From: Bradyrhizobium sp. 195
GTDB taxonomy: Bacteria > Pseudomonadota > Alphaproteobacteria > Rhizobiales > Xanthobacteraceae
Direction: 5' to 3'
Length of the DNA stretch: 64,000 nt
NCBI RefSeq assembly: GCF_023101665.1
Contig: NZ_CP082161.1
Span: forward strand, 4,464,001 to 4,528,000
The position numbers and the translations under genes were made by a program. The notes below the pieces were generated by a model. The model did no database searches and was not told the DNA's origin. It saw only the letters and a list, made by a program, of their open reading frames with translations. Below, piece after piece: positions 1-64,000 of this stretch; positions within the stretch are counted from its first letter, which is position 1, and every line of letters starts with the position of its first letter.

Positions 1-1220
1 TTCTCTCCGACGCGGACTTCGCGATCCAGCAGGCGGCGCGCAAATCCTGGTGGGATGCGATCGGCGCCAGATTGCCGCAAAGGAAGCTCGCGCCCCGGCA
101 GTTCGATCCCGACAGGCGGATCGTGGTCGGTTACGTATCCGCAGAGTTCTGGTACCACTCGGCGGCGTTCGGTCTGTTACCGGTGCTCCGCCATCACGAT
201 CGCGCCCAATTCGAGATCGTCTGCTATTCGTGCTCTCCGACGCGAGACGAGATGACCGCCAGGTTCAAGTCGTTGGCGGACGTCTGGGTCGACGCCTCGC
301 AGCTTTCGGACGACGAGCTGGCCGATCGTATTGAGGCCGACAAGGTCGATATCCTGATCGACGTGTCCGGGCATACCACCGGCAACAGGCTCCCTCTCTT
401 CGCCCGCAAGCCGGCTCCGATCCAGGTGACGGGTTTTGGACACGCCACGGGGACCGGCCTGCAGACCATGGATTATTTGCTCGCGGATCCGATCTTCATT
501 CCGGAATCGGCCCGCCATCTGCTGGCCGAAAAGGTTCATGATCTGCCGTGCCTGATCACGATGGATCCCATCCTGGATGTGCCCGCTTCGGAGCCTCCCA
601 TGCTCCGCAACGGCCATGTGACCTTCGGCGTCTTCAATCGCATCCCCAAGATCTCGGATGAGGCCATCCGGGTGTGGGCGAAGGTGATGCGCGAGGTGAC
701 CGGATCGAAGATCATCATCAAGCATACGCTGCTTGACGATCCGCTGGTGCGGGATGGCCTTCTCGCGCGTTTCTTGGCGCAGGGCGTCGGCGAAGAGAAC
801 ATCACCTGCCTCGGCTCGTCCGAGCGCGCTGAGCATCTGCGGGCCTTTGCGAACGTCGATATTTCGCTCGATACTTTCCCGCAAAATGGCGGCGTCAGCA
901 CCTGGGAATCCCTCTATGCAGGCGTTCCGGTCGTGGCCAAGCTCGGCCACGGCGCCTCGTCGCGCGCCGGCGGCTCCATCGTGGCTGCCGTCGGTCTCAA
1001 TGACTGGGTCGCCGAGGATGACGAGGGGTATGCCGCGATCGCGTGCAAATATGCGGCGCAGCCCGAGCATCTGGCAAAGTTGCGTGCAGAGCTGCCGGCA
1101 CGGATCGCAGCCTCGCCCGCCGGCAATGTCGAGATCTACACGCGCAGGGTCGAGGAGGGTTATCGCCGGTTCTGGCGCGACCATTGTGCCGCGGCCTCGG
1201 AACGCGGCGAGGGCGCATAA
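1..1220 (+). CDS. SPINDLY-type O-GlcNAc transferase, C-terminal part (partial)
   Basis: The frame is open from the left edge, so the start and probably N-terminal TPR repeats lie outside the window. The visible ~405 residues match the C-terminal catalytic region of bacterial SPINDLY/OGT-like (GT41-type) proteins, which transfer N-acetylglucosamine from a UDP-sugar to protein Ser/Thr. Recognisable stretches are DILIDVSGHTTGNRLPLFA, a QVTGFGHATGTGL segment followed by MDYLLADPIFIP, and near the C-terminus GGVSTWESLYAGVPVVAKLG, the family's nucleotide-sugar binding part. It ends at a TAA and is convergent with cysK, 61 bp away, with no clear terminator between. Family call is firm; the acceptor protein is unknown. 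Confidence 0.88.
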   Translation, partial: LSDADFAIQQAARKSWWDAIGARLPQRKLAPRQFDPDRRIVVGYVSAEFWYHSAAFGLLPVLRHHDRAQFEIVCYSCSPTRDEMTARFKSLADVWVDASQLSDDELADRIEADKVDILIDVSGHTTGNRLPLFARKPAPIQVTGFGHATGTGLQTMDYLLADPIFIPESARHLLAEKVHDLPCLITMDPILDVPASEPPMLRNGHVTFGVFNRIPKISDEAIRVWAKVMREVTGSKIIIKHTLLDDPLVRDGLLARFLAQGVGEENITCLGSSERAEHLRAFANVDISLDTFPQNGGVSTWESLYAGVPVVAKLGHGASSRAGGSIVAAVGLNDWVAEDDEGYAAIACKYAAQPEHLAKLRAELPARIAASPAGNVEIYTRRVEEGYRRFWRDHCAAASERGEGA

Positions 1221-1281
1221 ACCGGCCGAACCGCGCGGACCTTGTGGACGCGCGTCCCCGGCCTGAGCGCGCCTGCAACGA

Positions 1282-2316
1282 TCACACGAACGGCGGCTTG
1301 ATGTTGCTGCGCTTCTCCAGCCACTCCGGCACCGGAAGGTTCTTGGCCCGCATGAAATCTGCGTTGAACAGCTTCGACTGATAGCGGCTGCCGGAATCGC
1401 ACAGCACGGTGACGATGGTCTTGCCGGGCCCGAGCTGTTTTGCGAGGCGCATCGCGCCCACGATGTTGATGCCGGTCGAACCGCCGAGGCACAGGCCTTC
1501 GTGCTGGAGCAACTCGTAGATGGCGCTGACAGCTTCGGCATCGGGAATGAGATAGGCGTCGTCGACCTTGGCGGTCTCGACGATCGCAGTCGCGCGGTTG
1601 AGGCCGATGCCCTCGGTGATCGAGCCGCCGGGCGTTGCCTTGGCATCGCCGGTCCTGAAATATTCGTACATGCCGGCGCCGTGCGGATCGGCGCAGGCGA
1701 TCCTCACGTTCTTGTTCTTCTCCTTCAGATAACGGCTGGCGCCGGCGAGCGTGCCGCCGCTGCCGACCGAGCAGACGAAGCCATCGACCTTGCCGCCGGT
1801 CTGCTCCCAGATCTCGGGTCCCGTGGATTCGTAATGTGCCTTGGCATTGTCGAGGTTGTTCCACTGGTCTGCGAACAGCACGCCATTGGGCTCGGTCTTG
1901 CGCAGCTCGTCCGCAAGCCGCCGGCCGACGTGTTGATAGTTGTTGGGGTTGGCATAGGGCAGGGCCGGCACCTCGATCAGCTCGGCGCCGCACAGATTCA
2001 GGAAGTCCTTCTTTTCCTGGCTCTGCGTTTCCGGGATCACGATCAGGGTGCGATAGCCGCGCGCGCTCGCCACGACCGCCAGGCCAATGCCGGTATTGCC
2101 GGCAGTCGCTTCCACCACGAGACCGCCGGGCTTGAGCTCGCCGCGCTTCTCGGCCTCCAGGATCATCCATTTGCCGGCGCGGTCCTTGACCGACTGGCCG
2201 GGGTTCATGAACTCGGCCTTGCCGAGAATGGTGCAGCCGGTCAGTTCCGAGGCGCGCTTCAGCTTGATCAGCGGGGTGTTGCCGATGGCTTCGACAACGT
2301 CGTTTCGAATGGTCAT
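1282..2316 (-). CDS. cysK: cysteine synthase A (O-acetylserine sulfhydrylase)
   Basis: A 344-residue fold-type II PLP enzyme that makes L-cysteine from O-acetylserine and sulfide in the cytoplasm. It shows the N-terminal IGNTPL segment (11-16), the PLP lysine in SVKDRAGK (Lys44), the substrate loop TAGNTG (71-76) and a phosphate-binding GSGGTLAG loop. It is somewhat longer than E. coli CysK (323 aa), as in many rhizobial homologues, so cysteine-synthase-like paralogues cannot be excluded. It starts at an ATG. No regulatory site was recognised upstream. Confidence 0.93.
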   Translation of the reverse strand: MTIRNDVVEAIGNTPLIKLKRASELTGCTILGKAEFMNPGQSVKDRAGKWMILEAEKRGELKPGGLVVEATAGNTGIGLAVVASARGYRTLIVIPETQSQEKKDFLNLCGAELIEVPALPYANPNNYQHVGRRLADELRKTEPNGVLFADQWNNLDNAKAHYESTGPEIWEQTGGKVDGFVCSVGSGGTLAGASRYLKEKNKNVRIACADPHGAGMYEYFRTGDAKATPGGSITEGIGLNRATAIVETAKVDDAYLIPDAEAVSAIYELLQHEGLCLGGSTGINIVGAMRLAKQLGPGKTIVTVLCDSGSRYQSKLFNADFMRAKNLPVPEWLEKRSNIKPPFV

Positions 2317-3050
2317 GTCGGGGAAATCGCTACCAAGGGGGTTGATCTGGTTAACCAGAACCTAGTGCTTGGGAGGGCAAAGGGGAAGGCTTTTGCGCTG
2401 CGGCGAAACCGGCTGAAGCGCCTGTCCAAACAGCGACATTCTCGAGCGCCGCGACCGGCGATGATGCGCTTGGCCGCGCGGCGGGATATCACTAGGAGGA
2501 TATGACTGAACTCAGTCAGAGCACGGAAGATGATGGTCGTCACCAGCTCCTCCACGACCGCTTTTTTCCAAGGGCGAGTCGGGACGACATCAGGGAAAGT
2601 CGATGGCGGCCTGGATGGCCGAAGTCATACCTGCGCGAGGCATGGATTCCTTTCGACAACCGACAGCTTTGTGAGATGGCGGCCGGAGGGCGCGACCGAG
2701 CCGAAGCCGCGCGGGGCGTGGTGAGGCCGGATGGAAAGGCCGAGGTGCCGGTGTGGCCGCAATATCACATGAAATCTTGGTAAGCTTGTTCACATCTCCC
2801 GATGTTTTCAGAATGCGAGAAATATCTGCGAGACAGGTACCTTTTGCATTTTCATCGATCCGCTTCCGGCGCGTTGGTCCGTCCATCTCGCAACTGCGGG
2901 ACTGTCCCGCGGTTCAGCGCCCGGCTAGTATCGACATCCAGGTTCCGCAGAAAGCACCGCCGCTGTGAACGAGTTGTCCAAAGCCCCCCGATTGTCCCGC
3001 CGCGAATCGGTTAATCCGGTTGCGCGGCGGCTTGATCTGCCCGGCGGGGG
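2317..3050. other. 734-bp gap between cysK and the efflux operon
   Basis: No gene is convincingly encoded here. A 93-codon plus-strand frame at 2502-2783 has AGGAGG just before its ATG but only 2 nt of spacing, and its product resembles nothing I know. A 98-codon minus-strand frame at 2590-2886 is equally uncharacterised. The part from about 2760 to 2860 is AT-richer than its surroundings and may hold the promoters of cysK or of the efflux operon. No TetR-type repressor gene accompanies the operon. Confidence 0.4.
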
Positions 3051-3083
3051 GTGGATGTGACACAGGATGTTCCGGCGATCGCC

Positions 3084-4535
3084 ATGCGGCGGTCCGAAGG
3101 TTCTGCATCCCGGACGCGGCGCGCGGCGCGCTGGCTCGCGGTGTTGTGCCTCGCCGCCGGCTCGGGCGCGTGCGTGCTGACCCAGGACCTTCCCGATCCC
3201 GCCCTCGACGTTCCCACGCAGTACAAATACGCGGGCAAGGGCGATGCGCCGCCGTCATTGGATTGGTGGCGCGGCTTCCGCTCCGCAGAGCTGACGCAGC
3301 TGATGGAAGAGGCGCAGACCGTCAACCTCGACATCGCCGCCGCCGTCTCGCGCATCGTCCAGGCCGACGCCCAGGCGCGGCAGGCGGGCGCGGCGCTGTT
3401 GCCGAGCGTATCGACGGGCGGATCGGAAACCTATTCGCGCACCTCGGGCGCAAGCTCCTCGGGTCTGTCCATCGGCGGCCGCGAAGTCGTTAACTATTCG
3501 GCTTCGCTGAGCGCGAGCTATCAGCTCGACTTCTGGGGCCAGAACCGCGACGCGCTGCAGACGGCCGAGGAGACCGCCAACGCCAACCGCTTCGATCGCG
3601 ACACCGTCGCGCTGACGACGCTGGCGGCCGTCGCCAACGCCTATTTCCAGGTGCTGGCCTCGCAGGACCGCATCAGGACGTCACAGCGCAACATCGCGAG
3701 CGCGCAGCGCATCCTCGACGCCGTCAGGGAACGGCGCAAGGCCGGCACCGGCACCGATCTCGATGTCGCCCAGCAGGAAAGCGTGCTTGCCAACCAGAAG
3801 GCCTTGGTGCCGCCGCTGCGCCAGACGCTGGATCAGAACGTCAACGCGCTCGCCGTGCTGGTGTCGCGCCCGCCGGAGAGCGTGCGCGTGCTCGGCGGCT
3901 CCCTGGACCGGGTCGCGATCCCGCGCGTGACGCCCGGCCTGCCGTCGGAGCTCCTGACGCAGCGACCGGACATCCGCCGGCAGGAGGCGCAGCTCGCCTC
4001 GGCGACCGCCAACATCGGTAACGCCCGCGCGCAGTTCTTTCCCGCCATCCAGCTCACCGGCAATGGCGGCTATCAGAGCTCGGCGCTGGTCTCGCTGTTC
4101 CAGCCGCATGCGGCCTTCTTCCAGCTCGTCGGCAGCGCCACCCAGCCGATCTTCGACGGCGGCAAGATCCTCGGCAATTTCGAATTCGCCAAGGCGCGGC
4201 AGGACGAACTGCTCCAGACCTACCGCAAGACTATCGTCCAGGCCTTTGCCGACGTCGACAATGCGCTGTTCTCGATCAAGCAGACCACGATCAAGCTGCA
4301 ATTGCAGCGCGACGTCGTTGTCGCCTCGCGCCGCGCCTTCGATCTCTCCGAGCAGCAATTGCGCGCCGGCACCGCCGACATCGTGACCGTGCTCAACACT
4401 CAACTGACCCTGTTCCAGGCGGAAGACGCGCTGTCACAGGCGCAACTGGCCCGCCTGCTCGCCATCGTCAGCCTGTATCAGGCGCTCGGCGGCGGCTGGG
4501 AGCCGCGAATGGAGAAACCGGTCAATGCTCTTTAA
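3084..4535 (+). CDS. NodT-family outer-membrane efflux lipoprotein
   Basis: TolC-like outer-membrane channel of a tripartite RND efflux system (NodT/OprM family), 483 residues from the ATG at 3084; an in-frame GTG at 3051 is an alternative. The N-terminus has a basic stretch, a hydrophobic core and a possible lipobox ending GSGAC (Cys30), though the usual Leu at -3 is absent. Family marks are PSLDWWRGFRSAELTQLM, the LTTLAAVANAYFQVLASQDR helix, SELLTQRPDIRRQEAQLAS, and a GGWEPR C-terminus. The reading frame overlaps the adaptor gene by 11 bp, so the two are probably translationally coupled. Confidence 0.9.
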   Translation: MRRSEGSASRTRRAARWLAVLCLAAGSGACVLTQDLPDPALDVPTQYKYAGKGDAPPSLDWWRGFRSAELTQLMEEAQTVNLDIAAAVSRIVQADAQARQAGAALLPSVSTGGSETYSRTSGASSSGLSIGGREVVNYSASLSASYQLDFWGQNRDALQTAEETANANRFDRDTVALTTLAAVANAYFQVLASQDRIRTSQRNIASAQRILDAVRERRKAGTGTDLDVAQQESVLANQKALVPPLRQTLDQNVNALAVLVSRPPESVRVLGGSLDRVAIPRVTPGLPSELLTQRPDIRRQEAQLASATANIGNARAQFFPAIQLTGNGGYQSSALVSLFQPHAAFFQLVGSATQPIFDGGKILGNFEFAKARQDELLQTYRKTIVQAFADVDNALFSIKQTTIKLQLQRDVVVASRRAFDLSEQQLRAGTADIVTVLNTQLTLFQAEDALSQAQLARLLAIVSLYQALGGGWEPRMEKPVNAL

Positions 4536-5928
4536 GCCGGATACGAAGCAGGGCGCGGAAGAGGGGACGGCGAAAAAATCGCGCGGCCGCGGCTTCGTCA
4601 TGACCTTGATCACGCTCGCCATCCTCGGCGGGCTCGGTTATCTCGGCTGGATCGCCACGCATCAGCAACAGGCCAACAACCGCAACCAGCGGCCCGATCT
4701 GCCGGTGCCCGTGTTGGCGGCGAGCCCGCGGGTACAGGACGTTCCGGTCTATCTCGACGGCGTCGGCGCGATCCGCGCGCTCAACACCGTGACGGTGCGC
4801 TCGCAGGTCGACGGCAAGCTGATCGCGGTCAATTTCACCGAGGGACAGGACGTCAAGAAGGGTGACGTGCTTGGCGAGATCGATCCGGCGATCTATCGGG
4901 CGCAATACGACCAGGCGGTCGCCAAGAAGGCGCAGGATCAGGCCCAGCTTGCCAACCAGCGCATCGACCTGACGCGCTATGAGCAGCTCGCCGCCTCCAA
5001 TGCCGGCTCCAAGCAGCAGGCGGATACCCAGCGTGCGCTGGTTGCGCAGACCGAGGCACTGGTCAAAGCCGATCAGGCTGCGATCGACAACGCGGCGGCG
5101 ACGCTGAGCTACACCAAGATCGTGGCGCCGCTCTCGGGGCGCGCCGGCCTGCGCCAGGTCGACCAGGGCAACATCATCCACGCCTCCGACACCACGGGTC
5201 TCGTGGTGATCACGCAGCTGCAGCCGATCGCGGTGTGGTTCAGCCTGCCGCAGCAGCAGATCATGCGGGTCAATGCCGCCGCGGCGAAAGGCGCGCTCGC
5301 GGTCGACGTGTTCGGCAATGACGGCATCACCGTGATCGATACCGGCAAGCTCACCGGCATCGACAACCAGGTTGACCAGACCACCGGCACGCTCAAGCTC
5401 AAGGCGGAATTTCCCAACGCCAATTACCAGCTCTGGCCGGGTCAGTTCGTCAATGTACGCCTCAAAGTCGAGACGTTGATGCAGGCGCTGGTGGTGCCGA
5501 CATCTGCCGTCCAGCGCGGCCCGATCGGGACGTTCAGCTATATCATCGGCGAGGACAATGTCGTCTCGGCCAAGCCGGTGACGGTGACCCAGCAGAACGA
5601 GCATGACGCCGTGATCGCAAGCGGCCTGTCGGCAAACGACAAGGTCGTCACAACGGGCTTTGCCAATCTGTCGGATGGCTCGAAGGTGACCATCGGCCGC
5701 GACGACCAGACCCCGTCGGCGGATCTCGCCCCGCGCAAGCGCGCGCGCGGGCCTGACGCCCAGAAGAAGGACGGCGCCAAGGAAGGCGCTAAGGAAGGTC
5801 AGAAGGACGGACAAGGCAAGGACGGCGAGTTCCGCGCCAAGCGCAAGAGCAGCGAGGGCGACCAGAAGGGACAGACCGGGCCGGCACCGGGGCCGGGGGC
5901 ATCGGGATCTGGAGCCAAGCAGCCATGA
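4525..5928 (+). CDS. RND efflux periplasmic adaptor (membrane fusion protein)
   Basis: 467-residue adaptor of the HlyD/MdtA family that bridges the inner-membrane pump and the outer-membrane channel. One N-terminal membrane segment lies at about residues 24-44. Then come the lipoyl/barrel-sandwich half motif (VRSQVDGKLIAVNFTEGQDV), the coiled-coil hairpin, and the second half motif (TKIVAPLSGRAGLRQVDQGN). The last ~80 residues are rich in Lys, Asp, Glu and Gly, a low-complexity tail not typical of MdtA. It sits between the NodT gene (11-bp overlap) and the first pump gene (36-bp gap). Confidence 0.92.
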   Translation: MLFKPDTKQGAEEGTAKKSRGRGFVMTLITLAILGGLGYLGWIATHQQQANNRNQRPDLPVPVLAASPRVQDVPVYLDGVGAIRALNTVTVRSQVDGKLIAVNFTEGQDVKKGDVLGEIDPAIYRAQYDQAVAKKAQDQAQLANQRIDLTRYEQLAASNAGSKQQADTQRALVAQTEALVKADQAAIDNAAATLSYTKIVAPLSGRAGLRQVDQGNIIHASDTTGLVVITQLQPIAVWFSLPQQQIMRVNAAAAKGALAVDVFGNDGITVIDTGKLTGIDNQVDQTTGTLKLKAEFPNANYQLWPGQFVNVRLKVETLMQALVVPTSAVQRGPIGTFSYIIGEDNVVSAKPVTVTQQNEHDAVIASGLSANDKVVTTGFANLSDGSKVTIGRDDQTPSADLAPRKRARGPDAQKKDGAKEGAKEGQKDGQGKDGEFRAKRKSSEGDQKGQTGPAPGPGASGSGAKQP

Positions 5929-5964
5929 TCCCGACAACAGCCGCCTGAGCGGCAGGCAGATCCC

Positions 5965-8900
5965 ATGGGTGTTTCCGAACCCTTCATCCGACGGCCGATC
6001 GCAACTTCGCTGCTCGGCATCGCGCTGCTGATCGGCGGGCTGCTGGGCTATTTCGCGCTGCCGGTCTCGGCGCTGCCGCAGGTCGATTTCCCGACCGTGC
6101 AGGTGACGACGCAGCTTCCCGGCGCCAGCCCCGACGTGATCGCCTCGCTGATCACCGCGCCGCTGGAGCGGCAGCTCGGGCAGATCCCGTCGCTGTCGGC
6201 GATGAACTCGACGAGCTCGTTCGGCGTCAGCCAGATATCGCTGCAATTCGACCTCAACCGCGACATCGACGGCGCCACTCAGGACGTGCAGGCTGCGATC
6301 AATGCCGCGGCGGGCGTGCTGCCCAAGACGCTGCCTTACCCGCCGACCTACGCCAAGGTGAATCCGGCGGACGCGCCGGTGATGACGCTGGCGCTGCGCT
6401 CCGACACCATCTCGCTGCGGGCGATGAGCGACATCGCCGACACGCTTCTGGCGCAACGGCTGAGCCAGATCTCCGGCGTCGGACGCGTCTCGGTGCTCGG
6501 CGGGCTGAAGCCGGCCGTCCGTATCCAGGCGGATCTGGCGCGGCTCGCCGCCTACGGCATCGCCATGGAGGATCTGCGCACCGCAATCGCCAATGCCAAT
6601 GTCTCGGGGCCGAAAGGCTCGCTCGACGGCGCGCAGCAATCCTACATCATCGCGGCCAACGACCAGATCGCCGCGGCGGACGCCTACAAGCCCGTCATCA
6701 TCGCCTACCGCAATGGCTCGCCGGTCACCATCGCCGACGTCGCGCAGATCGTCGATGGCCTGGAGAACGACCGCACCGGCGGCTGGTACCAGGGCACGCC
6801 GGCCGTCATCATCGACATCCAGCGCCAGCCCGGCGCCAACGTGATCGACGTCGTCAGCCAGATCCGCGCCGAAATCCCCAAGGTGCAGCGCGCGATCCCG
6901 GCCGGCGTCAACCTCACCATCGTCTCCGACCGCACCGTCACCATCCGTGCCTCCGTGCGCGACGTGCAGTTCACGCTGGTCCTTGCCGTCGTGCTGGTGA
7001 CGCTGGTGGTGCTGCTGTTCCTGCGCTCGCTGCGGGCAACCGTGATTGCGGGCGTGGCACTGCCGCTGTCGCTGATCACGAGCTTCGGCATCATGTATTT
7101 CGCCGGCTTCAGCCTCGACAATCTGTCGCTGATGGCACTCACGATCGGCACCGGCTTCGTCGTCGACGACGCCATCGTCATGATCGAGAACATCGTCCGC
7201 CACATGGAGAACGGCGACAGCGCGATGGAAGCCTCGCTCAAGGGCGCCAGCGAGATCGGCTTCACCGTGATTTCACTGACGGTGTCGCTGATCGCGGTCT
7301 TCATCCCGCTGCTGTTCATGTCGGGCCTCGTCGGGCGCATGTTCCGCGAATTCGCGCTGACCTTGACGATCGCGGTCGTCACCTCGGCCGTGGTCTCGCT
7401 GACGCTGACGCCGATGATGTGCTCGCGCCTGCTCAAGCACGCCCATGAGGAGCTGGCCGTGCCGGGATTGGCCGCGGTCAGCCGCTTCATCGACCGCACC
7501 GTCGAGGCCTATCACCGGACGCTGCTGTGGGTGCTCGAACGCCAGCGCGCCACGCTGGTCGTGACTTTTGCTACGCTGGTTGCGACCCTCGTCCTCTATG
7601 TCGTCGCGCCAAAGGGCTTCCTGCCGCTGCAGGACACCGCCTCGATCACGGCGGTGACGGAAGCGGGGCCCGACGTGTCGTTCGCGGAGATGCAGAAGCG
7701 GCAGGGCGAGGCCGCCGACGCCATCAAGGCCGACCCTGATGTGACCGGCGTGGTCTCGGTCATTGGCGCAGGCTCGGTCAACCCGACCACCAATGTCGGG
7801 CGTCTTGTCATGACGCTGAAACCTCGTGGCGAGCGGCACGACGATGTGAGCGTGGTGATCACCCGGTTGAAGGAGCGGGTGGCCGGCATCCCCGGCATGA
7901 CCGTCTATTTCCAGCCGGTGCAGGATGTGCAGATTTCGACCCAGTCGAGCCGCTCGCAATACCAGTATACGCTGACCGGCACCGACGCGACGCTGGTGTC
8001 CGAATGGGCGCGCAAGCTGGTCACGGAGATGCGGCGCGATCCCTTGTTCCGCGACGTCTCGTCGGAGGCACAGGAGGGCGGTCTGCGGGCGCAGCTCGAC
8101 GTCGATCGCACCCGTGCGGGCCAGCTCGGCGTCAGCCTGCAAGGAATCACCGATACGCTCAACGACGCCTTTGCACAGCGGCAAATCTCGACCATCTACG
8201 GCCAGGCCAACCAGTACCGCGTGGTGCTGGAGGCGCTGCCGATGTACCAGCGCGATCCCTCGATCCTGTCGAAGCTTTATCTGCCGGGCGCCGCCAGCGC
8301 CACCGCCGGCGCGCCCAACGCCCAGGTGCCGCTGTCGGCCGTGGCGACCCTGAAGCGCACCACGGCGCCGCTGGCGATCTCGCACCAGGCGCAGTTCCCG
8401 TCGGTATCGCTCAGCTTCAACCTCGCGCCGGGCGCGGCGCTCGGCGATGCCGTCGACGCCGTGAAGACGATCGAGACCCGGATCGACATGCCGGGCAGCA
8501 TCGTCGGCGTCTATGCCGGCGATGCCGCCGAGTTCGCCAAGGCGCTCGCCGGCCAGCCCTGGCTGCTGCTCGCCGCGGTGATCACGATCTACATCGTGCT
8601 CGGCGTTCTCTATGAAAGTTACATCCACCCGATCACGATTCTGTCGACGCTGCCCTCGGCCGGCGTCGGGGCGATCCTGGCGCTGGTTCTGTGCGGGCAA
8701 GACCTTTCGGTGATCGGCCTGATCGGCATCATCCTGTTGATGGGCATCGTCAAGAAGAACGCGATCATGATGATCGACTTCGCGCTCGAGGCCGAGCGCG
8801 GGCGGGGCATGTCGCCGCACGAAGCCATCGTGCAGGCCTGCCTGTTGCGCTTCCGCCCGATCATGATGACGACACTGGCGGCGCTGTTCGGCGCGCTGCC

Positions 8901-9114
8901 GCTCGCGATCGAGAGCGGCACCGGCGCCGAGCTGCGCTTCCCGCTCGGCATCTCCATCATCGGCGGCCTGCTGCTGAGCCAGCTGCTGACGCTCTACACG
9001 ACGCCCGTGATCTATCTCGCGCTCGACCGCATCAACCGCCGCCTCGAGCAGGCGATGCCGCCGGCCGAATCCGGCGACCCGCCGGTTGCCGGCGCGACCG
9101 AGGGGATGCAGTGA
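5965..9114 (+). CDS. RND multidrug efflux permease, first pump subunit (MdtB-like)
   Basis: 1049-residue proton-driven inner-membrane pump of the HAE-1/AcrB-MdtB class. It opens with SEPFIRRPIATSLLGIALLI, the usual first membrane helix. The first periplasmic loop follows, then the central helices with LMALTIGTGFVVDDAIVMIE, which carries the paired Asp residues of the proton relay (TM4), the second loop, and ILLMGIVKKNAIMMIDFALE in TM10 with the conserved relay Lys. Its stop overlaps the next pump gene by one base (TGATG). Two different RND pumps in tandem suggest an MdtB/MdtC-like heteromer. Confidence 0.94.
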   Translation: MGVSEPFIRRPIATSLLGIALLIGGLLGYFALPVSALPQVDFPTVQVTTQLPGASPDVIASLITAPLERQLGQIPSLSAMNSTSSFGVSQISLQFDLNRDIDGATQDVQAAINAAAGVLPKTLPYPPTYAKVNPADAPVMTLALRSDTISLRAMSDIADTLLAQRLSQISGVGRVSVLGGLKPAVRIQADLARLAAYGIAMEDLRTAIANANVSGPKGSLDGAQQSYIIAANDQIAAADAYKPVIIAYRNGSPVTIADVAQIVDGLENDRTGGWYQGTPAVIIDIQRQPGANVIDVVSQIRAEIPKVQRAIPAGVNLTIVSDRTVTIRASVRDVQFTLVLAVVLVTLVVLLFLRSLRATVIAGVALPLSLITSFGIMYFAGFSLDNLSLMALTIGTGFVVDDAIVMIENIVRHMENGDSAMEASLKGASEIGFTVISLTVSLIAVFIPLLFMSGLVGRMFREFALTLTIAVVTSAVVSLTLTPMMCSRLLKHAHEELAVPGLAAVSRFIDRTVEAYHRTLLWVLERQRATLVVTFATLVATLVLYVVAPKGFLPLQDTASITAVTEAGPDVSFAEMQKRQGEAADAIKADPDVTGVVSVIGAGSVNPTTNVGRLVMTLKPRGERHDDVSVVITRLKERVAGIPGMTVYFQPVQDVQISTQSSRSQYQYTLTGTDATLVSEWARKLVTEMRRDPLFRDVSSEAQEGGLRAQLDVDRTRAGQLGVSLQGITDTLNDAFAQRQISTIYGQANQYRVVLEALPMYQRDPSILSKLYLPGAASATAGAPNAQVPLSAVATLKRTTAPLAISHQAQFPSVSLSFNLAPGAALGDAVDAVKTIETRIDMPGSIVGVYAGDAAEFAKALAGQPWLLLAAVITIYIVLGVLYESYIHPITILSTLPSAGVGAILALVLCGQDLSVIGLIGIILLMGIVKKNAIMMIDFALEAERGRGMSPHEAIVQACLLRFRPIMMTTLAALFGALPLAIESGTGAELRFPLGISIIGGLLLSQLLTLYTTPVIYLALDRINRRLEQAMPPAESGDPPVAGATEGMQ

Positions 9115-12100
9115 TGGCATCGATCTCGGAGCCCTTCATCCGCCGCCCGGTCGCGACCACGCTGCTGTCGATCGGGTTGTTCCTGCTGGGTGTGGTCGCC
9201 TACCAGTTCCTTCCCGTCGCCTCGGTCCCGAACGTCGACTTCCCCGCCATCTTCGTCTCGGCCAGCCGGCCCGGCGCCGACCCGGCCGTGATGGCGGCGA
9301 CGGTGGCCTCGCCATTGGAACGGCGGCTCGGCGAGATCGCCGGCATCAACCAGATCACCTCGACCTCGACGCTCGGCTCGACCAGCATCCAGCTCCAGTT
9401 CGACATCGGCCGCAACATCGACAAGGCCGCGCGCGACGTGCAGGCGGCGATCAACGCCGCGATGGTCGATCTGCCAAGCGACCTGCCGACGCTGCCGCGC
9501 TTCCGCAAGGCCAACACGGCCGGCGCGCCCGTCTTCGTGCTGGCGCTGACATCCAAGACGATCTCTGCAGCCGCAATCTACGACGTCGCCGACAGCGTGC
9601 TGGCGCAGCGCATTTCGCAAGTGCCGGGGGTCGGCAATGTGATGATCTCCGGCGCCGACCAGCCGGCCGTGCGGGTCCAGCTCAACCCCGTCGCGCTGTC
9701 GAACGCCGGCATCGCCACCGACGACGTGCGGACTGCGATCATCAATGCCAATCCACTCGGCCCGGTCGGCATCTTCAATGGCGAGCGGCAAAGCGAGACG
9801 CTGTCGCTGAACAAGCAGATGCGCACCGCGAAAGAGTTCCGCGACATCGTCATCAAGAGCTCCAACGGCAATTTCGTGCGGCTCTCCGACGTCGCCGACA
9901 TCGAGGATTCCGTCCGCAACGCCCGTTCGATCGCGTGGTTCAACAAGCAGCCGGCGGTGCTGATCCAGATCGTCAAGCAGGGCGATGCCAACGTCATCGA
10001 CACCGTCGATCGGGTGAAGGCGCTGATCCCCGAGCTGAAGCAATGGATTCCGGCCGGCGTCGAGATTTCGACCCTGGTCGACCGGACCGGCACGATCCGC
10101 GCCAGCGTGCTCGACATGCAATGGACCTTGCTGGCGACCGCGATCCTGGTGATGGTCGTGGTGTTCGTGTTCCTGCGCAGGCTGACGCCGACGATTGCGG
10201 CCGGCATCTCGGTGCCGCTGGCACTGGCTGGCACCTGCGCCGGCATGTGGGTCGCGGGCTTCTCGATCGACAATCTCTCGCTGATGGCGCTCGCGATTTC
10301 CGTCGGCTTCGTGGTCGACGACGCCATCGTCATGATCGAGAACATGTATCGCAATCTCGAGCATGGCATGCGGCCGTTCCGGGCGGCGCAGGAGGGCGCG
10401 AAGCAGATCGGCTTCACCGTGGTTTCGATCAGCCTGTCGCTGATCGCGGCGTTCACGCCGCTGATCTTCATGGATGGCGTCGTCGGCCGCCTGCTGCGTG
10501 AATTCTCGCTGACGCTGACCTTCGCCATCCTGGTTTCGACGCTGGTGTCGCTCACGGTGACGCCGATGATCTGCGCCCATTACATCCGGCAGACCACGTC
10601 CGGCACGGCGACCCTGTTCGATCGGCTGATCGAGGGCTCGCTGTCGCGGATCGTCGCCTTCTACACCCGAACCTTGCGCACCGTGCTGGACTACCCGCTG
10701 GCGACGCTGCTGGTGTTCTTCGCCACCATCGGCCTCACGGTGACGCTCTACATCAAGGTCCCCAAGGGCTATTTCCCGACCGACGATTCCGGCTTCGTCA
10801 TCGGGGCCACGCGCGCCTCGGCCGACATCTCGTTCCAGTCGATGCTCGGCCTCCAGCAGCGGCTTGCCGACATCGTGATGCAGGATCCGGCCGTCGCCGG
10901 CATCGGCTCGACCGTCGGCGCCGGCGGCGGGCCGGGGGGAGCGACCTCGAACCGCGGCATCATGTATATCAGCCTGAAGCCGCCGGAGGAGCGCGACCAC
11001 GTCTCGACGCAAGTCGTGATCGATCGTCTCAGGCGCGCGTTGTACCCCGTGCCCGGAATCCGCCTCTTCATGTTCGCCGCCCAGGACGTCCGTGCCGGCG
11101 GGCGGCAGAGCGATTCCGACTACCAGTACACGCTGACCAGCACCGACCTCAGTCTGCTGCAGAAGTGGGCGCCGATCGTCGCCAAGCGCATGGAGAGCGT
11201 CGAGGGGATCACCGACATCTCCAGCGACCGCGACCCCGGCGGACTTCAACTGACCTTGTCGATCGACCGCCAGAAGGCCTCGGCGCTCGGCGTCAGGGTT
11301 CAGGACATCGACAACGCGCTGAACAACGCCTTCTCGCAGCGGCAGATCTCGATCATCTACACCCAGCGCAACCAGTACATGACCGTGCTGGAGATCGATC
11401 CGAAATTCCAGGTCGATCCCTCCAACCTCGAGCGCATTTTCGTCGCGGGCGCAGGCGATGCGCAGGTGCCGCTGTCGGCCGTCGTGCACGCAACGCGCGG
11501 TCTTGCCGCGCTCGCGGTCTATCACTCGCAGTCGTTCCCCTCGACGACGGTTTCGTTCAACCTGTTGCCGGACGTGCAGCTTCAGGCGGCGACGCAAAAC
11601 ATCCAGCGGGCTGTCGAGGAGCTGCACATGCCCGAGGGCATCCGCGGCAGCTTCGACGGCAATGCCGGCGACTTCGCCAAGACCAGCGGCCGCCAGCCGC
11701 TGCTGATCCTCGGCGCGCTGGTGGCGATGTATATCGTGCTCGGGGTGCTCTATGAGAGCCTCGCCCATCCGCTCACGATCATCTCGACGCTGCCCTCGGC
11801 CGGGTTAGGGGCGCTGCTCGCCCTGCAGCTCACCAACACGCCGCTGACCGTGATCGCCTTCGTCGGCATCATCCTCTTGATCGGCATCGTCAAGAAGAAC
11901 GGCATCATGATGGTCGATTTCGCGCTCGACGCCGAACGCCAGCGCGGCCTGTCTTCGGCGGAGGCGATCTTCGAGGCCTGCCAGGCGCGCTTCCGTCCGA
12001 TCCTGATGACGACCATGGCGGCGCTGTTCGCCGGCATTCCGCTCGTGGTGGCGACCGGCCCCGGTACGGAGCTGCGCCGTCCGCTCGGCATCACCATCAT

Positions 12101-12218
12101 CGGCGGCCTGTTCGTCTCGCAGATCCTGACGCTCTACACCACGCCCGTGATCTACCTCCTGATCGACCGCCTGCGGCGGCGGTCCGCGCCGCGCCCGCTG
12201 GCTGCGCCCGCGGAATAG
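9114..12218 (+). CDS. RND multidrug efflux permease, second pump subunit (MdtC-like)
   Basis: 1034 residues from the ATG at 9114 that overlaps the stop of the previous gene. The open frame runs further upstream but only within the coding sequence of the first pump. It begins SISEPFIRRPVATTLLSIGL and carries the same RND core as its neighbour: LMALAISVGFVVDDAIVMIE with the TM4 Asp pair, and ILLIGIVKKNGIMMVDFALD in TM10. The two pumps share the fold but differ across the periplasmic loops, as MdtB and MdtC do. Substrates cannot be read from the sequence. Confidence 0.94.
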   Translation: MASISEPFIRRPVATTLLSIGLFLLGVVAYQFLPVASVPNVDFPAIFVSASRPGADPAVMAATVASPLERRLGEIAGINQITSTSTLGSTSIQLQFDIGRNIDKAARDVQAAINAAMVDLPSDLPTLPRFRKANTAGAPVFVLALTSKTISAAAIYDVADSVLAQRISQVPGVGNVMISGADQPAVRVQLNPVALSNAGIATDDVRTAIINANPLGPVGIFNGERQSETLSLNKQMRTAKEFRDIVIKSSNGNFVRLSDVADIEDSVRNARSIAWFNKQPAVLIQIVKQGDANVIDTVDRVKALIPELKQWIPAGVEISTLVDRTGTIRASVLDMQWTLLATAILVMVVVFVFLRRLTPTIAAGISVPLALAGTCAGMWVAGFSIDNLSLMALAISVGFVVDDAIVMIENMYRNLEHGMRPFRAAQEGAKQIGFTVVSISLSLIAAFTPLIFMDGVVGRLLREFSLTLTFAILVSTLVSLTVTPMICAHYIRQTTSGTATLFDRLIEGSLSRIVAFYTRTLRTVLDYPLATLLVFFATIGLTVTLYIKVPKGYFPTDDSGFVIGATRASADISFQSMLGLQQRLADIVMQDPAVAGIGSTVGAGGGPGGATSNRGIMYISLKPPEERDHVSTQVVIDRLRRALYPVPGIRLFMFAAQDVRAGGRQSDSDYQYTLTSTDLSLLQKWAPIVAKRMESVEGITDISSDRDPGGLQLTLSIDRQKASALGVRVQDIDNALNNAFSQRQISIIYTQRNQYMTVLEIDPKFQVDPSNLERIFVAGAGDAQVPLSAVVHATRGLAALAVYHSQSFPSTTVSFNLLPDVQLQAATQNIQRAVEELHMPEGIRGSFDGNAGDFAKTSGRQPLLILGALVAMYIVLGVLYESLAHPLTIISTLPSAGLGALLALQLTNTPLTVIAFVGIILLIGIVKKNGIMMVDFALDAERQRGLSSAEAIFEACQARFRPILMTTMAALFAGIPLVVATGPGTELRRPLGITIIGGLFVSQILTLYTTPVIYLLIDRLRRRSAPRPLAAPAE

Positions 12219-12255
12219 GTTGTTGAAGGGCCACATCAAGCGTATAGCGGCGGCC

Positions 12256-12996
12256 ATGTCGAAGCCGCCTGAAACCATCGCCGCCGCGCCGGCCGAGCCG
12301 ATCCCCGAATGCCCGCATTGCCAGAAGCCGATGCCCCTGTGCATCTGCGACAGCGTCACCCCGATTGAAAACCGGCTGTCGCTCCTGATCCTCCAGCATC
12401 CGCAGGAGCAGGACAGGGCGCTCGGCACCGCGCGCCTGCTCGCCCGCCATTTCGCCGATGCCACGGTGAAAGTCGGCCTGTCCTGGCCGAGCCTGTCCAA
12501 GGCGCTGGGGCGGCCGGTCGAGAATGCCGCGCGCTGGGCCGTGCTCTATCTCGGCTCGGCGCGTGCCGCCGATCTCGAAGCCGAAGGCGAGATCGTCGCG
12601 CTCAACCGCAAGGGCGAGGTCGCGGACAACCAGCGCGCGATCCTGGGCAAGCTCGAAGGCGTCGTGCTGCTCGACGGCACCTGGAGCCAGGCCAAGGCAC
12701 TGTGGTGGCGCAATCCCTGGATGCTCAAGTGCCAGCGCGTGATCCTCAACCCGGCGCATCCCTCGCGCTATGGGCGCCTGCGCAAGGAGCCGCGCAGCGA
12801 CGGGCTCTCGACCATCGAGGCCGCGGCAACGATTCTCGCCGGTCTCGAGCGACGTCCCGACATCGCCGACACGCTGCATGCGAGTTTTGAACGGCTGTTG
12901 ACACGCTACCGCGAGGTCCAGGCAGAGATGCCGGAATTGGCGCCAAAACCTGCGCCGAAGGGCCGGCGCGACTTCCGTCGGCGCAAACGAGCCTGA
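12256..12996 (+). CDS. DTW-domain protein, probable tRNA-uridine aminocarboxypropyltransferase
   Basis: 246 residues from the ATG at 12256; a TTG at 12220, almost touching the upstream stop, is an alternative. DTW-domain (TapT/TuaA) proteins transfer the 3-amino-3-carboxypropyl group of SAM to uridine in tRNA (acp3U). Visible marks are the N-terminal cysteines CPHC (19-22) and CIC (29-31), probably zinc-binding, the name-giving DGTW at 140-143 (DGTWSQAKALWW), and SRYGRLRKEPRSDGLSTIEA downstream. The C-terminus is a basic tail (GRRDFRRRKRA) that could contact RNA. It follows the efflux operon by 37 bp but is functionally unrelated. Confidence 0.85.
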   Translation: MSKPPETIAAAPAEPIPECPHCQKPMPLCICDSVTPIENRLSLLILQHPQEQDRALGTARLLARHFADATVKVGLSWPSLSKALGRPVENAARWAVLYLGSARAADLEAEGEIVALNRKGEVADNQRAILGKLEGVVLLDGTWSQAKALWWRNPWMLKCQRVILNPAHPSRYGRLRKEPRSDGLSTIEAAATILAGLERRPDIADTLHASFERLLTRYREVQAEMPELAPKPAPKGRRDFRRRKRA

Positions 12997-13195
12997 CTTC
13001 GGCCCACTTGATCTGTACGGTTGATTGCACCGCGAGGCGCGGGCATTTTGAGGGCATCGATCGAAACCGGTCGCGATCCGCTTCCCTGTTGCGGCATCGG
13101 ACAGCGGCATCCGAAGGGGCAGTCGAATTCAGGTCGCGGCGAAGGAAATTCTGACACAGGCGGCGCGGCCCGATCGTTGGGGCACGCTCGCGCTG

Positions 13196-13912
13196 ATGGA
13201 CATTTCGCTGCGCTACCGGCGAACCGTAATCGGCCCGCTCTGGATCACGCTGACCCTCGCTGCGACGATCGCGAGCGTCGGCACGGTCTATGCGGCACTG
13301 TTCAAGCAGGACATCGGCGCCTTCCTGCCGTCCTTCGCGGTCGGCCTGATCGTCTGGACCCTGATCGCCACGACGCTTCAGGAGGGCTCCAACATCTTCG
13401 TGGCGTCAGGTCATCTCATCAAGGCGGTGCCGGCGCCGCTGATCGTTCATGTCCTCCAGATGATCGCGCGCAACGTCCTCATCTTCGCGCATCACCTGGT
13501 GATCGTCGTGCTGCTCTATGTCGTGATGCCCTGGCCGCTGCACTGGAACATGCTGCTCGTGGTGCCCGGCTTTGCGATCCTGTTTCTCGTGCTGCTCGGT
13601 GGCGCGGTCGCGCTCGGCATGCTCTGTGCGCGTTTTCGCGACATTGGTTCGGCGATCGTCAGCGGCCTGCAGTTCATCTTCTTTCTCACACCGATCATCT
13701 GGACCGAGGACAGTGTGCGCGGCACCGCCTTTCACTGGCTGACGTGGGGCAATCCGTTTGCGACGCTGCTCGACCTCGTGCGCCGGCCGCTATTGTCGCA
13801 GCCGACCTCTGCGGAGCAATGGCTGCTGGGGGCGGTCTATGCGATCGTCGTGACCGTCATCGGCCTCGGCTGTTACGCAAGATACCGCCATCGCGTGGCG
13901 TATTGGCTGTGA
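13196..13912 (+). CDS. ABC-2 type polysaccharide/polyol exporter permease (Wzm-like)
   Basis: 238 residues from the only canonical in-frame ATG. This is the membrane half of an exporter for lipid-linked surface polysaccharide, with about six membrane segments. The start MDISLRYRRTVIGPLW corresponds to the region that in family members follows an amphipathic N-terminal helix, so roughly 20-40 residues seem to be missing. The frame stays open upstream to 13052 and reads plausible sequence (IQVAAKEILTQAARPDRW) but has no ATG, GTG or TTG start. A start in another frame (TTG at 13048) suggests a single-base break near 13085-13090. It is followed 7 bp later by the ATPase gene. Confidence 0.82.
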   Translation: MDISLRYRRTVIGPLWITLTLAATIASVGTVYAALFKQDIGAFLPSFAVGLIVWTLIATTLQEGSNIFVASGHLIKAVPAPLIVHVLQMIARNVLIFAHHLVIVVLLYVVMPWPLHWNMLLVVPGFAILFLVLLGGAVALGMLCARFRDIGSAIVSGLQFIFFLTPIIWTEDSVRGTAFHWLTWGNPFATLLDLVRRPLLSQPTSAEQWLLGAVYAIVVTVIGLGCYARYRHRVAYWL

Positions 13913-13919
13913 TGCGCGC

Positions 13920-14681
13920 ATGACCACCACGGCCCACATCGTGCTACGCGACGTCTCGGTCACATTTCCGGTGCTGTCGTTTCGCGATCGTTCGCTGCGC
14001 AGCCGGTTCGTCAGCGCCGTGACGCTGCGGCGGAAGGCGGCGGTCTCGCACCTCATCACGGCCTTGAACGAGGTCAGCCTCGACATCCGCGCCGGCGACC
14101 GCCTCGCCATCATCGGCGCCAATGGCGCCGGCAAGACCACGCTGCTGCGGGTTCTCGCCGGCATCTACCATCCGACGGCGGGGAGCATCGATGTGCTCGG
14201 CCGCTGCCTGTCGCTGTTCGATCTGTCGGCCGGCTTCGACGAGGAAGCAACCGGCTACGAGAACATCATGCGGCGCGGCCTCGTGATCGGCGCGCGGCGC
14301 GCCGAGATCGATGCGCGTCGCGCGGAGATCGCCGAGTTCAGCGAGCTCGGCGACCGCCTCGATCTGCCGCTACGCACCTATTCCAGCGGCATGATGCTGC
14401 GCCTGATCTTCGCGGTCGCAACCGCGGTCGAGGGCGAGATCGTGCTGCTCGACGAATGGATCGGCGTCGGCGACCAACAGTTCCGCAACAAGGCGCGGCA
14501 GCGGCTCGACGAGATCGTCGCCCGTGCCGGCATCCTGGTGCTCGCCTCGCACGACGTCGAACTGATCAAGAGCACCTGCAACCGGGCGATCCTGCTGGAG
14601 CAGGGGCGGATTACGGCGGCAGGCACGACCGAGGAGATTCTCGGCCGTTATCTCGGCGGGCCGGGCGGGGCGAAGGTCTAG
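13920..14681 (+). CDS. ABC transporter ATPase for surface polysaccharide export (Wzt-like, short form)
   Basis: 253-residue nucleotide-binding subunit that partners the Wzm-like permease just upstream. It has Walker A GANGAGKTT (66-74), a signature-type segment YSSGMMLR, Walker B EIVLLDEW, and a switch-region LASHDVELIK. At this length it lacks the C-terminal carbohydrate-binding domain of long Wzt proteins, so it belongs with the short KpsT/RfbB-type ATPases that do not read a chain-terminal modification. No glycosyltransferase genes are adjacent, so the exported glycan is unknown. Confidence 0.9.
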   Translation: MTTTAHIVLRDVSVTFPVLSFRDRSLRSRFVSAVTLRRKAAVSHLITALNEVSLDIRAGDRLAIIGANGAGKTTLLRVLAGIYHPTAGSIDVLGRCLSLFDLSAGFDEEATGYENIMRRGLVIGARRAEIDARRAEIAEFSELGDRLDLPLRTYSSGMMLRLIFAVATAVEGEIVLLDEWIGVGDQQFRNKARQRLDEIVARAGILVLASHDVELIKSTCNRAILLEQGRITAAGTTEEILGRYLGGPGGAKV

Positions 14682-14780
14682 CGCTTCAAGCCGGGCATCA
14701 AGCTGCTGAAACTCGTCGGGAAAGTGGGACGAAGGCGGTTGCCTAAACCCTGCATCCTCTATATTGCTCCGCCCTTACGG

Positions 14781-14854
14781 GGCCACGTGGCGGAGTGGTT
14801 ACGCAACGGTCTGCAAAACCGTGTACACCAGTTCAATTCTGGTCGTGGCCTCCA
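14781..14854 (+). tRNA. tRNA-Cys (GCA)
   Basis: A 74-nt cloverleaf. The acceptor stem GGCCACG (14781-14787) pairs with CGTGGCC (14844-14850), followed by discriminator T and an encoded CCA. The anticodon loop CTGCAAA gives anticodon GCA. The T arm carries the GTTCAATTC loop. The gene stands alone, 100 bp after the polysaccharide exporter. Confidence 0.96.
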
Positions 14855-15053
14855 TTACAAATCCCTGATCTTTCAGCAAAATTCGATCTCAGCGCAGGTT
14901 CCGCCGATCCTGTGCGGCCGTCCACCGAGGTGCGAGGGGGCTCGGTCACCGGATCTGCCCGGGACGTGCTGGAAACGCTGATTCACGCCCGCTGGCATAG
15001 AGTTCGCATCTGCGAAGTGATGCGACTTTCATCAACGAGCGCTGGAGCACCCC

Positions 15054-15200
15054 GTGGGCGATATCGTCCGATTTGTCCCGAAAACCGAGCTTGAGCGGGC
15101 TCGTCTCATCCGTGAGGCCCGCGCGATCTATGACAGCATCTTTCCATCGGCCGCATCCGAGCGGGCGACGCAGGATGGCGAGGATCGCGTCAAGACCTGA
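15054..15200 (+). CDS. small conserved-looking protein, 48 aa, unknown function
   Basis: A short frame starting at GTG with GGAG at 15044-15047, 6 nt upstream. The product starts MGDIVRFVPKTELERARLIR and reads as one charged helix followed by an acidic tail (DGEDRVKT). Similar short proteins are, to my recollection, frequent in Bradyrhizobium, but the role is unknown. Support comes from the ribosome site, the non-random composition and the absence of a competing frame. Confidence 0.55.
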   Translation: MGDIVRFVPKTELERARLIREARAIYDSIFPSAASERATQDGEDRVKT

Positions 15201-15272
15201 TCGTTGCCGGGCCGGGTTTGAGCTCTAGCAAAACGCCCGCGGGCGCGCTGCGATCAACGGCGAAAGCAGCCT

Positions 15273-15470
15273 TCAGCAGGCCGCGTACCAGCCGTCGGGA
15301 AACGGCAGGAGAGGCCAGGCGCCCTCATTGTCATTGGCCGCATTGGGCGTCGCGTCAAAACTCCGCGAGCGGAGCACGAACTCCTTCTCCGGCGCGGCAG
15401 CGAAATCTTCAATGACCATGGCGTCCCGGACGGCGTCCAGCAGCAAATTGAATTCGGCTTCGCTTCTCAT
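15273..15470 (-). CDS. small hypothetical protein, 65 aa
   Basis: Starts at the ATG at 15470 with GAGG 5 nt upstream on the minus strand. An ATG 15 bases further up (15485) is possible but less well placed. The product begins MRSEAEFNLLLDAVRDAMVI, acidic and helical, and ends in a Trp/Pro-rich stretch (EGAWPLLPFPDGWYAAC). No family recognised. It converges on the 48-aa gene with 72 bp between the stops. Confidence 0.5.
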   Translation of the reverse strand: MRSEAEFNLLLDAVRDAMVIEDFAAAPEKEFVLRSRSFDATPNAANDNEGAWPLLPFPDGWYAAC

Positions 15471-15628
15471 CGCACCCTCGCACAACGCGGATGGCGCAAT
15501 GTCGCAAAGCCGGTTTGTTACCCGATTGACCTGATCATTCGCATTTTAACGATCCGGCGATCGGGCCCCAATTGGTTAGCGATTTCTAAATCCCCTGGGG
15601 ATCCTAGGTTCCTCCGCTGCGCCGACAG

Positions 15629-15644
15629 TGTGAAAGAGATCACA
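15629..15644. promoter_or_regulatory. CRP/FNR-type palindrome TGTGA-N6-TCACA
   Basis: A perfect TGTGA-AAGAGA-TCACA, the classical CRP half-site arrangement, 82 bp before the start of the secreted small protein at 15726. It is a plausible operator for a CRP-family regulator acting on that gene. FixK/FNR sites would instead read TTGAT-N4-ATCAA, so this is not a FixK box. Function is inferred from sequence alone. Confidence 0.45.
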
Positions 15645-15725
15645 TCCTGAGCGGTTTATTTCTCCTACCCCTTCGCACACCGACCAATGCAGGCCGGGGC
15701 GGGCAGGGCAGACAGGAGATTGGTC

Positions 15726-15986
15726 ATGAAGGCGAGGTTCTTGCGGTTTGCGGGTGTGAAGAGCCGGGCGCGCCGCGCCTCGACGGTTGGGCTCTTCCTC
15801 ACATTGTTCGCCTCCGCCGCCCACGCGCAAGGGACGGCCGAACAGCGCCGGGCCTGCACGCCAGACGTCTACCGGCTCTGCGCCGGCGAAATCCCCAACG
15901 TCCGCGCCATCACGGCGTGCCTGCGGCGCAACCGCTCGAGCCTGAGCGAAGCCTGCCGCAGCGTGTTCGATCAGGCCGGCGGCTGA
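15726..15986 (+). CDS. small secreted Cys-containing protein, 86 aa
   Basis: Starts at the ATG at 15726; an in-frame ATG at 15687 would put extra residues before the signal peptide. Residues 1 to ~35 form a basic n-region and hydrophobic core ending in SAAHA, a good signal-peptidase site before QGTAEQ. The mature ~50-residue domain has four cysteines (RRACTPDVYRLC, ITACLRRN, LSEACRSVF) in a C-x8-C-x12-C-x11-C-like pattern that could form two disulfides in the periplasm. Such short proteins with this cysteine spacing recur in rhizobia. No function is known to me. Confidence 0.65.
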   Translation: MKARFLRFAGVKSRARRASTVGLFLTLFASAAHAQGTAEQRRACTPDVYRLCAGEIPNVRAITACLRRNRSSLSEACRSVFDQAGG

Positions 15987-16130
15987 ACGCAGCAGCCTGT
16001 GGTTTTGTGCGCAGCAAGTCGCCCGACCCGCTGAGGAATCCGCGAAATCGGCCCCTGTGGATATGCTGCGGACAGACTGTGGATCAGGGACATGGCGAAC
16101 TCGCAGATCGCGTAGCCCCGGGTGCAGTTC

Positions 16131-16220
16131 GTAGGGTGGATTAGCGAAGCGTAATCCACCTCTTCTCCTGCCACTGCGGCAGACGCGGTGGATGGCGCCT
16201 TCGGCTAATCCACCCTACGC
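16131..16220. repeat. imperfect palindromic repeat, GTAGGGTGGATTAGC family, copy 1
   Basis: About 90 bp whose ends, GTAGGGTGGATTAGCGAAGC and GGCTAATCCACCCTAC, are inverted copies of each other, able to form a long hairpin. The same family recurs at 36137-36228 and, with GGGCGGA in place of GGGTGGA, at 37098-37188. These are dispersed extragenic repeats of the kind abundant in Bradyrhizobium. Confidence 0.85.
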
Positions 16221-16573
16221 ATGAGGAGATGAAGCAAAGCTCGGGCGAGAACCTCAGTCTGGTGCCCCGATGCTGCGCAGCACGAATTGATGCGCTGCAA
16301 AGCTGGAGCCCATGTGGCAGCATGCGTGCGGCTTCCTGGGTCCCGGCTTTGCGAAGCAGCGTAAGAATGCTGCGGTGCACCCGGGACACGGGAGCCTGGT
16401 GAGGTCGATCCAACGGTCCCTGCATTTCGTCTCAAATTGCAACCCGCGCGTGCAAGAAGTCTTGATCGGCTGTGATCTAGGGGTGAACGTGCGGCTTGAA
16501 CGCGCGCCCTGACCACGGCGACCAATGGGAGAGTGCAAAAGGATCAGCGGAATGTGATCGCAGCTCCCCTTCC
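16221..16573. other. non-coding stretch before the PspA-type operon, repeat remnants
   Basis: No gene recognised. Bases 16226-16249 are an exact 24-base reverse-complement match to 35559-35582, so a longer dispersed repeat family is represented in both places. A further GC-rich segment around 16335-16400 (CTGGGTCCCGG opposite CCGGGACACGG) looks like another degenerate palindromic repeat. No -24/-12 promoter with correct spacing was found before the operon. Confidence 0.5.
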
Positions 16574-16596
16574 TAAAGCACCAAAATGGTGCTTTA
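16574..16596. promoter_or_regulatory. NtrC-type palindrome before the PspA-YqiJ-YqiK operon
   Basis: A perfect 10-bp inverted repeat with a 3-base centre: TAAAGCACCA-AAA-TGGTGCTTTA. Its core GCACCA-N3-TGGTGC equals the NtrC binding consensus (GCAC-N7-GTGC). It ends 10 bp before the ATG at 16606, a position more like an operator that blocks transcription than an activating upstream site. A second GCAC-N7-GTGC box lies before dusB-ntrBC. A short hairpin in the mRNA leader is the other possible reading. Confidence 0.5.
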
Positions 16597-16605
16597 GTGC
16601 TTTCC

Positions 16606-17760
16606 ATGAGCCAGTCGCCCCGAAACGCGCCGTCCGCGCTGCGTTACAGGCTTGCCCCTGATCCGGCCGCCAAGGCCGCGCTGGAGGCGACGTTCAGGGC
16701 ATATGACCGCATGATGGAGATCCTCGACGAGGTCGCGCGGAGCCACAATGTCGGTTCCAACGTCGTGCTGCTGCATGCCCACGCCTACGACCCGATCCGC
16801 AAACAGACCGCGCTGCCGTCGCGCCTGGTGACGCTGGGCCTGCGCGACCGCGCCGAATATCGCGCGGCGCAGGGCCGTCGTCTGCCGCTCGACGACAAGC
16901 TCGCCAAGATCAAGGGCCCGGCCACCATTTCGATTGCGACCGTGCAAGGGCGCTTCAGCGTGCCGTTCGACTATGCCGGCTATGCCGAGGGCTGGGGGCA
17001 GAGCGTGCCGGCGCGTCTGATCCGCACTGACGACGGTTTCGAAGTTCACTACGGCGTCACGCCGAACAGTCTGCCAGAGGAGGAGAACGCTATGGATACC
17101 ATCGCTGCCGCTCCCGAAAATTTCCTGTCCCGGGTCGGACGCCTGATCGCCGGGATCGCCTATGACGCGATCGAGCAGGCGGAAGGCAAAAACAAGCTTG
17201 GGGTGGTCGGACAGGCCATCCGCGAGATCGAGCGCGCCGAGAGCGAGGCGCGCGATGCGCTCGGCGCTGCGCGTGCCGAGGAATACCGCCTCAACGCGCG
17301 CCGCACCGAGATCGAGCGCGAGATGGTCGATCTCGCGCCCAAGATCGAAGGGGCGATCACCGACGGGCGCGACGACCTCGCCCGCGCCGGCATCGCGCGG
17401 CAGATGGATCTGGAGGCGCAGTTCGAGGTGCTGTCCCGCGCCATCGACGAGAACAACGAGAAGATCGAGCAATGCGTCACGTCGCTGCGTGCGGTGCTGT
17501 CGGCACTTCAGGACGCCGAGCAGCGCCGCGCCGATCTTGAAAAGAGTGAGGCGGCCGCAAGCCATCAGGCCTCGACGTCGCCCCGTAAACAGGGCGGCAG
17601 CTCTGCGGCGGCGAAGGCGTTGCGGGCGGGCAGGGCGGTGGCGCGAGCCACCGGCGTGCCGCCGGGCATCCCGTATTCGAGCGACATCGACGAACTCAGC
17701 ACGCTCCATCGCGACAAGGAAATTGCGGCGAGGCTGGCGCGGCTGAAGTCACGCTCCTGA
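16606..17760 (+). CDS. PspA/IM30-like protein with an N-terminal TnpB-like (wedge/REC, no nuclease) domain
   Basis: 384 residues from the ATG at 16606 (GTG at 16597 possible; neither has a good ribosome site). Residues ~11-155 resemble the N-terminal half of TnpB from IS200/IS605 elements: LRYRLAPDP plus an amphipathic helix, LPSRLVTLGLRD, then LPLDDKLAKIKG, ISIATVQGRFSVPF and a closing strand FEVHYGV, in TnpB order. There is no RuvC or zinc-ribbon part. Residues ~171-310 are a charged coiled coil of PspA type (FLSRVGRLIAGIAYDAIEQ, then long alternating helices). The tail is basic and ends in ARLARLKSRS. An AGGAGG at 17078-17083 lies 8 nt before an in-frame ATG at 17092 (Met163), so PspA alone may be translated too. 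It leads an operon with YqiJ- and YqiK-like genes, a known PspA/flotillin membrane-stress association. The PspA call is firm; the TnpB-like call is by eye. Confidence 0.72.
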   Translation: MSQSPRNAPSALRYRLAPDPAAKAALEATFRAYDRMMEILDEVARSHNVGSNVVLLHAHAYDPIRKQTALPSRLVTLGLRDRAEYRAAQGRRLPLDDKLAKIKGPATISIATVQGRFSVPFDYAGYAEGWGQSVPARLIRTDDGFEVHYGVTPNSLPEEENAMDTIAAAPENFLSRVGRLIAGIAYDAIEQAEGKNKLGVVGQAIREIERAESEARDALGAARAEEYRLNARRTEIEREMVDLAPKIEGAITDGRDDLARAGIARQMDLEAQFEVLSRAIDENNEKIEQCVTSLRAVLSALQDAEQRRADLEKSEAAASHQASTSPRKQGGSSAAAKALRAGRAVARATGVPPGIPYSSDIDELSTLHRDKEIAARLARLKSRS

Positions 17761-17770
17761 GTACCGCGTC

Positions 17771-18430
17771 ATGAGCGCTCTGCTCGAACACGTCATGTCA
17801 CCGGAGGTCAGGCCGTTCGCGATCGCGGCGGCCATGATCCTCATCGTCGGCTCGATCGAGGTGGTCTCGATGCTGGTCGGGGCTTCCCTGAGCGAAATGC
17901 TCGGCACCAACATCGACTTCGGCCATCCCAGCGACAATGGCGTGATCAACGCCATCTCCTGGATCAATGTCGGCGGCGTGCCGCTCTTGATCTTCCTGCT
18001 GCTCCTGCTCGGCGCGTTCTCCATCACCGGCTTTCTGATCCAGGACATCGCGCGGATGCTGGCCGGTCCCTTGCCGGCCTCGGTCGCCTCGGTCGGGGCC
18101 GTCGTGGTGTCGGTTCCGATGGTCCGTGCGGCCAGCAGGGCCATCGCGCGGGTCATTCCCAAGGATGAAAGCTACGCCGTCGGCCTCGGCGATCTCGTCG
18201 GCCGCATCGGCGAGGTCGTCATCGGCCCGCTCGACCAGGGACCGCCCGGCCGCGTCAGCGTCGCCGATATCCACGGCAACCGCCATTTCGTCTGGGCGGT
18301 CGCCGCGCCGTCGTCAGCACCCCTGCCGCAGGGAACCATGGTCCTACTGGTCGACCGCGACGGCACCCGCTTCGTCGCAGTGAAGGCCGACGATGAACTT
18401 AAGCCGTCCAAGCCACCTCTAAGCAGCTAG
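17771..18430 (+). CDS. YqiJ-like inner-membrane protein with OB-fold domain
   Basis: 219 residues. Two long hydrophobic segments (about residues 15-42 and 70-95) and a third near 100-115 lead into a soluble C-terminal β-rich part containing GDLVGRIGEVVIGPLDQG and RVSVADIHGNRHFVWA, like the OB-fold (NfeD-related) domain of YqiJ. Such proteins anchor flotillin-type SPFH proteins in membrane microdomains. It lies 10 bp after the PspA-like gene and 23 bp before the flotillin gene, so the three are surely co-transcribed. Confidence 0.82.
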   Translation: MSALLEHVMSPEVRPFAIAAAMILIVGSIEVVSMLVGASLSEMLGTNIDFGHPSDNGVINAISWINVGGVPLLIFLLLLLGAFSITGFLIQDIARMLAGPLPASVASVGAVVVSVPMVRAASRAIARVIPKDESYAVGLGDLVGRIGEVVIGPLDQGPPGRVSVADIHGNRHFVWAVAAPSSAPLPQGTMVLLVDRDGTRFVAVKADDELKPSKPPLSS

Positions 18431-18453
18431 CAGTTCATTCATTGGAGAAAGTC

Positions 18454-20148
18454 ATGTTCGACATCGCAGTCCCGGCCATGATCGGCGTCGCGCTGATCGT
18501 CGTCCTCGGGATCGTCTTCACCATCCTCTACAAGCGCGCCACGCGTGATGAAGCCTTCGTGCGCACCGGACTCGGTGGCAAGAAGGTCGTGCTCGACGGC
18601 GGCGCCATGATCCTGCCGATCTTCCACTCCTATGCCAGCGTCAATCTGAAGACGCTGCGGCTCACCGTGGAACGCAAGGAGCGGGAATCCCTGATCACCA
18701 GGGACCGCCTGCGCGTCGACATCGTGGCCGAGTTCTATGTGCGCGTCCGCCCCGACGATGAGAGTATCGCGCTTGCGAGCCAGACGCTGGGTGCACTGAC
18801 CAATGACGCCGAAGCCCTGCGCAACCAGGTCGAGGCGAAATTCGTCGACGGCCTGCGCTCGGTGGCGGCGACCATGAGCATCCTCGAGCTCCAGGAGAAG
18901 CGCTCGGACTTCGTCAAGCATGTGCAGGCGACAGTCGAGTCCGACGTCAAATCCAACGGCCTCGAGCTCGAATCCGTGTCGCTCACAAAGCTCGACCAGA
19001 CCGACGTCAAGTTCTTCAACCCGGAAAACTTCTTCGACGCCGAGGGCCTGACCCAATTGAAGACGGTCACCGAGACCCGGCGGCGCGACCGCAATGCCAT
19101 TGTGCGCGACAACGAGGTGGCGATTGCGCAAAAGGACCTCGAGGCGCGCCAGCAAACCCTCGGGATCGAACGGACCAAGAAGGAAGCGGAGCTCTCCCAG
19201 GAGCGCGACATCGCCAACAAGACCGCAAGCACCCGGGCCGAGGTCGCGACCGCCACGCAGACCGCGCGCCTCACCGAGGAAAATGCCCGCATCGACACCG
19301 ACCGAGCCGTCGCCGAGAAGGAGGCCGGCGCCAAGCAGGTCAAGGAAACCGCGGTGATCGAGTCGGATCTGGCGATCAACAAGCGCAAGACCGACGCTCA
19401 GCGCGAGATCCAGATCGCCACACAGGAAAACGAGATCCAGATCGCCGCCAAGAGCAAGCAGACCTCGGAAGCCGTCACCGAAGCCAAGGCCGCCGAAGCG
19501 CTCGCAGTCTCTGCGGAGGAAAAGGTCGTCACCGCGCGTGCGGTCGAGGTCGCCGATCGTGCCCGTCTGACCCAGGTGCTGGCCGCGCGCACCGAGGCCG
19601 AACGCAAATCGACCGAGCTGATCGTTGCGGCGGAGGCCGAGAAGAAGGCTTCGCTCGATCGCGCCGAGGCCGTCAAGACGCTGGCCACCGCCGAAGCCGA
19701 GTCCAACAAGATCAAGGCCGTCGGCGTCCGCAACATCGGTGAGGCCGAGGCCGCCGTCATCACCATGAAGAACGAGGCGCAGAACAAGCTCGGCAGCAAC
19801 GTCATCGACTTCGAGATCGCCAAGAAGCGGATCGAGACGATGCCGTCGGCGCTGGCCGAGATGGTCAAGCCTATCGCCAACCTCAAGGACGTCCGCATCC
19901 TGCACACCGGCGGCGCATTCGGCGGCAACGGCGCCGGCGGAGGCAATGTCGGCTTTGGCGAAGGACTCGCCGGCGAGCTGCTCAAGGTGCACGCGCTGCG
20001 TCCGATGATCGACGAGATCCTGCGCCAGGGCGGCTTTGCGCCGGGCGATGATCCCGTGCAGGCGCTGGTCGGCGCCGTGACCGGGAAGAGCAATGGCGCT
20101 GCCGTGCCTGCGCCGGCGCCGGAAAAGACAAACGCCGCCGATCTATGA
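18454..20148 (+). CDS. flotillin-like SPFH protein (YqiK family)
   Basis: 564 residues from the ATG at 18454, chosen because GGAG stands 7 nt upstream; a TTG at 18442 is also in frame. One N-terminal membrane segment (about 5-27) is followed by an SPFH/band-7 domain beginning RTGLGGKKVVLDGGAMILPI, then a long Ala/Glu/Lys coiled coil (about 210-430) typical of flotillins. The C-terminal part holds a Gly-rich patch (GGAFGGNGAGGGNVGFGEG). Flotillins scaffold membrane microdomains and, with PspA-type partners, are tied to envelope stress. Last gene of the three-gene operon. Confidence 0.9.
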   Translation: MFDIAVPAMIGVALIVVLGIVFTILYKRATRDEAFVRTGLGGKKVVLDGGAMILPIFHSYASVNLKTLRLTVERKERESLITRDRLRVDIVAEFYVRVRPDDESIALASQTLGALTNDAEALRNQVEAKFVDGLRSVAATMSILELQEKRSDFVKHVQATVESDVKSNGLELESVSLTKLDQTDVKFFNPENFFDAEGLTQLKTVTETRRRDRNAIVRDNEVAIAQKDLEARQQTLGIERTKKEAELSQERDIANKTASTRAEVATATQTARLTEENARIDTDRAVAEKEAGAKQVKETAVIESDLAINKRKTDAQREIQIATQENEIQIAAKSKQTSEAVTEAKAAEALAVSAEEKVVTARAVEVADRARLTQVLAARTEAERKSTELIVAAEAEKKASLDRAEAVKTLATAEAESNKIKAVGVRNIGEAEAAVITMKNEAQNKLGSNVIDFEIAKKRIETMPSALAEMVKPIANLKDVRILHTGGAFGGNGAGGGNVGFGEGLAGELLKVHALRPMIDEILRQGGFAPGDDPVQALVGAVTGKSNGAAVPAPAPEKTNAADL

Positions 20149-20355
20149 ATGCCCGTTCATTGCTGCGGAGAATTCGAATCGATAAACAGGCTCGGCGCGT
20201 CTCGCGTCGCGCAACGTCCCGGAGTGCAGATCGATCGTGTCCTGAACCTTTCGATCGCGCTCCGGACGTGTCTCGAGGCAACGCCTTTTGTTGCCGCGGC
20301 GCCTGCGCCGATCGACGCCAGGCGCTGAGGCCTGTTTCGATCGGAGGATTTTCAC

Positions 20356-20724
20356 ATGAAGTATTTTCTGTCTGGATTGATCGCGATCGGTCTTTCGATC
20401 GCCGCCATGCCGTCGTTCGCAGCCGACGCCCGCAACGTTACCATCGTCAACGAGACCGGCTATGCCATCAAATTCCTGGGCTTCAACGCGCCGGATGATG
20501 GTCTGGACGAGTGGGACAATGAGCTCGACAAGGTGCTTCAGAACCAGGCCAGCACCTATGTCGAGTTCGACGAGGACGACGAGGGCTGCGTCTGGAATAT
20601 CCGCGTCGACTGGCAGAGCTACGACCAGGCGGTGCTCTGGAAGAACGTCAATCTCTGCAAGATGACCGCGCTTCGGCTGCGCTACGACCCCGGCACCAAG
20701 ACCACCTCGTTCCTCGCGGAATAA
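20356..20724 (+). CDS. small exported protein of unknown function, 122 aa
   Basis: Starts at an ATG with GGAGG 8 nt upstream. Residues 1-22 form a clear signal peptide (MKYFLSGLIAIGLSIAAMPS, then FAADA with cleavage after AFA). The mature ~100 residues are acidic and β-rich (NVTIVNETGYAIKFLGFN, YVEFDEDDEGC) with two cysteines (EGCVWNI and NLCKMT) that could bond. The 207 bp separating it from the flotillin gene contain no gene. I recognise it only as a recurrent rhizobial periplasmic protein without assigned role. Confidence 0.72.
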   Translation: MKYFLSGLIAIGLSIAAMPSFAADARNVTIVNETGYAIKFLGFNAPDDGLDEWDNELDKVLQNQASTYVEFDEDDEGCVWNIRVDWQSYDQAVLWKNVNLCKMTALRLRYDPGTKTTSFLAE

Positions 20725-20858
20725 CGATTGGCCCGTATGGCCGGAGGAGGGGCCGCTCGGCCCTTCCTCAGGCACGTTGCGGATGATGACGAATTCGTCT
20801 TTGCAAGCGCAAGCGGCTTTGTTATACGCAGCCGCGCGCGAACGACTGGTTCGCCTTT

Positions 20859-20933
20859 TCCTCGGTAGCTCAGCGGTAGAGCATCCGACTGTTAATCGGA
20901 TGGTCGCTGGTTCGAATCCAGCCCGGGGAGCCA
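20859..20933 (+). tRNA. tRNA-Asn (GTT)
   Basis: A 75-nt cloverleaf. The acceptor TCCTCGG (20859-20865) pairs with CCGGGGA (20923-20929) with one G-T pair, followed by G and an encoded CCA. The anticodon stem-loop CCGACTGTTAATCGG gives anticodon GTT, and the T arm has GGTTCGAATCC. No integrase or attachment-site duplication is visible beside it. Confidence 0.96.
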
Positions 20934-21146
20934 AATTCTACCGCAAATTCAATGACTTGTGATCGCGCCCTCAGGCGGCGCACGACCTTGTTGCATTGAA
21001 TTCTGATCAGCGTGTTCGGGGTCCCTGGCTGGAATCGCCTTCAAGCAGATGTGTGCATGGGCCCCGTCGCGCCATGCGGGCGGCCCCAAATCGACTCAAT
21101 TGAAATCGAGCTTCGCGACTGCCGGATTTTTACGGAGCTGATTCCC

Positions 21147-21320
21147 ATGCCAGACATCCAGGTCGACCACATGGCCCCCTCGATTCTGCCGGCCGACATT
21201 CCCGAGCTCAGCGACGACGAATGTCTCGCCTGTCTGGCGCGTGCGGTCGAGACACCCGAGTCAGCGCGGCTGGACGAGGTCGCGGCTCTGATCGGCCGCC
21301 TCGCCGTGGCGATCGAATAA
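21147..21320 (+). CDS. small acidic protein, 57 aa, unknown function
   Basis: The frame is longer upstream (from 21012), but the ATG at 21147 has GGAG 9 nt before it and begins the only coherent part: MPDIQVDHMAPSILPADIPE, then an acidic helix with a Cys pair (DDECLACLARAVE) and a hydrophobic end (AALIGRLAVAIE). No family recognised. It lies between tRNA-Asn and pcm. Confidence 0.45.
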   Translation: MPDIQVDHMAPSILPADIPELSDDECLACLARAVETPESARLDEVAALIGRLAVAIE

Positions 21321-21486
21321 TCCGTTCCACCCCCTGACGCGGTAAGATGCGGACGCCTTAGCCCCAAAAGCCTTGGCACAAAAGCCTTGGCCCCACAGGG
21401 CTAACGGCCGTTGCGTTTTGGCCGGCCATGTTCCAAAGATGCCGCCAACTTTGGTTCGCGGCATCGCCGCATTGCAGGGTCCGCAA

Positions 21487-22149
21487 ATGTCCGGTTTTTC
21501 GACCGCGCGCCTCAAAATGGTCGATGGCCAGGTGCGCACCAGTGACGTCACCGACCGTCGTGTTCTCGATGCCATGCTTACGGTTCCGCGCGAGGCCTTT
21601 GTGCCGGCAGGCCGGCAGGCGCTGGCCTATCTCGATCTCGACCTCGACGTGAGCGAGGGCGCAGACAAGCGCTTCCTGATCAAGCCGCAGCTGACCGGCA
21701 AGCTGCTTCAGGCCGCCGAAATCGGGGAGGGTGACAACGTGCTGGTGGTCGGCTGCGCCACGGGATACCTCGCGGCGCTGACAGCCAAGCTGGCGCGCCA
21801 GGTCACCGCAACGGAATGCGATTCGGCCCTGGCCGCGAAGGCCAAGGATGCCGTCGCTGCCCTGGGGCTTGCCAATGTGACCTGCAAGGCCGCAGCCTGC
21901 ACCGAAGGCGATCCTTCCGCTGCTCCCTATGACGTGATTATCCTCAATGGCGCCGCCGAGGTGACGCCGGAGGCGCTGCTCGGGCAGCTGAAGGAGGGCG
22001 GGCGTCTAGTGGGGGTTTCGGCCGAATCCAGGCCGCCCCGGGCCATGATCGTGACACATACCCATGGTGAATTCGGTCATCGGACCCTGTTTGACGCCGC
22101 CGCTCCGGTCCTTCCCGGCCTGGCGCGGACTGCCGCCTTCGTCTTCTGA
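21487..22149 (+). CDS. pcm: protein-L-isoaspartate O-methyltransferase family protein
   Basis: 220 residues from the ATG at 21487; the open frame to 21373 reads improbable sequence. SAM-dependent methyltransferase of the PCMT family, which repairs isoaspartyl residues in damaged proteins. It has the N-terminal region RLKMVDGQVRTSDVTDRRVLDAM and the SAM-binding motif VLVVGCATGYLAALTAKLA followed by TATECD. The catalytic-loop signature of E. coli Pcm is not obvious, so this is the shorter alphaproteobacterial type often found before tolC, and repair activity is less certain than the fold. Confidence 0.83.
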   Translation: MSGFSTARLKMVDGQVRTSDVTDRRVLDAMLTVPREAFVPAGRQALAYLDLDLDVSEGADKRFLIKPQLTGKLLQAAEIGEGDNVLVVGCATGYLAALTAKLARQVTATECDSALAAKAKDAVAALGLANVTCKAAACTEGDPSAAPYDVIILNGAAEVTPEALLGQLKEGGRLVGVSAESRPPRAMIVTHTHGEFGHRTLFDAAAPVLPGLARTAAFVF

Positions 22150-22334
22150 CAGCTCAAAGCTCATAAAATCCCGTTCTGAATCAGAAGTGTGGCCGGGATG
22201 CTGCACGTGAAGAGTTTCCACCGAGAACTACTCTGGGGTGGTTCCGTCGCGCTTGACCGCGTCCTATGTTGCAGCGGGGCAGCGACTCCACTCGTAGACG
22301 GTACCCAGCTCGCGGGCACGAGCCGGGCGTTAGA

Positions 22335-23738
22335 ATGAACGGAATTTTTGGGATGCATGGGGTGAAGCTCTTCACCGGAGCTGCGGTTTCGGTCCTGCTG
22401 CTGTCGCTAGCCGGGCCGGCGCCTGCCTTGGCGGATACGATCGAGTCCGCACTGGTGCGCGCCTATCAGAACAATCCGCAGCTCAACGCACAGCGCGCCC
22501 AGGTGCGCTCGACTGACGAAAACGTGCCGCAGGCCTTGTCGGGCTATCGCCCGAAGGTCTCGCTGACTGCGAGCGGTGGTTACCAGTACTCGGACTTCAA
22601 GAGTGCCTCCACCAGCGATCCGGTCAACGGTAAAGGCTATCCCCGAAGCGCAAGCCTGACTGCTTCCCAGACACTCTACAACGGCAACCAGACTGCCAAC
22701 CGGACGCGCGCCGCGGAGAGTCAGGTTTCCGGCTCCCGCGAAGCGCTGCGCAGCCTCGATCAAAGCGTGCTGCTCCAGGCCGCCACGACCTACATGGATT
22801 ATCTGCGCGACTCGGCCACGCTCGAAGTTCAGCGCAGCAACGTGCGGGTGCTCGAGCAGACGCTGAAGCAGACCCGTGACCGCTTCAATGTCGGCGAAGT
22901 GACGCGCACCGACGTTGCGCAATCGGAAGCACAGCTGGCGGCCGGCAGGACGCAGGCCCTTACCGCGGAAGCAAACCTCACCACGACGCGCGCGAACTTC
23001 CGCCGCATCATCGGCAACGAGCCGACGAACCTTGCACCTGGCTCGCCTGTCGATCGCTTCCTGCCCGCGACGCTTGCCGCCGCAGTCGAGCTCGGCCTCG
23101 TCGAACATCCCAACGTCACGGCTGCAATGTTCGGCATCGACGTCAATTTCTTGCAGGTCAAGGTCGCCGAGGGCGCTCTGCTGCCGACCGTCTCCCTGCA
23201 GGCGGCTGTCACCCAGTCCTACGAACAGTCCTTGATTCAGTACCGTTCGTTCAACGCATCCGCGATCGCGCAGGTGTCGGTGCCGATTTATCAGGGCGGT
23301 AGCGAATATTCGCTGATCCGCCAGTCCAAGGAAAACCTGGCGCAGCAGCGTCTCAACCTCGAAACGACGCGCGACCAGACCCGTGCGACCGTGGTGCAGT
23401 GGTGGGGTTCGTTGCAGGCCGGCAAGGCGCAGGTGCAGTCCGCGCAGGCGCAGGTGACGGCATCCGAGATCGCGCTGAACGGCGTGCGCGAAGAAGCCAA
23501 GGCCGGTCAGCGTACCACCCTCGACGTGCTCAACGCGCAGCAGGCGCTGGTCAATGCGCGCGTTGCACTGGTGACCGCGCAGCACGACCGGGTCGTTGCA
23601 TCCTATAACGTCCTTGCTGCCGTCGGCCGTCTGGCGCCGCAGGTCCTCGGCCTTGGGACCACGGTTTATGATCCCAGCGTTCACTACCATCAGGTCCGCG
23701 ACAGCTGGGCCGGCGTGCGCACGCCTGACGGACGCTGA
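22335..23738 (+). CDS. tolC: TolC-family outer-membrane efflux/secretion channel
   Basis: 467 residues from the ATG at 22335. A signal peptide (VKLFTGAAVSVLLLSLAGPA, cut near ALA-DT) precedes the duplicated OEP repeat: TIESALVRAYQNNPQLNAQR, RDRFNVGEVTRTDVAQSEAQ in the first half and VREEAKAGQRTTLDVLNAQQ in the second. TolC forms a trimeric channel serving several export systems, including RND pumps and type I secretion. It is distinct from the NodT-type lipoprotein at 3084 (no lipobox). Confidence 0.93.
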   Translation: MNGIFGMHGVKLFTGAAVSVLLLSLAGPAPALADTIESALVRAYQNNPQLNAQRAQVRSTDENVPQALSGYRPKVSLTASGGYQYSDFKSASTSDPVNGKGYPRSASLTASQTLYNGNQTANRTRAAESQVSGSREALRSLDQSVLLQAATTYMDYLRDSATLEVQRSNVRVLEQTLKQTRDRFNVGEVTRTDVAQSEAQLAAGRTQALTAEANLTTTRANFRRIIGNEPTNLAPGSPVDRFLPATLAAAVELGLVEHPNVTAAMFGIDVNFLQVKVAEGALLPTVSLQAAVTQSYEQSLIQYRSFNASAIAQVSVPIYQGGSEYSLIRQSKENLAQQRLNLETTRDQTRATVVQWWGSLQAGKAQVQSAQAQVTASEIALNGVREEAKAGQRTTLDVLNAQQALVNARVALVTAQHDRVVASYNVLAAVGRLAPQVLGLGTTVYDPSVHYHQVRDSWAGVRTPDGR

Positions 23739-23752
23739 TTCCCCGTCGTCAT

Positions 23753-23786
23753 CCGATCGGCCTCGCGAACAGCCGAGGCCGATCGG
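23753..23786 (+). terminator. hairpin after tolC
   Basis: A perfect 13-bp inverted repeat, CCGATCGGCCTCG with CGAGGCCGATCGG around an 8-base loop, 15 bp after the tolC stop. The stem is strong, but the following bases (CGCTTTGCTTGC) give only a weak T run. The rest of the 305-bp gap to popZ shows nothing else I can name. Confidence 0.6.
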
Positions 23787-24043
23787 CGCTTTGCTTGCAA
23801 TCATCAAAATCCCTGACATAGCCTTGCCAAGACAATGCGGGTCGATTCGCCCCGCGTTGATGCCGTATGCGTAAAGCTTGAGTGCCGGGGGCAGGGACGC
23901 ACCGCTGCACGTTGAGCCGTGATCTGGGGACAAGTCGGGCTGCCGCGACGAAAATGTCGGGCCGCTCGTTGCGGAACCGGCCAATCCTGTCGTGCTTGGT
24001 GTAAAACAGCGCATGCGAGGGCGTTGATGATGTGGAGTCGGAG

Positions 24044-24811
24044 ATGACGCAGCCTGCAAAGGTCACAGAACCCTCGATGGAGGAGATTCTGGCCTCGATC
24101 CGGCGCATTATTGCCGACGATGAGGCCAAGCCGCCGCCGGCTGAGACCGCCAAGCCCGAGAAAGCCGCGGCACCGGCCGCGCCGCCAAAGCCGCAGGCGA
24201 TGAACGACATTCCGCCATCCAAGGTCGCACCGGCCAAGCCGGCCGCCGAGAAGCCCGCTCCAGCCCCGGCCGCAAAGCCGGCACCGGCGCCGCCACCCGC
24301 GGCGGAAGCATCGCCAAACAGCCAGGACGACATCGACGCGCTGCTGGCGGGGCTCGATGCGGCCACGCCTGCGCCCGAGGTCCGCGCGCCCGAGCCTGAG
24401 CCTGAGCCCGAACCCGACGTGCTCGAATTGACCGACGAGATGGCGATGGATCCGACGCCGCCTCCGCCGCCACCGAGCTTCCGCAAGGTTGAGCCGCGCG
24501 ACGATCTCGAATTCGCCGAATCGCCTCCGCCGCGTCCAACGCCGCCACCGTCCTACGCGCCGGTGGACTTCGAAGCCCCGCCGCTGCCGCCGCAGCAGCC
24601 GATCCTCGCGCAGTCGACGGTCTCGGCGGTCGAATCCGCCTTCAACTCCCTGGCCCATACGGTGCTAAGCAGCAATGCGCGGACGCTGGAGGATCTGGTC
24701 AAGGAGATGCTGCGTCCGATGCTGAAATCCTGGCTCGATGACAACCTTCCGGGCCTGGTTGAACGCATCGTGAAGGCCGAAATCGAGCGAGTCTCGCGCG
24801 GCGGCCGCTGA
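24044..24811 (+). CDS. popZ: PopZ-like polar organizing protein (DUF2497)
   Basis: 255 residues from the ATG at 24044 (a GTG at 24032 is also in frame). Three-part layout as in PopZ: an N-terminal helix TEPSMEEILASIRRIIADDE, a long Pro/Ala/Glu-rich disordered linker (about residues 28-185), and a C-terminal helical assembly region SAFNSLAHTVLSSNARTLED with EMLRPMLKSWLDDNLPGLVE. PopZ condenses at cell poles in alphaproteobacteria and tethers the chromosome origin region. Its place directly before valS is typical of the order Hyphomicrobiales. Confidence 0.9.
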   Translation: MTQPAKVTEPSMEEILASIRRIIADDEAKPPPAETAKPEKAAAPAAPPKPQAMNDIPPSKVAPAKPAAEKPAPAPAAKPAPAPPPAAEASPNSQDDIDALLAGLDAATPAPEVRAPEPEPEPEPDVLELTDEMAMDPTPPPPPPSFRKVEPRDDLEFAESPPPRPTPPPSYAPVDFEAPPLPPQQPILAQSTVSAVESAFNSLAHTVLSSNARTLEDLVKEMLRPMLKSWLDDNLPGLVERIVKAEIERVSRGGR

Positions 24812-24937
24812 GACGGGCGTTCGGCCCCGATATAGCCCTGCTCCCAGGGCATATTCGGCCTGCGGATCGGGCCGAATGCCCTTTGCCGCTGAGCTTCCCG
24901 TTGACTTGACCCGCACACGCGGCTTTCTAGCAGCCCC

Positions 24938-27814
24938 ATGATCGAGAAAAATTACCAGCCCGCCGATATCGAAGCCCGCATGTCCGTGGTGTGGGAGGAC
25001 AGCCTTGCCTTCAAGGCCGGTCGCCCCGACCGTCGCGACGCCGTGCCCTTTACCATCGTGATCCCGCCGCCGAACGTGACGGGCTCGCTGCACATGGGCC
25101 ATGCCCTCAACAACACGCTGCAGGACATCCTGTGCCGGTTCGAGCGCATGCGCGGCCGCGACGTGCTGTGGCAGCCCGGCACCGACCATGCCGGCATCGC
25201 GACCCAGATGGTGGTCGAGCGTCAGCTGATGGAGCGCCAGCAGCCCGGCCGCCGCGAGATGGGCCGCGAGAAATTCCTGGAGCGGGTCTGGCAGTGGAAG
25301 GCCGAGAGCGGCGACACCATCATCAACCAGCTCAAGCGGCTCGGCGCCTCCTGCGACTGGTCGCGCGAACGCTTCACCATGGACGAGGGTCTGTCCAAGG
25401 CCGTCATCAAGGTGTTCGTCGAACTGCATCGCGACGGCTTGATCTACAAGGACAAGCGGCTGGTGAACTGGGACACCAAGCTGCTCACCGCGATCTCCGA
25501 TCTCGAGGTGCAGCAGACCGAGGTGAAGGGTCACCTGTGGTACCTGCGCTATCCGATCGAGGGCAAGACGTTCAATCCCGAGGATCCCTCGAGCTTCATC
25601 GTCGTCGCCACCACGCGCCCCGAGACCATGCTCGGCGATACCGGCGTTGCCGTGCATCCCGAGGATGAGCGCTATCTGAAGCTGGTCGGCAAGAACGTGA
25701 TCCTGCCGCTGGTGGGCCGCAAGATCCAGATTGTTGCCGACGATTATTCCGATCCGGAAAAGGGCTCGGGCGCGGTCAAGGTGACGCCGGCGCACGACTT
25801 CAACGATTTCGAGGTCGGCAATCGCCACGGCCTGCGCCGCATCAGCGTGATCGACAGGGAAGGTTGTCTCGATCTCGTCGACAACGAGGATTACCTGCAC
25901 GACCTGCCGGAAGGCGCCGCGCAATTCGCCGAGGAGTTTCACAAGGTCGACCGCTTCGCGGCGCGTAAGCGCATCGTCGAGCGGCTGGACTCGTTCGGCT
26001 TCGTCGAGCGGATCGAGCCGCACACCAACATGGTGCCGCACGGCGATCGCTCCGGCACGGTGATCGAGCCGTATCTGACCGACCAGTGGTACGTCGACGC
26101 CAAGACGCTCGCGAAACCGGCGATCGCGGCGGTGCGCTCGGGCGAAACGTCGTTCGTGCCGAAGAACTGGGAAAAGACCTATTTCGAATGGATGGAGAAC
26201 ATCCAGCCCTGGTGCATCTCGCGCCAACTCTGGTGGGGTCATCAGATCCCGGCCTGGTACGGACCTGACGGCAAGGTGTTCGTCGCCGAGACCGAGGAGG
26301 AGGCCGTCAGCCACGCGCTCGGCTATTATGTCGAGCAGGAAGTCATCACGGCCGAGCAGGGCCGCGAGATGGCGCTCGACCGCAACAAGCGCGAAGGCTT
26401 CATCACGCGCGACGAGGACGTGCTCGACACATGGTTCTCCTCGGCGCTGTGGCCGTTCTCGACGCTCGGCTGGCCGGAAGACGCCCCCGAGGTGCAGCGC
26501 TACTACCCGACCAACGCGCTGGTGACCGGCTTCGACATCATCTTCTTCTGGGTCGCCCGCATGATGATGATGGGCCTGCACTTCATGAAGGAGGTGCCGT
26601 TCTCGACCATCTACATTCACGCCCTCGTCCGTGACGAGAAGGGCGCCAAGATGTCGAAGTCGAAGGGCAACGTCATCGATCCGCTCAACCTGATCGACGA
26701 ATACGGCGCGGATGCGCTGCGCTTCACGCTGGCCGCAATGGCGGCGCAGGGGCGCGACATCAAGCTCGCCACCAGTCGCGTCGAGGGCTATCGCAATTTC
26801 GCGACCAAGCTCTGGAATGCGTCCCGCTTTGCGGAAATGAACCACTGCGCCGTGCCCGAAGGCTTCGAGCCGGCGAAGGCGAAGGAGACGCTGAACCGCT
26901 GGATCGCGCATGAGAGCGCGCACACCACGCGTGAGGTGACCGAGGCGATCGAAGCCTATCGCTTCAACGACGCGGCAGGCGCGATCTATCGTTTCGTCTG
27001 GAACGTCTATTGCGACTGGTATGTCGAGCTCGCAAAACCCGTGCTGCTTGGTCCGGACAGTCCCGCCAAGGACGAGACCCGCGCCATGGTCGCCTGGGCG
27101 CGCGATGAGATCCTGAAGCTGCTGCACCCCTTCATGCCCTTCATCACCGAAGAGCTGTGGGAGGTCACGGCGAAGCGCGACGGCCTGCTCGCACTGGCGT
27201 CGTGGCCGCTGAAGACTGCCGCGCCGACGCCGGAGCAGCTTGCGATGCTGGCTGCGACGACGGGGGCGACCGATCCGCTCGTCTCGCCGGCCTGGGTGCT
27301 GCCGATCTTCGACCATGCCGACTTCACGGATCCCAAGGCGGAAGCCGAGATCGGCTGGGTGATCGACCTCGTCACGCAGATCCGTTCGGTGCGCGCCGAG
27401 ATGAACATCCCGCCGGCGACGCTGACGGCGCTGGTGCTTGCGGGCGCCTCGACTGAAACGAGGGAGCGCGCGCCGCGCTGGACCGACGTCATCAAGCGCA
27501 TGGCCCGGCTGTCGGACATCTCCTTCGCCGACCGTGCGCCCGACGGTGCGGTCCAACTGCTGGTGCGCGGCGAGGTCGCCGCGCTGCCGCTCAAGGGCGT
27601 GATCGACGTCGCCGCCGAGCGCACGCGTCTCGACAAGGAGATCGGCAAGGCCGACGCCGACATCAAGCGCGCCGAGTCCAAGCTGGCGAACGAGAAATTC
27701 GTCGCCAATGCGGCCGAAGAGGTTGTCGAGGAGGAGCGCGAAAAGCGCGAGGCCGCGCTGGCCCGCAAGGCCAAGCTGCTTGAAGCCATGGAGCGGCTGA
27801 AGCAGGCTTCGTGA
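24938..27814 (+). CDS. valS: valyl-tRNA synthetase
   Basis: 958-residue class I aminoacyl-tRNA synthetase charging tRNA-Val. It has the HIGH-type motif HMGHALNN (about residue 54), editing-domain sequence TTRPETMLGDTGVAVHPEDE, the KMSKSKGN motif, an anticodon-binding domain and a C-terminal coiled-coil arm (about 895-958, ERTRLDKEIGKADADIKRAE) typical of ValRS. Start at the ATG at 24938, 126 bp after popZ. Confidence 0.97.
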   Translation: MIEKNYQPADIEARMSVVWEDSLAFKAGRPDRRDAVPFTIVIPPPNVTGSLHMGHALNNTLQDILCRFERMRGRDVLWQPGTDHAGIATQMVVERQLMERQQPGRREMGREKFLERVWQWKAESGDTIINQLKRLGASCDWSRERFTMDEGLSKAVIKVFVELHRDGLIYKDKRLVNWDTKLLTAISDLEVQQTEVKGHLWYLRYPIEGKTFNPEDPSSFIVVATTRPETMLGDTGVAVHPEDERYLKLVGKNVILPLVGRKIQIVADDYSDPEKGSGAVKVTPAHDFNDFEVGNRHGLRRISVIDREGCLDLVDNEDYLHDLPEGAAQFAEEFHKVDRFAARKRIVERLDSFGFVERIEPHTNMVPHGDRSGTVIEPYLTDQWYVDAKTLAKPAIAAVRSGETSFVPKNWEKTYFEWMENIQPWCISRQLWWGHQIPAWYGPDGKVFVAETEEEAVSHALGYYVEQEVITAEQGREMALDRNKREGFITRDEDVLDTWFSSALWPFSTLGWPEDAPEVQRYYPTNALVTGFDIIFFWVARMMMMGLHFMKEVPFSTIYIHALVRDEKGAKMSKSKGNVIDPLNLIDEYGADALRFTLAAMAAQGRDIKLATSRVEGYRNFATKLWNASRFAEMNHCAVPEGFEPAKAKETLNRWIAHESAHTTREVTEAIEAYRFNDAAGAIYRFVWNVYCDWYVELAKPVLLGPDSPAKDETRAMVAWARDEILKLLHPFMPFITEELWEVTAKRDGLLALASWPLKTAAPTPEQLAMLAATTGATDPLVSPAWVLPIFDHADFTDPKAEAEIGWVIDLVTQIRSVRAEMNIPPATLTALVLAGASTETRERAPRWTDVIKRMARLSDISFADRAPDGAVQLLVRGEVAALPLKGVIDVAAERTRLDKEIGKADADIKRAESKLANEKFVANAAEEVVEEEREKREAALARKAKLLEAMERLKQAS

Positions 27815-27818
27815 TCTG

Positions 27819-27925
27819 GTTGTCATTCCGGAGCGATGCGCAGCATCGAATCCGGAATCTCGAGGTTCTCCGGTGCGCAATTGCGCACCGCAGTTCGGCT
27901 CTCCGAGCTGCCCCGGAACGACAAC
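27819..27925. repeat. palindromic dispersed repeat between valS and the glycosylase gene
   Basis: Ends GTTGTCATTCCGG and CCGGAACGACAAC are near inverted copies; the inside contains further nested palindromes (GTGCGCAATTGCGCAC). It fills the convergent gap between the two stops and may double as a bidirectional terminator. Family distinct from the GTAGGGTGG repeats. Confidence 0.75.
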
Positions 27926-28527
27926 TACTTCGGGAACGGCTTGCTGAGAAACTTCGAGCCTCTGACGCCGTAGCGCCAGGGCAGCTCGACCGCCTTGGTG
28001 ATGCCGATCCGGATGCCGGTCGCGACCTCGACGTCCTCTGTCCGCGCATGCAGCGCGATCGGCGACCGGTCCAGCGGCAGGGCGTTGTGCGCAATGGTGA
28101 TGCCGAGCGCTTCGGTCAGCTTGCCAGGGCCCGAGCACAGCGCCTGCAAATCCTGGAGATGACGGCGGCGGCGCATGGCGGCGATCCCATGGGTCGGCTC
28201 CAGCGCGCGGATCAGCACGGCGCTGGCCGAGCCTTCCTCCTCGCAGACGAAATTGACGCACCAATGGATGCCGTAGGAGCGGTAGACATAGGCAAAGCCG
28301 GGCGGGCCGAACATGATCTGGTTCCGCGGCGTCGGGCCGTTGTAGGAGTGCGCCGCCGGCTCGGTATGATGATAGGCCTCGACCTCCACAATGATCCCGC
28401 CGACGCCGTCCACCAGCATGGTGGCGCCTATCAGGTCGGGAGCGACCTCGCGGACGTTGCGATCGAAAAAGCTGCGCTTCAGGGCTTTGCCGAGCCGCGG
28501 TGGCGAAGTCTTCGGGATTGGAGCCAT
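27925..28527 (-). CDS. DNA-3-methyladenine glycosylase, AAG/MPG type
   Basis: 200 residues. Base-excision repair enzyme of the human AAG-like family that removes alkylated purines. Family segments are present: [20 protein letters not shown] with the catalytic Glu followed by Tyr ([15 protein letters not shown]), and the [20 protein letters not shown] stretch carrying the intercalating and base-pocket residues. Begins at an ATG; 131 bp separate it from the divergent lipA. Confidence 0.92.
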
Positions 28528-28657
28528 TCGAGGTGAGAATCGCTTGAGAACAGAGCAGGATATTGCCCATATCTGCCATGTTCCCTGAAGCGGTGCGAGC
28601 CGGGTTGCGATGCCTGGCGAGACCGACTAGGTAGGACCTGAACAGACCGGACACCCC

Positions 28658-29614
28658 ATGGTCGTTATTGTCGATACCATCTCGAACCCGCTGCGCCCAC
28701 GCCACCCCGAAAAGGTGAACCGGCCTGACTCCGCTTCCCCGCCGAAGCCGGACTGGATCCGCGTGCGCGCCCCCAATACCCGCGGCTATGCCGACACCCG
28801 CAACATCGTGCGCGCCAACGGCCTGCACACCGTGTGCGAGGAGGCGGGGTGCCCGAATATCGGTGAGTGCTGGGACAAGAAGCACGCCACCTTCATGATC
28901 ATGGGTGACACCTGCACCCGCGCCTGCGCCTTCTGCAACGTCAAGACCGGCCTGCCGAATGCGCTGGACGCAGCCGAGCCGCAGAACGTCGCCGAGGCGA
29001 CCGCAAAGCTCGGCCTTGCCCATGTCGTCATCACCTCGGTCGACCGCGACGACCTCACGGACGGCGGCGCCCAGCATTTCGCGGAGACGATCCGCGCCAT
29101 CCGCGCTGCGTGTCCTTCGACCACGATCGAGATCCTGACGCCCGACTTCCTGCGCAAGGAAGGCGCGCTCGAAGTGGTCGTTGCCGCGAAGCCCGACGTC
29201 TTCAACCATAATCTCGAGACCGTGCCGTCGCGCTATCTCACGGTGCGGCCCGGCGCGCGCTACTTCCATTCGATCCGGCTGTTGCAGCGAGTCAAGGAAC
29301 TCGATCCCACCATCTTCACCAAGTCCGGCATCATGGTGGGCCTCGGTGAGGAGCGCCACGAGGTGCAGCAGGTGATGGACGATCTGCGCTCGGCGGAGGT
29401 CGATTTCCTGACCATCGGCCAGTATCTCCAGCCGACCCGCAAGCACCACGCCGTGATGCGCTATGTGCCGCCGGACGAGTTCGCCTCTTACGAAAAGGTC
29501 GCCTACACCAAGGGCTTCCTGATGGTGTCGGCGAGCCCGCTCACCCGCTCGTCGCATCATGCCGGCGAGGATTTCGCGAGACTGAAGGCCGCGCGGGCCG
29601 CGACTGCCCGCTGA
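28658..29614 (+). CDS. lipA: lipoyl synthase
   Basis: 318-residue radical-SAM enzyme that inserts two sulfurs into octanoyl groups on lipoyl-domain proteins. Both iron-sulfur clusters are represented: the auxiliary cluster cysteines in [12 protein letters not shown] and the radical-[13 protein letters not shown]. The C-terminal [10 protein letters not shown] holds the conserved serine ligand of the auxiliary cluster. Six bases separate its stop from the RatA-like gene, so they form an operon. Confidence 0.97.
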
Positions 29615-29620
29615 ACCGCC

Positions 29621-30103
29621 ATGCCCAAATTTTCGAGCAAGCGCCGTGTCAATCACAGCGCCTCCGAGATGTTCGATCTGGTCGCCGACATCGAGCGCTA
29701 TCCGGAGTTCGTGCCGCTGTGCAGCGCGCTGAAGGTGCGCCAGCGGATGGCCAAGCCCGACGGCACCGAGGTGCTGGTCGCCGACATGACGGTGTCGTTC
29801 AAGCTGGTCAAGGAGTCCTTCACCAGCCGGGTGACGCTGGATCGCGCAAATCTGAAAATCCTGGTCGAATATCTGCAAGGTCCGTTCAGTAATCTCGAAA
29901 ACCGCTGGACGTTCGAGCCCAAAGGCCAAGAGCAGGGTGAGGGCGTCTGCGACGTCGGTTTCTTCCTGTCCTACGAGTTCAGGAGCCGCATGCTGGCGTT
30001 GCTGATGGGCTCGATGTTCGATGCCGCCTTCGCGCGATTCTCCATCGCGTTCGAAAAGCGGGCGGATGCGATCTACGGGCGGCCGAAGCTGGCGTCGACG
30101 TAA
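29621..30103 (+). CDS. RatA/COQ10-family START-domain protein
   Basis: 160 residues, a SRPBCC/START fold with KRRVNHSASEMFDLVADIER at the N-terminus and LLMGSMFDAAFARFSIAFEK at the C-terminus. In mitochondria COQ10 binds ubiquinone and supports respiration; in E. coli RatA was described as a ribosome-association toxin. Following lipA, the coenzyme Q-binding role is the likelier one here. Co-transcribed with lipA. Confidence 0.88.
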   Translation: MPKFSSKRRVNHSASEMFDLVADIERYPEFVPLCSALKVRQRMAKPDGTEVLVADMTVSFKLVKESFTSRVTLDRANLKILVEYLQGPFSNLENRWTFEPKGQEQGEGVCDVGFFLSYEFRSRMLALLMGSMFDAAFARFSIAFEKRADAIYGRPKLAST

Positions 30104-30111
30104 GGCATACT

Positions 30112-30214
30112 CCCTCCACCGTCATTGCGAGGAGCTCTTGCGACGAAGCAATCCAGACTGCTTCCGCGGAGGCATTCTGGATTGCTTCGCTTTGCTCGCA
30201 ATGACGGTGGAGGG
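30112..30214. repeat. palindromic repeat, CGTCATTGCGAGGAGC family, copy 1
   Basis: Outer arms CCCTCCACCGTCATTGCGAG and CTCGCAATGACGGTGGAGGG are perfect inverted copies, with inner arms GAAGCAATCCAGA/CTGGATTGCTTCG. A second copy lies at 52310-52397. It occupies the convergent gap between the RatA-like gene and the oxidase operon. Confidence 0.85.
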
Positions 30215-30230
30215 GGCGGTGCGTCACCCT

Positions 30231-31046
30231 TCAATCCACCGCCTTCACCACATCCGGCGGCTGCGAGGCGTAATACGCCGCGGCCTGCTCGATCTCCTGG
30301 AGCGTCATTGCGCGCGCGATGTTGCGCATTTGCTGGCTGATGTCGTTGCGACGCTCGCCTGTGGCAAACGCCTGGAGCTGCGCCTTCATGTAGGCCTCGG
30401 ATTGCCCCTCCAGCCACGGGCTCCCGGTCTTGTTGTCGAGGCTGCCATGGCAGGCGCCGCAGGGCGCGATCCCGCGCATCGGCGCGCCGTAGATGACGAT
30501 GTTGGGTTTCGGCAGTTGCGGTGTCGGGTGGTAGGCCGGAAGCCGCGGCAGATAGGCGTAATAGTTCGAGAGATCCGCCATCTCCTGGTCGGTCAGGTTG
30601 ACCGCAAACGGCGACATCACGGCATTGGTACGCGCACCCGAGCGGAAATCGTGCAGCTCCTTGTAGATCACAGCCGCATACTGACCGGCGAGATTGGGCG
30701 AATCCGCGCGGCTGATGCCGGTCGGGCCGTGGCAGATGGCGCAACGCTGCGCCAGCGTCGCGCCGCGGCCGATCGCCTCCTGGCTCGGGCGTGACAGCGT
30801 ATTCGAGGTGAGCACGACCCCGGACAGCCGCTTGGTCTGCTCGGGCGCCGTGACGCTGGCCGCACGCTGCGGCACGCCGGCGGCGCTACAGATCGCGTCC
30901 CAGACGTTGGCGAATTGCACCCAGGGCTGCGCGAAGGGCAGCACGATGAAGCCGGCAATCGCCGTCACGATCAGGATCGCGGCGGTGATGCCGACGCCTC
31001 GCGTGAAATGCGGATTGCTGAAGGTGAAGAGGTCGCGCGCGCTCAT
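30231..31046 (-). CDS. diheme cytochrome c, last gene of the ba3-type oxidase operon
   Basis: 271 residues from the ATG at 31046, which overlaps the stop of the oxidase subunit I gene by one base. The N-terminal membrane anchor (about 19-41) is followed by two class I cytochrome c domains with heme motifs CAICH and CGACH and Met-containing segments (VMSPFAVNL; ISQQMRNIARAM). It probably feeds electrons to the CuA centre of subunit II. The longer open frame upstream lies inside the subunit I gene. Confidence 0.9.
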   Translation of the reverse strand: MSARDLFTFSNPHFTRGVGITAAILIVTAIAGFIVLPFAQPWVQFANVWDAICSAAGVPQRAASVTAPEQTKRLSGVVLTSNTLSRPSQEAIGRGATLAQRCAICHGPTGISRADSPNLAGQYAAVIYKELHDFRSGARTNAVMSPFAVNLTDQEMADLSNYYAYLPRLPAYHPTPQLPKPNIVIYGAPMRGIAPCGACHGSLDNKTGSPWLEGQSEAYMKAQLQAFATGERRNDISQQMRNIARAMTLQEIEQAAAYYASQPPDVVKAVD

Positions 31047-32668
31047 CACTGCGCTCCCACATAGACGGCCGGCACCGACGTGCCCTCGGTCAGCGCGAGC
31101 GTCAGGATCGGATAGCCGTAATTGGTGAGGGTGAGGGCGATCATCAGCGCCACCCACAATGCATGCGTATTGAGCGCGACGGGCACCGTCCTCGGTTCGT
31201 GCACGGCGAGCGCAAAGCGGTAGGGCCCGGCGTCGGCCTGAGGTGCGCGCATACCGCGCGCCAGGATGACGATGAACATGATGCCCGACGCCAGCAGGAT
31301 GAAGCCGCCGATCGCCGAGAACGTGACCGAGAGCGCCTGCGGCGCGATGGCGGGATCGCCGAAGTCGAAATAGGCCATGCGGCGCGGCATGCCCAAGATG
31401 CCGACCCAGTGCCAGGGGAACGTGGTGACGATCATGCCGACGAACCACAGCCAGAGCTGGCTGCGCATCAGGCGGATATCGATCAGCTCGCGCCCGGTCA
31501 GATGCGGCCACAGATCATAGGCGATCGCAAAGTACATGATCACGATGGCGCCGCCGAAGATCAGGTGGAAATGGCCGGTAATCCATTGCGTGTTGTGGAT
31601 CGACGCATCGAGCTGATAGCTCATGTTGATGAGGCCGCCGGCACCGCCGAAGCCGAGCATGACGAAGGAGAACGCCAGCGCCAGCATCATCGGATTGTCC
31701 CAGGGCAGGGCGCCGATCCAGCCGAACATGCCGCGCCCGCCACGCAGCCGCGCCGCGATCTCGACCGACGCGCAGATCGTGAACACGGTCAGCAGCGTCG
31801 GCAACGCCACCAGCGCCGTGAAGGCCGAGTGGATGAACTTGAAGCCGGCGCCGACCTGCGGATCGGCGAAGGTGTGATGCATGCCGATCGGCATCGCCAC
31901 CACCAGGAACAGGATGAAAGAGATCCGCGCCATGCTGTCGGAATAGACCCGGCCGCCGATCGCGCGCGGAACGATGGTGTAATAGGCGATGTAGGTCGGC
32001 ATCAGCCAGAAATAGACGATGGCGTGCAGCGTCCAGGAGAAGAAGATGCGGGCGAGTCCGGCGTCGATGGTGTTCTTCAGCCCCGCCGCGACCGGGATGA
32101 TCTGCAACAGCAACTCGAGCGCGGCGCCCACCGCAGTCCAGGCCCACAAATAAGAACCCGCGACATTGGCGAACATCGCCAGCGGCACTGGTGCGCCGGG
32201 ATGGGCCTTTCGCCAGATCCGCAGATTGATCGACATCAGCGCGACCCAGAACCACGAGCCGACCACGACCAGCACGACGCCGAGATAGTAGAAGACGTTG
32301 CCGATGAGCGGCGGATAGAAGGTGTAGAGCACCGAGGCGCGGCCCAGCGCGATCGGGATCACCGCCATGATGCTGCCGGCGACGATCAGCCAGAAGCCCG
32401 CCCAGGCCCAGCGCACGCCGACCAGGCGCTGCCCCAGCGCCGACTCGCTGATGGCGTAGCCGAATCCCATCGCCACCAGGGTCGGGAAGACGTAGCCCAT
32501 CACCGTGCCGTGCGCGGTCAGCGAGCGGTAATAGAGCTCGGGATTGGACAGCCAGGTGCCGATCGGGCTGCGGATGAACATCTGCCAGGCGCCGAGCGTG
32601 AGCGCGATGCCGAATACGGCGAAGGCCAGCCAGAAATGGGCGAGGATGAGCTTCCTATTGACCAACAC
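31046..32668 (-). CDS. cytochrome c oxidase subunit I, B-type (ba3-like)
   Basis: 540 residues with about 12-13 membrane helices. A heme-copper oxidase catalytic subunit: low-spin heme ligand region SLTAHGTVMGYVF, TLHAIVYFWLMP with the CuB His and cross-linked Tyr in the B-type H-x3-Y spacing, the CuB pair MHHTFADP, and TGHFHLIFGG with the two heme ligands. The A-type HPEVY motif is absent, so this is a ba3-like, probably high-affinity, oxidase reducing O2 to water. It overlaps subunit II by 14 bp. Confidence 0.93.
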   Translation of the reverse strand: MLVNRKLILAHFWLAFAVFGIALTLGAWQMFIRSPIGTWLSNPELYYRSLTAHGTVMGYVFPTLVAMGFGYAISESALGQRLVGVRWAWAGFWLIVAGSIMAVIPIALGRASVLYTFYPPLIGNVFYYLGVVLVVVGSWFWVALMSINLRIWRKAHPGAPVPLAMFANVAGSYLWAWTAVGAALELLLQIIPVAAGLKNTIDAGLARIFFSWTLHAIVYFWLMPTYIAYYTIVPRAIGGRVYSDSMARISFILFLVVAMPIGMHHTFADPQVGAGFKFIHSAFTALVALPTLLTVFTICASVEIAARLRGGRGMFGWIGALPWDNPMMLALAFSFVMLGFGGAGGLINMSYQLDASIHNTQWITGHFHLIFGGAIVIMYFAIAYDLWPHLTGRELIDIRLMRSQLWLWFVGMIVTTFPWHWVGILGMPRRMAYFDFGDPAIAPQALSVTFSAIGGFILLASGIMFIVILARGMRAPQADAGPYRFALAVHEPRTVPVALNTHALWVALMIALTLTNYGYPILTLALTEGTSVPAVYVGAQ

Positions 32669-33218
32669 AGCTCAGCCTCCCGCCAGCCTTCGCACGATCC
32701 GCGAAGCCGGCCTTGTCGATCACCTTGACCTTGCCCCACATGCCCTCATGGCCAAAACTGCAGAACTCCTGGCAGGGCATCAGGTAGTCGCCGGTCCGCG
32801 TAAAGCGCATGAGCTGCTCGGAAATGTAGCCGGGCACCAGCATGGTGTTGACGTTGGTGCCCTGGATCAGAATGCCATGCACGACGTCGGCGCTGGTGGC
32901 GCGCAGCGTGATCGGCGTGTCCACGGGCACCACGATGCAGGCCGGCGTAAAGGAATATTGCTGGCCGATCGCGCGCACGGTCACATTGCCATTGGCCTCC
33001 AGCACGCTGCCGAGATTGCTTTCGACGAATTCGCCGGACAGATGCAGGCGCGAGGGATCGGTGATCTCGACGCGTGGCTGCGGCATGGTCGCGCGATGGA
33101 TGCCGGCAAAGGCCGCCAGCAGCGCCATCATCACGATGATGATCACGGCAATGGTGGCCCAACGCCGCTCGACGCGGGCCGCGACCTCGGCGCTGCCATG
33201 GGTGTCCTCGGCGCTCAT
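32655..33218 (-). CDS. cytochrome c oxidase subunit II with CuA site (ba3-like)
   Basis: 187 residues from the ATG at 33218, overlapping the preceding stop (ATGA). A single membrane segment (about 18-42) suits ba3-type subunit II; A-type enzymes have two. The CuA ligands are all present: VVHG and CQEFCSFGHEGM (Cys, Glu, Cys, His, Met). This domain takes electrons from cytochrome c and passes them to subunit I. Confidence 0.93.
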   Translation of the reverse strand: MSAEDTHGSAEVAARVERRWATIAVIIIVMMALLAAFAGIHRATMPQPRVEITDPSRLHLSGEFVESNLGSVLEANGNVTVRAIGQQYSFTPACIVVPVDTPITLRATSADVVHGILIQGTNVNTMLVPGYISEQLMRFTRTGDYLMPCQEFCSFGHEGMWGKVKVIDKAGFADRAKAGGRLSCVGQ

Positions 33219-33391
33219 TGTAGCGGCCCGCGGGGCAGGAACACGAACAGGTAAAAGGCGAGCCACATCGCGACCACGCAGGCCGTGGCGATGCCGGCGA
33301 GCACGATCGCGCCGGAGGGCCCTTGCGCAACGACCTCCTCGACGGCCTGGTCGGCGGCGGCGGGGCTGGTCGGCGGATCGGAATTGATCAT
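33215..33391 (-). CDS. small single-helix oxidase-operon protein (subunit IIa-like)
   Basis: 58 residues: a polar, acidic N-terminus (about 1-24) and one membrane helix, GAIVLAGIATACVVAMWLAF, ending YLFVFLPRG. It lies between the cytochrome c gene and the subunit II gene and overlaps the latter by 4 bp. ba3-type oxidases contain a one-helix subunit IIa that fills the position of a missing subunit II helix; this is the obvious candidate by size and place, not by sequence match. Confidence 0.7.
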   Translation of the reverse strand: MINSDPPTSPAAADQAVEEVVAQGPSGAIVLAGIATACVVAMWLAFYLFVFLPRGPLQ

Positions 33392-33399
33392 GGCTCCTC

Positions 33400-34641
33400 T
33401 CAATTCAGCGGTGCGGAGCGAAGTTCGTTGGCCTCGCGCGCCGAGACCGGCGTGCCGCGATTGCCCCAGGCGGTGCGAATGTAGGAGACGACGGCGGCGA
33501 CCTCGTTGTCGGAGAGGAGGCCTGCGAAAGGCGGCATGCCGTAGGGCATCGGATTGCCCTTGGTGCCCGGCGGATAGCCGCCATTGAGCACCATGCGGAT
33601 CGGATTGACCGCCGATTGCATCTCGATCGACTGGTTGTTGGCGAGCGGCGGCCAATGCGGCGGCTTGCCTTCGCCCTGCGTGCCATGACAGCTCGCGCAA
33701 CTCTTGTCGTAGACGGTCTTGCCAAGGCTGATCAGCAGGCTGCTCTCGGTGGTCGGGAGGGCCGTGGCCGTGGGCGGCGGCGACGAGCCTTCCGCGATGC
33801 CCTTGAGGTACACCGCCATCGCCCTGGTGTCCTCGTCGCTGAGATATTGCAGGCTGTTGTGCACGACCTCGGCCATCGGGCCGTAGACCACACCGCGCAT
33901 GGAGACGCCGGTCTGGAGCAGGTCGGTGATGTCCTTGATGCTCCAGTCGCCGAGCCCGGCCTCACGGTTGGAGGTCAGCGAGGGCGCGTACCAGTTCTGC
34001 ATCGGGATCAGGCCGCCCTTGAAAGCGTCCGATTGCGAGGTGCCGCCGAGCGCGTTGATCGGCGAATGGCACATGCTGCAATGACCGAGGCCCTCGACCA
34101 GATAGGCGCCGCGATTCCATTCGGCCGATTTGGCCGGATCGGGCTTGAACTCGCCCTCACGGAAGTACAGCGTGCGCCAGCCGAGGATGAGCTGGCGGTT
34201 GTCATAGGGGAAGCGCAGTTCGTGCGGCTTGTTCTTCTGGACGACCGGCGGGATCGAGCGCAAGTACGCGAAGATCGCGTCGCTGTCGGCGCGGGTGACC
34301 TTGGTGTAGGACGCAAACGGCATCGCCGGATAGATCAGTCCGCCGTCCGGAAAACGGCCGCTGTGCATCGTCTTGTAGAAGTCGTCCGCGCTCCACTTGC
34401 CGATCCCTGTCGCAGGATCGGGCGTGATGTTGGAGGTGTAGAGGGTGCCGAACGGCGTCGGCATGGCGCGGCCGCCGGCGAACAAATGGCCTTCCGCCGC
34501 GGTGTGGCAGGCGGTGCAATCGCCGGCGCGGGCGAGATATTCGCCACGCGCGACGACGTCGCTGTTTTTGTCCTGCGCCTGTGTCGCCGTCGTCAGCGCA
34601 GCGAGGGCGAGAAGCGTGATCGACAGTTTCGAGCCCATCAT
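33400..34641 (-). CDS. triheme cytochrome c (alcohol/gluconate dehydrogenase cytochrome-subunit type)
   Basis: 413 residues; two adjacent ATG codons (34641, 34638) could start it. A signal peptide (SITLLALAALTTATQAQ) precedes three cytochrome c domains with heme motifs CTACH, CSMCH and CASCH, the layout of the membrane-bound cytochrome subunit of gluconate or alcohol dehydrogenases. Eight bases separate it from the gene before it. No dehydrogenase gene is nearby, so here it most likely serves the oxidase. A longer frame upstream is an artefact reading through the neighbouring gene. Confidence 0.88.
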   Translation of the reverse strand: MMGSKLSITLLALAALTTATQAQDKNSDVVARGEYLARAGDCTACHTAAEGHLFAGGRAMPTPFGTLYTSNITPDPATGIGKWSADDFYKTMHSGRFPDGGLIYPAMPFASYTKVTRADSDAIFAYLRSIPPVVQKNKPHELRFPYDNRQLILGWRTLYFREGEFKPDPAKSAEWNRGAYLVEGLGHCSMCHSPINALGGTSQSDAFKGGLIPMQNWYAPSLTSNREAGLGDWSIKDITDLLQTGVSMRGVVYGPMAEVVHNSLQYLSDEDTRAMAVYLKGIAEGSSPPPTATALPTTESSLLISLGKTVYDKSCASCHGTQGEGKPPHWPPLANNQSIEMQSAVNPIRMVLNGGYPPGTKGNPMPYGMPPFAGLLSDNEVAAVVSYIRTAWGNRGTPVSAREANELRSAPLN

Positions 34642-34649
34642 CCGCCTCG

Positions 34650-35417
34650 TCAGTTGGGCTGGCTGCCGCAGCCGAATGGCAGCGCGTAGGTGCCTTTCGG
34701 CACGGGAGCAGGGTTCGCGGGCGCGGGCCGCGTCGCCAGCCACGCGGCAACGGCGGTAACATCGGCCTCGGTCAGATGCCCGGCGACGAGCTGCATGCAG
34801 TCGGGCGATTTCGCCGTGCGGTTGCCGTAGCGCCAGGCGCCGAGCTGGGCGCTGACGTAGGCGGCGCGGAGACCGAGCAGACCGGGAATGCCGGGCTGCA
34901 TGCCCGTGAGGCCGGGACCATGACAGCTGACGCAGGCCGGTATGTTTCGATCGGCGTCGCCGCTGGTCGCAAGCAGCTCGCCCTGAGCGAGGACTTCCTT
35001 GCTGACCTCGCTCGGGGCAGGCTGCGGTAGCGGAGGGTGCTCGCTGGCAAAATAAGCCGCCATCGCCTCCAGATACGGATCCGGCAGAAATTCCAGCAGA
35101 TAATTCATGGGCGGGTATTTGCGCCGGCCGCTGCGGAAGGCGAGGAGCTGATTGTAGAGATAGCCGGCGGGCTTTCCGGCGAGGCGCGGGAAATAGACGT
35201 CGCTGGTGCCTTCGCCCTTGTTGCCGTGACAGGGCGTGCATGCCTCTACCCGCGCCGCCATCGTATCCGGCGGCTGGTTGGCCGTTTGTGCAGCCGCGCC
35301 ATCAAAGACGGCCAAGGTGGCAATGGCGAAGGCCAGAGCAGGGTAGCGAGCGAACACTTTCGTCGCCCTCCAGAAAGCAGGACCGGGTTGATTCCTGGCC
35401 ACAATGTAGAGCGGCAT
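34650..35417 (-). CDS. diheme cytochrome c, first gene of the oxidase operon
   Basis: 255 residues from the ATG at 35417; the frame is open further up but reads through a repeat. Signal peptide (ALAFAIATLAVFDGAAAQ), then two cytochrome c domains with CTPCH and CVSCH, the pattern of cytochrome c4-like proteins. A Gly-Cys pair near the C-terminus (PFGCGSQPN) is unexplained. It starts the six-gene operon, which altogether encodes seven c-type hemes plus subunits I, II and a IIa-like peptide but no subunit III and no assembly factors. Confidence 0.87.
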   Translation of the reverse strand: MPLYIVARNQPGPAFWRATKVFARYPALAFAIATLAVFDGAAAQTANQPPDTMAARVEACTPCHGNKGEGTSDVYFPRLAGKPAGYLYNQLLAFRSGRRKYPPMNYLLEFLPDPYLEAMAAYFASEHPPLPQPAPSEVSKEVLAQGELLATSGDADRNIPACVSCHGPGLTGMQPGIPGLLGLRAAYVSAQLGAWRYGNRTAKSPDCMQLVAGHLTEADVTAVAAWLATRPAPANPAPVPKGTYALPFGCGSQPN

Positions 35418-36136
35418 TATTGCGCCAATATAGCTGCGCGCAAGCGCCGAAGGGATCAACGACGTTTGGTCGCGGTTTGCAATGCAACGACGATCCATTT
35501 CGACAAAATTTGCGTGTTTTTTGAAAAGCAAACATAGGTTTGCGGTCTCGCGGCTCATCTCGCCCGAGCTTTGCTTCATCTCATCACCCTCTTTGTCAGA
35601 GGGTGCAGGGAAGACCGGATGCCGGCTGGGCACCCGCGGTCCACTGTGCGAAGGTTGCGCTACAAGAGGCTGCACAGCGGCATACAGGTGAAGCCAAACA
35701 ACCGGCCTTCCCTGCGCAGTGGTTTGACGGCTTATACCGAGCTCTCCCCGGGGAGCGATGCACTATTGCCCCCGTCGCCTTGCGGATGACTGATGCGCGT
35801 ACCCGGTCGGGCCGCCACATCACCGCAAGACTTGACGCACAGACCCCGGGCGTCAGGACGACACGGTTTTGCCGTACGCTGATTGCACCGGTCGTGTGCG
35901 CGAAGGCCTATCGCTCACGGTTGCCCGCCCTGCGATGCCTCTCGCGCCGGCGCTGCCAGCGTCCACCACGGCTCACCCCGCGTTTCGTGACGATCGCGAT
36001 ACGCCCCTCTGACTGGGGTGAGTTGGCCCGACACTGCGACAAATCAGAAATTCTGTAAAGGCGAATATTTTCGCTTGCGCGGATTGACCAGCCAGTTGGA
36101 TGTTTTGCCCGTCGGGCAACGCAAGGGCTTGTAGGT
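35418..36136. repeat. non-coding stretch with a long dispersed repeat (about 35556-36058)
   Basis: The first ~140 bp are AT-richer and probably hold the promoter of the oxidase operon; no FixK/FNR box (TTGAT-N4-ATCAA) was found. From about 35556 the sequence looks like a repeat widespread in Bradyrhizobium genomes that generates spurious ORFs on both strands; no frame here is convincing. Bases 35559-35582 match 16226-16249 exactly on the opposite strand, which supports a dispersed element. Recognition of the whole element is from memory of its appearance and needs a database comparison. Confidence 0.5.
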
Positions 36137-36228
36137 GCGTAGGGTGGATTAGCCGAAGGCGCAATCCACCGCGTCTGCCGATGTGGAGACAGAAGCGGTG
36201 GATTACGCTTCGCTAATCCACCCTACGC
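36137..36228. repeat. imperfect palindromic repeat, GTAGGGTGGATTAGC family, copy 2
   Basis: Arms GCGTAGGGTGGATTAGC and GCTAATCCACCCTACGC with inner GCAATCCACCGCGTCTG and AGAAGCGGTGGATTACG. Same family as 16131-16220. It ends 89 bp before the mscS start. Confidence 0.85.
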
Positions 36229-36316
36229 AGTGTTGCGTGCCATGTTCCCTCGGCCGCTGCCGGGATCATTTCGCACCGCTGCGAGTTCTCTCCGGATTGT
36301 CCGGGTTGGAGCCGCC

Positions 36317-37093
36317 ATGACCATCAATTTCGACACGCTGAAAGCCTCGCTCGTCCTGTATGGTCTGAATGCGATCTACGCGATCCTGCTGCTTGCGATC
36401 GGCTGGTATCTGTCCGGCGCCATGCAGCGTTTCGTCACCCGCCTGCTGAGCGTCACGCACCGCGTCGACCCCCTCGTCACGCTGTTCGTGGGCAGCCTGG
36501 CGCGCTACGGTGTGCTCGCGGTGGTCGGCATTGCCGTGCTCCAGCTCTTCGGCATCCAGACCGCGAGCCTTGTCGCCGTGCTGGGCGCGACATCCCTCGC
36601 CATTGGCCTGGCGCTTCAAGGCACGCTCTCCAATCTCGCCGCCGGCGTGATGCTGCTGCTGTTCCGGCCCTTTCATATCGGTGATGACGTCGAGGTGGCC
36701 GGCAAGGCGGGGAAGGTGAGGTCACTGTCCTTGTTCATGACCGAGCTGGTCGCGCCCGACAACACGCAGATCCTCTTGCCGAACGGGCAGGTGTGGGGCG
36801 CGGCCATCATCAACCACAGCGCCTATCCCGGCTCGGGCGAGATCAAGGTCGCGTTTCCGGTCAGGGCCGGATCGGTCAATGCGCTGGCGGCCCAGATACT
36901 GAAGCAATTGCGCGAGGATCCCAGCGTCGACGAGCGGACCGCGCCGTCGGTCAACGTGTCCAAGGTGCTCGCAGCCGATCCAGCAGCGCCTCTGGTGGAG
37001 TTGACCGTGAGTGCGAAGGTGAAGCCGTCCGATGCCGATGCGGTCAAGCAGCGTGTGCTGGATCATGCCAGCGCGTTATTGGCGGCCGCATGA
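36317..37093 (+). CDS. mscS: small-conductance mechanosensitive channel MscS
   Basis: 258 residues from the ATG at 36317 (GGAG 6 nt upstream); an in-frame ATG at 36230 lies almost inside the repeat. Three membrane helices: about 15-37, 58-80, and the pore helix with the Gly/Ala pattern GATSLAIGLALQGTLSNLAA. Then the β-domain (PFHIGDDVEVAGKAGKV, LLPNGQVWGAAIINHS) and an α/β C-terminal domain. It opens under membrane tension and relieves osmotic downshock. Confidence 0.93.
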   Translation: MTINFDTLKASLVLYGLNAIYAILLLAIGWYLSGAMQRFVTRLLSVTHRVDPLVTLFVGSLARYGVLAVVGIAVLQLFGIQTASLVAVLGATSLAIGLALQGTLSNLAAGVMLLLFRPFHIGDDVEVAGKAGKVRSLSLFMTELVAPDNTQILLPNGQVWGAAIINHSAYPGSGEIKVAFPVRAGSVNALAAQILKQLREDPSVDERTAPSVNVSKVLAADPAAPLVELTVSAKVKPSDADAVKQRVLDHASALLAAA

Positions 37094-37097
37094 GCCG

Positions 37098-37188
37098 CGT
37101 AGGGCGGAGTAGCCGAAGGCGTAATCCGCCAAGTCTCTCTCCGCGGCGACAGACGTGGCGGATTACGCTTTCGCTAATCCGCCCTACG
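37098..37188. repeat. imperfect palindromic repeat, GTAGGGCGGAGTAGC variant, copy 3
   Basis: Arms CGTAGGGCGGAGTAGC and GCTAATCCGCCCTACG, a GGGCGGA variant of the repeats at 16131 and 36137. It starts 4 bp after the mscS stop and ends 16 bp before the cinA stop, filling the convergent gap and able to act as a terminator hairpin. Confidence 0.85.
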
Positions 37189-37204
37189 AACAACGGCTTT
37201 CGGT

Positions 37205-37810
37205 TTAGCCCCGCGGCGAGCGCGGCGGCCTGCGCTTCACCGCGTGCCGGCGCGGCGAGCGGGTCACGCGCGGGCGCAGCCGGGTTGCGGCGGCGCGCGG
37301 CTTGGTCTGGGCTTGCGGGCCGCGGGCGAGATCCATCAGCATGCGCAACGCCTCGACGACGGAGCGCTGGCGCACGGCGGAGCGGCCGATCGCGCCGAAA
37401 CGATGCTCGCGGTGAATGATCCGGCCATCGCGCGCGGCTGCTGCGAAGTGCACGAGACCGACCGGCTTGCCGGGCGTTGCACCGCCAGGACCGGCAATGC
37501 CGGTGATGGCGACAGCGAGATCGACGCCGGCACGCTCCAGCGCGCCGATCGCCATCGCGGTCGCGGTTTCCTTGCTGACCGCGCCGAAATTGGTGAGCGT
37601 GCCCGCCTCGACACCCAACATCGCGCGCTTGGCGTCGTTGGAATAGGTGACGAAGCCGCGATCGATCACGTCGGACGAGCCGGGGATATCGGTCAGCGCG
37701 CCGGCGACGAGGCCACCGGTGCAGGATTCAGCGGTCGCGATCGTCAGCTTGCGCATCCGGCACAGATCGAGCAGCGAGCGGGAGAGGGCGCGTGCGTCGC
37801 TGCCGCCCAT
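37205..37810 (-). CDS. cinA: CinA C-terminal-type nicotinamide-nucleotide amidase
   Basis: 201 residues, a stand-alone CinA C-domain (PncC type) that deamidates NMN to nicotinate mononucleotide. Motifs are TIATAESCTGGLVAGALTDI with the catalytic Ser-Cys segment and AVAITGIAGPGGATPGKPVG. The last ~35 residues are an Arg/Pro-rich tail not found in E. coli PncC. Three bases separate it from ispDF, upstream on the same strand. Confidence 0.9.
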   Translation of the reverse strand: MGGSDARALSRSLLDLCRMRKLTIATAESCTGGLVAGALTDIPGSSDVIDRGFVTYSNDAKRAMLGVEAGTLTNFGAVSKETATAMAIGALERAGVDLAVAITGIAGPGGATPGKPVGLVHFAAAARDGRIIHREHRFGAIGRSAVRQRSVVEALRMLMDLARGPQAQTKPRAAATRLRPRVTRSPRRHAVKRRPPRSPRG

Positions 37811-37813
37811 GAC

Positions 37814-39010
37814 CTAGACGCTCCAAGTCTTTTCGTTAAACGGCAGGCGGATGGTGGCGCTCGCGGTGGCCGCGATGCCTTCCTCGCGGCCGGTGAAGCC
37901 GAGCCGCTCGCTGGTGGTCGCCTTCACCGCGACGCGGGAGATGTCGACGCCGGAAATCTCGGCGATGCGTGCGCGCATGGTGTCGCGCAAGGGGCCGATC
38001 TTCGGCCGCTCGCAGATCATGGTGACCTCGAGATTGGCGATGCGGCCGCCGCGCGCCGTGACGCGCTCGATGGCGTATTTCAGGAACTGGTCGGAGGAGG
38101 CGCCCTTCCACTTCGCATCGCTCGGCGGAAAGTGCGAGCCGATGTCGCCGTCGGCGAGCGCGCCGAGGATGGCGTCGACCAGCGCATGCAGGCCGACATC
38201 GCCATCGGAATGGGCCAGAAACCCCCTGGTGTGCGGGACGCGGACGCCGCAGAGCATGAGATGGTCGCCTTCGCCGAAGGCGTGCACGTCGTAGCCGGTG
38301 CCGGTCCTGATATCGCCGAGCTGGGCAGCCAGGCGCGCTTCCTCGCGCACGAAATCCTCGGGAGTGGTGAGCTTCATGTTGGCAACATCGCCTTCAAAGG
38401 TTGCAACCGTCAATCCCGCCCATTCGGCAATCGCGGCATCGTCGGTGAAATCGCTGCGACCGTCCTTCGCCGCGCGACGATGCGCCTCGAGGATGACGTC
38501 GAAACGAAAGGATTGCGGCGTCTGCGCGATTCGCAAGCGCGACCGGTCTGGCGTGTCCTCGACATCGCCGCCCGCGCCGGTGACCTTGATGGTGTCGGTG
38601 ACGGCAACGACAGGAATCGCAGCGCCAGTGCGGCTGGCCGCCTCGATCGCGCGCGAGATCACGCCGTCCGAGACGAAGGGACGCGCGGCATCGTGGATCA
38701 GGACGATGTCGGGCTTGTGCTTGGCGAGGGCTTCGAGACCGGCGAGCACCGAGGCTTGACGGGTGGCACCGCCATTGGTCGGCGGCTCGTGGCTGAGCCC
38801 TGAAACCGCGGCCGTGAACATGGCGCCGTCATCGGGGTTCACCACCGGCTGCACCGCAAGAACGTCCGCGTGGCGGCTGAAGGCTTCCATGGCGCGGTAG
38901 ATCACGGGCACGCCGCCGATCTCGCGATATTGCTTCGGCCCGCCGGCGCCTGCCCGCAGCCCGCGCCCGGCTGCGACGAGGACGACCGCGGTGCGCTGTG
39001 ATTTCGCCAT
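37814..39010 (-). CDS. ispDF: bifunctional IspD-IspF (MEP isoprenoid pathway)
   Basis: 398 residues from the ATG at 39010; a TTG at 39019 is also in frame. The N-terminal half is CDP-ME synthase (IspD): [20 protein letters not shown] and [11 protein letters not shown]. The C-terminal half is MEcPP synthase (IspF): [19 protein letters not shown] with the metal-binding Asp-His, and [18 protein letters not shown]. The fusion is normal for alphaproteobacteria. Two non-consecutive steps of the pathway are thus on one chain. Confidence 0.96.
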
Positions 39011-39188
39011 AGGACTCAAGTACTCAATTGGTGATGAACAGTCGGGGAGTGGGGTGATTGCCGCATGCCTCTAGCACGACAGGCCCGCAAAAAAAGGGGG
39101 TTTCCCCGGATTGTTGGAAACAGCATTTTGCTGCAGTGCACTTGAAAGATTTGCAGAATTGTCTAAACTGTAGGCATGACGCTTGACT

Positions 39189-39203
39189 GCACAAGAATTG
39201 TGC
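39189..39203. promoter_or_regulatory. NtrC-type palindrome before dusB-ntrB-ntrC
   Basis: GCACAA-GAA-TTGTGC, a perfect 6-bp inverted repeat with GCAC-N7-GTGC geometry, 12 bp before the ATG of dusB. A binding site overlapping the start region would let NtrC repress its own operon, as known for ntrBC operons in other bacteria. No properly spaced -24/-12 element was found in the 205-bp gap. Confidence 0.5.
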
Positions 39204-39215
39204 GCAAGATAGGTC

Positions 39216-40292
39216 ATGGCACGCGCGATGAGGCGCTGCCCAGTCGACGAGACCCCTGTGACCGGTTCGGCAGTATCCGGCTCTAAGCCGTTGAAAATAG
39301 GCGATATTGATGTCGCCACCCCGGTCTTCCTGGCGCCGATGTCGGGGGTGACGGACTCGCCCGTCCGCAAGTTGGCCGCCGAGCTTGGGGCCGGTTTGGT
39401 CGTGTCCGAAATGACCGCCAGTGATGAGCTCGCCAACGGCCACCGGATGTCCCGGTTGCGTTGCGAAGCCACCGGGATCGGTCCGCACGTGGTCCAGCTC
39501 GCCGGCTGCGAGACGCATTGGATGGCCGAGGGCGCCCGGATCGCCGAGGCCGAAGGCGCCGATATCATCGACATCAACATGGGCTGCCCGGCCCGCCACG
39601 TCACCGGCGGCCAGTCCGGTTCGGCCTTGATGCGCGACCTCGACCATGCCGTCAGCCTGATCGATGCGACCATCGCGGCGGTAAAGGTGCCGGTGACGCT
39701 GAAGATGCGGCTCGGCTGGGACGATCGCACGCGCAACGCGCCGGAGCTGGCGCAGCGCGCGGAAGCCGCCGGAATCAAGCTCGTCACGGTGCATGGCCGC
39801 ACCCGCAACCAGTTCTACAAGGGCGAGGCCGATTGGGATGCGATCCGCGCCGTGCGCGAGGCCATCGCCATTCCGCTCGTCGTCAACGGCGACATCACCT
39901 CCTACGAGAAGGCGCTCGCCGCCCTCGAGGCCTCCGGCGCCGATGCCGTGATGATCGGCCGCGGCGCGCAGGGCCAGCCCTGGCTGCCCGGCCAGATCGG
40001 CCGCCGCCTGAACGGAGGGATCGAGGAACCAACGCCCTCGCTCGAAACCCAGCTGCATTATGTCCGCACGCTCTATGAGGGCGTCTGCACGCTCTATGGT
40101 CTCCGCATCGGCCTCAGGCACGCCCGCAAGCATCTCGGCTGGGCGCTCGATGTCGCGGCGCAGGCGAGCCGTGCGCCGGCCGAAAAGCTGAAATCCTGGC
40201 GCCAGAAGATCCTCACCTCGGAGGATCCGCGCCTCGTCCACCAGTCCCTGCAGGATGCCTTCGACGACTTCGCATGGAGCGCTGCTGCATGA
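39216..40292 (+). CDS. dusB: tRNA-dihydrouridine synthase (NifR3/DusB)
   Basis: 358 residues from the ATG at 39216; ATG 39228 and GTG 39258 are alternatives and homology begins only near residue 26. FMN-dependent enzyme reducing uridine in the tRNA D-loop. It has [20 protein letters not shown], the catalytic-Cys segment [39 protein letters not shown] and a C-terminal FMN-binding [16 protein letters not shown]. It overlaps ntrB by 4 bp (ATGA); the nifR3-ntrB-ntrC order is classical in rhizobia and Rhodobacter. Confidence 0.95.
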
Positions 40293-41458
40293 GCTCAGCC
40301 GCTGAACATCGCCGGCCGTCGGACAGCGACGCGATACTGGATGCCTTGCCCAATCCCGTGCTCATGATCGGGCCGGACGGCAAGATCGTCGCCGCCAATA
40401 TCGCGACCGAAGCCTTCTTCGAGATCTCGACCCAGTTCCTGAAGCGGCAGTCGTTGAAAGAGCTGGTGCCGTTCGGCAGCCCGTTGCTGGCGCTGATCGA
40501 CCAGGTGCGCTCGTCGAACTCGCCGGTCAACGAATACAAGGTCGATCTCGGCACGCCGCGCATGGGCGGCGATCGCCAGGTCGATCTTCACGTCGCCCCG
40601 CTCACCGAGCGGCCCGGCCATATCGTGGTGATGCTGCAGGAGCGCACCATCGCCGACAAGATGGACCGCCAGCTCACCCATCGCAGCGCGGCGCGTTCGG
40701 TGATCGCGCTGGCCGCGATGCTGGCGCACGAGATCAAGAACCCGCTCTCGGGCATCCGCGGCGCGGCGCAGCTTCTGGAGCAGCAGGCCTCGTCCGAGGA
40801 CCGCATGCTGACGCGTTTGATTTGCGACGAGGCCGACCGCATCGTGACGCTGGTCGACCGCATGGAGGTGTTCGGCGACGAGCGCCCCGTGGTGCGTGGC
40901 CCCGTCAACATCCACTCCGTGCTCGACCATGTGAAGCGGCTGGCGCAGTCCGGCTTTGCGCGCAACATCCGCTTCATCGAGGATTACGATCCCTCGCTGC
41001 CGCCGGTGCTGGCGAACCAGGACCAGTTGATCCAGGTGTTCCTCAACCTCGTGAAGAACGCCGCGGAGGCCCTGATCGACGTGCCCGACGCCGAGATCCA
41101 GCTCACCACCGCGTTCCGCCCCGGCGTGCGCCTGTCAGTCCCCGGTCAAAAATCCCGGGTATCCTTGCCGCTTGAATTCTGCGTGAAGGACAACGGACCA
41201 GGCGTGCCGGACGATCTTCTGCCCAATCTGTTCGACCCCTTCGTGACCACCAAGCAGACCGGCTCGGGGCTGGGCCTTGCGCTGGTCGCCAAGATCGTCG
41301 GCGATCACGGGGGCATCATCGAATGCGAATCTCAGCCGCGCAAAACCACCTTCCGCGTGCTGATGCCGATGTATTCCACATCGGTGAAACATGCCGATCA
41401 AAGCAGTCGCGCCGACTCTGCCGGGAAGTCGTCGCCTGTGTCACAGGGGGCGAAATGA
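40289..41458 (+). CDS. ntrB: nitrogen-regulation sensor histidine kinase NtrB (GlnL)
   Basis: 389 residues, soluble. N-terminal PAS domain (about 12-115, [20 protein letters not shown]), H-box with the phospho-accepting His in [20 protein letters not shown], then N box [15 protein letters not shown]1 [14 protein letters not shown] and G2 [13 protein letters not shown]. NtrB phosphorylates NtrC under nitrogen limitation and is switched by PII protein. The start overlaps the dusB stop; ntrC follows 9 bp after its stop. Confidence 0.96.
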
Positions 41459-41467
41459 GGATTAACG

Positions 41468-42910
<1,443 letters not shown>

Positions 42911-42975
42911 CTCGCGACAAACGCTGAACGCGTTTACGCGGCGCGACAAGCGCTTAAGAGCGTTTGCGCGGAGGT

Positions 42976-43009
42976 GGCTCAGCTCCCCCTACCAAAGCGG
43001 AGCTGAGCC
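42976..43009 (+). terminator. hairpin after ntrC
   Basis: Perfect 11-bp arms GGCTCAGCTCC and GGAGCTGAGCC around a 12-base loop. No T run follows, so it is either a factor-dependent end or a repeat remnant; degenerate AACGC/GCGTT palindromes precede it. Confidence 0.45.
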
Positions 43010-43128
43010 TGTCCGGATCGCGCTGGCCGTTGTGGCTGACGCGGTGAGCAGAAGTCCGACACGGAGCTAAATGTTCCGCTGAAAGGGGACGATTTCGTCA
43101 TTTGGCCGCAGGGGCGCACTGCCGCGCC

Positions 43129-43269
43129 TCATCTGACCAGGCGAGTTGATGTTGGGAGCATGGCCAAGTCAGCTCGTTCCTGCAGACCCGGGCCATTGAC
43201 CAGCAGGTCGGAGGCCACGATCAGCAGCAGTACAGCCGAAGCCATTATCGCGAGAAAGATCCTCTCCAT
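43129..43269 (-). CDS. possible small membrane peptide, 46 aa, in the ntrC-ntrY gap
   Basis: A minus-strand frame with ATG at 43269. The product starts MERIFLAIMASAVLLLIVAS, a single membrane helix, followed by a polar tail (NGPGLQERADL). The start has no Shine-Dalgarno sequence. If real it would be an antisense-oriented one-helix peptide in the 535-bp gap between ntrC and ntrY; apart from this and the hairpin I see nothing there. Confidence 0.3.
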   Translation of the reverse strand: MERIFLAIMASAVLLLIVASDLLVNGPGLQERADLAMLPTSTRLVR

Positions 43270-43445
43270 GCGGGGTCAAGCCCGTATAGCCGGATTCCGT
43301 TCCCGCTGATTTGGCATTGCCTGTGGATGCGCCGTTCCGTCTCATCGCGGGCGCCGCGGAATTGTCGCAATTCGGCAACAATGTGGTACGAATACATCAG
43401 TATCCGCCCCGTCGCGGACCCGTTTTCAGCACCACCATTGCCGGA

Positions 43446-45842
43446 ATGACCAGCGCAGACACCTCGGCCGCACACTTTGACACGGCCCCAGCGGAAGAGC
43501 CCCGGCGTTGGTCGGTGCGGCGCTGGCTGGCGCCCATTGCCGTGGCCATGGCGCTGGGCTCGGCGTTCCTGACCTTCCTGGTCCTGACCGGCCTCACCAA
43601 GATCGAGCCGACGCCCGAAGTCGTCCGCTCGTTCTACCTGATCAATGCGGCCACGATCCTGCTGCTGGTCGGCATCATCGTCCGCGAGCTCTGGCAGCTG
43701 ATCCTGGCGCGGCGGCGGGGCAGGGCGGCGGCGCGCCTCCATGTCCAGATCGTCAGCCTGTTCTCGATCGTGGCGGTGCTGCCCGCGGTGCTGGTCGCGG
43801 TCGTCGCCAATGTCACCATCGAGCGCGGCCTCGACCGGTTGTTCTCCGGCCCGACCAAGGAGGTGATCCAGAACTCGCTGACGATCGCGCGGGCCTACAT
43901 GCAGGACCATGCGCAGCTGATCCGTGGCGACATTCTCGGCATGGCCAACGACATCGCGCACGCCCGGCCGCTCTACGACCAGGATCGTCGCTCGTTCCGC
44001 GAGATGCTCACCGCCAGCGCCGGCTCGCGCAATCTGCCGGGCGCGATGATCATCGACAAGAACACCAACATCCTGGAATCCGCCGAGACCGGCATGCGGC
44101 TCGCTTATTCGCCGCCGGCGCCCGACTTCCTCAGCAACGTCAACGAGAACGAACCCGAGATCGCGGTGCTGCCGGACGCGAGCTACGTTGCCGCGGTGAT
44201 CCGCCTTCGCGCCTTCAACGACACCTTCCTCTATGTCGCCCGCCCGCTTGATCCCAACGTCGTCAATCAGCTCAAGCAGACCGAGGTCAGCGTCGCCGAA
44301 TACGCCCAGATCGAGTCGCGCCGCCTCGGCATCCAGGTCGCCTTCGCGCTGATGTTCGCGGTGATCGCGCTGACCATCCTGATGGCCTCGGTGCTGATCG
44401 GTCTCAATTTCGCCAACTCGCTGGTCTCGCCGATCCGGCGGCTGATGAATGCGGCCCACACGGTCTCGACCGGCGATCTCCATGTCCAGGTGCCGGTGCA
44501 CCAGTCGGAAGGCGATCTCGCCCAGCTCGGCGAGACCTTCAACAAGATGACGCAGGAATTGCGCAGCCAGCGCGACGAGCTCGTCAACGCCAGTGACCTC
44601 ATCGACAGCCGCCGCCGCTTCATCGAGGCCGTGCTGTCCTCGGCAAGCGCCGGCATCATCGGCGTCGATGCCTCCGGCAGCGTCGGCATTTTGAACCGCT
44701 CCGCCGAGAAGCTGATCGGGCACGCCGAATCCGAGACGCTCGGCCATCCGCTCTCCGACGTGCTGCCCGAGCTCGACGAGATGATGAAGACCACGCGGGA
44801 AGGGACCCAGCGCCTGGTGCAGGGCCAGATCACGATCACGCGCGACGGGCAGGAACGCAATCTGTCAGTCCGCGTCAGCGCTGAGAAGAACCAGCCGCAC
44901 GACAGCTACATCATCACGCTCGACGACATCACCGAGCTGGTCTCGGCGCAGCGCACCTCGGCCTGGGGCGATGTGGCGCGCCGCATCGCCCACGAGATCA
45001 AGAACCCGCTGACGCCGATCCAGCTTTCCGCCGAGCGCATTCGCCGCAAATTCGGCAAGGACATCACCGAGGCCAAGGACAAGCAGATCTTCGACCAGTG
45101 CACCGATACCATCGTGCGCCAGGTCGACGACATCAGGCGCATGGTCGACGAGTTTTCGCGCTTCGCGCGGATGCCTAAGCCGGTGATGGAGGGCGAGGAC
45201 GTCGCCGACACCGTGCGGCAGGCGGTGTTCCTGATGAAGGTCGCCCATCCCGAGATCGATATCGAGGCCGAGTTCAAGCAGGATCCGCTGCGCGCCCAGT
45301 TCGACCGGCGGCTGATCTCCCAAGCGGTCACCAACATCGTCAAGAACGCCACCGAGGCGATCGAGCAGGTCCCGCCGGAGGAACTCGGAAAAGGCCGCAT
45401 CGACGTCGTGGTGTCGCGCGAAGGCGAGGACGTGCTGATCGACGTGGTCGACAACGGCATCGGCCTGCCCAAGGTTGCGCGCTCGCGTCTGCTCGAACCG
45501 TATGTTACCACGCGCGCCAAAGGCACTGGGCTTGGCCTTGCAATCGTCGGCCGCGTGCTGGAAGACCATGGTGGGCGCATCGAGCTGAAGGATGCTTCCG
45601 ACTTCCGCGCGGGCCAGCGCGGCGCCTGGATGCGGATGCGCTTTGCGATCTCCGGGCAACCTGCGAAGTCCGAGGGAGCCGAGCAGGCCCCGGCGGCCGC
45701 GGTCAAGGAAGCAACCGGCGAGCAGGCCGGCGCTCCTGTCAAGGACCAGGCGCAGGAAACAAAAGAGCCGGCGGCCGAAACCAAAGAGCCCGCTGAAAAG
45801 ACCAATGATTCACCGAAAATCGAAGCCTCAACAGGCAGCTGA
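43446..45842 (+). CDS. ntrY: nitrogen-regulation sensor kinase NtrY
   Basis: 798 residues from the ATG at 43446; the frame extends to 43311 but upstream residues look random. Membrane segments at about 30-52, 63-85 and 103-125, a large periplasmic region, another near 305-325, then HAMP (VSPIRRLMNAAHTVSTGDLH), PAS (IEAVLSSASAGIIGVDASGS), H-box [20 protein letters not shown] and ATPase motifs (VTNIVKNATEAIEQV, VVDNGIGLP, GTGLGLAIVGRVLEDHGG). The last ~60 residues are an Ala/Lys/Glu low-complexity tail. NtrY pairs with NtrX, 18 bp downstream, in nitrogen and redox/envelope signalling. Confidence 0.95.
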   Translation: MTSADTSAAHFDTAPAEEPRRWSVRRWLAPIAVAMALGSAFLTFLVLTGLTKIEPTPEVVRSFYLINAATILLLVGIIVRELWQLILARRRGRAAARLHVQIVSLFSIVAVLPAVLVAVVANVTIERGLDRLFSGPTKEVIQNSLTIARAYMQDHAQLIRGDILGMANDIAHARPLYDQDRRSFREMLTASAGSRNLPGAMIIDKNTNILESAETGMRLAYSPPAPDFLSNVNENEPEIAVLPDASYVAAVIRLRAFNDTFLYVARPLDPNVVNQLKQTEVSVAEYAQIESRRLGIQVAFALMFAVIALTILMASVLIGLNFANSLVSPIRRLMNAAHTVSTGDLHVQVPVHQSEGDLAQLGETFNKMTQELRSQRDELVNASDLIDSRRRFIEAVLSSASAGIIGVDASGSVGILNRSAEKLIGHAESETLGHPLSDVLPELDEMMKTTREGTQRLVQGQITITRDGQERNLSVRVSAEKNQPHDSYIITLDDITELVSAQRTSAWGDVARRIAHEIKNPLTPIQLSAERIRRKFGKDITEAKDKQIFDQCTDTIVRQVDDIRRMVDEFSRFARMPKPVMEGEDVADTVRQAVFLMKVAHPEIDIEAEFKQDPLRAQFDRRLISQAVTNIVKNATEAIEQVPPEELGKGRIDVVVSREGEDVLIDVVDNGIGLPKVARSRLLEPYVTTRAKGTGLGLAIVGRVLEDHGGRIELKDASDFRAGQRGAWMRMRFAISGQPAKSEGAEQAPAAAVKEATGEQAGAPVKDQAQETKEPAAETKEPAEKTNDSPKIEASTGS

Positions 45843-45860
45843 CAAGACAGGCGCGAACCC

Positions 45861-47231
45861 ATGGCTAGTGAAATTCTGATTGTCGATGATGAGGCCGATA
45901 TTCGCGATCTCGTTGCGGGCATTCTCGAGGACGAGGGCTTCGTCACCCGAACCGCACGCGACAGCGATACGGCACTTGCCGAGATCGCCAACCGCAGGCC
46001 GCACCTGGTGTTCCTCGACATCTGGCTGCAGGGCTCCAAACTTGACGGCCTGCAGCTGCTGGAGCAGGTCAAGAAGGACAATGCCGACCTCCCGGTGGTG
46101 ATGATCTCCGGCCACGGCAACATCGAGACCGCCGTCGCGGCGATCAAGCGCGGCGCCTACGACTTCATCGAGAAGCCGTTCAAGGCCGATCGCCTGATCC
46201 TGGTCGCGACCAGAGCGCTGGAGAACTCGCGGCTCAAGCGCGAGGTCAAGGAGCTGAAGCAGCTGGCGCCGAGCGCCAGCCAGCTTGTCGGCCGTTCGCC
46301 CAGCATGAACCAGCTGCGCCAGACCATCGAGCGTGCGGCCAAAGCCAACAGCCGCATCCTGATCGTCGGCCCCGCCGGCGCCGGCAAGGAATTGACCGCA
46401 CGCACGCTGCACACGGCCTCCGGCCGTGCCGACGGTCCCTTCGTCGTCATCAACGCCGCCGCGATCACGCCCGAGCGGATGGAGCACGAGCTGTTCGGCG
46501 TCGAACAGTCCAACGGCGAACACGCGCGCAAGCCCGGTGCGCTCGAGGAAGCCCATGGCGGCACGCTGTTCATCGACGAGATCGCGGACATGCCGCGCGA
46601 GACCCAGAACAAGATCTTGCGCGTGCTGGTCGAGCAGTCGTTCCAGCGCGTCGGCGGTACCTCCAAGGTGCAGGTCGACGTCCGCATCATCTCATCGACC
46701 GCGCGCAATCTCGAAGAGGAGATCGCGGCCGGCCATTTCCGCGAGGATCTCTATCATCGGCTCTCGGTGGTGCCGATCCGCGTGCCCGCGCTGTCGGAAC
46801 GGCGCGAGGACATCCCGGAATTGATCGACTACTTCATGGAGCAGATTTCGGCCGGCAGCGGCCTGCCCAAGCGGCAGATCGGGCAGGATGCGATGGCGGT
46901 ACTGCAATCGCATGTCTGGCCGGGCAATGTGCGCCAGCTCCGCAACAACGTTGAGAGAGTCATGATTCTGGCTGCGGGTGGCCCGGAGGTCATCATCACG
47001 GCCGACATGCTGCCGCAGGACGTCGGCTCCATGGTGCCGGCGATGCCGACCAGCAACAACGGCGAGCACATCATGGGCCTGCCGCTGCGAGAGGCGCGCG
47101 AAGTCTTCGAGCGCGACTATTTGATTGCACAGATCAGCCGTTTTTCAGGAAATATTTCTCGAACGGCCGAGTTCGTTGGCATGGAACGTTCGGCGCTGCA
47201 TCGGAAGCTGAAGGCGCTCGGTGTCGGTTAG
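45861..47231 (+). CDS. ntrX: response regulator NtrX, lacking the GAFTGA sigma54 loop
   Basis: 456 residues. Receiver domain (ILIVDDEADIRDLVAGILED; phospho-Asp in LVFLDIWLQG), AAA+ domain with Walker A GPAGAGKE and Walker B GGTLFIDEIADMPRE, and a C-terminal Fis-type helix-turn-helix (about 415-455). Where sigma54 activators carry GAFTGA after ELFG, this protein reads VEQSNGEHARKPGALEEA. It therefore should not open sigma54 promoters, in line with other alphaproteobacterial NtrX proteins that work as sigma70-type regulators. Confidence 0.95.
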   Translation: MASEILIVDDEADIRDLVAGILEDEGFVTRTARDSDTALAEIANRRPHLVFLDIWLQGSKLDGLQLLEQVKKDNADLPVVMISGHGNIETAVAAIKRGAYDFIEKPFKADRLILVATRALENSRLKREVKELKQLAPSASQLVGRSPSMNQLRQTIERAAKANSRILIVGPAGAGKELTARTLHTASGRADGPFVVINAAAITPERMEHELFGVEQSNGEHARKPGALEEAHGGTLFIDEIADMPRETQNKILRVLVEQSFQRVGGTSKVQVDVRIISSTARNLEEEIAAGHFREDLYHRLSVVPIRVPALSERREDIPELIDYFMEQISAGSGLPKRQIGQDAMAVLQSHVWPGNVRQLRNNVERVMILAAGGPEVIITADMLPQDVGSMVPAMPTSNNGEHIMGLPLREAREVFERDYLIAQISRFSGNISRTAEFVGMERSALHRKLKALGVG

Positions 47232-47541
47232 AGCGTTTTCGCGCGAAGTGGATTCCCGGTTCGCGTAAAGAAAACGCGTCAAAACAGGAATCTAGCGCCG
47301 CTGGGCTGCGGTTACACCTCGGGATGGGTAAGAAAAGTCATCGAATTCCGTAGTTTTTCGGGGCAATACGGCGCGCCTTGCCGCGTGAAGCGGCTTGCCT
47401 AATAGGTCCACCTGTCCTCTAATTGCACAGCTGTTCCTTCCGAGGGGGATCTCATGAGGAACGGCAACCGGGAGAGGCCTCGAACATCACAAAGAGGGCC
47501 GCAACCGGCGCAATAAAAAGAAACTCAAAGCGAGAAAAAAA
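47231..47541. repeat. gap before hfq with a GAGCGTTTTCGCGCGAAG hairpin repeat
   Basis: Bases 47231-47299 hold a repeat with nested arms GCGTTTTC (47233-47240)/GAAAACGC (47270-47277) and GCGCGAA/TTCGCGT; this type recurs in Bradyrhizobium and here can end ntrYX transcription. The rest, to the hfq start, has no gene. AT-rich bases from about 47510 precede hfq. Confidence 0.6.
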
Positions 47542-47790
47542 ATGGCGGCAGACCGCGCACAAAACCTGCAGGACACCTTCCTTAATCACGTTCGCAAAAC
47601 CAAGACGCCACTGACGATCTTTCTGGTCAACGGAGTGAAGCTCCAGGGCATCGTGACCTGGTTCGACAATTTCTGTTTGCTGCTTCGGCGCGACGGTCAT
47701 TCGCAGCTTGTCTACAAGCACGCGATCTCGACCATCATGCCGGGCGCACCGATTCAGTTGTTCGAAGGCGGCGAGGATCAGCCGGCTTGA
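47542..47790 (+). CDS. hfq: RNA chaperone Hfq
   Basis: 82 residues, a bacterial Sm protein forming hexameric rings that pair small RNAs with mRNAs. Sm1 is [20 protein letters not shown] with [10 protein letters not shown], Sm2 is [15 protein letters not shown] with the KHA signature. The N-terminus carries the conserved QNLQDTFLN. The C-terminal tail is short, as usual in alphaproteobacteria. hflX follows after 11 bp, the conserved hfq-hflX pair. Confidence 0.98.
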
Positions 47791-47801
47791 GAGTGATCTG
47801 A

Positions 47802-49184
47802 TTGGAACCCCGGAATTTCGACGGGGATGCCGACCGTCCGCGGTCGGCTGGGGCTAAGCAGACGGGGCGGGTGCTTGTCATCGGTCCCTACTTGCGAGGG
47901 CGCGCAGGCAGTGCCGACGCGCAATCGGAAACTCATGTCTTGCGTGACGCCGAGGCCCGGCTTGATGAAGCCGCGGGCCTCGCGCGCGCGATCGACCTCG
48001 TCATTGCCGACGCCATCATCGCGCCGATCAACCAGATCAGGCCCGCGACGTATATCGGCAAGGGCAAGGTCGAGGAGATCGCCGCGCTGATCAAGACCCT
48101 CGACGTCGAGCTCGTGGTGATGGATTGCGCGCTGGCGCCGATCCAGCAGCGCAATCTCGAGAAGGAATTGCACGCCAAGGTGCTCGACCGCACCGGACTG
48201 ATCCTGGAAATCTTCGGCCGCCGCGCCAAGACGCGGGAAGGCTCACTCCAGGTCGAGCTTGCGCATCTCAACTACCAGCGCTCGCGCCTCGTGCGCTCAT
48301 GGACCCATCTCGAACGCCAGCGCGGCGGTTTCGGATTCATGGGCGGTCCCGGCGAGACGCAGATCGAGGCCGACCGCCGCCTGATCCAGGAGCGCATCTC
48401 CAAGCTCGAGGGCGAGCTGAAGAAGGTGCAGGCGACGCGTCGGCTGCATCGTGCGGGCCGGCAGCGCGTGCCGTATCGCGTCGTCGCGCTGGTCGGCTAC
48501 ACCAATGCCGGCAAGTCGACGCTGTTCAACCGCCTGACGCGTGCCGACGTGCAGGCGGCCGACATGCTGTTCGCCACGCTCGATCCGACGTTGCGTGCGC
48601 TGAGCCTGCCGCATGGCGGCAAGGCGATGCTGTCGGACACGGTCGGTTTCATCTCCAACCTGCCGACCCAGCTCGTCGCCGCCTTCCGCGCCACGTTGGA
48701 GGAGGTGCTGGAGGCCGACGTCATTCTCCATGTCCGCGACATCTCGCACGAGGACGCCGAAGCGCAGCAGAGCGACGTCGACGCCGTGCTGCGCCAGCTC
48801 GGCATCAACCCCGATGACTCAGGCCGCATCATCGAGGTCTGGAACAAGATCGACCGCTACGATTCCGAGCAGCGCGAAGAGCTCTTGAACATCGCCGCGC
48901 GCAGGCCCGAGGATCATCCGGCGATGCTGGTCTCGGCCGTGTCGGGCGAGGGGGTCGATGCATTGCTCGCGGCGATCGAGGAGCGTCTCGCCGCCAAACG
49001 CACTACGCTCGATCTCTCCATCGACGCCGCCGACGGCGCCGGCATCTCCTGGCTGCATCGCAATGCCGAGGTGTTGGCCAAGGAGCTGCACGACGGCCGC
49101 TTCGACATGACCGTGCGGGTGGACGAGACCAAGCGGGATATCGTGGTGAACAGGTTCGACGCGGTGCCTCGTCTGTCCGCGTAG
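47802..49184 (+). CDS. hflX: ribosome-associated GTPase HflX
   Basis: 460 residues if the TTG at 47802 is the start; the next clear family sequence begins near residue 22 (GRVLVIGPYLRG), so the true start could differ. N-terminal HflX domain with INQIRPATYIGKGKVEEIA and ERQRGGFGFMGGPGETQIEA, then a GTPase domain with G1 GYTNAGKS, G3 DTVGFISNLP and G4 NKID. HflX splits stalled ribosomes, especially in heat stress. Co-transcribed with hfq. Confidence 0.95.
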   Translation: MEPRNFDGDADRPRSAGAKQTGRVLVIGPYLRGRAGSADAQSETHVLRDAEARLDEAAGLARAIDLVIADAIIAPINQIRPATYIGKGKVEEIAALIKTLDVELVVMDCALAPIQQRNLEKELHAKVLDRTGLILEIFGRRAKTREGSLQVELAHLNYQRSRLVRSWTHLERQRGGFGFMGGPGETQIEADRRLIQERISKLEGELKKVQATRRLHRAGRQRVPYRVVALVGYTNAGKSTLFNRLTRADVQAADMLFATLDPTLRALSLPHGGKAMLSDTVGFISNLPTQLVAAFRATLEEVLEADVILHVRDISHEDAEAQQSDVDAVLRQLGINPDDSGRIIEVWNKIDRYDSEQREELLNIAARRPEDHPAMLVSAVSGEGVDALLAAIEERLAAKRTTLDLSIDAADGAGISWLHRNAEVLAKELHDGRFDMTVRVDETKRDIVVNRFDAVPRLSA

Positions 49185-49195
49185 CCCGGAGCTTG

Positions 49196-49282
49196 GTAGC
49201 CCGGATGGAGCGAAGCGTAATCCGGGAATCTCGCGTCTCGACGGCTGGCCCCCGGATTGCGCTGCGCTCCATCCGGGCTACG
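49196..49282. repeat. palindromic repeat GTAGCCCGGATGGAGCGAAG family
   Basis: Arms GTAGCCCGGATGGAGCG and CGCTCCATCCGGGCTAC are perfect inverted copies around ~50 bases. It fills the convergent gap between hflX and the acetyltransferase gene and probably stops transcription in both directions. Architecture parallels the GTAGGGTGG repeats but with a different core. Confidence 0.85.
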
Positions 49283-49289
49283 CACCAGA

Positions 49290-49748
49290 TCAATTGACGA
49301 GGTCGAGGCTCATGAACTGGTTGTGCGGGCTCGCCTGGTAGTCGGCGAACGGCTCGCAGGGGACGAAGCCGACGCTGCGGTAGAGTGCGACGGCGGGAAC
49401 GTGCAGCGGCGCCGTGCCGGTCTCCAGGCTGAGACGCGCATAGCCTCGCTTGCGAGCTTCGCCGATGATGTGGAGCAGGATCGCGCGACCGACCCCGGTC
49501 CCACGCGCGGCCGGCGCGGCGCGCATCGACTTCACTTCGCCGAGTGTCTTATCCAGCTGCTTCAGGGCACCGAAACCAACCAGCATATCGCCGTGCCAGA
49601 CGGTCCAGAACGTCACGTTCGGAGCCGACAGACCGCTCGCATCCAGCGCTTGCGCGTGCTCGCCCATGACACTGCGGAGCTCTTCCAGATGATGGGTCAG
49701 CAGATCGGCGACGTGCGGCGCCTTCGGATCGTCCTGCCTGATTTCCAT
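49290..49748 (-). CDS. GNAT-family N-acetyltransferase
   Basis: 152 residues from the ATG at 49748, chosen because AAGGG lies 6 nt upstream; an ATG at 49763 overlaps the mazG stop and would add five residues. GCN5-type fold: TVWHGDMLVGFGALKQLD, the acetyl-CoA loop MRAAPAARGTGVGRAILLHI, LSLETG, and VALYRSVGFVPC. It resembles YsnE/PA4866-like acetyltransferases of small molecules; the substrate is unknown. Part of a mazG-acetyltransferase operon. Confidence 0.88.
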   Translation of the reverse strand: MEIRQDDPKAPHVADLLTHHLEELRSVMGEHAQALDASGLSAPNVTFWTVWHGDMLVGFGALKQLDKTLGEVKSMRAAPAARGTGVGRAILLHIIGEARKRGYARLSLETGTAPLHVPAVALYRSVGFVPCEPFADYQASPHNQFMSLDLVN

Positions 49749-49762
49749 GGCGCGCCCTTGCA

Positions 49763-50581
49763 TCACGTAGCCGTCTTCGCCGCATTCCACAGCGCGTCCA
49801 TCTCCGCCAGCGACGCCTGTTCGAGCGTCCGGCCCTGTGCCTCCAGCGCCCGCTCGATATAGGCAAAGCGCCGCTCGAATTTCGCGTTCGTCGCGCGAAG
49901 GGCTGCTTCCGGATCGGCGTCGACATGACGGGCGAGGTTGACGAGGGCGAACATCAGATCGCCGGTCTCTTCGGCGATCTCCTGCTTGTCGTTGCGGTCG
50001 AGCGCGGCCTCGATCTCGTCGGCTTCCTCGCGGATCTTTGCCAGCACCGCGCGTGGGTCGTTCCAGTCGAAGCCGACGGTGGAAGCCTTGCGCTGCAGCT
50101 CCAAGGCGCGCGTCAGCGCGGGCTGGCCGGCCTTCACCCCCGCGAGCAACGATTTGTGCGTCGGCGTCTCTTCCGGCGGCCGGCGCGCGGCGCGTTCGGC
50201 CTTCTCCTCGGCCTTGATGCGGTCCCAGACTTCCTTGACGTGAGAGGAGGCGAGATTGCCGTCCTTGTCGGCGAAGACATGGGGATGGCGGCGGATCATT
50301 TTTCGCGTGATGGCCTCGACGACATCGCCGAAAGCAAAGGCGTTCTGCTCCGAAGCCATCTGGGCGTGGAACACCACCTGGAGCAGGAGGTCGCCGAGCT
50401 CCTCACGGAGATCGTCGAGATCGCCGCGGCTGATGGCCTCGACCACCTCGTAGGCCTCCTCGATCGTATAGGGCGCGATCGTCGCAAAATCCTGTTCGAG
50501 GTCCCAGGGACAGCCGGTCTCCGGCGTGCGCAGCGCCGCCATGATCTCGATCAGGCGGGAAATATCGCGGGAAGCCTTCAT
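49763..50581 (-). CDS. mazG: nucleoside triphosphate pyrophosphohydrolase MazG
   Basis: 272 residues from the ATG at 50581 ([14 protein letters not shown]); ATGs at 50596 and 50617 are in frame. Two MazG domains: CPWDLEQDFATIAPYTIEEA with EVVEAISRGDLDDLREELGD holding the EExx(E)/ExxD metal ligands, and a second with EEADEIEAALDRN and EETGDLMFALVNLARH. It hydrolyses non-canonical and excess NTPs, and in some bacteria lowers ppGpp. Its first 81 bp are duplicated in diverged form at 51243-51323, so this 5' end may be a replacement. Confidence 0.93.
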   Translation of the reverse strand: MKASRDISRLIEIMAALRTPETGCPWDLEQDFATIAPYTIEEAYEVVEAISRGDLDDLREELGDLLLQVVFHAQMASEQNAFAFGDVVEAITRKMIRRHPHVFADKDGNLASSHVKEVWDRIKAEEKAERAARRPPEETPTHKSLLAGVKAGQPALTRALELQRKASTVGFDWNDPRAVLAKIREEADEIEAALDRNDKQEIAEETGDLMFALVNLARHVDADPEAALRATNAKFERRFAYIERALEAQGRTLEQASLAEMDALWNAAKTAT

Positions 50582-50635
50582 GTCATGAAATTCCATACAA
50601 CCAAACACCGGTGCCATGCGCTTCGGGAAAGACAG

Positions 50636-51094
50636 CTAATGGAAATCCGACGGTGAACCCTGTCTCGAAGGCCCCCATGCATAAGCCTCTTCCGGGTTGT
50701 CGAACGGTCGGATCATCGGCTCCGAGAAGCCAAGCACCTCATAGCAGTAATCGCTACCGACGAAGGAGAAATGTCGTGGCTTCCGGCCGACTGGATCGGT
50801 AGCGGCATATGCGCTCAGCAGCGCGGAGCTTTTGGCTTCCTTAATGTAAACACCCCCATCGTACATTCCTGCGCTGTCACCATGATTGGCTACCGAGTAA
50901 ATCATCTCATCAAAGCCCGCATAAATCTCGCAGGACAATTCGATGCCATAAGCGCGACGACTGGGATTTGGTGCGACGACAATTAGGTAGAGCACGCCGC
51001 GCCAAAGTCCTTGGTCGAAAACATAGGGTGGGCGTTCGATGCCGTCGATAATCGACTCGTATGGCCGCCATCTAAGAGTGGGATCAGGGAACAA
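50636..51094 (-). CDS. orphan hypothetical protein between mazG duplicates
   Basis: 152 residues from a TTG at 51094 supported by GGAGG a few bases upstream. The product begins MFPDPTLRWRPYESIIDGIE and ends with an acidic, aromatic stretch (SDYCYEVLGFSEPMIRPFDN). No signal peptide, membrane helix or known motif. The region looks less GC-rich than its neighbours and is enclosed by two copies of the mazG 5' end, which suggests recent acquisition. A small single-domain immunity-type protein is one guess; I do not recognise the family. Confidence 0.55.
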   Translation of the reverse strand: MFPDPTLRWRPYESIIDGIERPPYVFDQGLWRGVLYLIVVAPNPSRRAYGIELSCEIYAGFDEMIYSVANHGDSAGMYDGGVYIKEAKSSALLSAYAATDPVGRKPRHFSFVGSDYCYEVLGFSEPMIRPFDNPEEAYAWGPSRQGSPSDFH

Positions 51095-51242
51095 GCCGCC
51101 TCCACGCTAGGTTTGCCTTCGCATCCGAAAGCCGACATCTCGGTCCTAATACGTACACGCCCTAATTGACCAGTTGATTGTCCAAGTCATAGCTGCCTCC
51201 GGGCGGCTTTTTCTTTGGCTGAAACTTTTGTGTACATCGGTT

Positions 51243-51323
51243 GTCCCAGGGGCAGCCGGTCACCGGCGTGCGCAACGCCGCCATGATTTCGATCAGGCGG
51301 GATATGTCGCGGGAAGGGGTCAT
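51243..51323 (-). pseudogene. mazG: displaced 5' fragment of mazG
   Basis: On the minus strand from the ATG at 51323 the sequence reads [20 protein letters not shown] and continues to CPWDN, then diverges into unrelated sequence and stops. It matches codons 1-27 of the intact mazG (50501-50581) at about 72 of 81 bases. It is probably the original mazG start, cut off by insertion of the 50582-51242 segment. Confidence 0.8.
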
Positions 51324-51449
51324 TGCGGGGCGCTCTCCTGGGTCCCAGCCTTATGCCAAAAGCGGGCCGCCGTTCCCAGCGTAGGCGTCCGCAACGGGTC
51401 GATTTCCACCGATTGGCTGATGGGTTCCACAGTGCTAAAGCGCGGGGCC

Positions 51450-52163
51450 ATGAGTGACGCATTTTCCTCCGAAACCGCCTTGGTGCTGTTCTCCGGCGGC
51501 CAGGATTCCACCACCTGCCTCGCCTGGGCGCTGAGCCGCTTTGCCCGGGTGGAGACGCTGGGGTTCGACTACGGCCAGCGCCACGCCATCGAGCTCGATT
51601 GCCGCGATCGGCTGTTCGATGGCATCAAGGGTCTTCGCGCAGACTGGGCCGCAAAGCTCGGCGAGAGCCACACGCTGTCGATCCCGACGCTGGCGGCGGT
51701 GTCCGAGACCGCGCTGACGCGCGACGTCGCGATCGCGATGGGCGCCGACGGCCTGCCCAACACCTTCGTGCCCGGCCGCAATCTGGTGTTCCTGACGTTT
51801 GCGGCGGCGCTGGCCTACCGGCGCGGCATCACGCATATCGTCGGCGGCATGTGCGAGACCGACTATTCCGGTTATCCCGATTGCCGCGACGACACCATCC
51901 GCGCCATGCAGGCTGCGCTCTCGCTCGGCATGGCCAGATCCTTCGAGCTGCATACGCCCTTGATGTGGATCGACAAGGCCGCTACGTGGCAACTCGCGCA
52001 GGATCTCGGCGGCGAGGGGCTGGTCGATCTCATCCGCGAGCACTCCCACACCTGCTATCTCGGGACGCGCGGCGCGCAGCACGATTGGGGCTATGGCTGC
52101 GGCGAATGTCCGGCGTGCAGCCTGCGGGCGAAGGGATGGCGGGAGTTCGTGGCGGGGCGCTGA
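51450..52163 (+). CDS. queC: 7-cyano-7-deazaguanine synthase QueC
   Basis: 237 residues from the ATG at 51450; an open frame runs to 51174 but passes through the mazG fragment. ATP-dependent enzyme converting 7-carboxy-7-deazaguanine to preQ0 in queuosine biosynthesis. PP-loop [20 protein letters not shown], the substrate segment [18 protein letters not shown], and a zinc site [14 protein letters not shown] near the C-terminus. No other queuosine gene is nearby and no preQ1 riboswitch was recognised upstream. Confidence 0.94.
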
Positions 52164-52183
52164 TGGGGCGCTCCAACCTCCGC

Positions 52184-52281
52184 TGTCATTCCCCGCGAAG
52201 GCGGGGAAGCCAGTATCCCAGAGACCTCGCTCGGGCCGAGGCCGCGGCGTACTGGGTCGCCCGGTCAAGCCGGGCGACGAC
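52184..52281. repeat. dispersed repeat TGTCATTCCCCGCGAAGGCG type
   Basis: Contains two short perfect palindromes, CCCCGCGAAGGCGGGG and GCCCGGTCAAGCCGGGC, joined by CCAGTATCCCAGAGACCTCG and its partner TACTGGGT. A typical Bradyrhizobium extragenic repeat, in the queC/nitrile hydratase convergent gap. Confidence 0.7.
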
Positions 52282-52309
52282 GGAGGAGAGAGCTCACGCT
52301 CCATCAACG

Positions 52310-52397
52310 CGTCATTGCGAGGAGCCCTTGCGACGAAGCAATCCAGGACTGCCGCCGCGGAGGGATTCTGGATTGCTTCGCTGCGCTCGCAATGACG
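52310..52397. repeat. palindromic repeat, CGTCATTGCGAGGAGC family, copy 2
   Basis: CGTCATTGCGAGGAGCCCTT with its inverted partner GCGCTCGCAATGACG; inner arms GAAGCAATCCAG/CTGGATTGCTTCG. Second copy of the repeat at 30112-30214, close in sequence. Confidence 0.85.
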
Positions 52398-52418
52398 AGA
52401 TTGTGGCGCGAGCGGAGC

Positions 52419-52796
52419 TTACCTAAAATCCTCAGGCCGCAGCTCAATCGGCTTGCCATGCGGCGTGCGGTCCGCGGCGTGGTCCCAGGCCTCGCGATAA
52501 CGATGCAGCGTGTCCATCGACGCAACGCCCTTGCGTGCGACCAATCCTTCGAGTGTGGCGAGCCAGTGCAGGTAATAGGTCTCGCCCGTATCAGGATCAC
52601 CCGCAGCCTGCGCGCGCTTGATCTCGGAGGCGAGGCTGGCTGCCCATTCCGGCCAGGTGAACACGCCGCGCTCGTGCAGCGTCAACGCCATTGCGAAGGC
52701 ATGCGCCTCCCAGGGCGCGCGGAACACCGGGCCGTCGTCGTCGCGCGGAATGCTCGGGATCGCCGCTGTCGCGGCGGCAGCGGCGCTACCGCTCAT
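52419..52796 (-). CDS. nitrile hydratase accessory protein (activator, β-subunit N-domain-like)
   Basis: 125 residues. Homologous to the N-terminal half of the nitrile hydratase β subunit (RAPWEAHAFAMALTLHERGVF, then YYLHWLATLEGLVARKG). Such small proteins carry the cobalt-loaded α subunit and exchange it with the β subunit during maturation of Co-type enzymes. Its ATG overlaps the stop of the β gene (TGATG). Last gene of the three-gene operon. Confidence 0.88.
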   Translation of the reverse strand: MSGSAAAAATAAIPSIPRDDDGPVFRAPWEAHAFAMALTLHERGVFTWPEWAASLASEIKRAQAAGDPDTGETYYLHWLATLEGLVARKGVASMDTLHRYREAWDHAADRTPHGKPIELRPEDFR

Positions 52797-53455
52797 CAGG
52801 CCGAATCCAGATAGGGCTCGAAGGCGTCAATTGAGACCTTCAGCGTGGGATCGCCATCCTCGCCCCAGAGATCACGACCCTCAAACACGACGGTGTAGAG
52901 CCATTGCGGGCTCTCGCCGAGCTCCATCGCCGCCGTGTCGGGAAACACGTGGCAGCCGTGGTTGAGCTCGACGACACCGACATGGCCGCGCACATAGCGC
53001 GGCAGGCGGGTGTGCGTGGTTGGGTGGATGTTCCTGGCACGCACGCGGTCGCCAATGTTGAACTTGGCGGGAGCCGGGGCCGGGCGGGCGAACTTGCCGC
53101 GCACCATGATGCGCTCAACGTTCGCGAGATCGAACTTGCCGTGCTTGAGCGTCTTTGCGGGCTGCATCGCATGGCCGGCGGCGACCTCGTCCCGCGTGAG
53201 GTAGCCCTTCTCGATCAGCATCTCCTCGAGCCCGAGGAACCATTTCTTGTAATAGGAGCTCGACAGGTAGACATGCGGCGGTAGCGTCTCGCGATAGAAG
53301 CGCGAGGTGTCGATGTTGAAGGCGCCAGCCGCGCCCATCGCGCGCACCATCGCCAGCACGCGGGCTTCCCATTCCTCGTGGAACATCGGTTCGTTCGGCT
53401 CGGGCTCGACCTTGCCGAACCCGTCCATGCCGCCCATGTCGTGCACGCCGTTCAC
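52796..53455 (-). CDS. nthB: nitrile hydratase β subunit
   Basis: 219 residues from the GTG at 53455, which overlaps the α stop (GTGA). It starts with the conserved [13 protein letters not shown]. An all-helical N-half ([38 protein letters not shown]) is followed by a β-barrel C-half ([40 protein letters not shown]). It forms the active-site channel with the α subunit. The longer open frame upstream lies in the α gene. Confidence 0.93.
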
Positions 53456-54081
53456 GAGGGCGCTCCGGGTGTCCTGGGAAAGCCGGTCCCGATCATGGAG
53501 TCGCGGGTGACGAGTTCGGCGAGCTGCTCCTCGCTCCAGCCTTCGGTGCCTTCGGGGCGCATCGGCAGCACCAGGAAGCGCGTCTCTGCCGTCGAGTCCC
53601 ATACCCGGATCTCCATGTCCTTGGGCAGGGCGACGTCGAAATCGGCGAGCACGCCGCGCGGGTCCTTCACGGCACGGGACCGGTAGGGCGCAGCCTTGTA
53701 CCAGACCGGCGGCAGTCCGAGCATTTCCCAGGGGTAGCAGGAGCACAGCGTGCACACGACCATGTTGTGGCGCTCAGGCGTGTTCTCGACCACGACGAGA
53801 TGGTCGCCCACCCGGCTGACATGGCCGAGCGTGCCGATCGCTTTGGAGCCATCCTCCAGCAGAGCCTGCTTGAAGGCCGGATCGGTCCACGCCTTGGCGA
53901 CGACGCGGGCACCGTTGTGCGGGCCGATCTTGGTCTCATAGGCCTGGATGATGGCATCGAGCGCGGCGGGCTCGACATAGCCTTTTTCGGTCAGGATCGT
54001 CTCGAGCGCGCGCACGCGCAGCTCGGTCTCCGACAATTCGGAATGATCGTGATCGTGGTGATGGTCGTGATCGTGGCTCAT
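53452..54081 (-). CDS. nthA: nitrile hydratase α subunit, cobalt type
   Basis: 209 residues from the ATG at 54081. The metal site reads [10 protein letters not shown]: the CTLCSC form with Thr marks the Co(III) class, whereas Fe enzymes have CSLCSC. In this class two of the cysteines become sulfinic and sulfenic acids. The enzyme hydrates nitriles to amides. The N-terminus [14 protein letters not shown] holds seven His in eleven residues, possibly a cobalt-capturing tail. No amidase gene is adjacent to take the amide further. Confidence 0.95.
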
Positions 54082-54202
54082 GGTCGGGAAGATAGGGGCA
54101 ATGGGCCCTGCCTGTCGAGTATGCGTTGCGGCGCAACCGGGTCCCATATTCGTGAGGCCGGATGTAGGCTAGCATCGCCGCACGGCAGATCGGGAGACGT
54201 TG

Positions 54203-55009
54203 GTGACGGACTACGTGAAGATCGAAAAGGGCCTCGGGCCCGAGGGACGGATCGCGGTGGTGCGTTTCGACCGCGGCGACGGCATCAATGCGCTGTCGCC
54301 GGAGGCGCTGCGCCAGCTCACCGCTGCGGCGCGCAGCTTCGAGGATGATGCTGCGACCTCCGTCGTCGTGCTGACCGGCAGCGCGAGCGCATTCAGCGCC
54401 GGCTTCGACCTGAAGGATGCCGAGGGACGCGCACGCAAGGACATGGATCTCGGCACGCTGCGGCGCCACCTCAAGCTCGGGCCACGTCTGACCCACGCCT
54501 GGCAGGAGATGGAGCAGATCACGATTGCGGCGATCGAGGGCTTTTGCGTCGGCGGCGGTGTGGCGCTGGCCGTTGCGCTCGACTTCCGTGTCATGGGGAG
54601 CAACGCCCATCTGCGCGTGCCCGAGATCGGGCTCGGCATGAACATGAGCTGGCAGAGCATCCCGCGCATGCTGCATCTGATCGGGCCCGCCCGCACCAAG
54701 CAGGCGGTGATCCTGGCCGATCAGCGCATCTCTGCGGAGGAAGCCCATGAATGGGGTCTGGTGGAGCACGTCGTCGATCCCGGCCATGCGTTCGATGCCG
54801 CCATGGATCTCGCCCGGAAGGTCGCCGTGCAGCCGCCGCTCTCGGTGACGATGACGAAACTCACCGTCAACCGGCTCGCACATGCGCTTGACGATCTCGC
54901 CAGTCACATGGACGTCGACCAGTTCGCGCTCGCTGGCTTCAGCGAGGATCACAAGGAGGGCGTCGATGCGTTCCTGGCCCGCCGCAAGCCGCGCTTCAAG
55001 GGGCGGTAG
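54203..55009 (+). CDS. enoyl-CoA hydratase/isomerase family protein
   Basis: 268 residues from the GTG at 54203 (TTG at 54200 also possible). Crotonase fold: oxyanion-hole segments SASAFSAGFDLKDAEG and IEGFCVGGGVALAVALDFRV. The position of the second catalytic Glu in hydratases is occupied in VPEIGLGMNMSWQSIPRMLH. Substrate is unknown; it may be an isomerase or hydrolase. Divergent from the nitrile hydratase operon with 121 bp between, sharing a promoter region in which I see no clear operator. Confidence 0.88.
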   Translation: MTDYVKIEKGLGPEGRIAVVRFDRGDGINALSPEALRQLTAAARSFEDDAATSVVVLTGSASAFSAGFDLKDAEGRARKDMDLGTLRRHLKLGPRLTHAWQEMEQITIAAIEGFCVGGGVALAVALDFRVMGSNAHLRVPEIGLGMNMSWQSIPRMLHLIGPARTKQAVILADQRISAEEAHEWGLVEHVVDPGHAFDAAMDLARKVAVQPPLSVTMTKLTVNRLAHALDDLASHMDVDQFALAGFSEDHKEGVDAFLARRKPRFKGR

Positions 55010-55121
55010 AAACCGACGTCGGACCATTGATCGCATCGCGGACAATCCGTATACGCCGCGCAGGGACAAAAGCAGCCCGGACAACGGGCGCACGATGTGA
55101 CGGCAATCGAGGGGAGGGCTC

Positions 55122-56594
55122 ATGGCCACTGGTTCACAGGCGCCTGAAGCAAAAGGGTTTCGCTGGAAGCTGGTCGCACCGCTCGTCGTGTGGCTGGCCA
55201 TCTATCTGTGGCCGGTGCCCTCAGGGCTCAACGTCAATCAGTGGCACTATTTCGCGGTGTTCGCGGCCGTCATCACCGGGCTCATCCTGGAATCGATGCC
55301 GGTTGGCGCGGTCGGATTCATCGGCCTGACGGTCGCAGGCGTCGCTGGCTATATCGATCCCGATCCGACCAAGTCGCTGCGCTGGATGCTGGCAGGCTTT
55401 GCCGAGAGCACGGTCTGGTTGATCGTCGGCGCCTTCGTGTTCTCGATCGGCTATCGCAAGAGCCAGCTCGGCCGGCGCATTGCCCTGGTGCTGGTGCAGC
55501 GGCTCGGCCGCAACACGCTCGGCCTTGGCTATGCGGTGGCGATGTCGGACTTCCTGCTCGCGCCGGCGACGCCGTCGAACACCGCCCGCAGCGGCGGCAT
55601 CGTCTATCCCATCATCAGCAACATTCCGCGCATCTATGGCTCCGAGCCGGGGCCGACCGCCGGCAGGATCGGCACCTATGTGATGTGGACGGCGTTTGCC
55701 GCGACCGCCGTCACCAGCTCGCTGTTCTTCACGGCCCTTGCGCCCAACGCGGCGGCGCTGGCGATCGCCAAGAAGACGGTCGGGGTCGAGGTCAGCTGGG
55801 GCCAGTGGTTTCTCGGCTTCGCGCCGCTCGGCATACTCCTGATGGTGCTCGTGCCGCTGCTCAGCTACGCGGTGTGCCGCCCCGAGGTGAAACGCAGCCC
55901 AGAGATCACCGAATGGGCGGCGAAGGAACTCGCCGAGATGGGCCCGATGTCGCGCAATGAGTGGATCATGCTCGCCCTGATCGTGCTCGCGATGTTCCTG
56001 TGGATCGCGGGCTCGAGCCCGGACATTCATGTGCCCGTCCTCGGCTCGAACTTCGTCAATGCCACCACCGTCGTGTTCATCGTGATCTCGCTGATGCTGG
56101 CGACCGGCGTGATCGAGTTTGCCGACATCGTCAGCGAGAAGAGCGCCTGGGAGGTGTTTTTCTATTTCACCTCGCTGCTGACGCTGGCCTCCGGCCTCAA
56201 CGAGATCGGCTTCATCAAATGGTTCGCGACCGAATACGCAAAGCCGCTCGCCGGGCTATCGCCGTCGACCGCGATGCTGCTGCTGGTCGCGCTGTTCTTC
56301 TGGATCCACTATTTCTTCTCGAGCATCACCTCGCATGCCGCCGCCGTGCTGCCCGTCGTGCTCGCGGTCGGATCGGGCATCCCCGGTCTGCCGGTCACGA
56401 CGCTGGCCATGCTCTGCATGTACTCGCTCGGCCTGATGGGCGTGATCTCGCCTTACGCGACCGGACCCGCGCCGATGTATTTCGGCAGCGGCTTTATCGG
56501 AAAGGGCCAGTTCTGGGGTTTTGGCCTGATCTTCGGGCTGCTCTATTTCGCCGGGCTGCTGCTGATCGTGCTGCCCTGGCTGCAGATGGGATGA
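55122..56594 (+). CDS. DASS-family anion (dicarboxylate) transporter
   Basis: 490 residues, about 12 membrane segments. SLC13/DASS type (CitT, 2-oxoglutarate/malate translocator): APATPSNTARSGGIVYPI holds one SNT substrate/sodium-binding motif and SSITSHAAAVLPVVLAVG the second, degenerate one (SIT). Likely substrates are C4 or C5 dicarboxylates or tricarboxylates. Starts at an ATG 112 bp after the crotonase gene. A hairpin follows. Confidence 0.9.
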   Translation: MATGSQAPEAKGFRWKLVAPLVVWLAIYLWPVPSGLNVNQWHYFAVFAAVITGLILESMPVGAVGFIGLTVAGVAGYIDPDPTKSLRWMLAGFAESTVWLIVGAFVFSIGYRKSQLGRRIALVLVQRLGRNTLGLGYAVAMSDFLLAPATPSNTARSGGIVYPIISNIPRIYGSEPGPTAGRIGTYVMWTAFAATAVTSSLFFTALAPNAAALAIAKKTVGVEVSWGQWFLGFAPLGILLMVLVPLLSYAVCRPEVKRSPEITEWAAKELAEMGPMSRNEWIMLALIVLAMFLWIAGSSPDIHVPVLGSNFVNATTVVFIVISLMLATGVIEFADIVSEKSAWEVFFYFTSLLTLASGLNEIGFIKWFATEYAKPLAGLSPSTAMLLLVALFFWIHYFFSSITSHAAAVLPVVLAVGSGIPGLPVTTLAMLCMYSLGLMGVISPYATGPAPMYFGSGFIGKGQFWGFGLIFGLLYFAGLLLIVLPWLQMG

Positions 56595-56614
56595 GCCCGG
56601 CGGGAGGCTGAGAC

Positions 56615-56644
56615 CCCCGGGTGAAGAAATTTTCTTCTCCGGGG
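56615..56644 (+). terminator. hairpin after the DASS transporter gene
   Basis: CCCCGGGTGAAGAA and TTCTTCTCCGGGG form a ~13-bp stem with one bulge around a tiny AT loop, 20 bp after the stop. No T run follows. The rest of the gap to metN (about 185 bp) shows no SAM-riboswitch core that I can identify. Confidence 0.55.
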
Positions 56645-56829
56645 AGGGATTGGGGAATCTTCGTCCATCTCCTCGCAAATATCTGACATTGCAAGAAAGA
56701 CTGGAAAAGGCGATGGTGTGTGCTGCGGTGCAGCGCGCGCCCCTTTGAGGCGTTTGCTGCTGTTCCACCCCCCAGTCGCTGATACGACCCGGCTCTCATT
56801 TGCCTTTTCGGGTGGGCGAAAGAACTATT

Positions 56830-57987
56830 ATGCATGAAGGCCATCTCCATGAACGCGCTCATCAATCGCTCGCCGTCGGACAGCTGATAGCGCCGCCTGA
56901 AGCGATTGCTCCTGCCGCAGCTGACCCGGACGCGATGGTCCGTTTCGCCGGCATCTCGAAGACCTATCCGGCTTACCGGGGCAAGCCGGGCGTCAACGCG
57001 CTGCAAGACATCGACTTCGCCATCCCGCGCGGTTCCATCACCGGTGTGATTGGTCGCTCCGGCGCCGGCAAGTCGAGCCTGGTGCGGCTCATCAACGGGC
57101 TGGAGAAGCCGACCACGGGACGCGTGATCGTGGACGGCCGCGATATCTCGGCACTGGCGGGCCGCGAGCTGCGCCTGGCGCAGCGCTCGATCGGCATGAT
57201 CTTCCAACATTTCAACCTGCTGTCGTCGCGCACCGCGGCCGACAACATCGCGCTGCCGCTCGAGATTGCCGGCTGGGCCAAGGCCGATATCAAGGCCCGC
57301 GTCACGGATCTGCTCGCGCTCGTCGGCATCGCCGACAAGCATGACCGCTATCCGTCAGAACTCTCCGGCGGCCAGAAGCAGCGCGTCGGCATCGCCCGTG
57401 CGCTGGCGACGCGGCCGAGCGTGCTGCTGTCGGACGAGGCGACCTCCGCACTCGATCCGCAGACCACGCGCGCGATCCTCGATCTGCTGGCGAACATCAA
57501 CCGCGAGCTCGGGGTGACCATCGTGCTGATCACCCACGAAATGTCCGTGGTGCGCCAGCTCGCCAAGGAAGTCGTGGTGCTCGATGCCGGCCATGTGGTC
57601 GAAAGCGGCCATGTCGCCGACATCTTCACGCACCCGAAGCATCCGATCACGCAATCCTTCCTGGCCGAGGTCATCGGCGATAGCTTGCCCGTCTCGCTGG
57701 CGAGCCGGATCGTGGCGGCGCCGTCGGCCGGCGGACAGGCCGTGATTCGTCTCCAGGTGCGCGGGGCAGGGGCGGGCGACACCCTGATCGCGCGGCTCGC
57801 CCGCGAGCTCGGCCTCGACGTGGCGCTGCTGTCGGCCCGCATCGACGAGATCGGCGGCCAGCATGTGGGCTCGCTCGTTCTCGGCATTCCCTTCGATATG
57901 TCCAGCGGCGAGGACGCCGTGACGCGGACGCTGGCCTTTTTGTCTCAACATCAATTCCCGGCGGAGCGTCTCGGCTATGTCGCCTGA
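56830..57987 (+). CDS. metN: methionine ABC transporter ATPase MetN
   Basis: 385 residues from the ATG at 56830. ABC ATPase with Walker A GRSGAGKSS, Q-loop RSIGMIFQHFNLLSSRTA, signature LSGGQKQR, Walker B VLLSDEATSALDP, and the H-loop THEM. The C-terminal ~85 residues form the NIL/C2 domain that binds methionine and shuts off transport (trans-inhibition). N-terminal ~40 residues are longer than in E. coli and His-rich (MHEGHLHERAHQ). Overlaps metI by 11 bp. Confidence 0.95.
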   Translation: MHEGHLHERAHQSLAVGQLIAPPEAIAPAAADPDAMVRFAGISKTYPAYRGKPGVNALQDIDFAIPRGSITGVIGRSGAGKSSLVRLINGLEKPTTGRVIVDGRDISALAGRELRLAQRSIGMIFQHFNLLSSRTAADNIALPLEIAGWAKADIKARVTDLLALVGIADKHDRYPSELSGGQKQRVGIARALATRPSVLLSDEATSALDPQTTRAILDLLANINRELGVTIVLITHEMSVVRQLAKEVVVLDAGHVVESGHVADIFTHPKHPITQSFLAEVIGDSLPVSLASRIVAAPSAGGQAVIRLQVRGAGAGDTLIARLARELGLDVALLSARIDEIGGQHVGSLVLGIPFDMSSGEDAVTRTLAFLSQHQFPAERLGYVA

Positions 57988-58642
57988 ACTCATCAACCTG
58001 ATCATCCAGGCGACCTTCGAGAGCCTGTACATGGTCGGCATCGCGGCACTGCTCGGCACTGTCTTCGGCCTGCCGCTCGGCGTCTTCCTCGCCACCAGCC
58101 GCAAGGGCGAGCTGTTTGCGGCTCCCATCGTCAATCGCGTGCTCGGCATCGTCGTCAATGCGACGCGGTCGACGCCGTTCATCATCCTGGTCGTCGCCAT
58201 CATCCCGTTCACGCGCCTCATTGCCGGCACCTCGATCGGATCGAGTGCAGCGATCGTGCCACTGACGATTGCGTCGGCGCCGTTCATCGCGCGTCTGGTC
58301 GAAGCCGCCATCCGTGAGGTCGATGGCGGCCTGATCGAGACCGCGTCCTCATTCGGCGCCTCGCCGCTTCAGATCGTGTTCAAGGTGCTGATCCCCGAAG
58401 CGCTGCCGGGCCTGTTGCTGGCGCTGACGCTCGCAGTGGTCAGTCTGCTCGGCTATTCCGCGATGGTCGGCGCGGTCGGCGGCGGGGGCTTGGGTGACCT
58501 CGGCATCCGCTACGGCTATCAGCGCTTCATGCCGGAGATGATGCTGGCCGTTGTCGTCGTGCTGATCGCGCTGGTGCAGCTCGTTCAGAGCGCCGGCGAT
58601 TATCTGGCGCGCCGGGTCAATCGCCGGCTGCGGCATCACTGA
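57977..58642 (+). CDS. metI: methionine ABC transporter permease MetI
   Basis: 221 residues with five membrane segments and the BPD permease EAA loop (DGGLIETASSFGASPLQIVF). Sequence such as VVNATRSTPFIILVVAIIPF and MVGAVGGGGLGDLGIRYGYQ is characteristic of MetI. It imports methionine with MetN. The usual third gene, metQ for the binding lipoprotein, does not follow: the next gene is on the opposite strand, 6 bp away. Confidence 0.95.
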   Translation: MSPELINLIIQATFESLYMVGIAALLGTVFGLPLGVFLATSRKGELFAAPIVNRVLGIVVNATRSTPFIILVVAIIPFTRLIAGTSIGSSAAIVPLTIASAPFIARLVEAAIREVDGGLIETASSFGASPLQIVFKVLIPEALPGLLLALTLAVVSLLGYSAMVGAVGGGGLGDLGIRYGYQRFMPEMMLAVVVVLIALVQLVQSAGDYLARRVNRRLRHH

Positions 58643-58648
58643 GCCGGA

Positions 58649-59638
58649 TCACGCGGCACGCCTCGCCCGCCGCATCGTCTCCGAGGGCAGCTCGGAGAAG
58701 TGGCGCTTATAGTCGAGCGAGAACTGGCTGAAGTGCCAGAAGCCGTGCTGCACGGCGACGTCGTAGACGGATGTCCCGGCGCCGCCGGCGCGTTTCAGGT
58801 CGCGCCGAACCCGGTTCAGCCGCATCGCGCGCCAATAGTGCATCGGACTCGTGCCCAAGACCTCCTGGAAGCAATAGCCGAGCTTGCGCGGGCTGGCGCC
58901 GACCGCCGTGCAGACCTCCAACAACGACAGCGACCGATCGCCACTGCCGTGCATCAGCTCGCGGGCGCGATCGACGGTCCGCCTGCGCGCCGCGGCGCTG
59001 CGGCCGGGATCGCTCGGCCGTGCCGTCGGCAGCATGTCCATGATCTCCAGGAGGAGAGCATCCTCCAGCGCCTGCCGTGCCGAGGGATCGTCAAACTGCC
59101 CGGGTGCGGTCGTGATGGTCTCGTGAATTGCGGTGAGATGCGCGCGTAGCCGGGCGACCGGCGCCTCCGCCATCTCGATCACCTGCAACCGATGCCAGGC
59201 GCGGCGCGGCAGCGCGATGTCGAGGCTGGCGGCAAGCTGCTCGATCAGCGCCGCGCTGGCGACGACGCCGCGCAGCTCGAATGCCCTCGGCGTGCACATA
59301 TCGACCTCGGCATCGATGCAGGCGATCACCTGCGCGCCCGTCGCGTTCGCTCCGTCGCAATTGACCTCGCCGTCACCGTGCCAAGGCAGGCCGATGCCAA
59401 AGCTACCGGCACCCAACTGGCCGTATTGGCGGACCTGCTGGCTGGTGATTTCGCGAAACACGTCGAGCCGGGGCAGGGCGAGCTGGGTGAAACTGCCCTT
59501 GAATGCGCCGGCGCTGATCTGGTCGTAGCTCAGGCGCCAGCGGCCGAGCGCGGCGCAGTGCTCGTCAACGTCCGTGCTGCTGGCCTGGAACAGGCTGGCA
59601 GCCGAGTCTTGAATCGGAGAAGTTGCGCTTAAGGCCAT
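58649..59638 (-). CDS. AraC-family transcriptional regulator
   Basis: 329 residues from the ATG at 59638. N-terminal AraC-binding-like (FeaR-type) sensor region containing FREITSQQVRQYGQLG, and a C-terminal double helix-turn-helix: LSLLEVCTAVGASPRKLGYC and GTSVYDVAVQHGFWHFSQFS, the second being the conserved AraC motif. FeaR of E. coli controls an amine oxidase gene. Here the regulator is divergent from the NylB-like hydrolase and amine oxidase genes, suggesting it governs amine catabolism. Confidence 0.88.
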   Translation of the reverse strand: MALSATSPIQDSAASLFQASSTDVDEHCAALGRWRLSYDQISAGAFKGSFTQLALPRLDVFREITSQQVRQYGQLGAGSFGIGLPWHGDGEVNCDGANATGAQVIACIDAEVDMCTPRAFELRGVVASAALIEQLAASLDIALPRRAWHRLQVIEMAEAPVARLRAHLTAIHETITTAPGQFDDPSARQALEDALLLEIMDMLPTARPSDPGRSAAARRRTVDRARELMHGSGDRSLSLLEVCTAVGASPRKLGYCFQEVLGTSPMHYWRAMRLNRVRRDLKRAGGAGTSVYDVAVQHGFWHFSQFSLDYKRHFSELPSETMRRARRAA

Positions 59639-59653
59639 GACAGCACGTCGAAA

Positions 59654-59730
59654 TTTGCCAGGCAAAATTAGCAAGAACTTCGCCAAGACTGGGCATGGCC
59701 ATCGCCCGTGTCCAGCAAAATATTGCTGGA
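59654..59730. promoter_or_regulatory. two palindromic boxes in the AraC/hydrolase divergent region
   Basis: TTTGCC-A-GGCAAA at 59654-59666 and TCCAGCAA-AATA-TTGCTGGA at 59711-59730 are perfect inverted repeats sharing the half-site GCAAAAT. They lie between the regulator start (59638) and the hydrolase start (59820), about 58 bp centre to centre, as expected for AraC-type paired operators. Function inferred. Confidence 0.4.
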
Positions 59731-59819
59731 TCTCGATAACGCCGGGTGGCGCCCGGGGTGCAGTCTTGCTCGCTCGCCGTCCCAGCATCGCCGCTGGTGG
59801 CGCTTCGCGGAGGATCAAG

Positions 59820-61016
59820 ATGCGGCCGACCGAGATCATGCGTGGCAGCCCGCCGGCGCCCGAGGCCCTGGTGACGCGCGCCAACTGGCGCAGCTATCCC
59901 GCGATCCGCTGGGGCTTCACCCATACCCGCGAAGTCCTGCCGACGGCCGAGGTTCAGCGCTCGGCGAATCCCAGCCCCATCACCTGCTCGCCGCGTGAGC
60001 TGGCAAAGCTCGGCTTCACGGCGCCCGACGGCACGCCCACCACGGTCGAGGCAACCTTGCGCGAAACCTTCGCGGACACGCTGCTCGTGATGCACCGGGG
60101 CACGCTGATCCACGAATGGTATGGCGACGGCATGAGTGCGGCCACGCCGCATCTGATCTGCTCCATCAGCAAGGCGATCGCCGGCACCTTGGGCGGCGTG
60201 CTGGCGGCACGTGGCCTGGTCGATCCCGAGGCGAGGGTGGTGCGCTACGTGCCGGAACTCGAGACCTCGGTCTACGGCGGCTGCACCGTCCGCAATCTCC
60301 TCGACATGGCCGTCGCCATCAAGTTCGAGGAGGATTACGAGGACCCCGCCGGCGACGTCGCGCGCTATCGCTTTTCCTCGGGCTGGGACATGCCGCCGCC
60401 GGGCGTCGAGGCCGGTCACCAGCGCGCCTATCTCACCACGCTACGCGGGACAGGGAAACCGCACGGCAAAGTGTTCCATTACGTCTCGCCCAACACCGAA
60501 GTGCTCGGCTGGGTCTATGAGCGTGCCTGCGGTATGCCATACCAGCATATTCTGTCCGAATATCTCTGGCAGCCGATGGGCGCAGAGGAAGACGGCTCCC
60601 TGACACTCGATAGCCACGGCATGGGCCGCATTGCCGGCGGTCTCTCCGTCACCGCGCGCGATCTCATCCGCTTTGGTGAGATGATCCGTTGCCGTGGCGT
60701 CGTCCAGGGACAACAGGTGGTGCCCGGCTGGTGGATCGACGACATCCGTGAAAACGGCGATCCCAAGGCTTGGGCTGATGGCGATCTCGCCGAATTCTTC
60801 CCGGGCGCGCGCTACCGCAGCAAATGGTTCACGATCGATCCGTCGCGCAACGCGCTCACGGCGATCGGCATCCATGGCCAGTTGCTCTATGTCGACCTGG
60901 ACTCGGACACCGTCATCGTCAAGCTCGCGACGCAGCCGAAGGCGATGGACGTACCGATCGACCTGCGCTGGTTCGCCGCCTTCCGCGCCATCACCGCGCA
61001 TCCCGCTCATGCTTGA
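59820..61016 (+). CDS. NylB-like serine hydrolase (class C β-lactamase fold)
   Basis: 398 residues from the ATG at 59820 with GGAG 7 nt before it. SxxK catalytic pair Ser115-Lys118 in LICSISKAIAG. The YxN/Y region is VSPNTEVLGWVYE and the TVRNLLDMAVAIKFEEDYED block is characteristic of 6-aminohexanoate-dimer hydrolase (NylB) and related amide/ester hydrolases. No signal peptide, so cytoplasmic. It may cleave an amide or ester that releases an amine for the oxidase downstream. Exact substrate unknown. Confidence 0.85.
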   Translation: MRPTEIMRGSPPAPEALVTRANWRSYPAIRWGFTHTREVLPTAEVQRSANPSPITCSPRELAKLGFTAPDGTPTTVEATLRETFADTLLVMHRGTLIHEWYGDGMSAATPHLICSISKAIAGTLGGVLAARGLVDPEARVVRYVPELETSVYGGCTVRNLLDMAVAIKFEEDYEDPAGDVARYRFSSGWDMPPPGVEAGHQRAYLTTLRGTGKPHGKVFHYVSPNTEVLGWVYERACGMPYQHILSEYLWQPMGAEEDGSLTLDSHGMGRIAGGLSVTARDLIRFGEMIRCRGVVQGQQVVPGWWIDDIRENGDPKAWADGDLAEFFPGARYRSKWFTIDPSRNALTAIGIHGQLLYVDLDSDTVIVKLATQPKAMDVPIDLRWFAAFRAITAHPAHA

Positions 61017-61040
61017 GCGATGAGTTCGGCTGGCGACGGC

Positions 61041-61175
61041 GCACTCGCTGCGCTCCCTCTCCCGCTTGCGGGAGAGGGGTGGGGAGAGGGAGTCTCCGCA
61101 GAGAGATTCCCAATGAGGCGAGAACCCTCACCCGCCGCTACGCGGCGACCTCTCCCGCAAGCGGGAGAGGTGAAC
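61041..61175. repeat. inverted repeat CTCTCCCGCTTGCGGGAGAG type
   Basis: Two self-complementary units, CTCTCCCGCTTGCGGGAGAG and CTCTCCCGCAAGCGGGAGAG, about 75 bp apart and also complementary to each other in the flanks (CCCTCTCC/GGAGAGG). Common Bradyrhizobium extragenic repeat in the 219-bp gap before the amine oxidase gene. Confidence 0.8.
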
Positions 61176-61235
61176 CGAGCCTGCCGCTGCGGCGCGCCAG
61201 GCCTCGCGTGCTGACACAATATTCGGAGAGAGAAA

Positions 61236-63236
61236 ATGCTCGATACCGCCAAAGCCAAACCGCAAGCGCAAGCTGCCGCACCATATCCGCTCGACCCGCT
61301 GACTGCCGCGGAGATCACGGCCGCCTGCACGATGGTACGCGCCGCTGTGGCTTCACCCGAGAACTGCCGCTTCCCGACGGTGCGGCTGGAGGAGCCTACC
61401 AAGCAGGAGCTGGCCGCGGGCGGAGCACGGCTTCCGCGCCGCGCCTTCGTGATGACGCTGGATGTCGTCACCGGGGAAGCGATCGAGCACATCGTCGATC
61501 TCGGCCGCGGCGAGATCGTTGATCGCAAACTCGTCCCCAACCGCGAGGCGCCCTATGGGCAGCCGCCGGTGATGCTGGAAGAGTTCTTCAAATGCGAGGC
61601 CGTGGTGAAGGCCGATCCCGGCTGGCGTGCGGCGATGCAGCGGCGCGGGCTCAGCGACAAGGACATCGAGCTGGTTCAGGTCGACCCGTTCTCCTCGGGC
61701 TTCTTCGACAACGAGTTCGAGCGCGGCGCCCGCATCGTGCGCGCCGTCAGCTATTTCCGCGAGCACCTCCAGGACAACGGCTACGCCCATCCGATCGAGG
61801 GCGTTGTCGCGGTCGTCGATCTGATCGGCGGCAAGGTCATCGACCTCACCGACGAGGATCCGATCGTGCCGATCCCGCGCAAGAAGCGAAACTACGGCGC
61901 GCATGAGGTCACGGACCCGCGCACCGACCTCAAGCCGCTGCACATCGAACAGCCCGAGGGCGCGAGCTTTCGCGTCGATGGCTGGAAGGTCGACTGGCAG
62001 AAATGGAGCTTTCGCGTCGGCTTCACGCCTCGCGAGGGCCTCGTGCTGCATCAGCTCGCCTACCAGGACGGCGCACGCAAGCGCTCGCTGATTCATCGCG
62101 CCAGCGTCACCGAGATGGTGGTGCCTTACGCCGACCCGACCGCCAATCATTTCTGGAAGTCGGCGTTCGATGCCGGCGAATACGGCCTCGGCATGCTCGC
62201 CAACGCGCTCGAACTCGGCTGCGACTGCCTCGGCAACATCCACTATTTCGATGTGCCGGCTGCCGACAGCAGGGGCGAGCCCTTCGTCATGCAGAACGCC
62301 ATCTGCATGCATGAAGAAGACTACGGAATTGCCTGGAAGCACTATGAATTCCGCAACGGCCTGTTCGAGGTTCGCCGGTCCCGGCGGCTCGTGATCTCGT
62401 TTTTCGCAACCGTCGGCAATTACGACTACGGCTTCTACTGGTATCTCTACCAGGACGGCACGATCCAGCTCGAGACCAAGCTCACCGGCATCATCCAGAC
62501 CGCCGCCGTGCAGCCGGGCCAGACATACAAATGGGGCGGCATGGTCGACGACAATCTGGGCGGACCGACGCATCAGCACTTCTTCAACGCGCGCCTGCAC
62601 ATGGACCTCGACGGCGGCGGCAATACCGTCACCGAGCACGACTTCGTGCCGCGGCCTTGGGGCCACGACAATCCGCACGGCAACGTGTTCGACACCACCA
62701 CGCGCGTTCTGTCGCGCGAGCGCGATGCAGCGGCGATCGCCAACGGCGAGACCGGCCGGTTCTGGAAGATCAGCAATCCCAACGAGACCAGTTCGGTCGG
62801 CAATGCTCCCGCCTACAAGCTTGTCGTCAATCCGAGCCCGCTGATGCTGGCGCAGGAGGGCAGCTATGTGCGCAGGCGCGGCGGCTTTGCCACGAAGCAC
62901 GTCTGGGTGACCGCGTTCGACCCGAGCGAAAAATACGCCAGCGGCGATTATCCCAACGTCCATGCGGGCGGCGACGGCCTGCCGCGCTATGCCGCGCTGA
63001 ACCGAAACATCGAGAATGCCGACATCGTGGTGTGGCACTCGTTCGGCCACACCCATGTCTGCAAGCCCGAGGACTTTCCGGTCATGCCGGTCGAATATAC
63101 CGGCTTCATGCTGAAGCCAACCGGCTTCTTTGCGGCCAATGCGGCCGGCGATATTCCGCCGGACCGCAACAGCCGCAGCGTGCTGGCAGGCGAAAAGGGC
63201 GCGTCCGCAACTTGTTGTCACGCGAACCCAGGGTAA
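61236..63236 (+). CDS. copper amine oxidase (TPQ)
   Basis: 666 residues, a primary-amine oxidase that turns amines into aldehydes, ammonia and H2O2. The cofactor motif T-x-x-N-Y-D is TVGNYDYG with Tyr396 the TPQ precursor; the catalytic base is the Asp in SAFDAGEYGLG; copper ligands are the His pair His446/His448 (THQHFF) and the downstream WHSFGHTHV. No signal peptide is evident, so it may be cytoplasmic, unlike E. coli TynA. Extra cysteines end the chain (ATCCHANPG). Confidence 0.93.
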   Translation: MLDTAKAKPQAQAAAPYPLDPLTAAEITAACTMVRAAVASPENCRFPTVRLEEPTKQELAAGGARLPRRAFVMTLDVVTGEAIEHIVDLGRGEIVDRKLVPNREAPYGQPPVMLEEFFKCEAVVKADPGWRAAMQRRGLSDKDIELVQVDPFSSGFFDNEFERGARIVRAVSYFREHLQDNGYAHPIEGVVAVVDLIGGKVIDLTDEDPIVPIPRKKRNYGAHEVTDPRTDLKPLHIEQPEGASFRVDGWKVDWQKWSFRVGFTPREGLVLHQLAYQDGARKRSLIHRASVTEMVVPYADPTANHFWKSAFDAGEYGLGMLANALELGCDCLGNIHYFDVPAADSRGEPFVMQNAICMHEEDYGIAWKHYEFRNGLFEVRRSRRLVISFFATVGNYDYGFYWYLYQDGTIQLETKLTGIIQTAAVQPGQTYKWGGMVDDNLGGPTHQHFFNARLHMDLDGGGNTVTEHDFVPRPWGHDNPHGNVFDTTTRVLSRERDAAAIANGETGRFWKISNPNETSSVGNAPAYKLVVNPSPLMLAQEGSYVRRRGGFATKHVWVTAFDPSEKYASGDYPNVHAGGDGLPRYAALNRNIENADIVVWHSFGHTHVCKPEDFPVMPVEYTGFMLKPTGFFAANAAGDIPPDRNSRSVLAGEKGASATCCHANPG

Positions 63237-63515
63237 CGTCCAACAGCTCGTGCCTTCGGTCTCGGTCGCAACCCTGATAGGCGATGCAGCCATTGCATGC
63301 GGTATCCGGGACAGACCGCCGAACTTCAGTCTGGAAATATTCCAATTCTAAGAAAGCGGCCTCGCAGCACGGATGAGCGCATTCGTCGCACGTGCTGCGC
63401 ACGTGTCTGGAGAGATTCTAACGCTGTTCCTATCGCGCTCCAAAACCGCCTGCGTTAGGGCGGGCCATCAAAAATGATACCGGCAAAGCCGGCAGTGCGC
63501 GGGGCCTCGCAAGAC

Positions 63516-64000
63516 GTGACCGACTTTCAACTTTCTTCGCGTGAGGACACGCCTCGTCGACAGATCCAGATGCTCTTCCTCGGGGCGGTCAGCACATTCG
63601 CCGTCGTTATTCCCTTCGGTTCCGTGGAGGCCCAGACGCAGATTCCCGCTGTCACCGTCGATGCGCCAGCCCAGCGCGCCCGTCCTGCAGCGATCGCTCC
63701 GTCGCGAAGGGCGGCGACACGGACCTCGCGCGCCAATCGTCGCTCTCCCGCGCAGCAGGCCGCATCAGCCCAGTCGGCCGCATCGGACGGCGCCGCGGGC
63801 GAACGCGCCAATGGTCCGGTGCGCGGCTTCGTCGCCACAAGGAGCGGCACCGCGACCAAGACGGATACGCCGCTGATCGAAACGCCGCAGTCGGTGTCCG
63901 TCGTCACCACCGACCAGGTCAGGAACCAGGGTGCGGTCTCGATCGGCGAGGCACTGCGCTACACCGCCGGGGTCAGCGGTGACGTCAATGGCGGTTCTGA
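63516..64000 (+). CDS. TonB-dependent siderophore receptor (partial)
   Basis: The frame runs off the right edge, 161 codons visible. GTG 63516 is preferred because two Arg (TPRRQIQ) then precede the hydrophobic signal core LFLGAVSTFAVVIPFG and a cut after VEA; ATG 63570 is the alternative. A ~75-residue Arg/Ala/Pro spacer leads to the plug domain: TKTDTPLIETPQSVSVVTTD, VRNQGAVSIGEALRYTAGVS. Outer-membrane importer of ferric siderophores. No Fur or Irr (ICE) box was found upstream. The 279-bp gap before it holds no gene I can defend. Confidence 0.85.
   Translation, partial: MTDFQLSSREDTPRRQIQMLFLGAVSTFAVVIPFGSVEAQTQIPAVTVDAPAQRARPAAIAPSRRAATRTSRANRRSPAQQAASAQSAASDGAAGERANGPVRGFVATRSGTATKTDTPLIETPQSVSVVTTDQVRNQGAVSIGEALRYTAGVSGDVNGGS

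Follow-up and report, generated by a model that had tools for sequence, protein, structure and literature searches.

A TnpB-derived, putatively RNA-independent candidate autoregulator fused to PspA at the head of a membrane-stress operon in Bradyrhizobium

What is the front half of an RNA-guided nuclease doing at the head of a membrane-stress operon? The question is raised by an ORF of 384 residues in a 64,000-nt stretch of DNA from Bradyrhizobium sp. 195 (contig NZ_CP082161.1), the whole of which is referred to here as the window. The ORF lies on the plus strand (16606-17760), starts with an ATG at 16606, and maintains an uninterrupted reading frame to a stop codon that ends at 17760. Its predicted product consists of an N-terminal domain of ~160 residues (N-domain) followed by a PspA coiled coil, and the gene is located upstream of YqiJ- and YqiK-like genes. 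A previous reading, made from the sequence alone, had described a PspA protein that captured the guide-RNA-gripping module of TnpB and lost the nuclease part. We confirmed that the fusion ORF is genuine, as that reading saw it, and found every motif it had named in the translated ORF, in the order claimed. Apart from the N-domain, the operon contains the following segments:

17092-17760, plus strand: PspA/IM30 part, 222 aa if its own ATG is used (PF04012, E 3.7e-12, 46.8 bits)
17771-18430, plus strand: YqiJ-like membrane protein with an OB-fold (PF21001, E 3.8e-19; PF07290, E 4.2e-10; YqiJ_N/YqiJ_OB)
18454-20148, plus strand: YqiK-like flotillin/SPFH protein (Flot/Band_7; PF15975, E 3.3e-30; PF01145, E 1.3e-15)

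When the whole chain was searched, Pfam placed PspA_IM30 at residues 174-332 (E 1.4e-11; 44.8 bits, cut-off 33.9), in agreement with the coiled coil proposed for the C-terminal part, and the YqiJ_N/YqiJ_OB and then Flot/Band_7 matches downstream bear out the description of a gene heading a PspA-YqiJ-YqiK operon. The PspA part scored below the PspA equivalog level (36.3 bits vs. 242.95 required). The YqiJ and SPFH/flotillin genes are immediately 3′ of the fusion gene, an order repeated in L150-L153, and Pfam naming revealed no other regulator among the operon's three genes. PHROGs produced only weak, unrelated matches, for two of five proteins. A model of the full-length protein (mean pLDDT 71.9, pTM 0.40, residues 152-194 below 50) did not place the two domains reliably relative to each other. 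The operon is situated between two tRNA genes (Rfam; window 14781-14851 and 20859-20930), a possible island site, and an intergenic inverted repeat (GTAGGGTGGATTAG...CTAATCCACCCTAC) was seen by eye upstream of it, at about 16130-16219 of the window.

Homology of the N-domain to the TnpB recognition lobe

TnpB is an ancestor of Cas12 nucleases. Within the N-domain of the fusion, the parts of a TnpB recognition lobe (WED and REC) were assigned as follows:

16606-17091, plus strand: TnpB-derived N-domain, residues 1-162 (family profile against controls, AlphaFold model, PDB fold matches)
16633-16653, plus strand: WED strand 1, residues 10-16 (DSSP of the AlphaFold model)
16663-16866, plus strand: REC insertion, helices within residues 20-87 (DSSP of the AlphaFold model)
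16786-16788, plus strand: Tyr61, aligned by MAFFT with the TAM-contacting Tyr52 of ISDra2 TnpB
16879-17058, plus strand: WED barrel strands, residues 92-151 (DSSP of the AlphaFold model)

A profile of 12 N-domain family rows matched 14/14 TnpB-type proteins (11 full-length proteins and three N-terminal halves, not a random sample since all were fetched through one bridging protein) at 16.6-46.2 bits, vs. a maximum of 9.3 bits among 2,814 reversed or shuffled copies, 1,609 of which were reported. When 349 genomes from the phylum were searched without a named target, the top match outside the family was again a TnpB (L142; E 0.0048). When the AlphaFold model of the N-domain was compared with known structures, 49 of the 50 matches listed were TnpB, Cas12, TranC, or Fanzor. 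The WED-REC recognition lobe was thus recovered by sequence as well as by fold; the N-domain is homologous to it, and the likeness exceeds chance. The TnpB module claimed by the sequence-only reading therefore stands. The structural comparison it had proposed came out in favor of TnpB, and its proposed profile comparison did so in part, with TnpB above the control maximum but Pfam OrfB under threshold and the PDB empty by sequence. The N-domain is maintained as protein across other genera and families, with identity down to 32% in the aligned rows, and is therefore a coding segment.

A chance resemblance, without common descent with TnpB, would be in keeping with several of the searches. Neither Pfam nor NCBIfam named the N-domain above threshold, Pfam HTH_OrfB (HTH_OrfB_IS605) being detected below threshold in only 2 of 12 family members (best E 0.16); a sequence search of the PDB with the family profile came back empty at E≤10; and the best Foldseek match to the N-domain model had an E of 1.5e-3. 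The empty PDB search is not a refutation, because direct profile and fold comparisons both match TnpB, and we regard chance, which these two comparisons contradict, as very improbable. A PDB search with the single sequence had sticholysin as its top match (E 0.067) and, for the reason just given, is no refutation either. No PF12323 match occurred in the window's own genome at E≤0.001, and no relatives of the N-domain were found in phage records (best E 5).

The RuvC domain, with its D-E-D triad, and the zinc finger are both absent. The chain runs on into PspA_IM30, and neither Pfam nor NCBIfam gives it a RuvC match, consistent with the loss of RuvC that had been claimed. As described for the structure of ISDra2 TnpB, the TAM duplex is accommodated in the cleft formed by WED and REC (Y52, S56, K76, F77, Q80, T123, and N124), and the omegaRNA scaffold rests on WED plus RuvC (PMC10097598). 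The half retained in the fusion therefore corresponds to the TAM reader. The position of Tyr61 is occupied by Tyr in 25/25 family rows and 14/14 TnpB-type rows, and two more TAM-contact positions (106 and 107) are variable in the N-domain family. Net charge of the N-domain was -4 to +4 in 18 family rows (median +1), and that of the TnpB-type rows was +2 to +17 in 13 of 14, with one halophile at -9 (median +8); the ranges overlap, and the lower charge of the N-domain is weak evidence that it does not grip RNA. The grip on a guide RNA suggested by the sequence-only reading was not borne out, since the TAM duplex is held by WED/REC, the omegaRNA seat includes the absent RuvC, and the charge is lower; the dyad described below and its correlation with residue 73 indicate DNA instead.

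Distribution of the N-domain and its separability from PspA

By taxonomic level, N-domain matches came from 17 of 41 genomes among relatives (own genome included), 21 of 296 in the family (counting L036, a weak match with a stop that was excluded from the N-domain family), 12 of 249 in the order (E 6e-38 or better), 6 of 385 in the class, and 8 of 349 in the phylum (E 1.3e-33 or better). A scan of GTDB species contigs gave 200 encoding stretches, 80 of which were kept. Eleven plasmid records from Rhizobium, Agrobacterium, Shinella, and Bosea also contained the N-domain, 10 of them with the annotation PspA/IM30, and in four plasmid regions that were fetched the N-domain gene was followed by genes annotated as "OB-fold" and "flotillin." Because YqiJ_N was present in 12/12 genomes of the order with the N-domain vs. 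6/237 without it, domain and operon travel together. The lobe thus persists in corresponding operons across several families of Alphaproteobacteria, root-nodule bacteria among them.

The junction between the two parts of the fusion contains an additional feature:

17078-17085, plus strand: internal Shine-Dalgarno (SD) sequence AGGAGGAG preceding the ATG at 17092, an SD-like motif kept among fused homologs

A Met codon occurs at the PspA boundary in 107/107 fused genes, with an SD-like motif of at least 4 nt located 3-12 nt before it in 105 of them. A motif of at least 5 nt precedes it in 100 of the 107 (19/22 non-redundant genes), vs. 4.1% of 7,743 other codons and 3/98 other Met codons in the same genes. 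The amino acids encoded over the internal SD vary (EE, QE, KE, KD), and the AGGA(G) is mostly unchanged. These results suggest that a separate PspA product, initiated at 17092, is probably made as well. At one locus (L209; genome G879), yqiJ-yqiK is directly preceded by an N-domain gene of 159 residues that has Arg73, starts with GTG, and carries a 7/7 GTGCTTT dyad; no PspA intervenes, which indicates that the domain is tied to the operon and not to PspA. The notion of a module captured by PspA holds insofar as the two are fused, but has to be tempered in view of the internal Met, the SD-like motif, and the L209 gene that has no adjacent PspA.

Stand-alone TnpB N-domain genes that lack RuvC were also observed on Thermobacillus and Paenibacillus plasmids (L149:2950-3480 and L154:2489-3031; 176 and 180 aa; 53.5% identical over 88%), where the Paenibacillus gene adjoins a replication-relaxation family gene; these are perhaps an independent domestication. 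Three Hyphomicrobiales operons that lack the N-domain (L183, L184, and L186) have a separate gene of ~180 aa directly before pspA. By eye this gene shows a ribbon-helix-helix pattern, which Pfam did not confirm and for which the PDB profile matches were mainly to coiled coils, and it was set aside as evidence.

The upstream dyad and residue 73

Conservation upstream of the fusion gene takes the form of a dyad, and one position of the N-domain varies along with it. The relevant features are:

16575-16595, no strand: dyad and candidate operator AAAGCAC-CAAAATG-GTGCTTT (sole exact copy in the genome; homologs share a dyad at this place)
16597-16603, plus strand: extra (third) half-site GTGCTTT after the dyad, found in the window's Bradyrhizobium group
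16822-16833, plus strand: Arg73-Thr76, third REC helix, corresponding to the TAM contacts Phe77 (73, if helix 72-80 is aligned gap-free) and Gln80 (76, directly in MAFFT)

An inverted repeat (usually AAAGCAC-N7-GTGCTTT) was located 10-12 nt upstream of the chosen start in 108/108 distinct homologs, the start codons having been picked by a script that scored candidates higher for having a dyad. Its arms paired at 7/7 positions in 86 homologs, 6/7 in 21, and 5/7 in one. Two homologs were found later; L213 fits the pattern at the usual place, and L214 has, by eye, an imperfect 5/7 dyad further upstream with bases C and A. Pairing of at least 6/7 was present in 24 of 25 observed upstream regions vs. 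0.9% of shuffled windows. The exact repeat occurs as a single copy in the 9.1-Mb genome, where ten other places have two mismatches to the dyad, a number not above that of a control pattern. Within the order, the exact site was found in 5/12 genomes with the N-domain vs. 2/237 others, and there was no PspA among the plus-strand ORFs listed near the exact dyads of the latter two.

Of 23 rows, 20 show TTG where a -35 box is expected; the window is among the three that do not. By eye, a TATAAT-like box follows a TTGAAA-like box by 17-18 nt in most rows and lies 5-6 nt upstream of the start; the window's own boxes are weak (-35, TTCCTA; -10, TAGTGC). No SD-like motif occurs at the gene start in any of the 108 homologs. 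Taken together, sigma70-like boxes that flank the dyad and a start without an SD point to a leaderless-type promoter with a candidate operator in its spacer.

Position 76 aligned directly with Gln80 in MAFFT, Phe77 being left in an insert, and the match of 73 to Phe77 holds only if helix 72-80 is aligned gap-free; on that alignment, residue 73 is probably a TAM-contact position. In a comparison of 23 rows (<90% identity), six columns split GTG from GTC dyads, and only two of them were conserved, 73 with Arg or Gln and 76 with Thr/Ser or Val. The more distant L213 and L214 both combine Gln73 with Thr76. Upon their addition 76 stopped separating the dyad classes, and position 73 was left as the sole conserved column to do so among 160 columns in 25 rows (Arg 20/20, Gln 5/5), with variable column 17 separating them as well. 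At base 3 of the dyad, 104/104 distinct Arg73 genes have G in one or both arms (in 14 of them the second arm has A), the 4/4 Gln73 genes in the 108-gene set have C in both arms, and L213, also Gln73, has A in both. TnpB-type rows possess Gln (10/14) or Asn (4/14) at this position, and Gln73 therefore looks ancestral. On the best tree, whose branches are long and partly unsupported, residue 73 changed twice, between L209 and its Gln73 relatives and in Hyphomicrobiales after L123. A tree with the Gln rows held together was rejected (p 3e-7 and 3e-6), and a Gln73 grade requires no such clade. The tree contains one or two independent Arg/Gln pairs, a single one of them with good branch support, which does not suffice for a sign test. 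The correlation suggests that specificity is set by residue 73, with Arg for G and Gln for C or A. Separately, the lone row with an AAAACAC/GTGTTTT dyad (L128:1492-1974) is also the lone one with Thr for His at 57 (n=25), a single case in which residue 57 may be a second specificity position.

Proposed regulation of the operon and alternative explanations

We consider it reasonably likely that the fusion is a TnpB-derived, RNA-independent autoregulator of the membrane-stress operon, its DNA binding and repression being inferred from the dyad and residue 73. A shade less firmly, we propose a transcription-factor family of protein-only, dyad-reading repressors that arose from the TAM-reading lobe, is fused to a PspA sensor, and owes its specificity to residue 73. 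According to this model, the recognition lobe of a TnpB (WED plus REC) would have shed RuvC, the zinc finger, and the guide RNA and been retained as a sequence-specific binder of double-stranded DNA. It would read the dyad in the spacer that separates the -35 and -10 boxes of its promoter and thereby repress pspA-yqiJ-yqiK; N-domain-PspA, scarce and made from the leaderless transcript, would shut the promoter. The full-length product would couple the repressor to PspA, and the internal start would yield PspA alone. Under membrane stress, PspA assembling on the membrane may pull the fused domain off the operator; alternatively, its assembly may alter the oligomer state of the fused domain, inducing the operon in either case. 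This release is proposed by analogy only.

The strongest competing explanation, a clear minority possibility in our judgment, is that WED/REC was reused structurally as an adaptor or oligomerization domain of PspA with no role toward nucleic acid, in which case another regulator would bind the dyad. Such a regulator could be encoded elsewhere, and a net charge below that of TnpB and the unconserved positions 106 and 107 are in keeping with this explanation; the invariant Tyr61, a residue 73 that tracks the dyad base, the L209 operon, which has the domain without PspA beside it, and the lack of another regulator by Pfam name among the three genes all argue against it. Autoregulation at the RNA level is unlikely. 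The dyad could fold into a 7-bp stem with a 7-nt loop, and if it were transcribed as a hairpin before the start codon and bound there by the domain, the paired changes in its arms would suit RNA as well as DNA; it mostly lies between promoter-like boxes 17-18 nt apart, however, and with the latter box 5-6 nt before the start it is probably untranscribed. Less likely still is an RNA-guided repressor resembling TldR, in which the domain would continue to carry a guide RNA directed at a target next to a TAM. The ancestor was an RNA-guided protein, and WED makes part of the omegaRNA contacts described for TnpB (PMC10097598), but the RuvC half of the RNA seat is missing, the charge is below TnpB's, and what is conserved upstream is a dyad. 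Rfam, moreover, gave two tRNAs as the only matches over gathering scores at 14500-21500 of the window, and no transposon or omegaRNA was seen at the locus.

The autoregulator proposed here resembles known systems only in part. It shares with TnpB (IS200/IS605; ISDra2 TnpB, PDB 8H1J/8EX9/8BF8) the WED-REC-WED order, the fold, the equivalent of Tyr52, and a profile match that spans the whole N-domain, and differs from it in lacking RuvC and the zinc finger, in its lower charge, and in the PspA that follows. TldR proteins, as described in PMC13418256, are TnpB-like, nuclease-dead, and gRNA-guided, with RuvC inactivated by mutation. The fusion is likewise a domesticated TnpB with a proposed transcriptional role, but the RuvC domain itself is gone, as the sequence-only reading had pointed out, and no guide was seen. 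With RuvC absent it is not a TnpB, and with no RuvC-derived part it is not a TldR; it is a further variant of domesticated TnpB.

The position directly before pspA is occupied in other bacteria by BacA and YjfI (DUF2170, CesT/Tir fold), in some cases within flotillin/YqiJ-type operons. In P. aeruginosa, bacA precedes a PspA homolog; partner proteins are reported to increase 6.1- to 13.5-fold upon its loss, BacA seems to act as a negative regulator of its own operon, and a sigma54 site has been proposed (PMC10948618). CesT/Tir-type YjfI proteins occupy the slot before PspA homologs in other Proteobacteria (PMC11237479). These proteins have an unrelated fold, a separate gene, and a proposed sigma54 site, unlike the fusion with its sigma70-like promoter; the slot itself is a control slot elsewhere. 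Fusions and repeats make up <2% of PspA homologs in the PSP survey, whose rare PspA-NlpC/P60 and PspA-PspAA fusions involve other domains and whose main text does not mention TnpB, OrfB, Cas12, transposon, or transposase (PMC11237479). No report of a TnpB-PspA fusion was among the literature matches listed, subscription journals being mostly outside the scope of that search. The acid-induced PspA of Rhizobium tropici (PMC5936775) was dropped as expression evidence because its plasmid record NC_020062.1, which was part of the collection searched, was matched neither by the N-domain nor by the PspA part of a family member.

In the fusion, the recognition lobe alone has been preserved. To our knowledge, the TnpB descendants Cas12, Fanzor, and TldR all retain RuvC or a remnant of it, together with a guide RNA. 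A single small protein and a single 21-bp site are enough to test the claim. If the lobe binds DNA without RNA, PAM/TAM reading can act as a stand-alone transcription-factor activity, and the family would provide a natural series of changed TAM-like specificities that hinge on a single residue. Membrane stress of the PspA type would then be coupled directly to promoter control.
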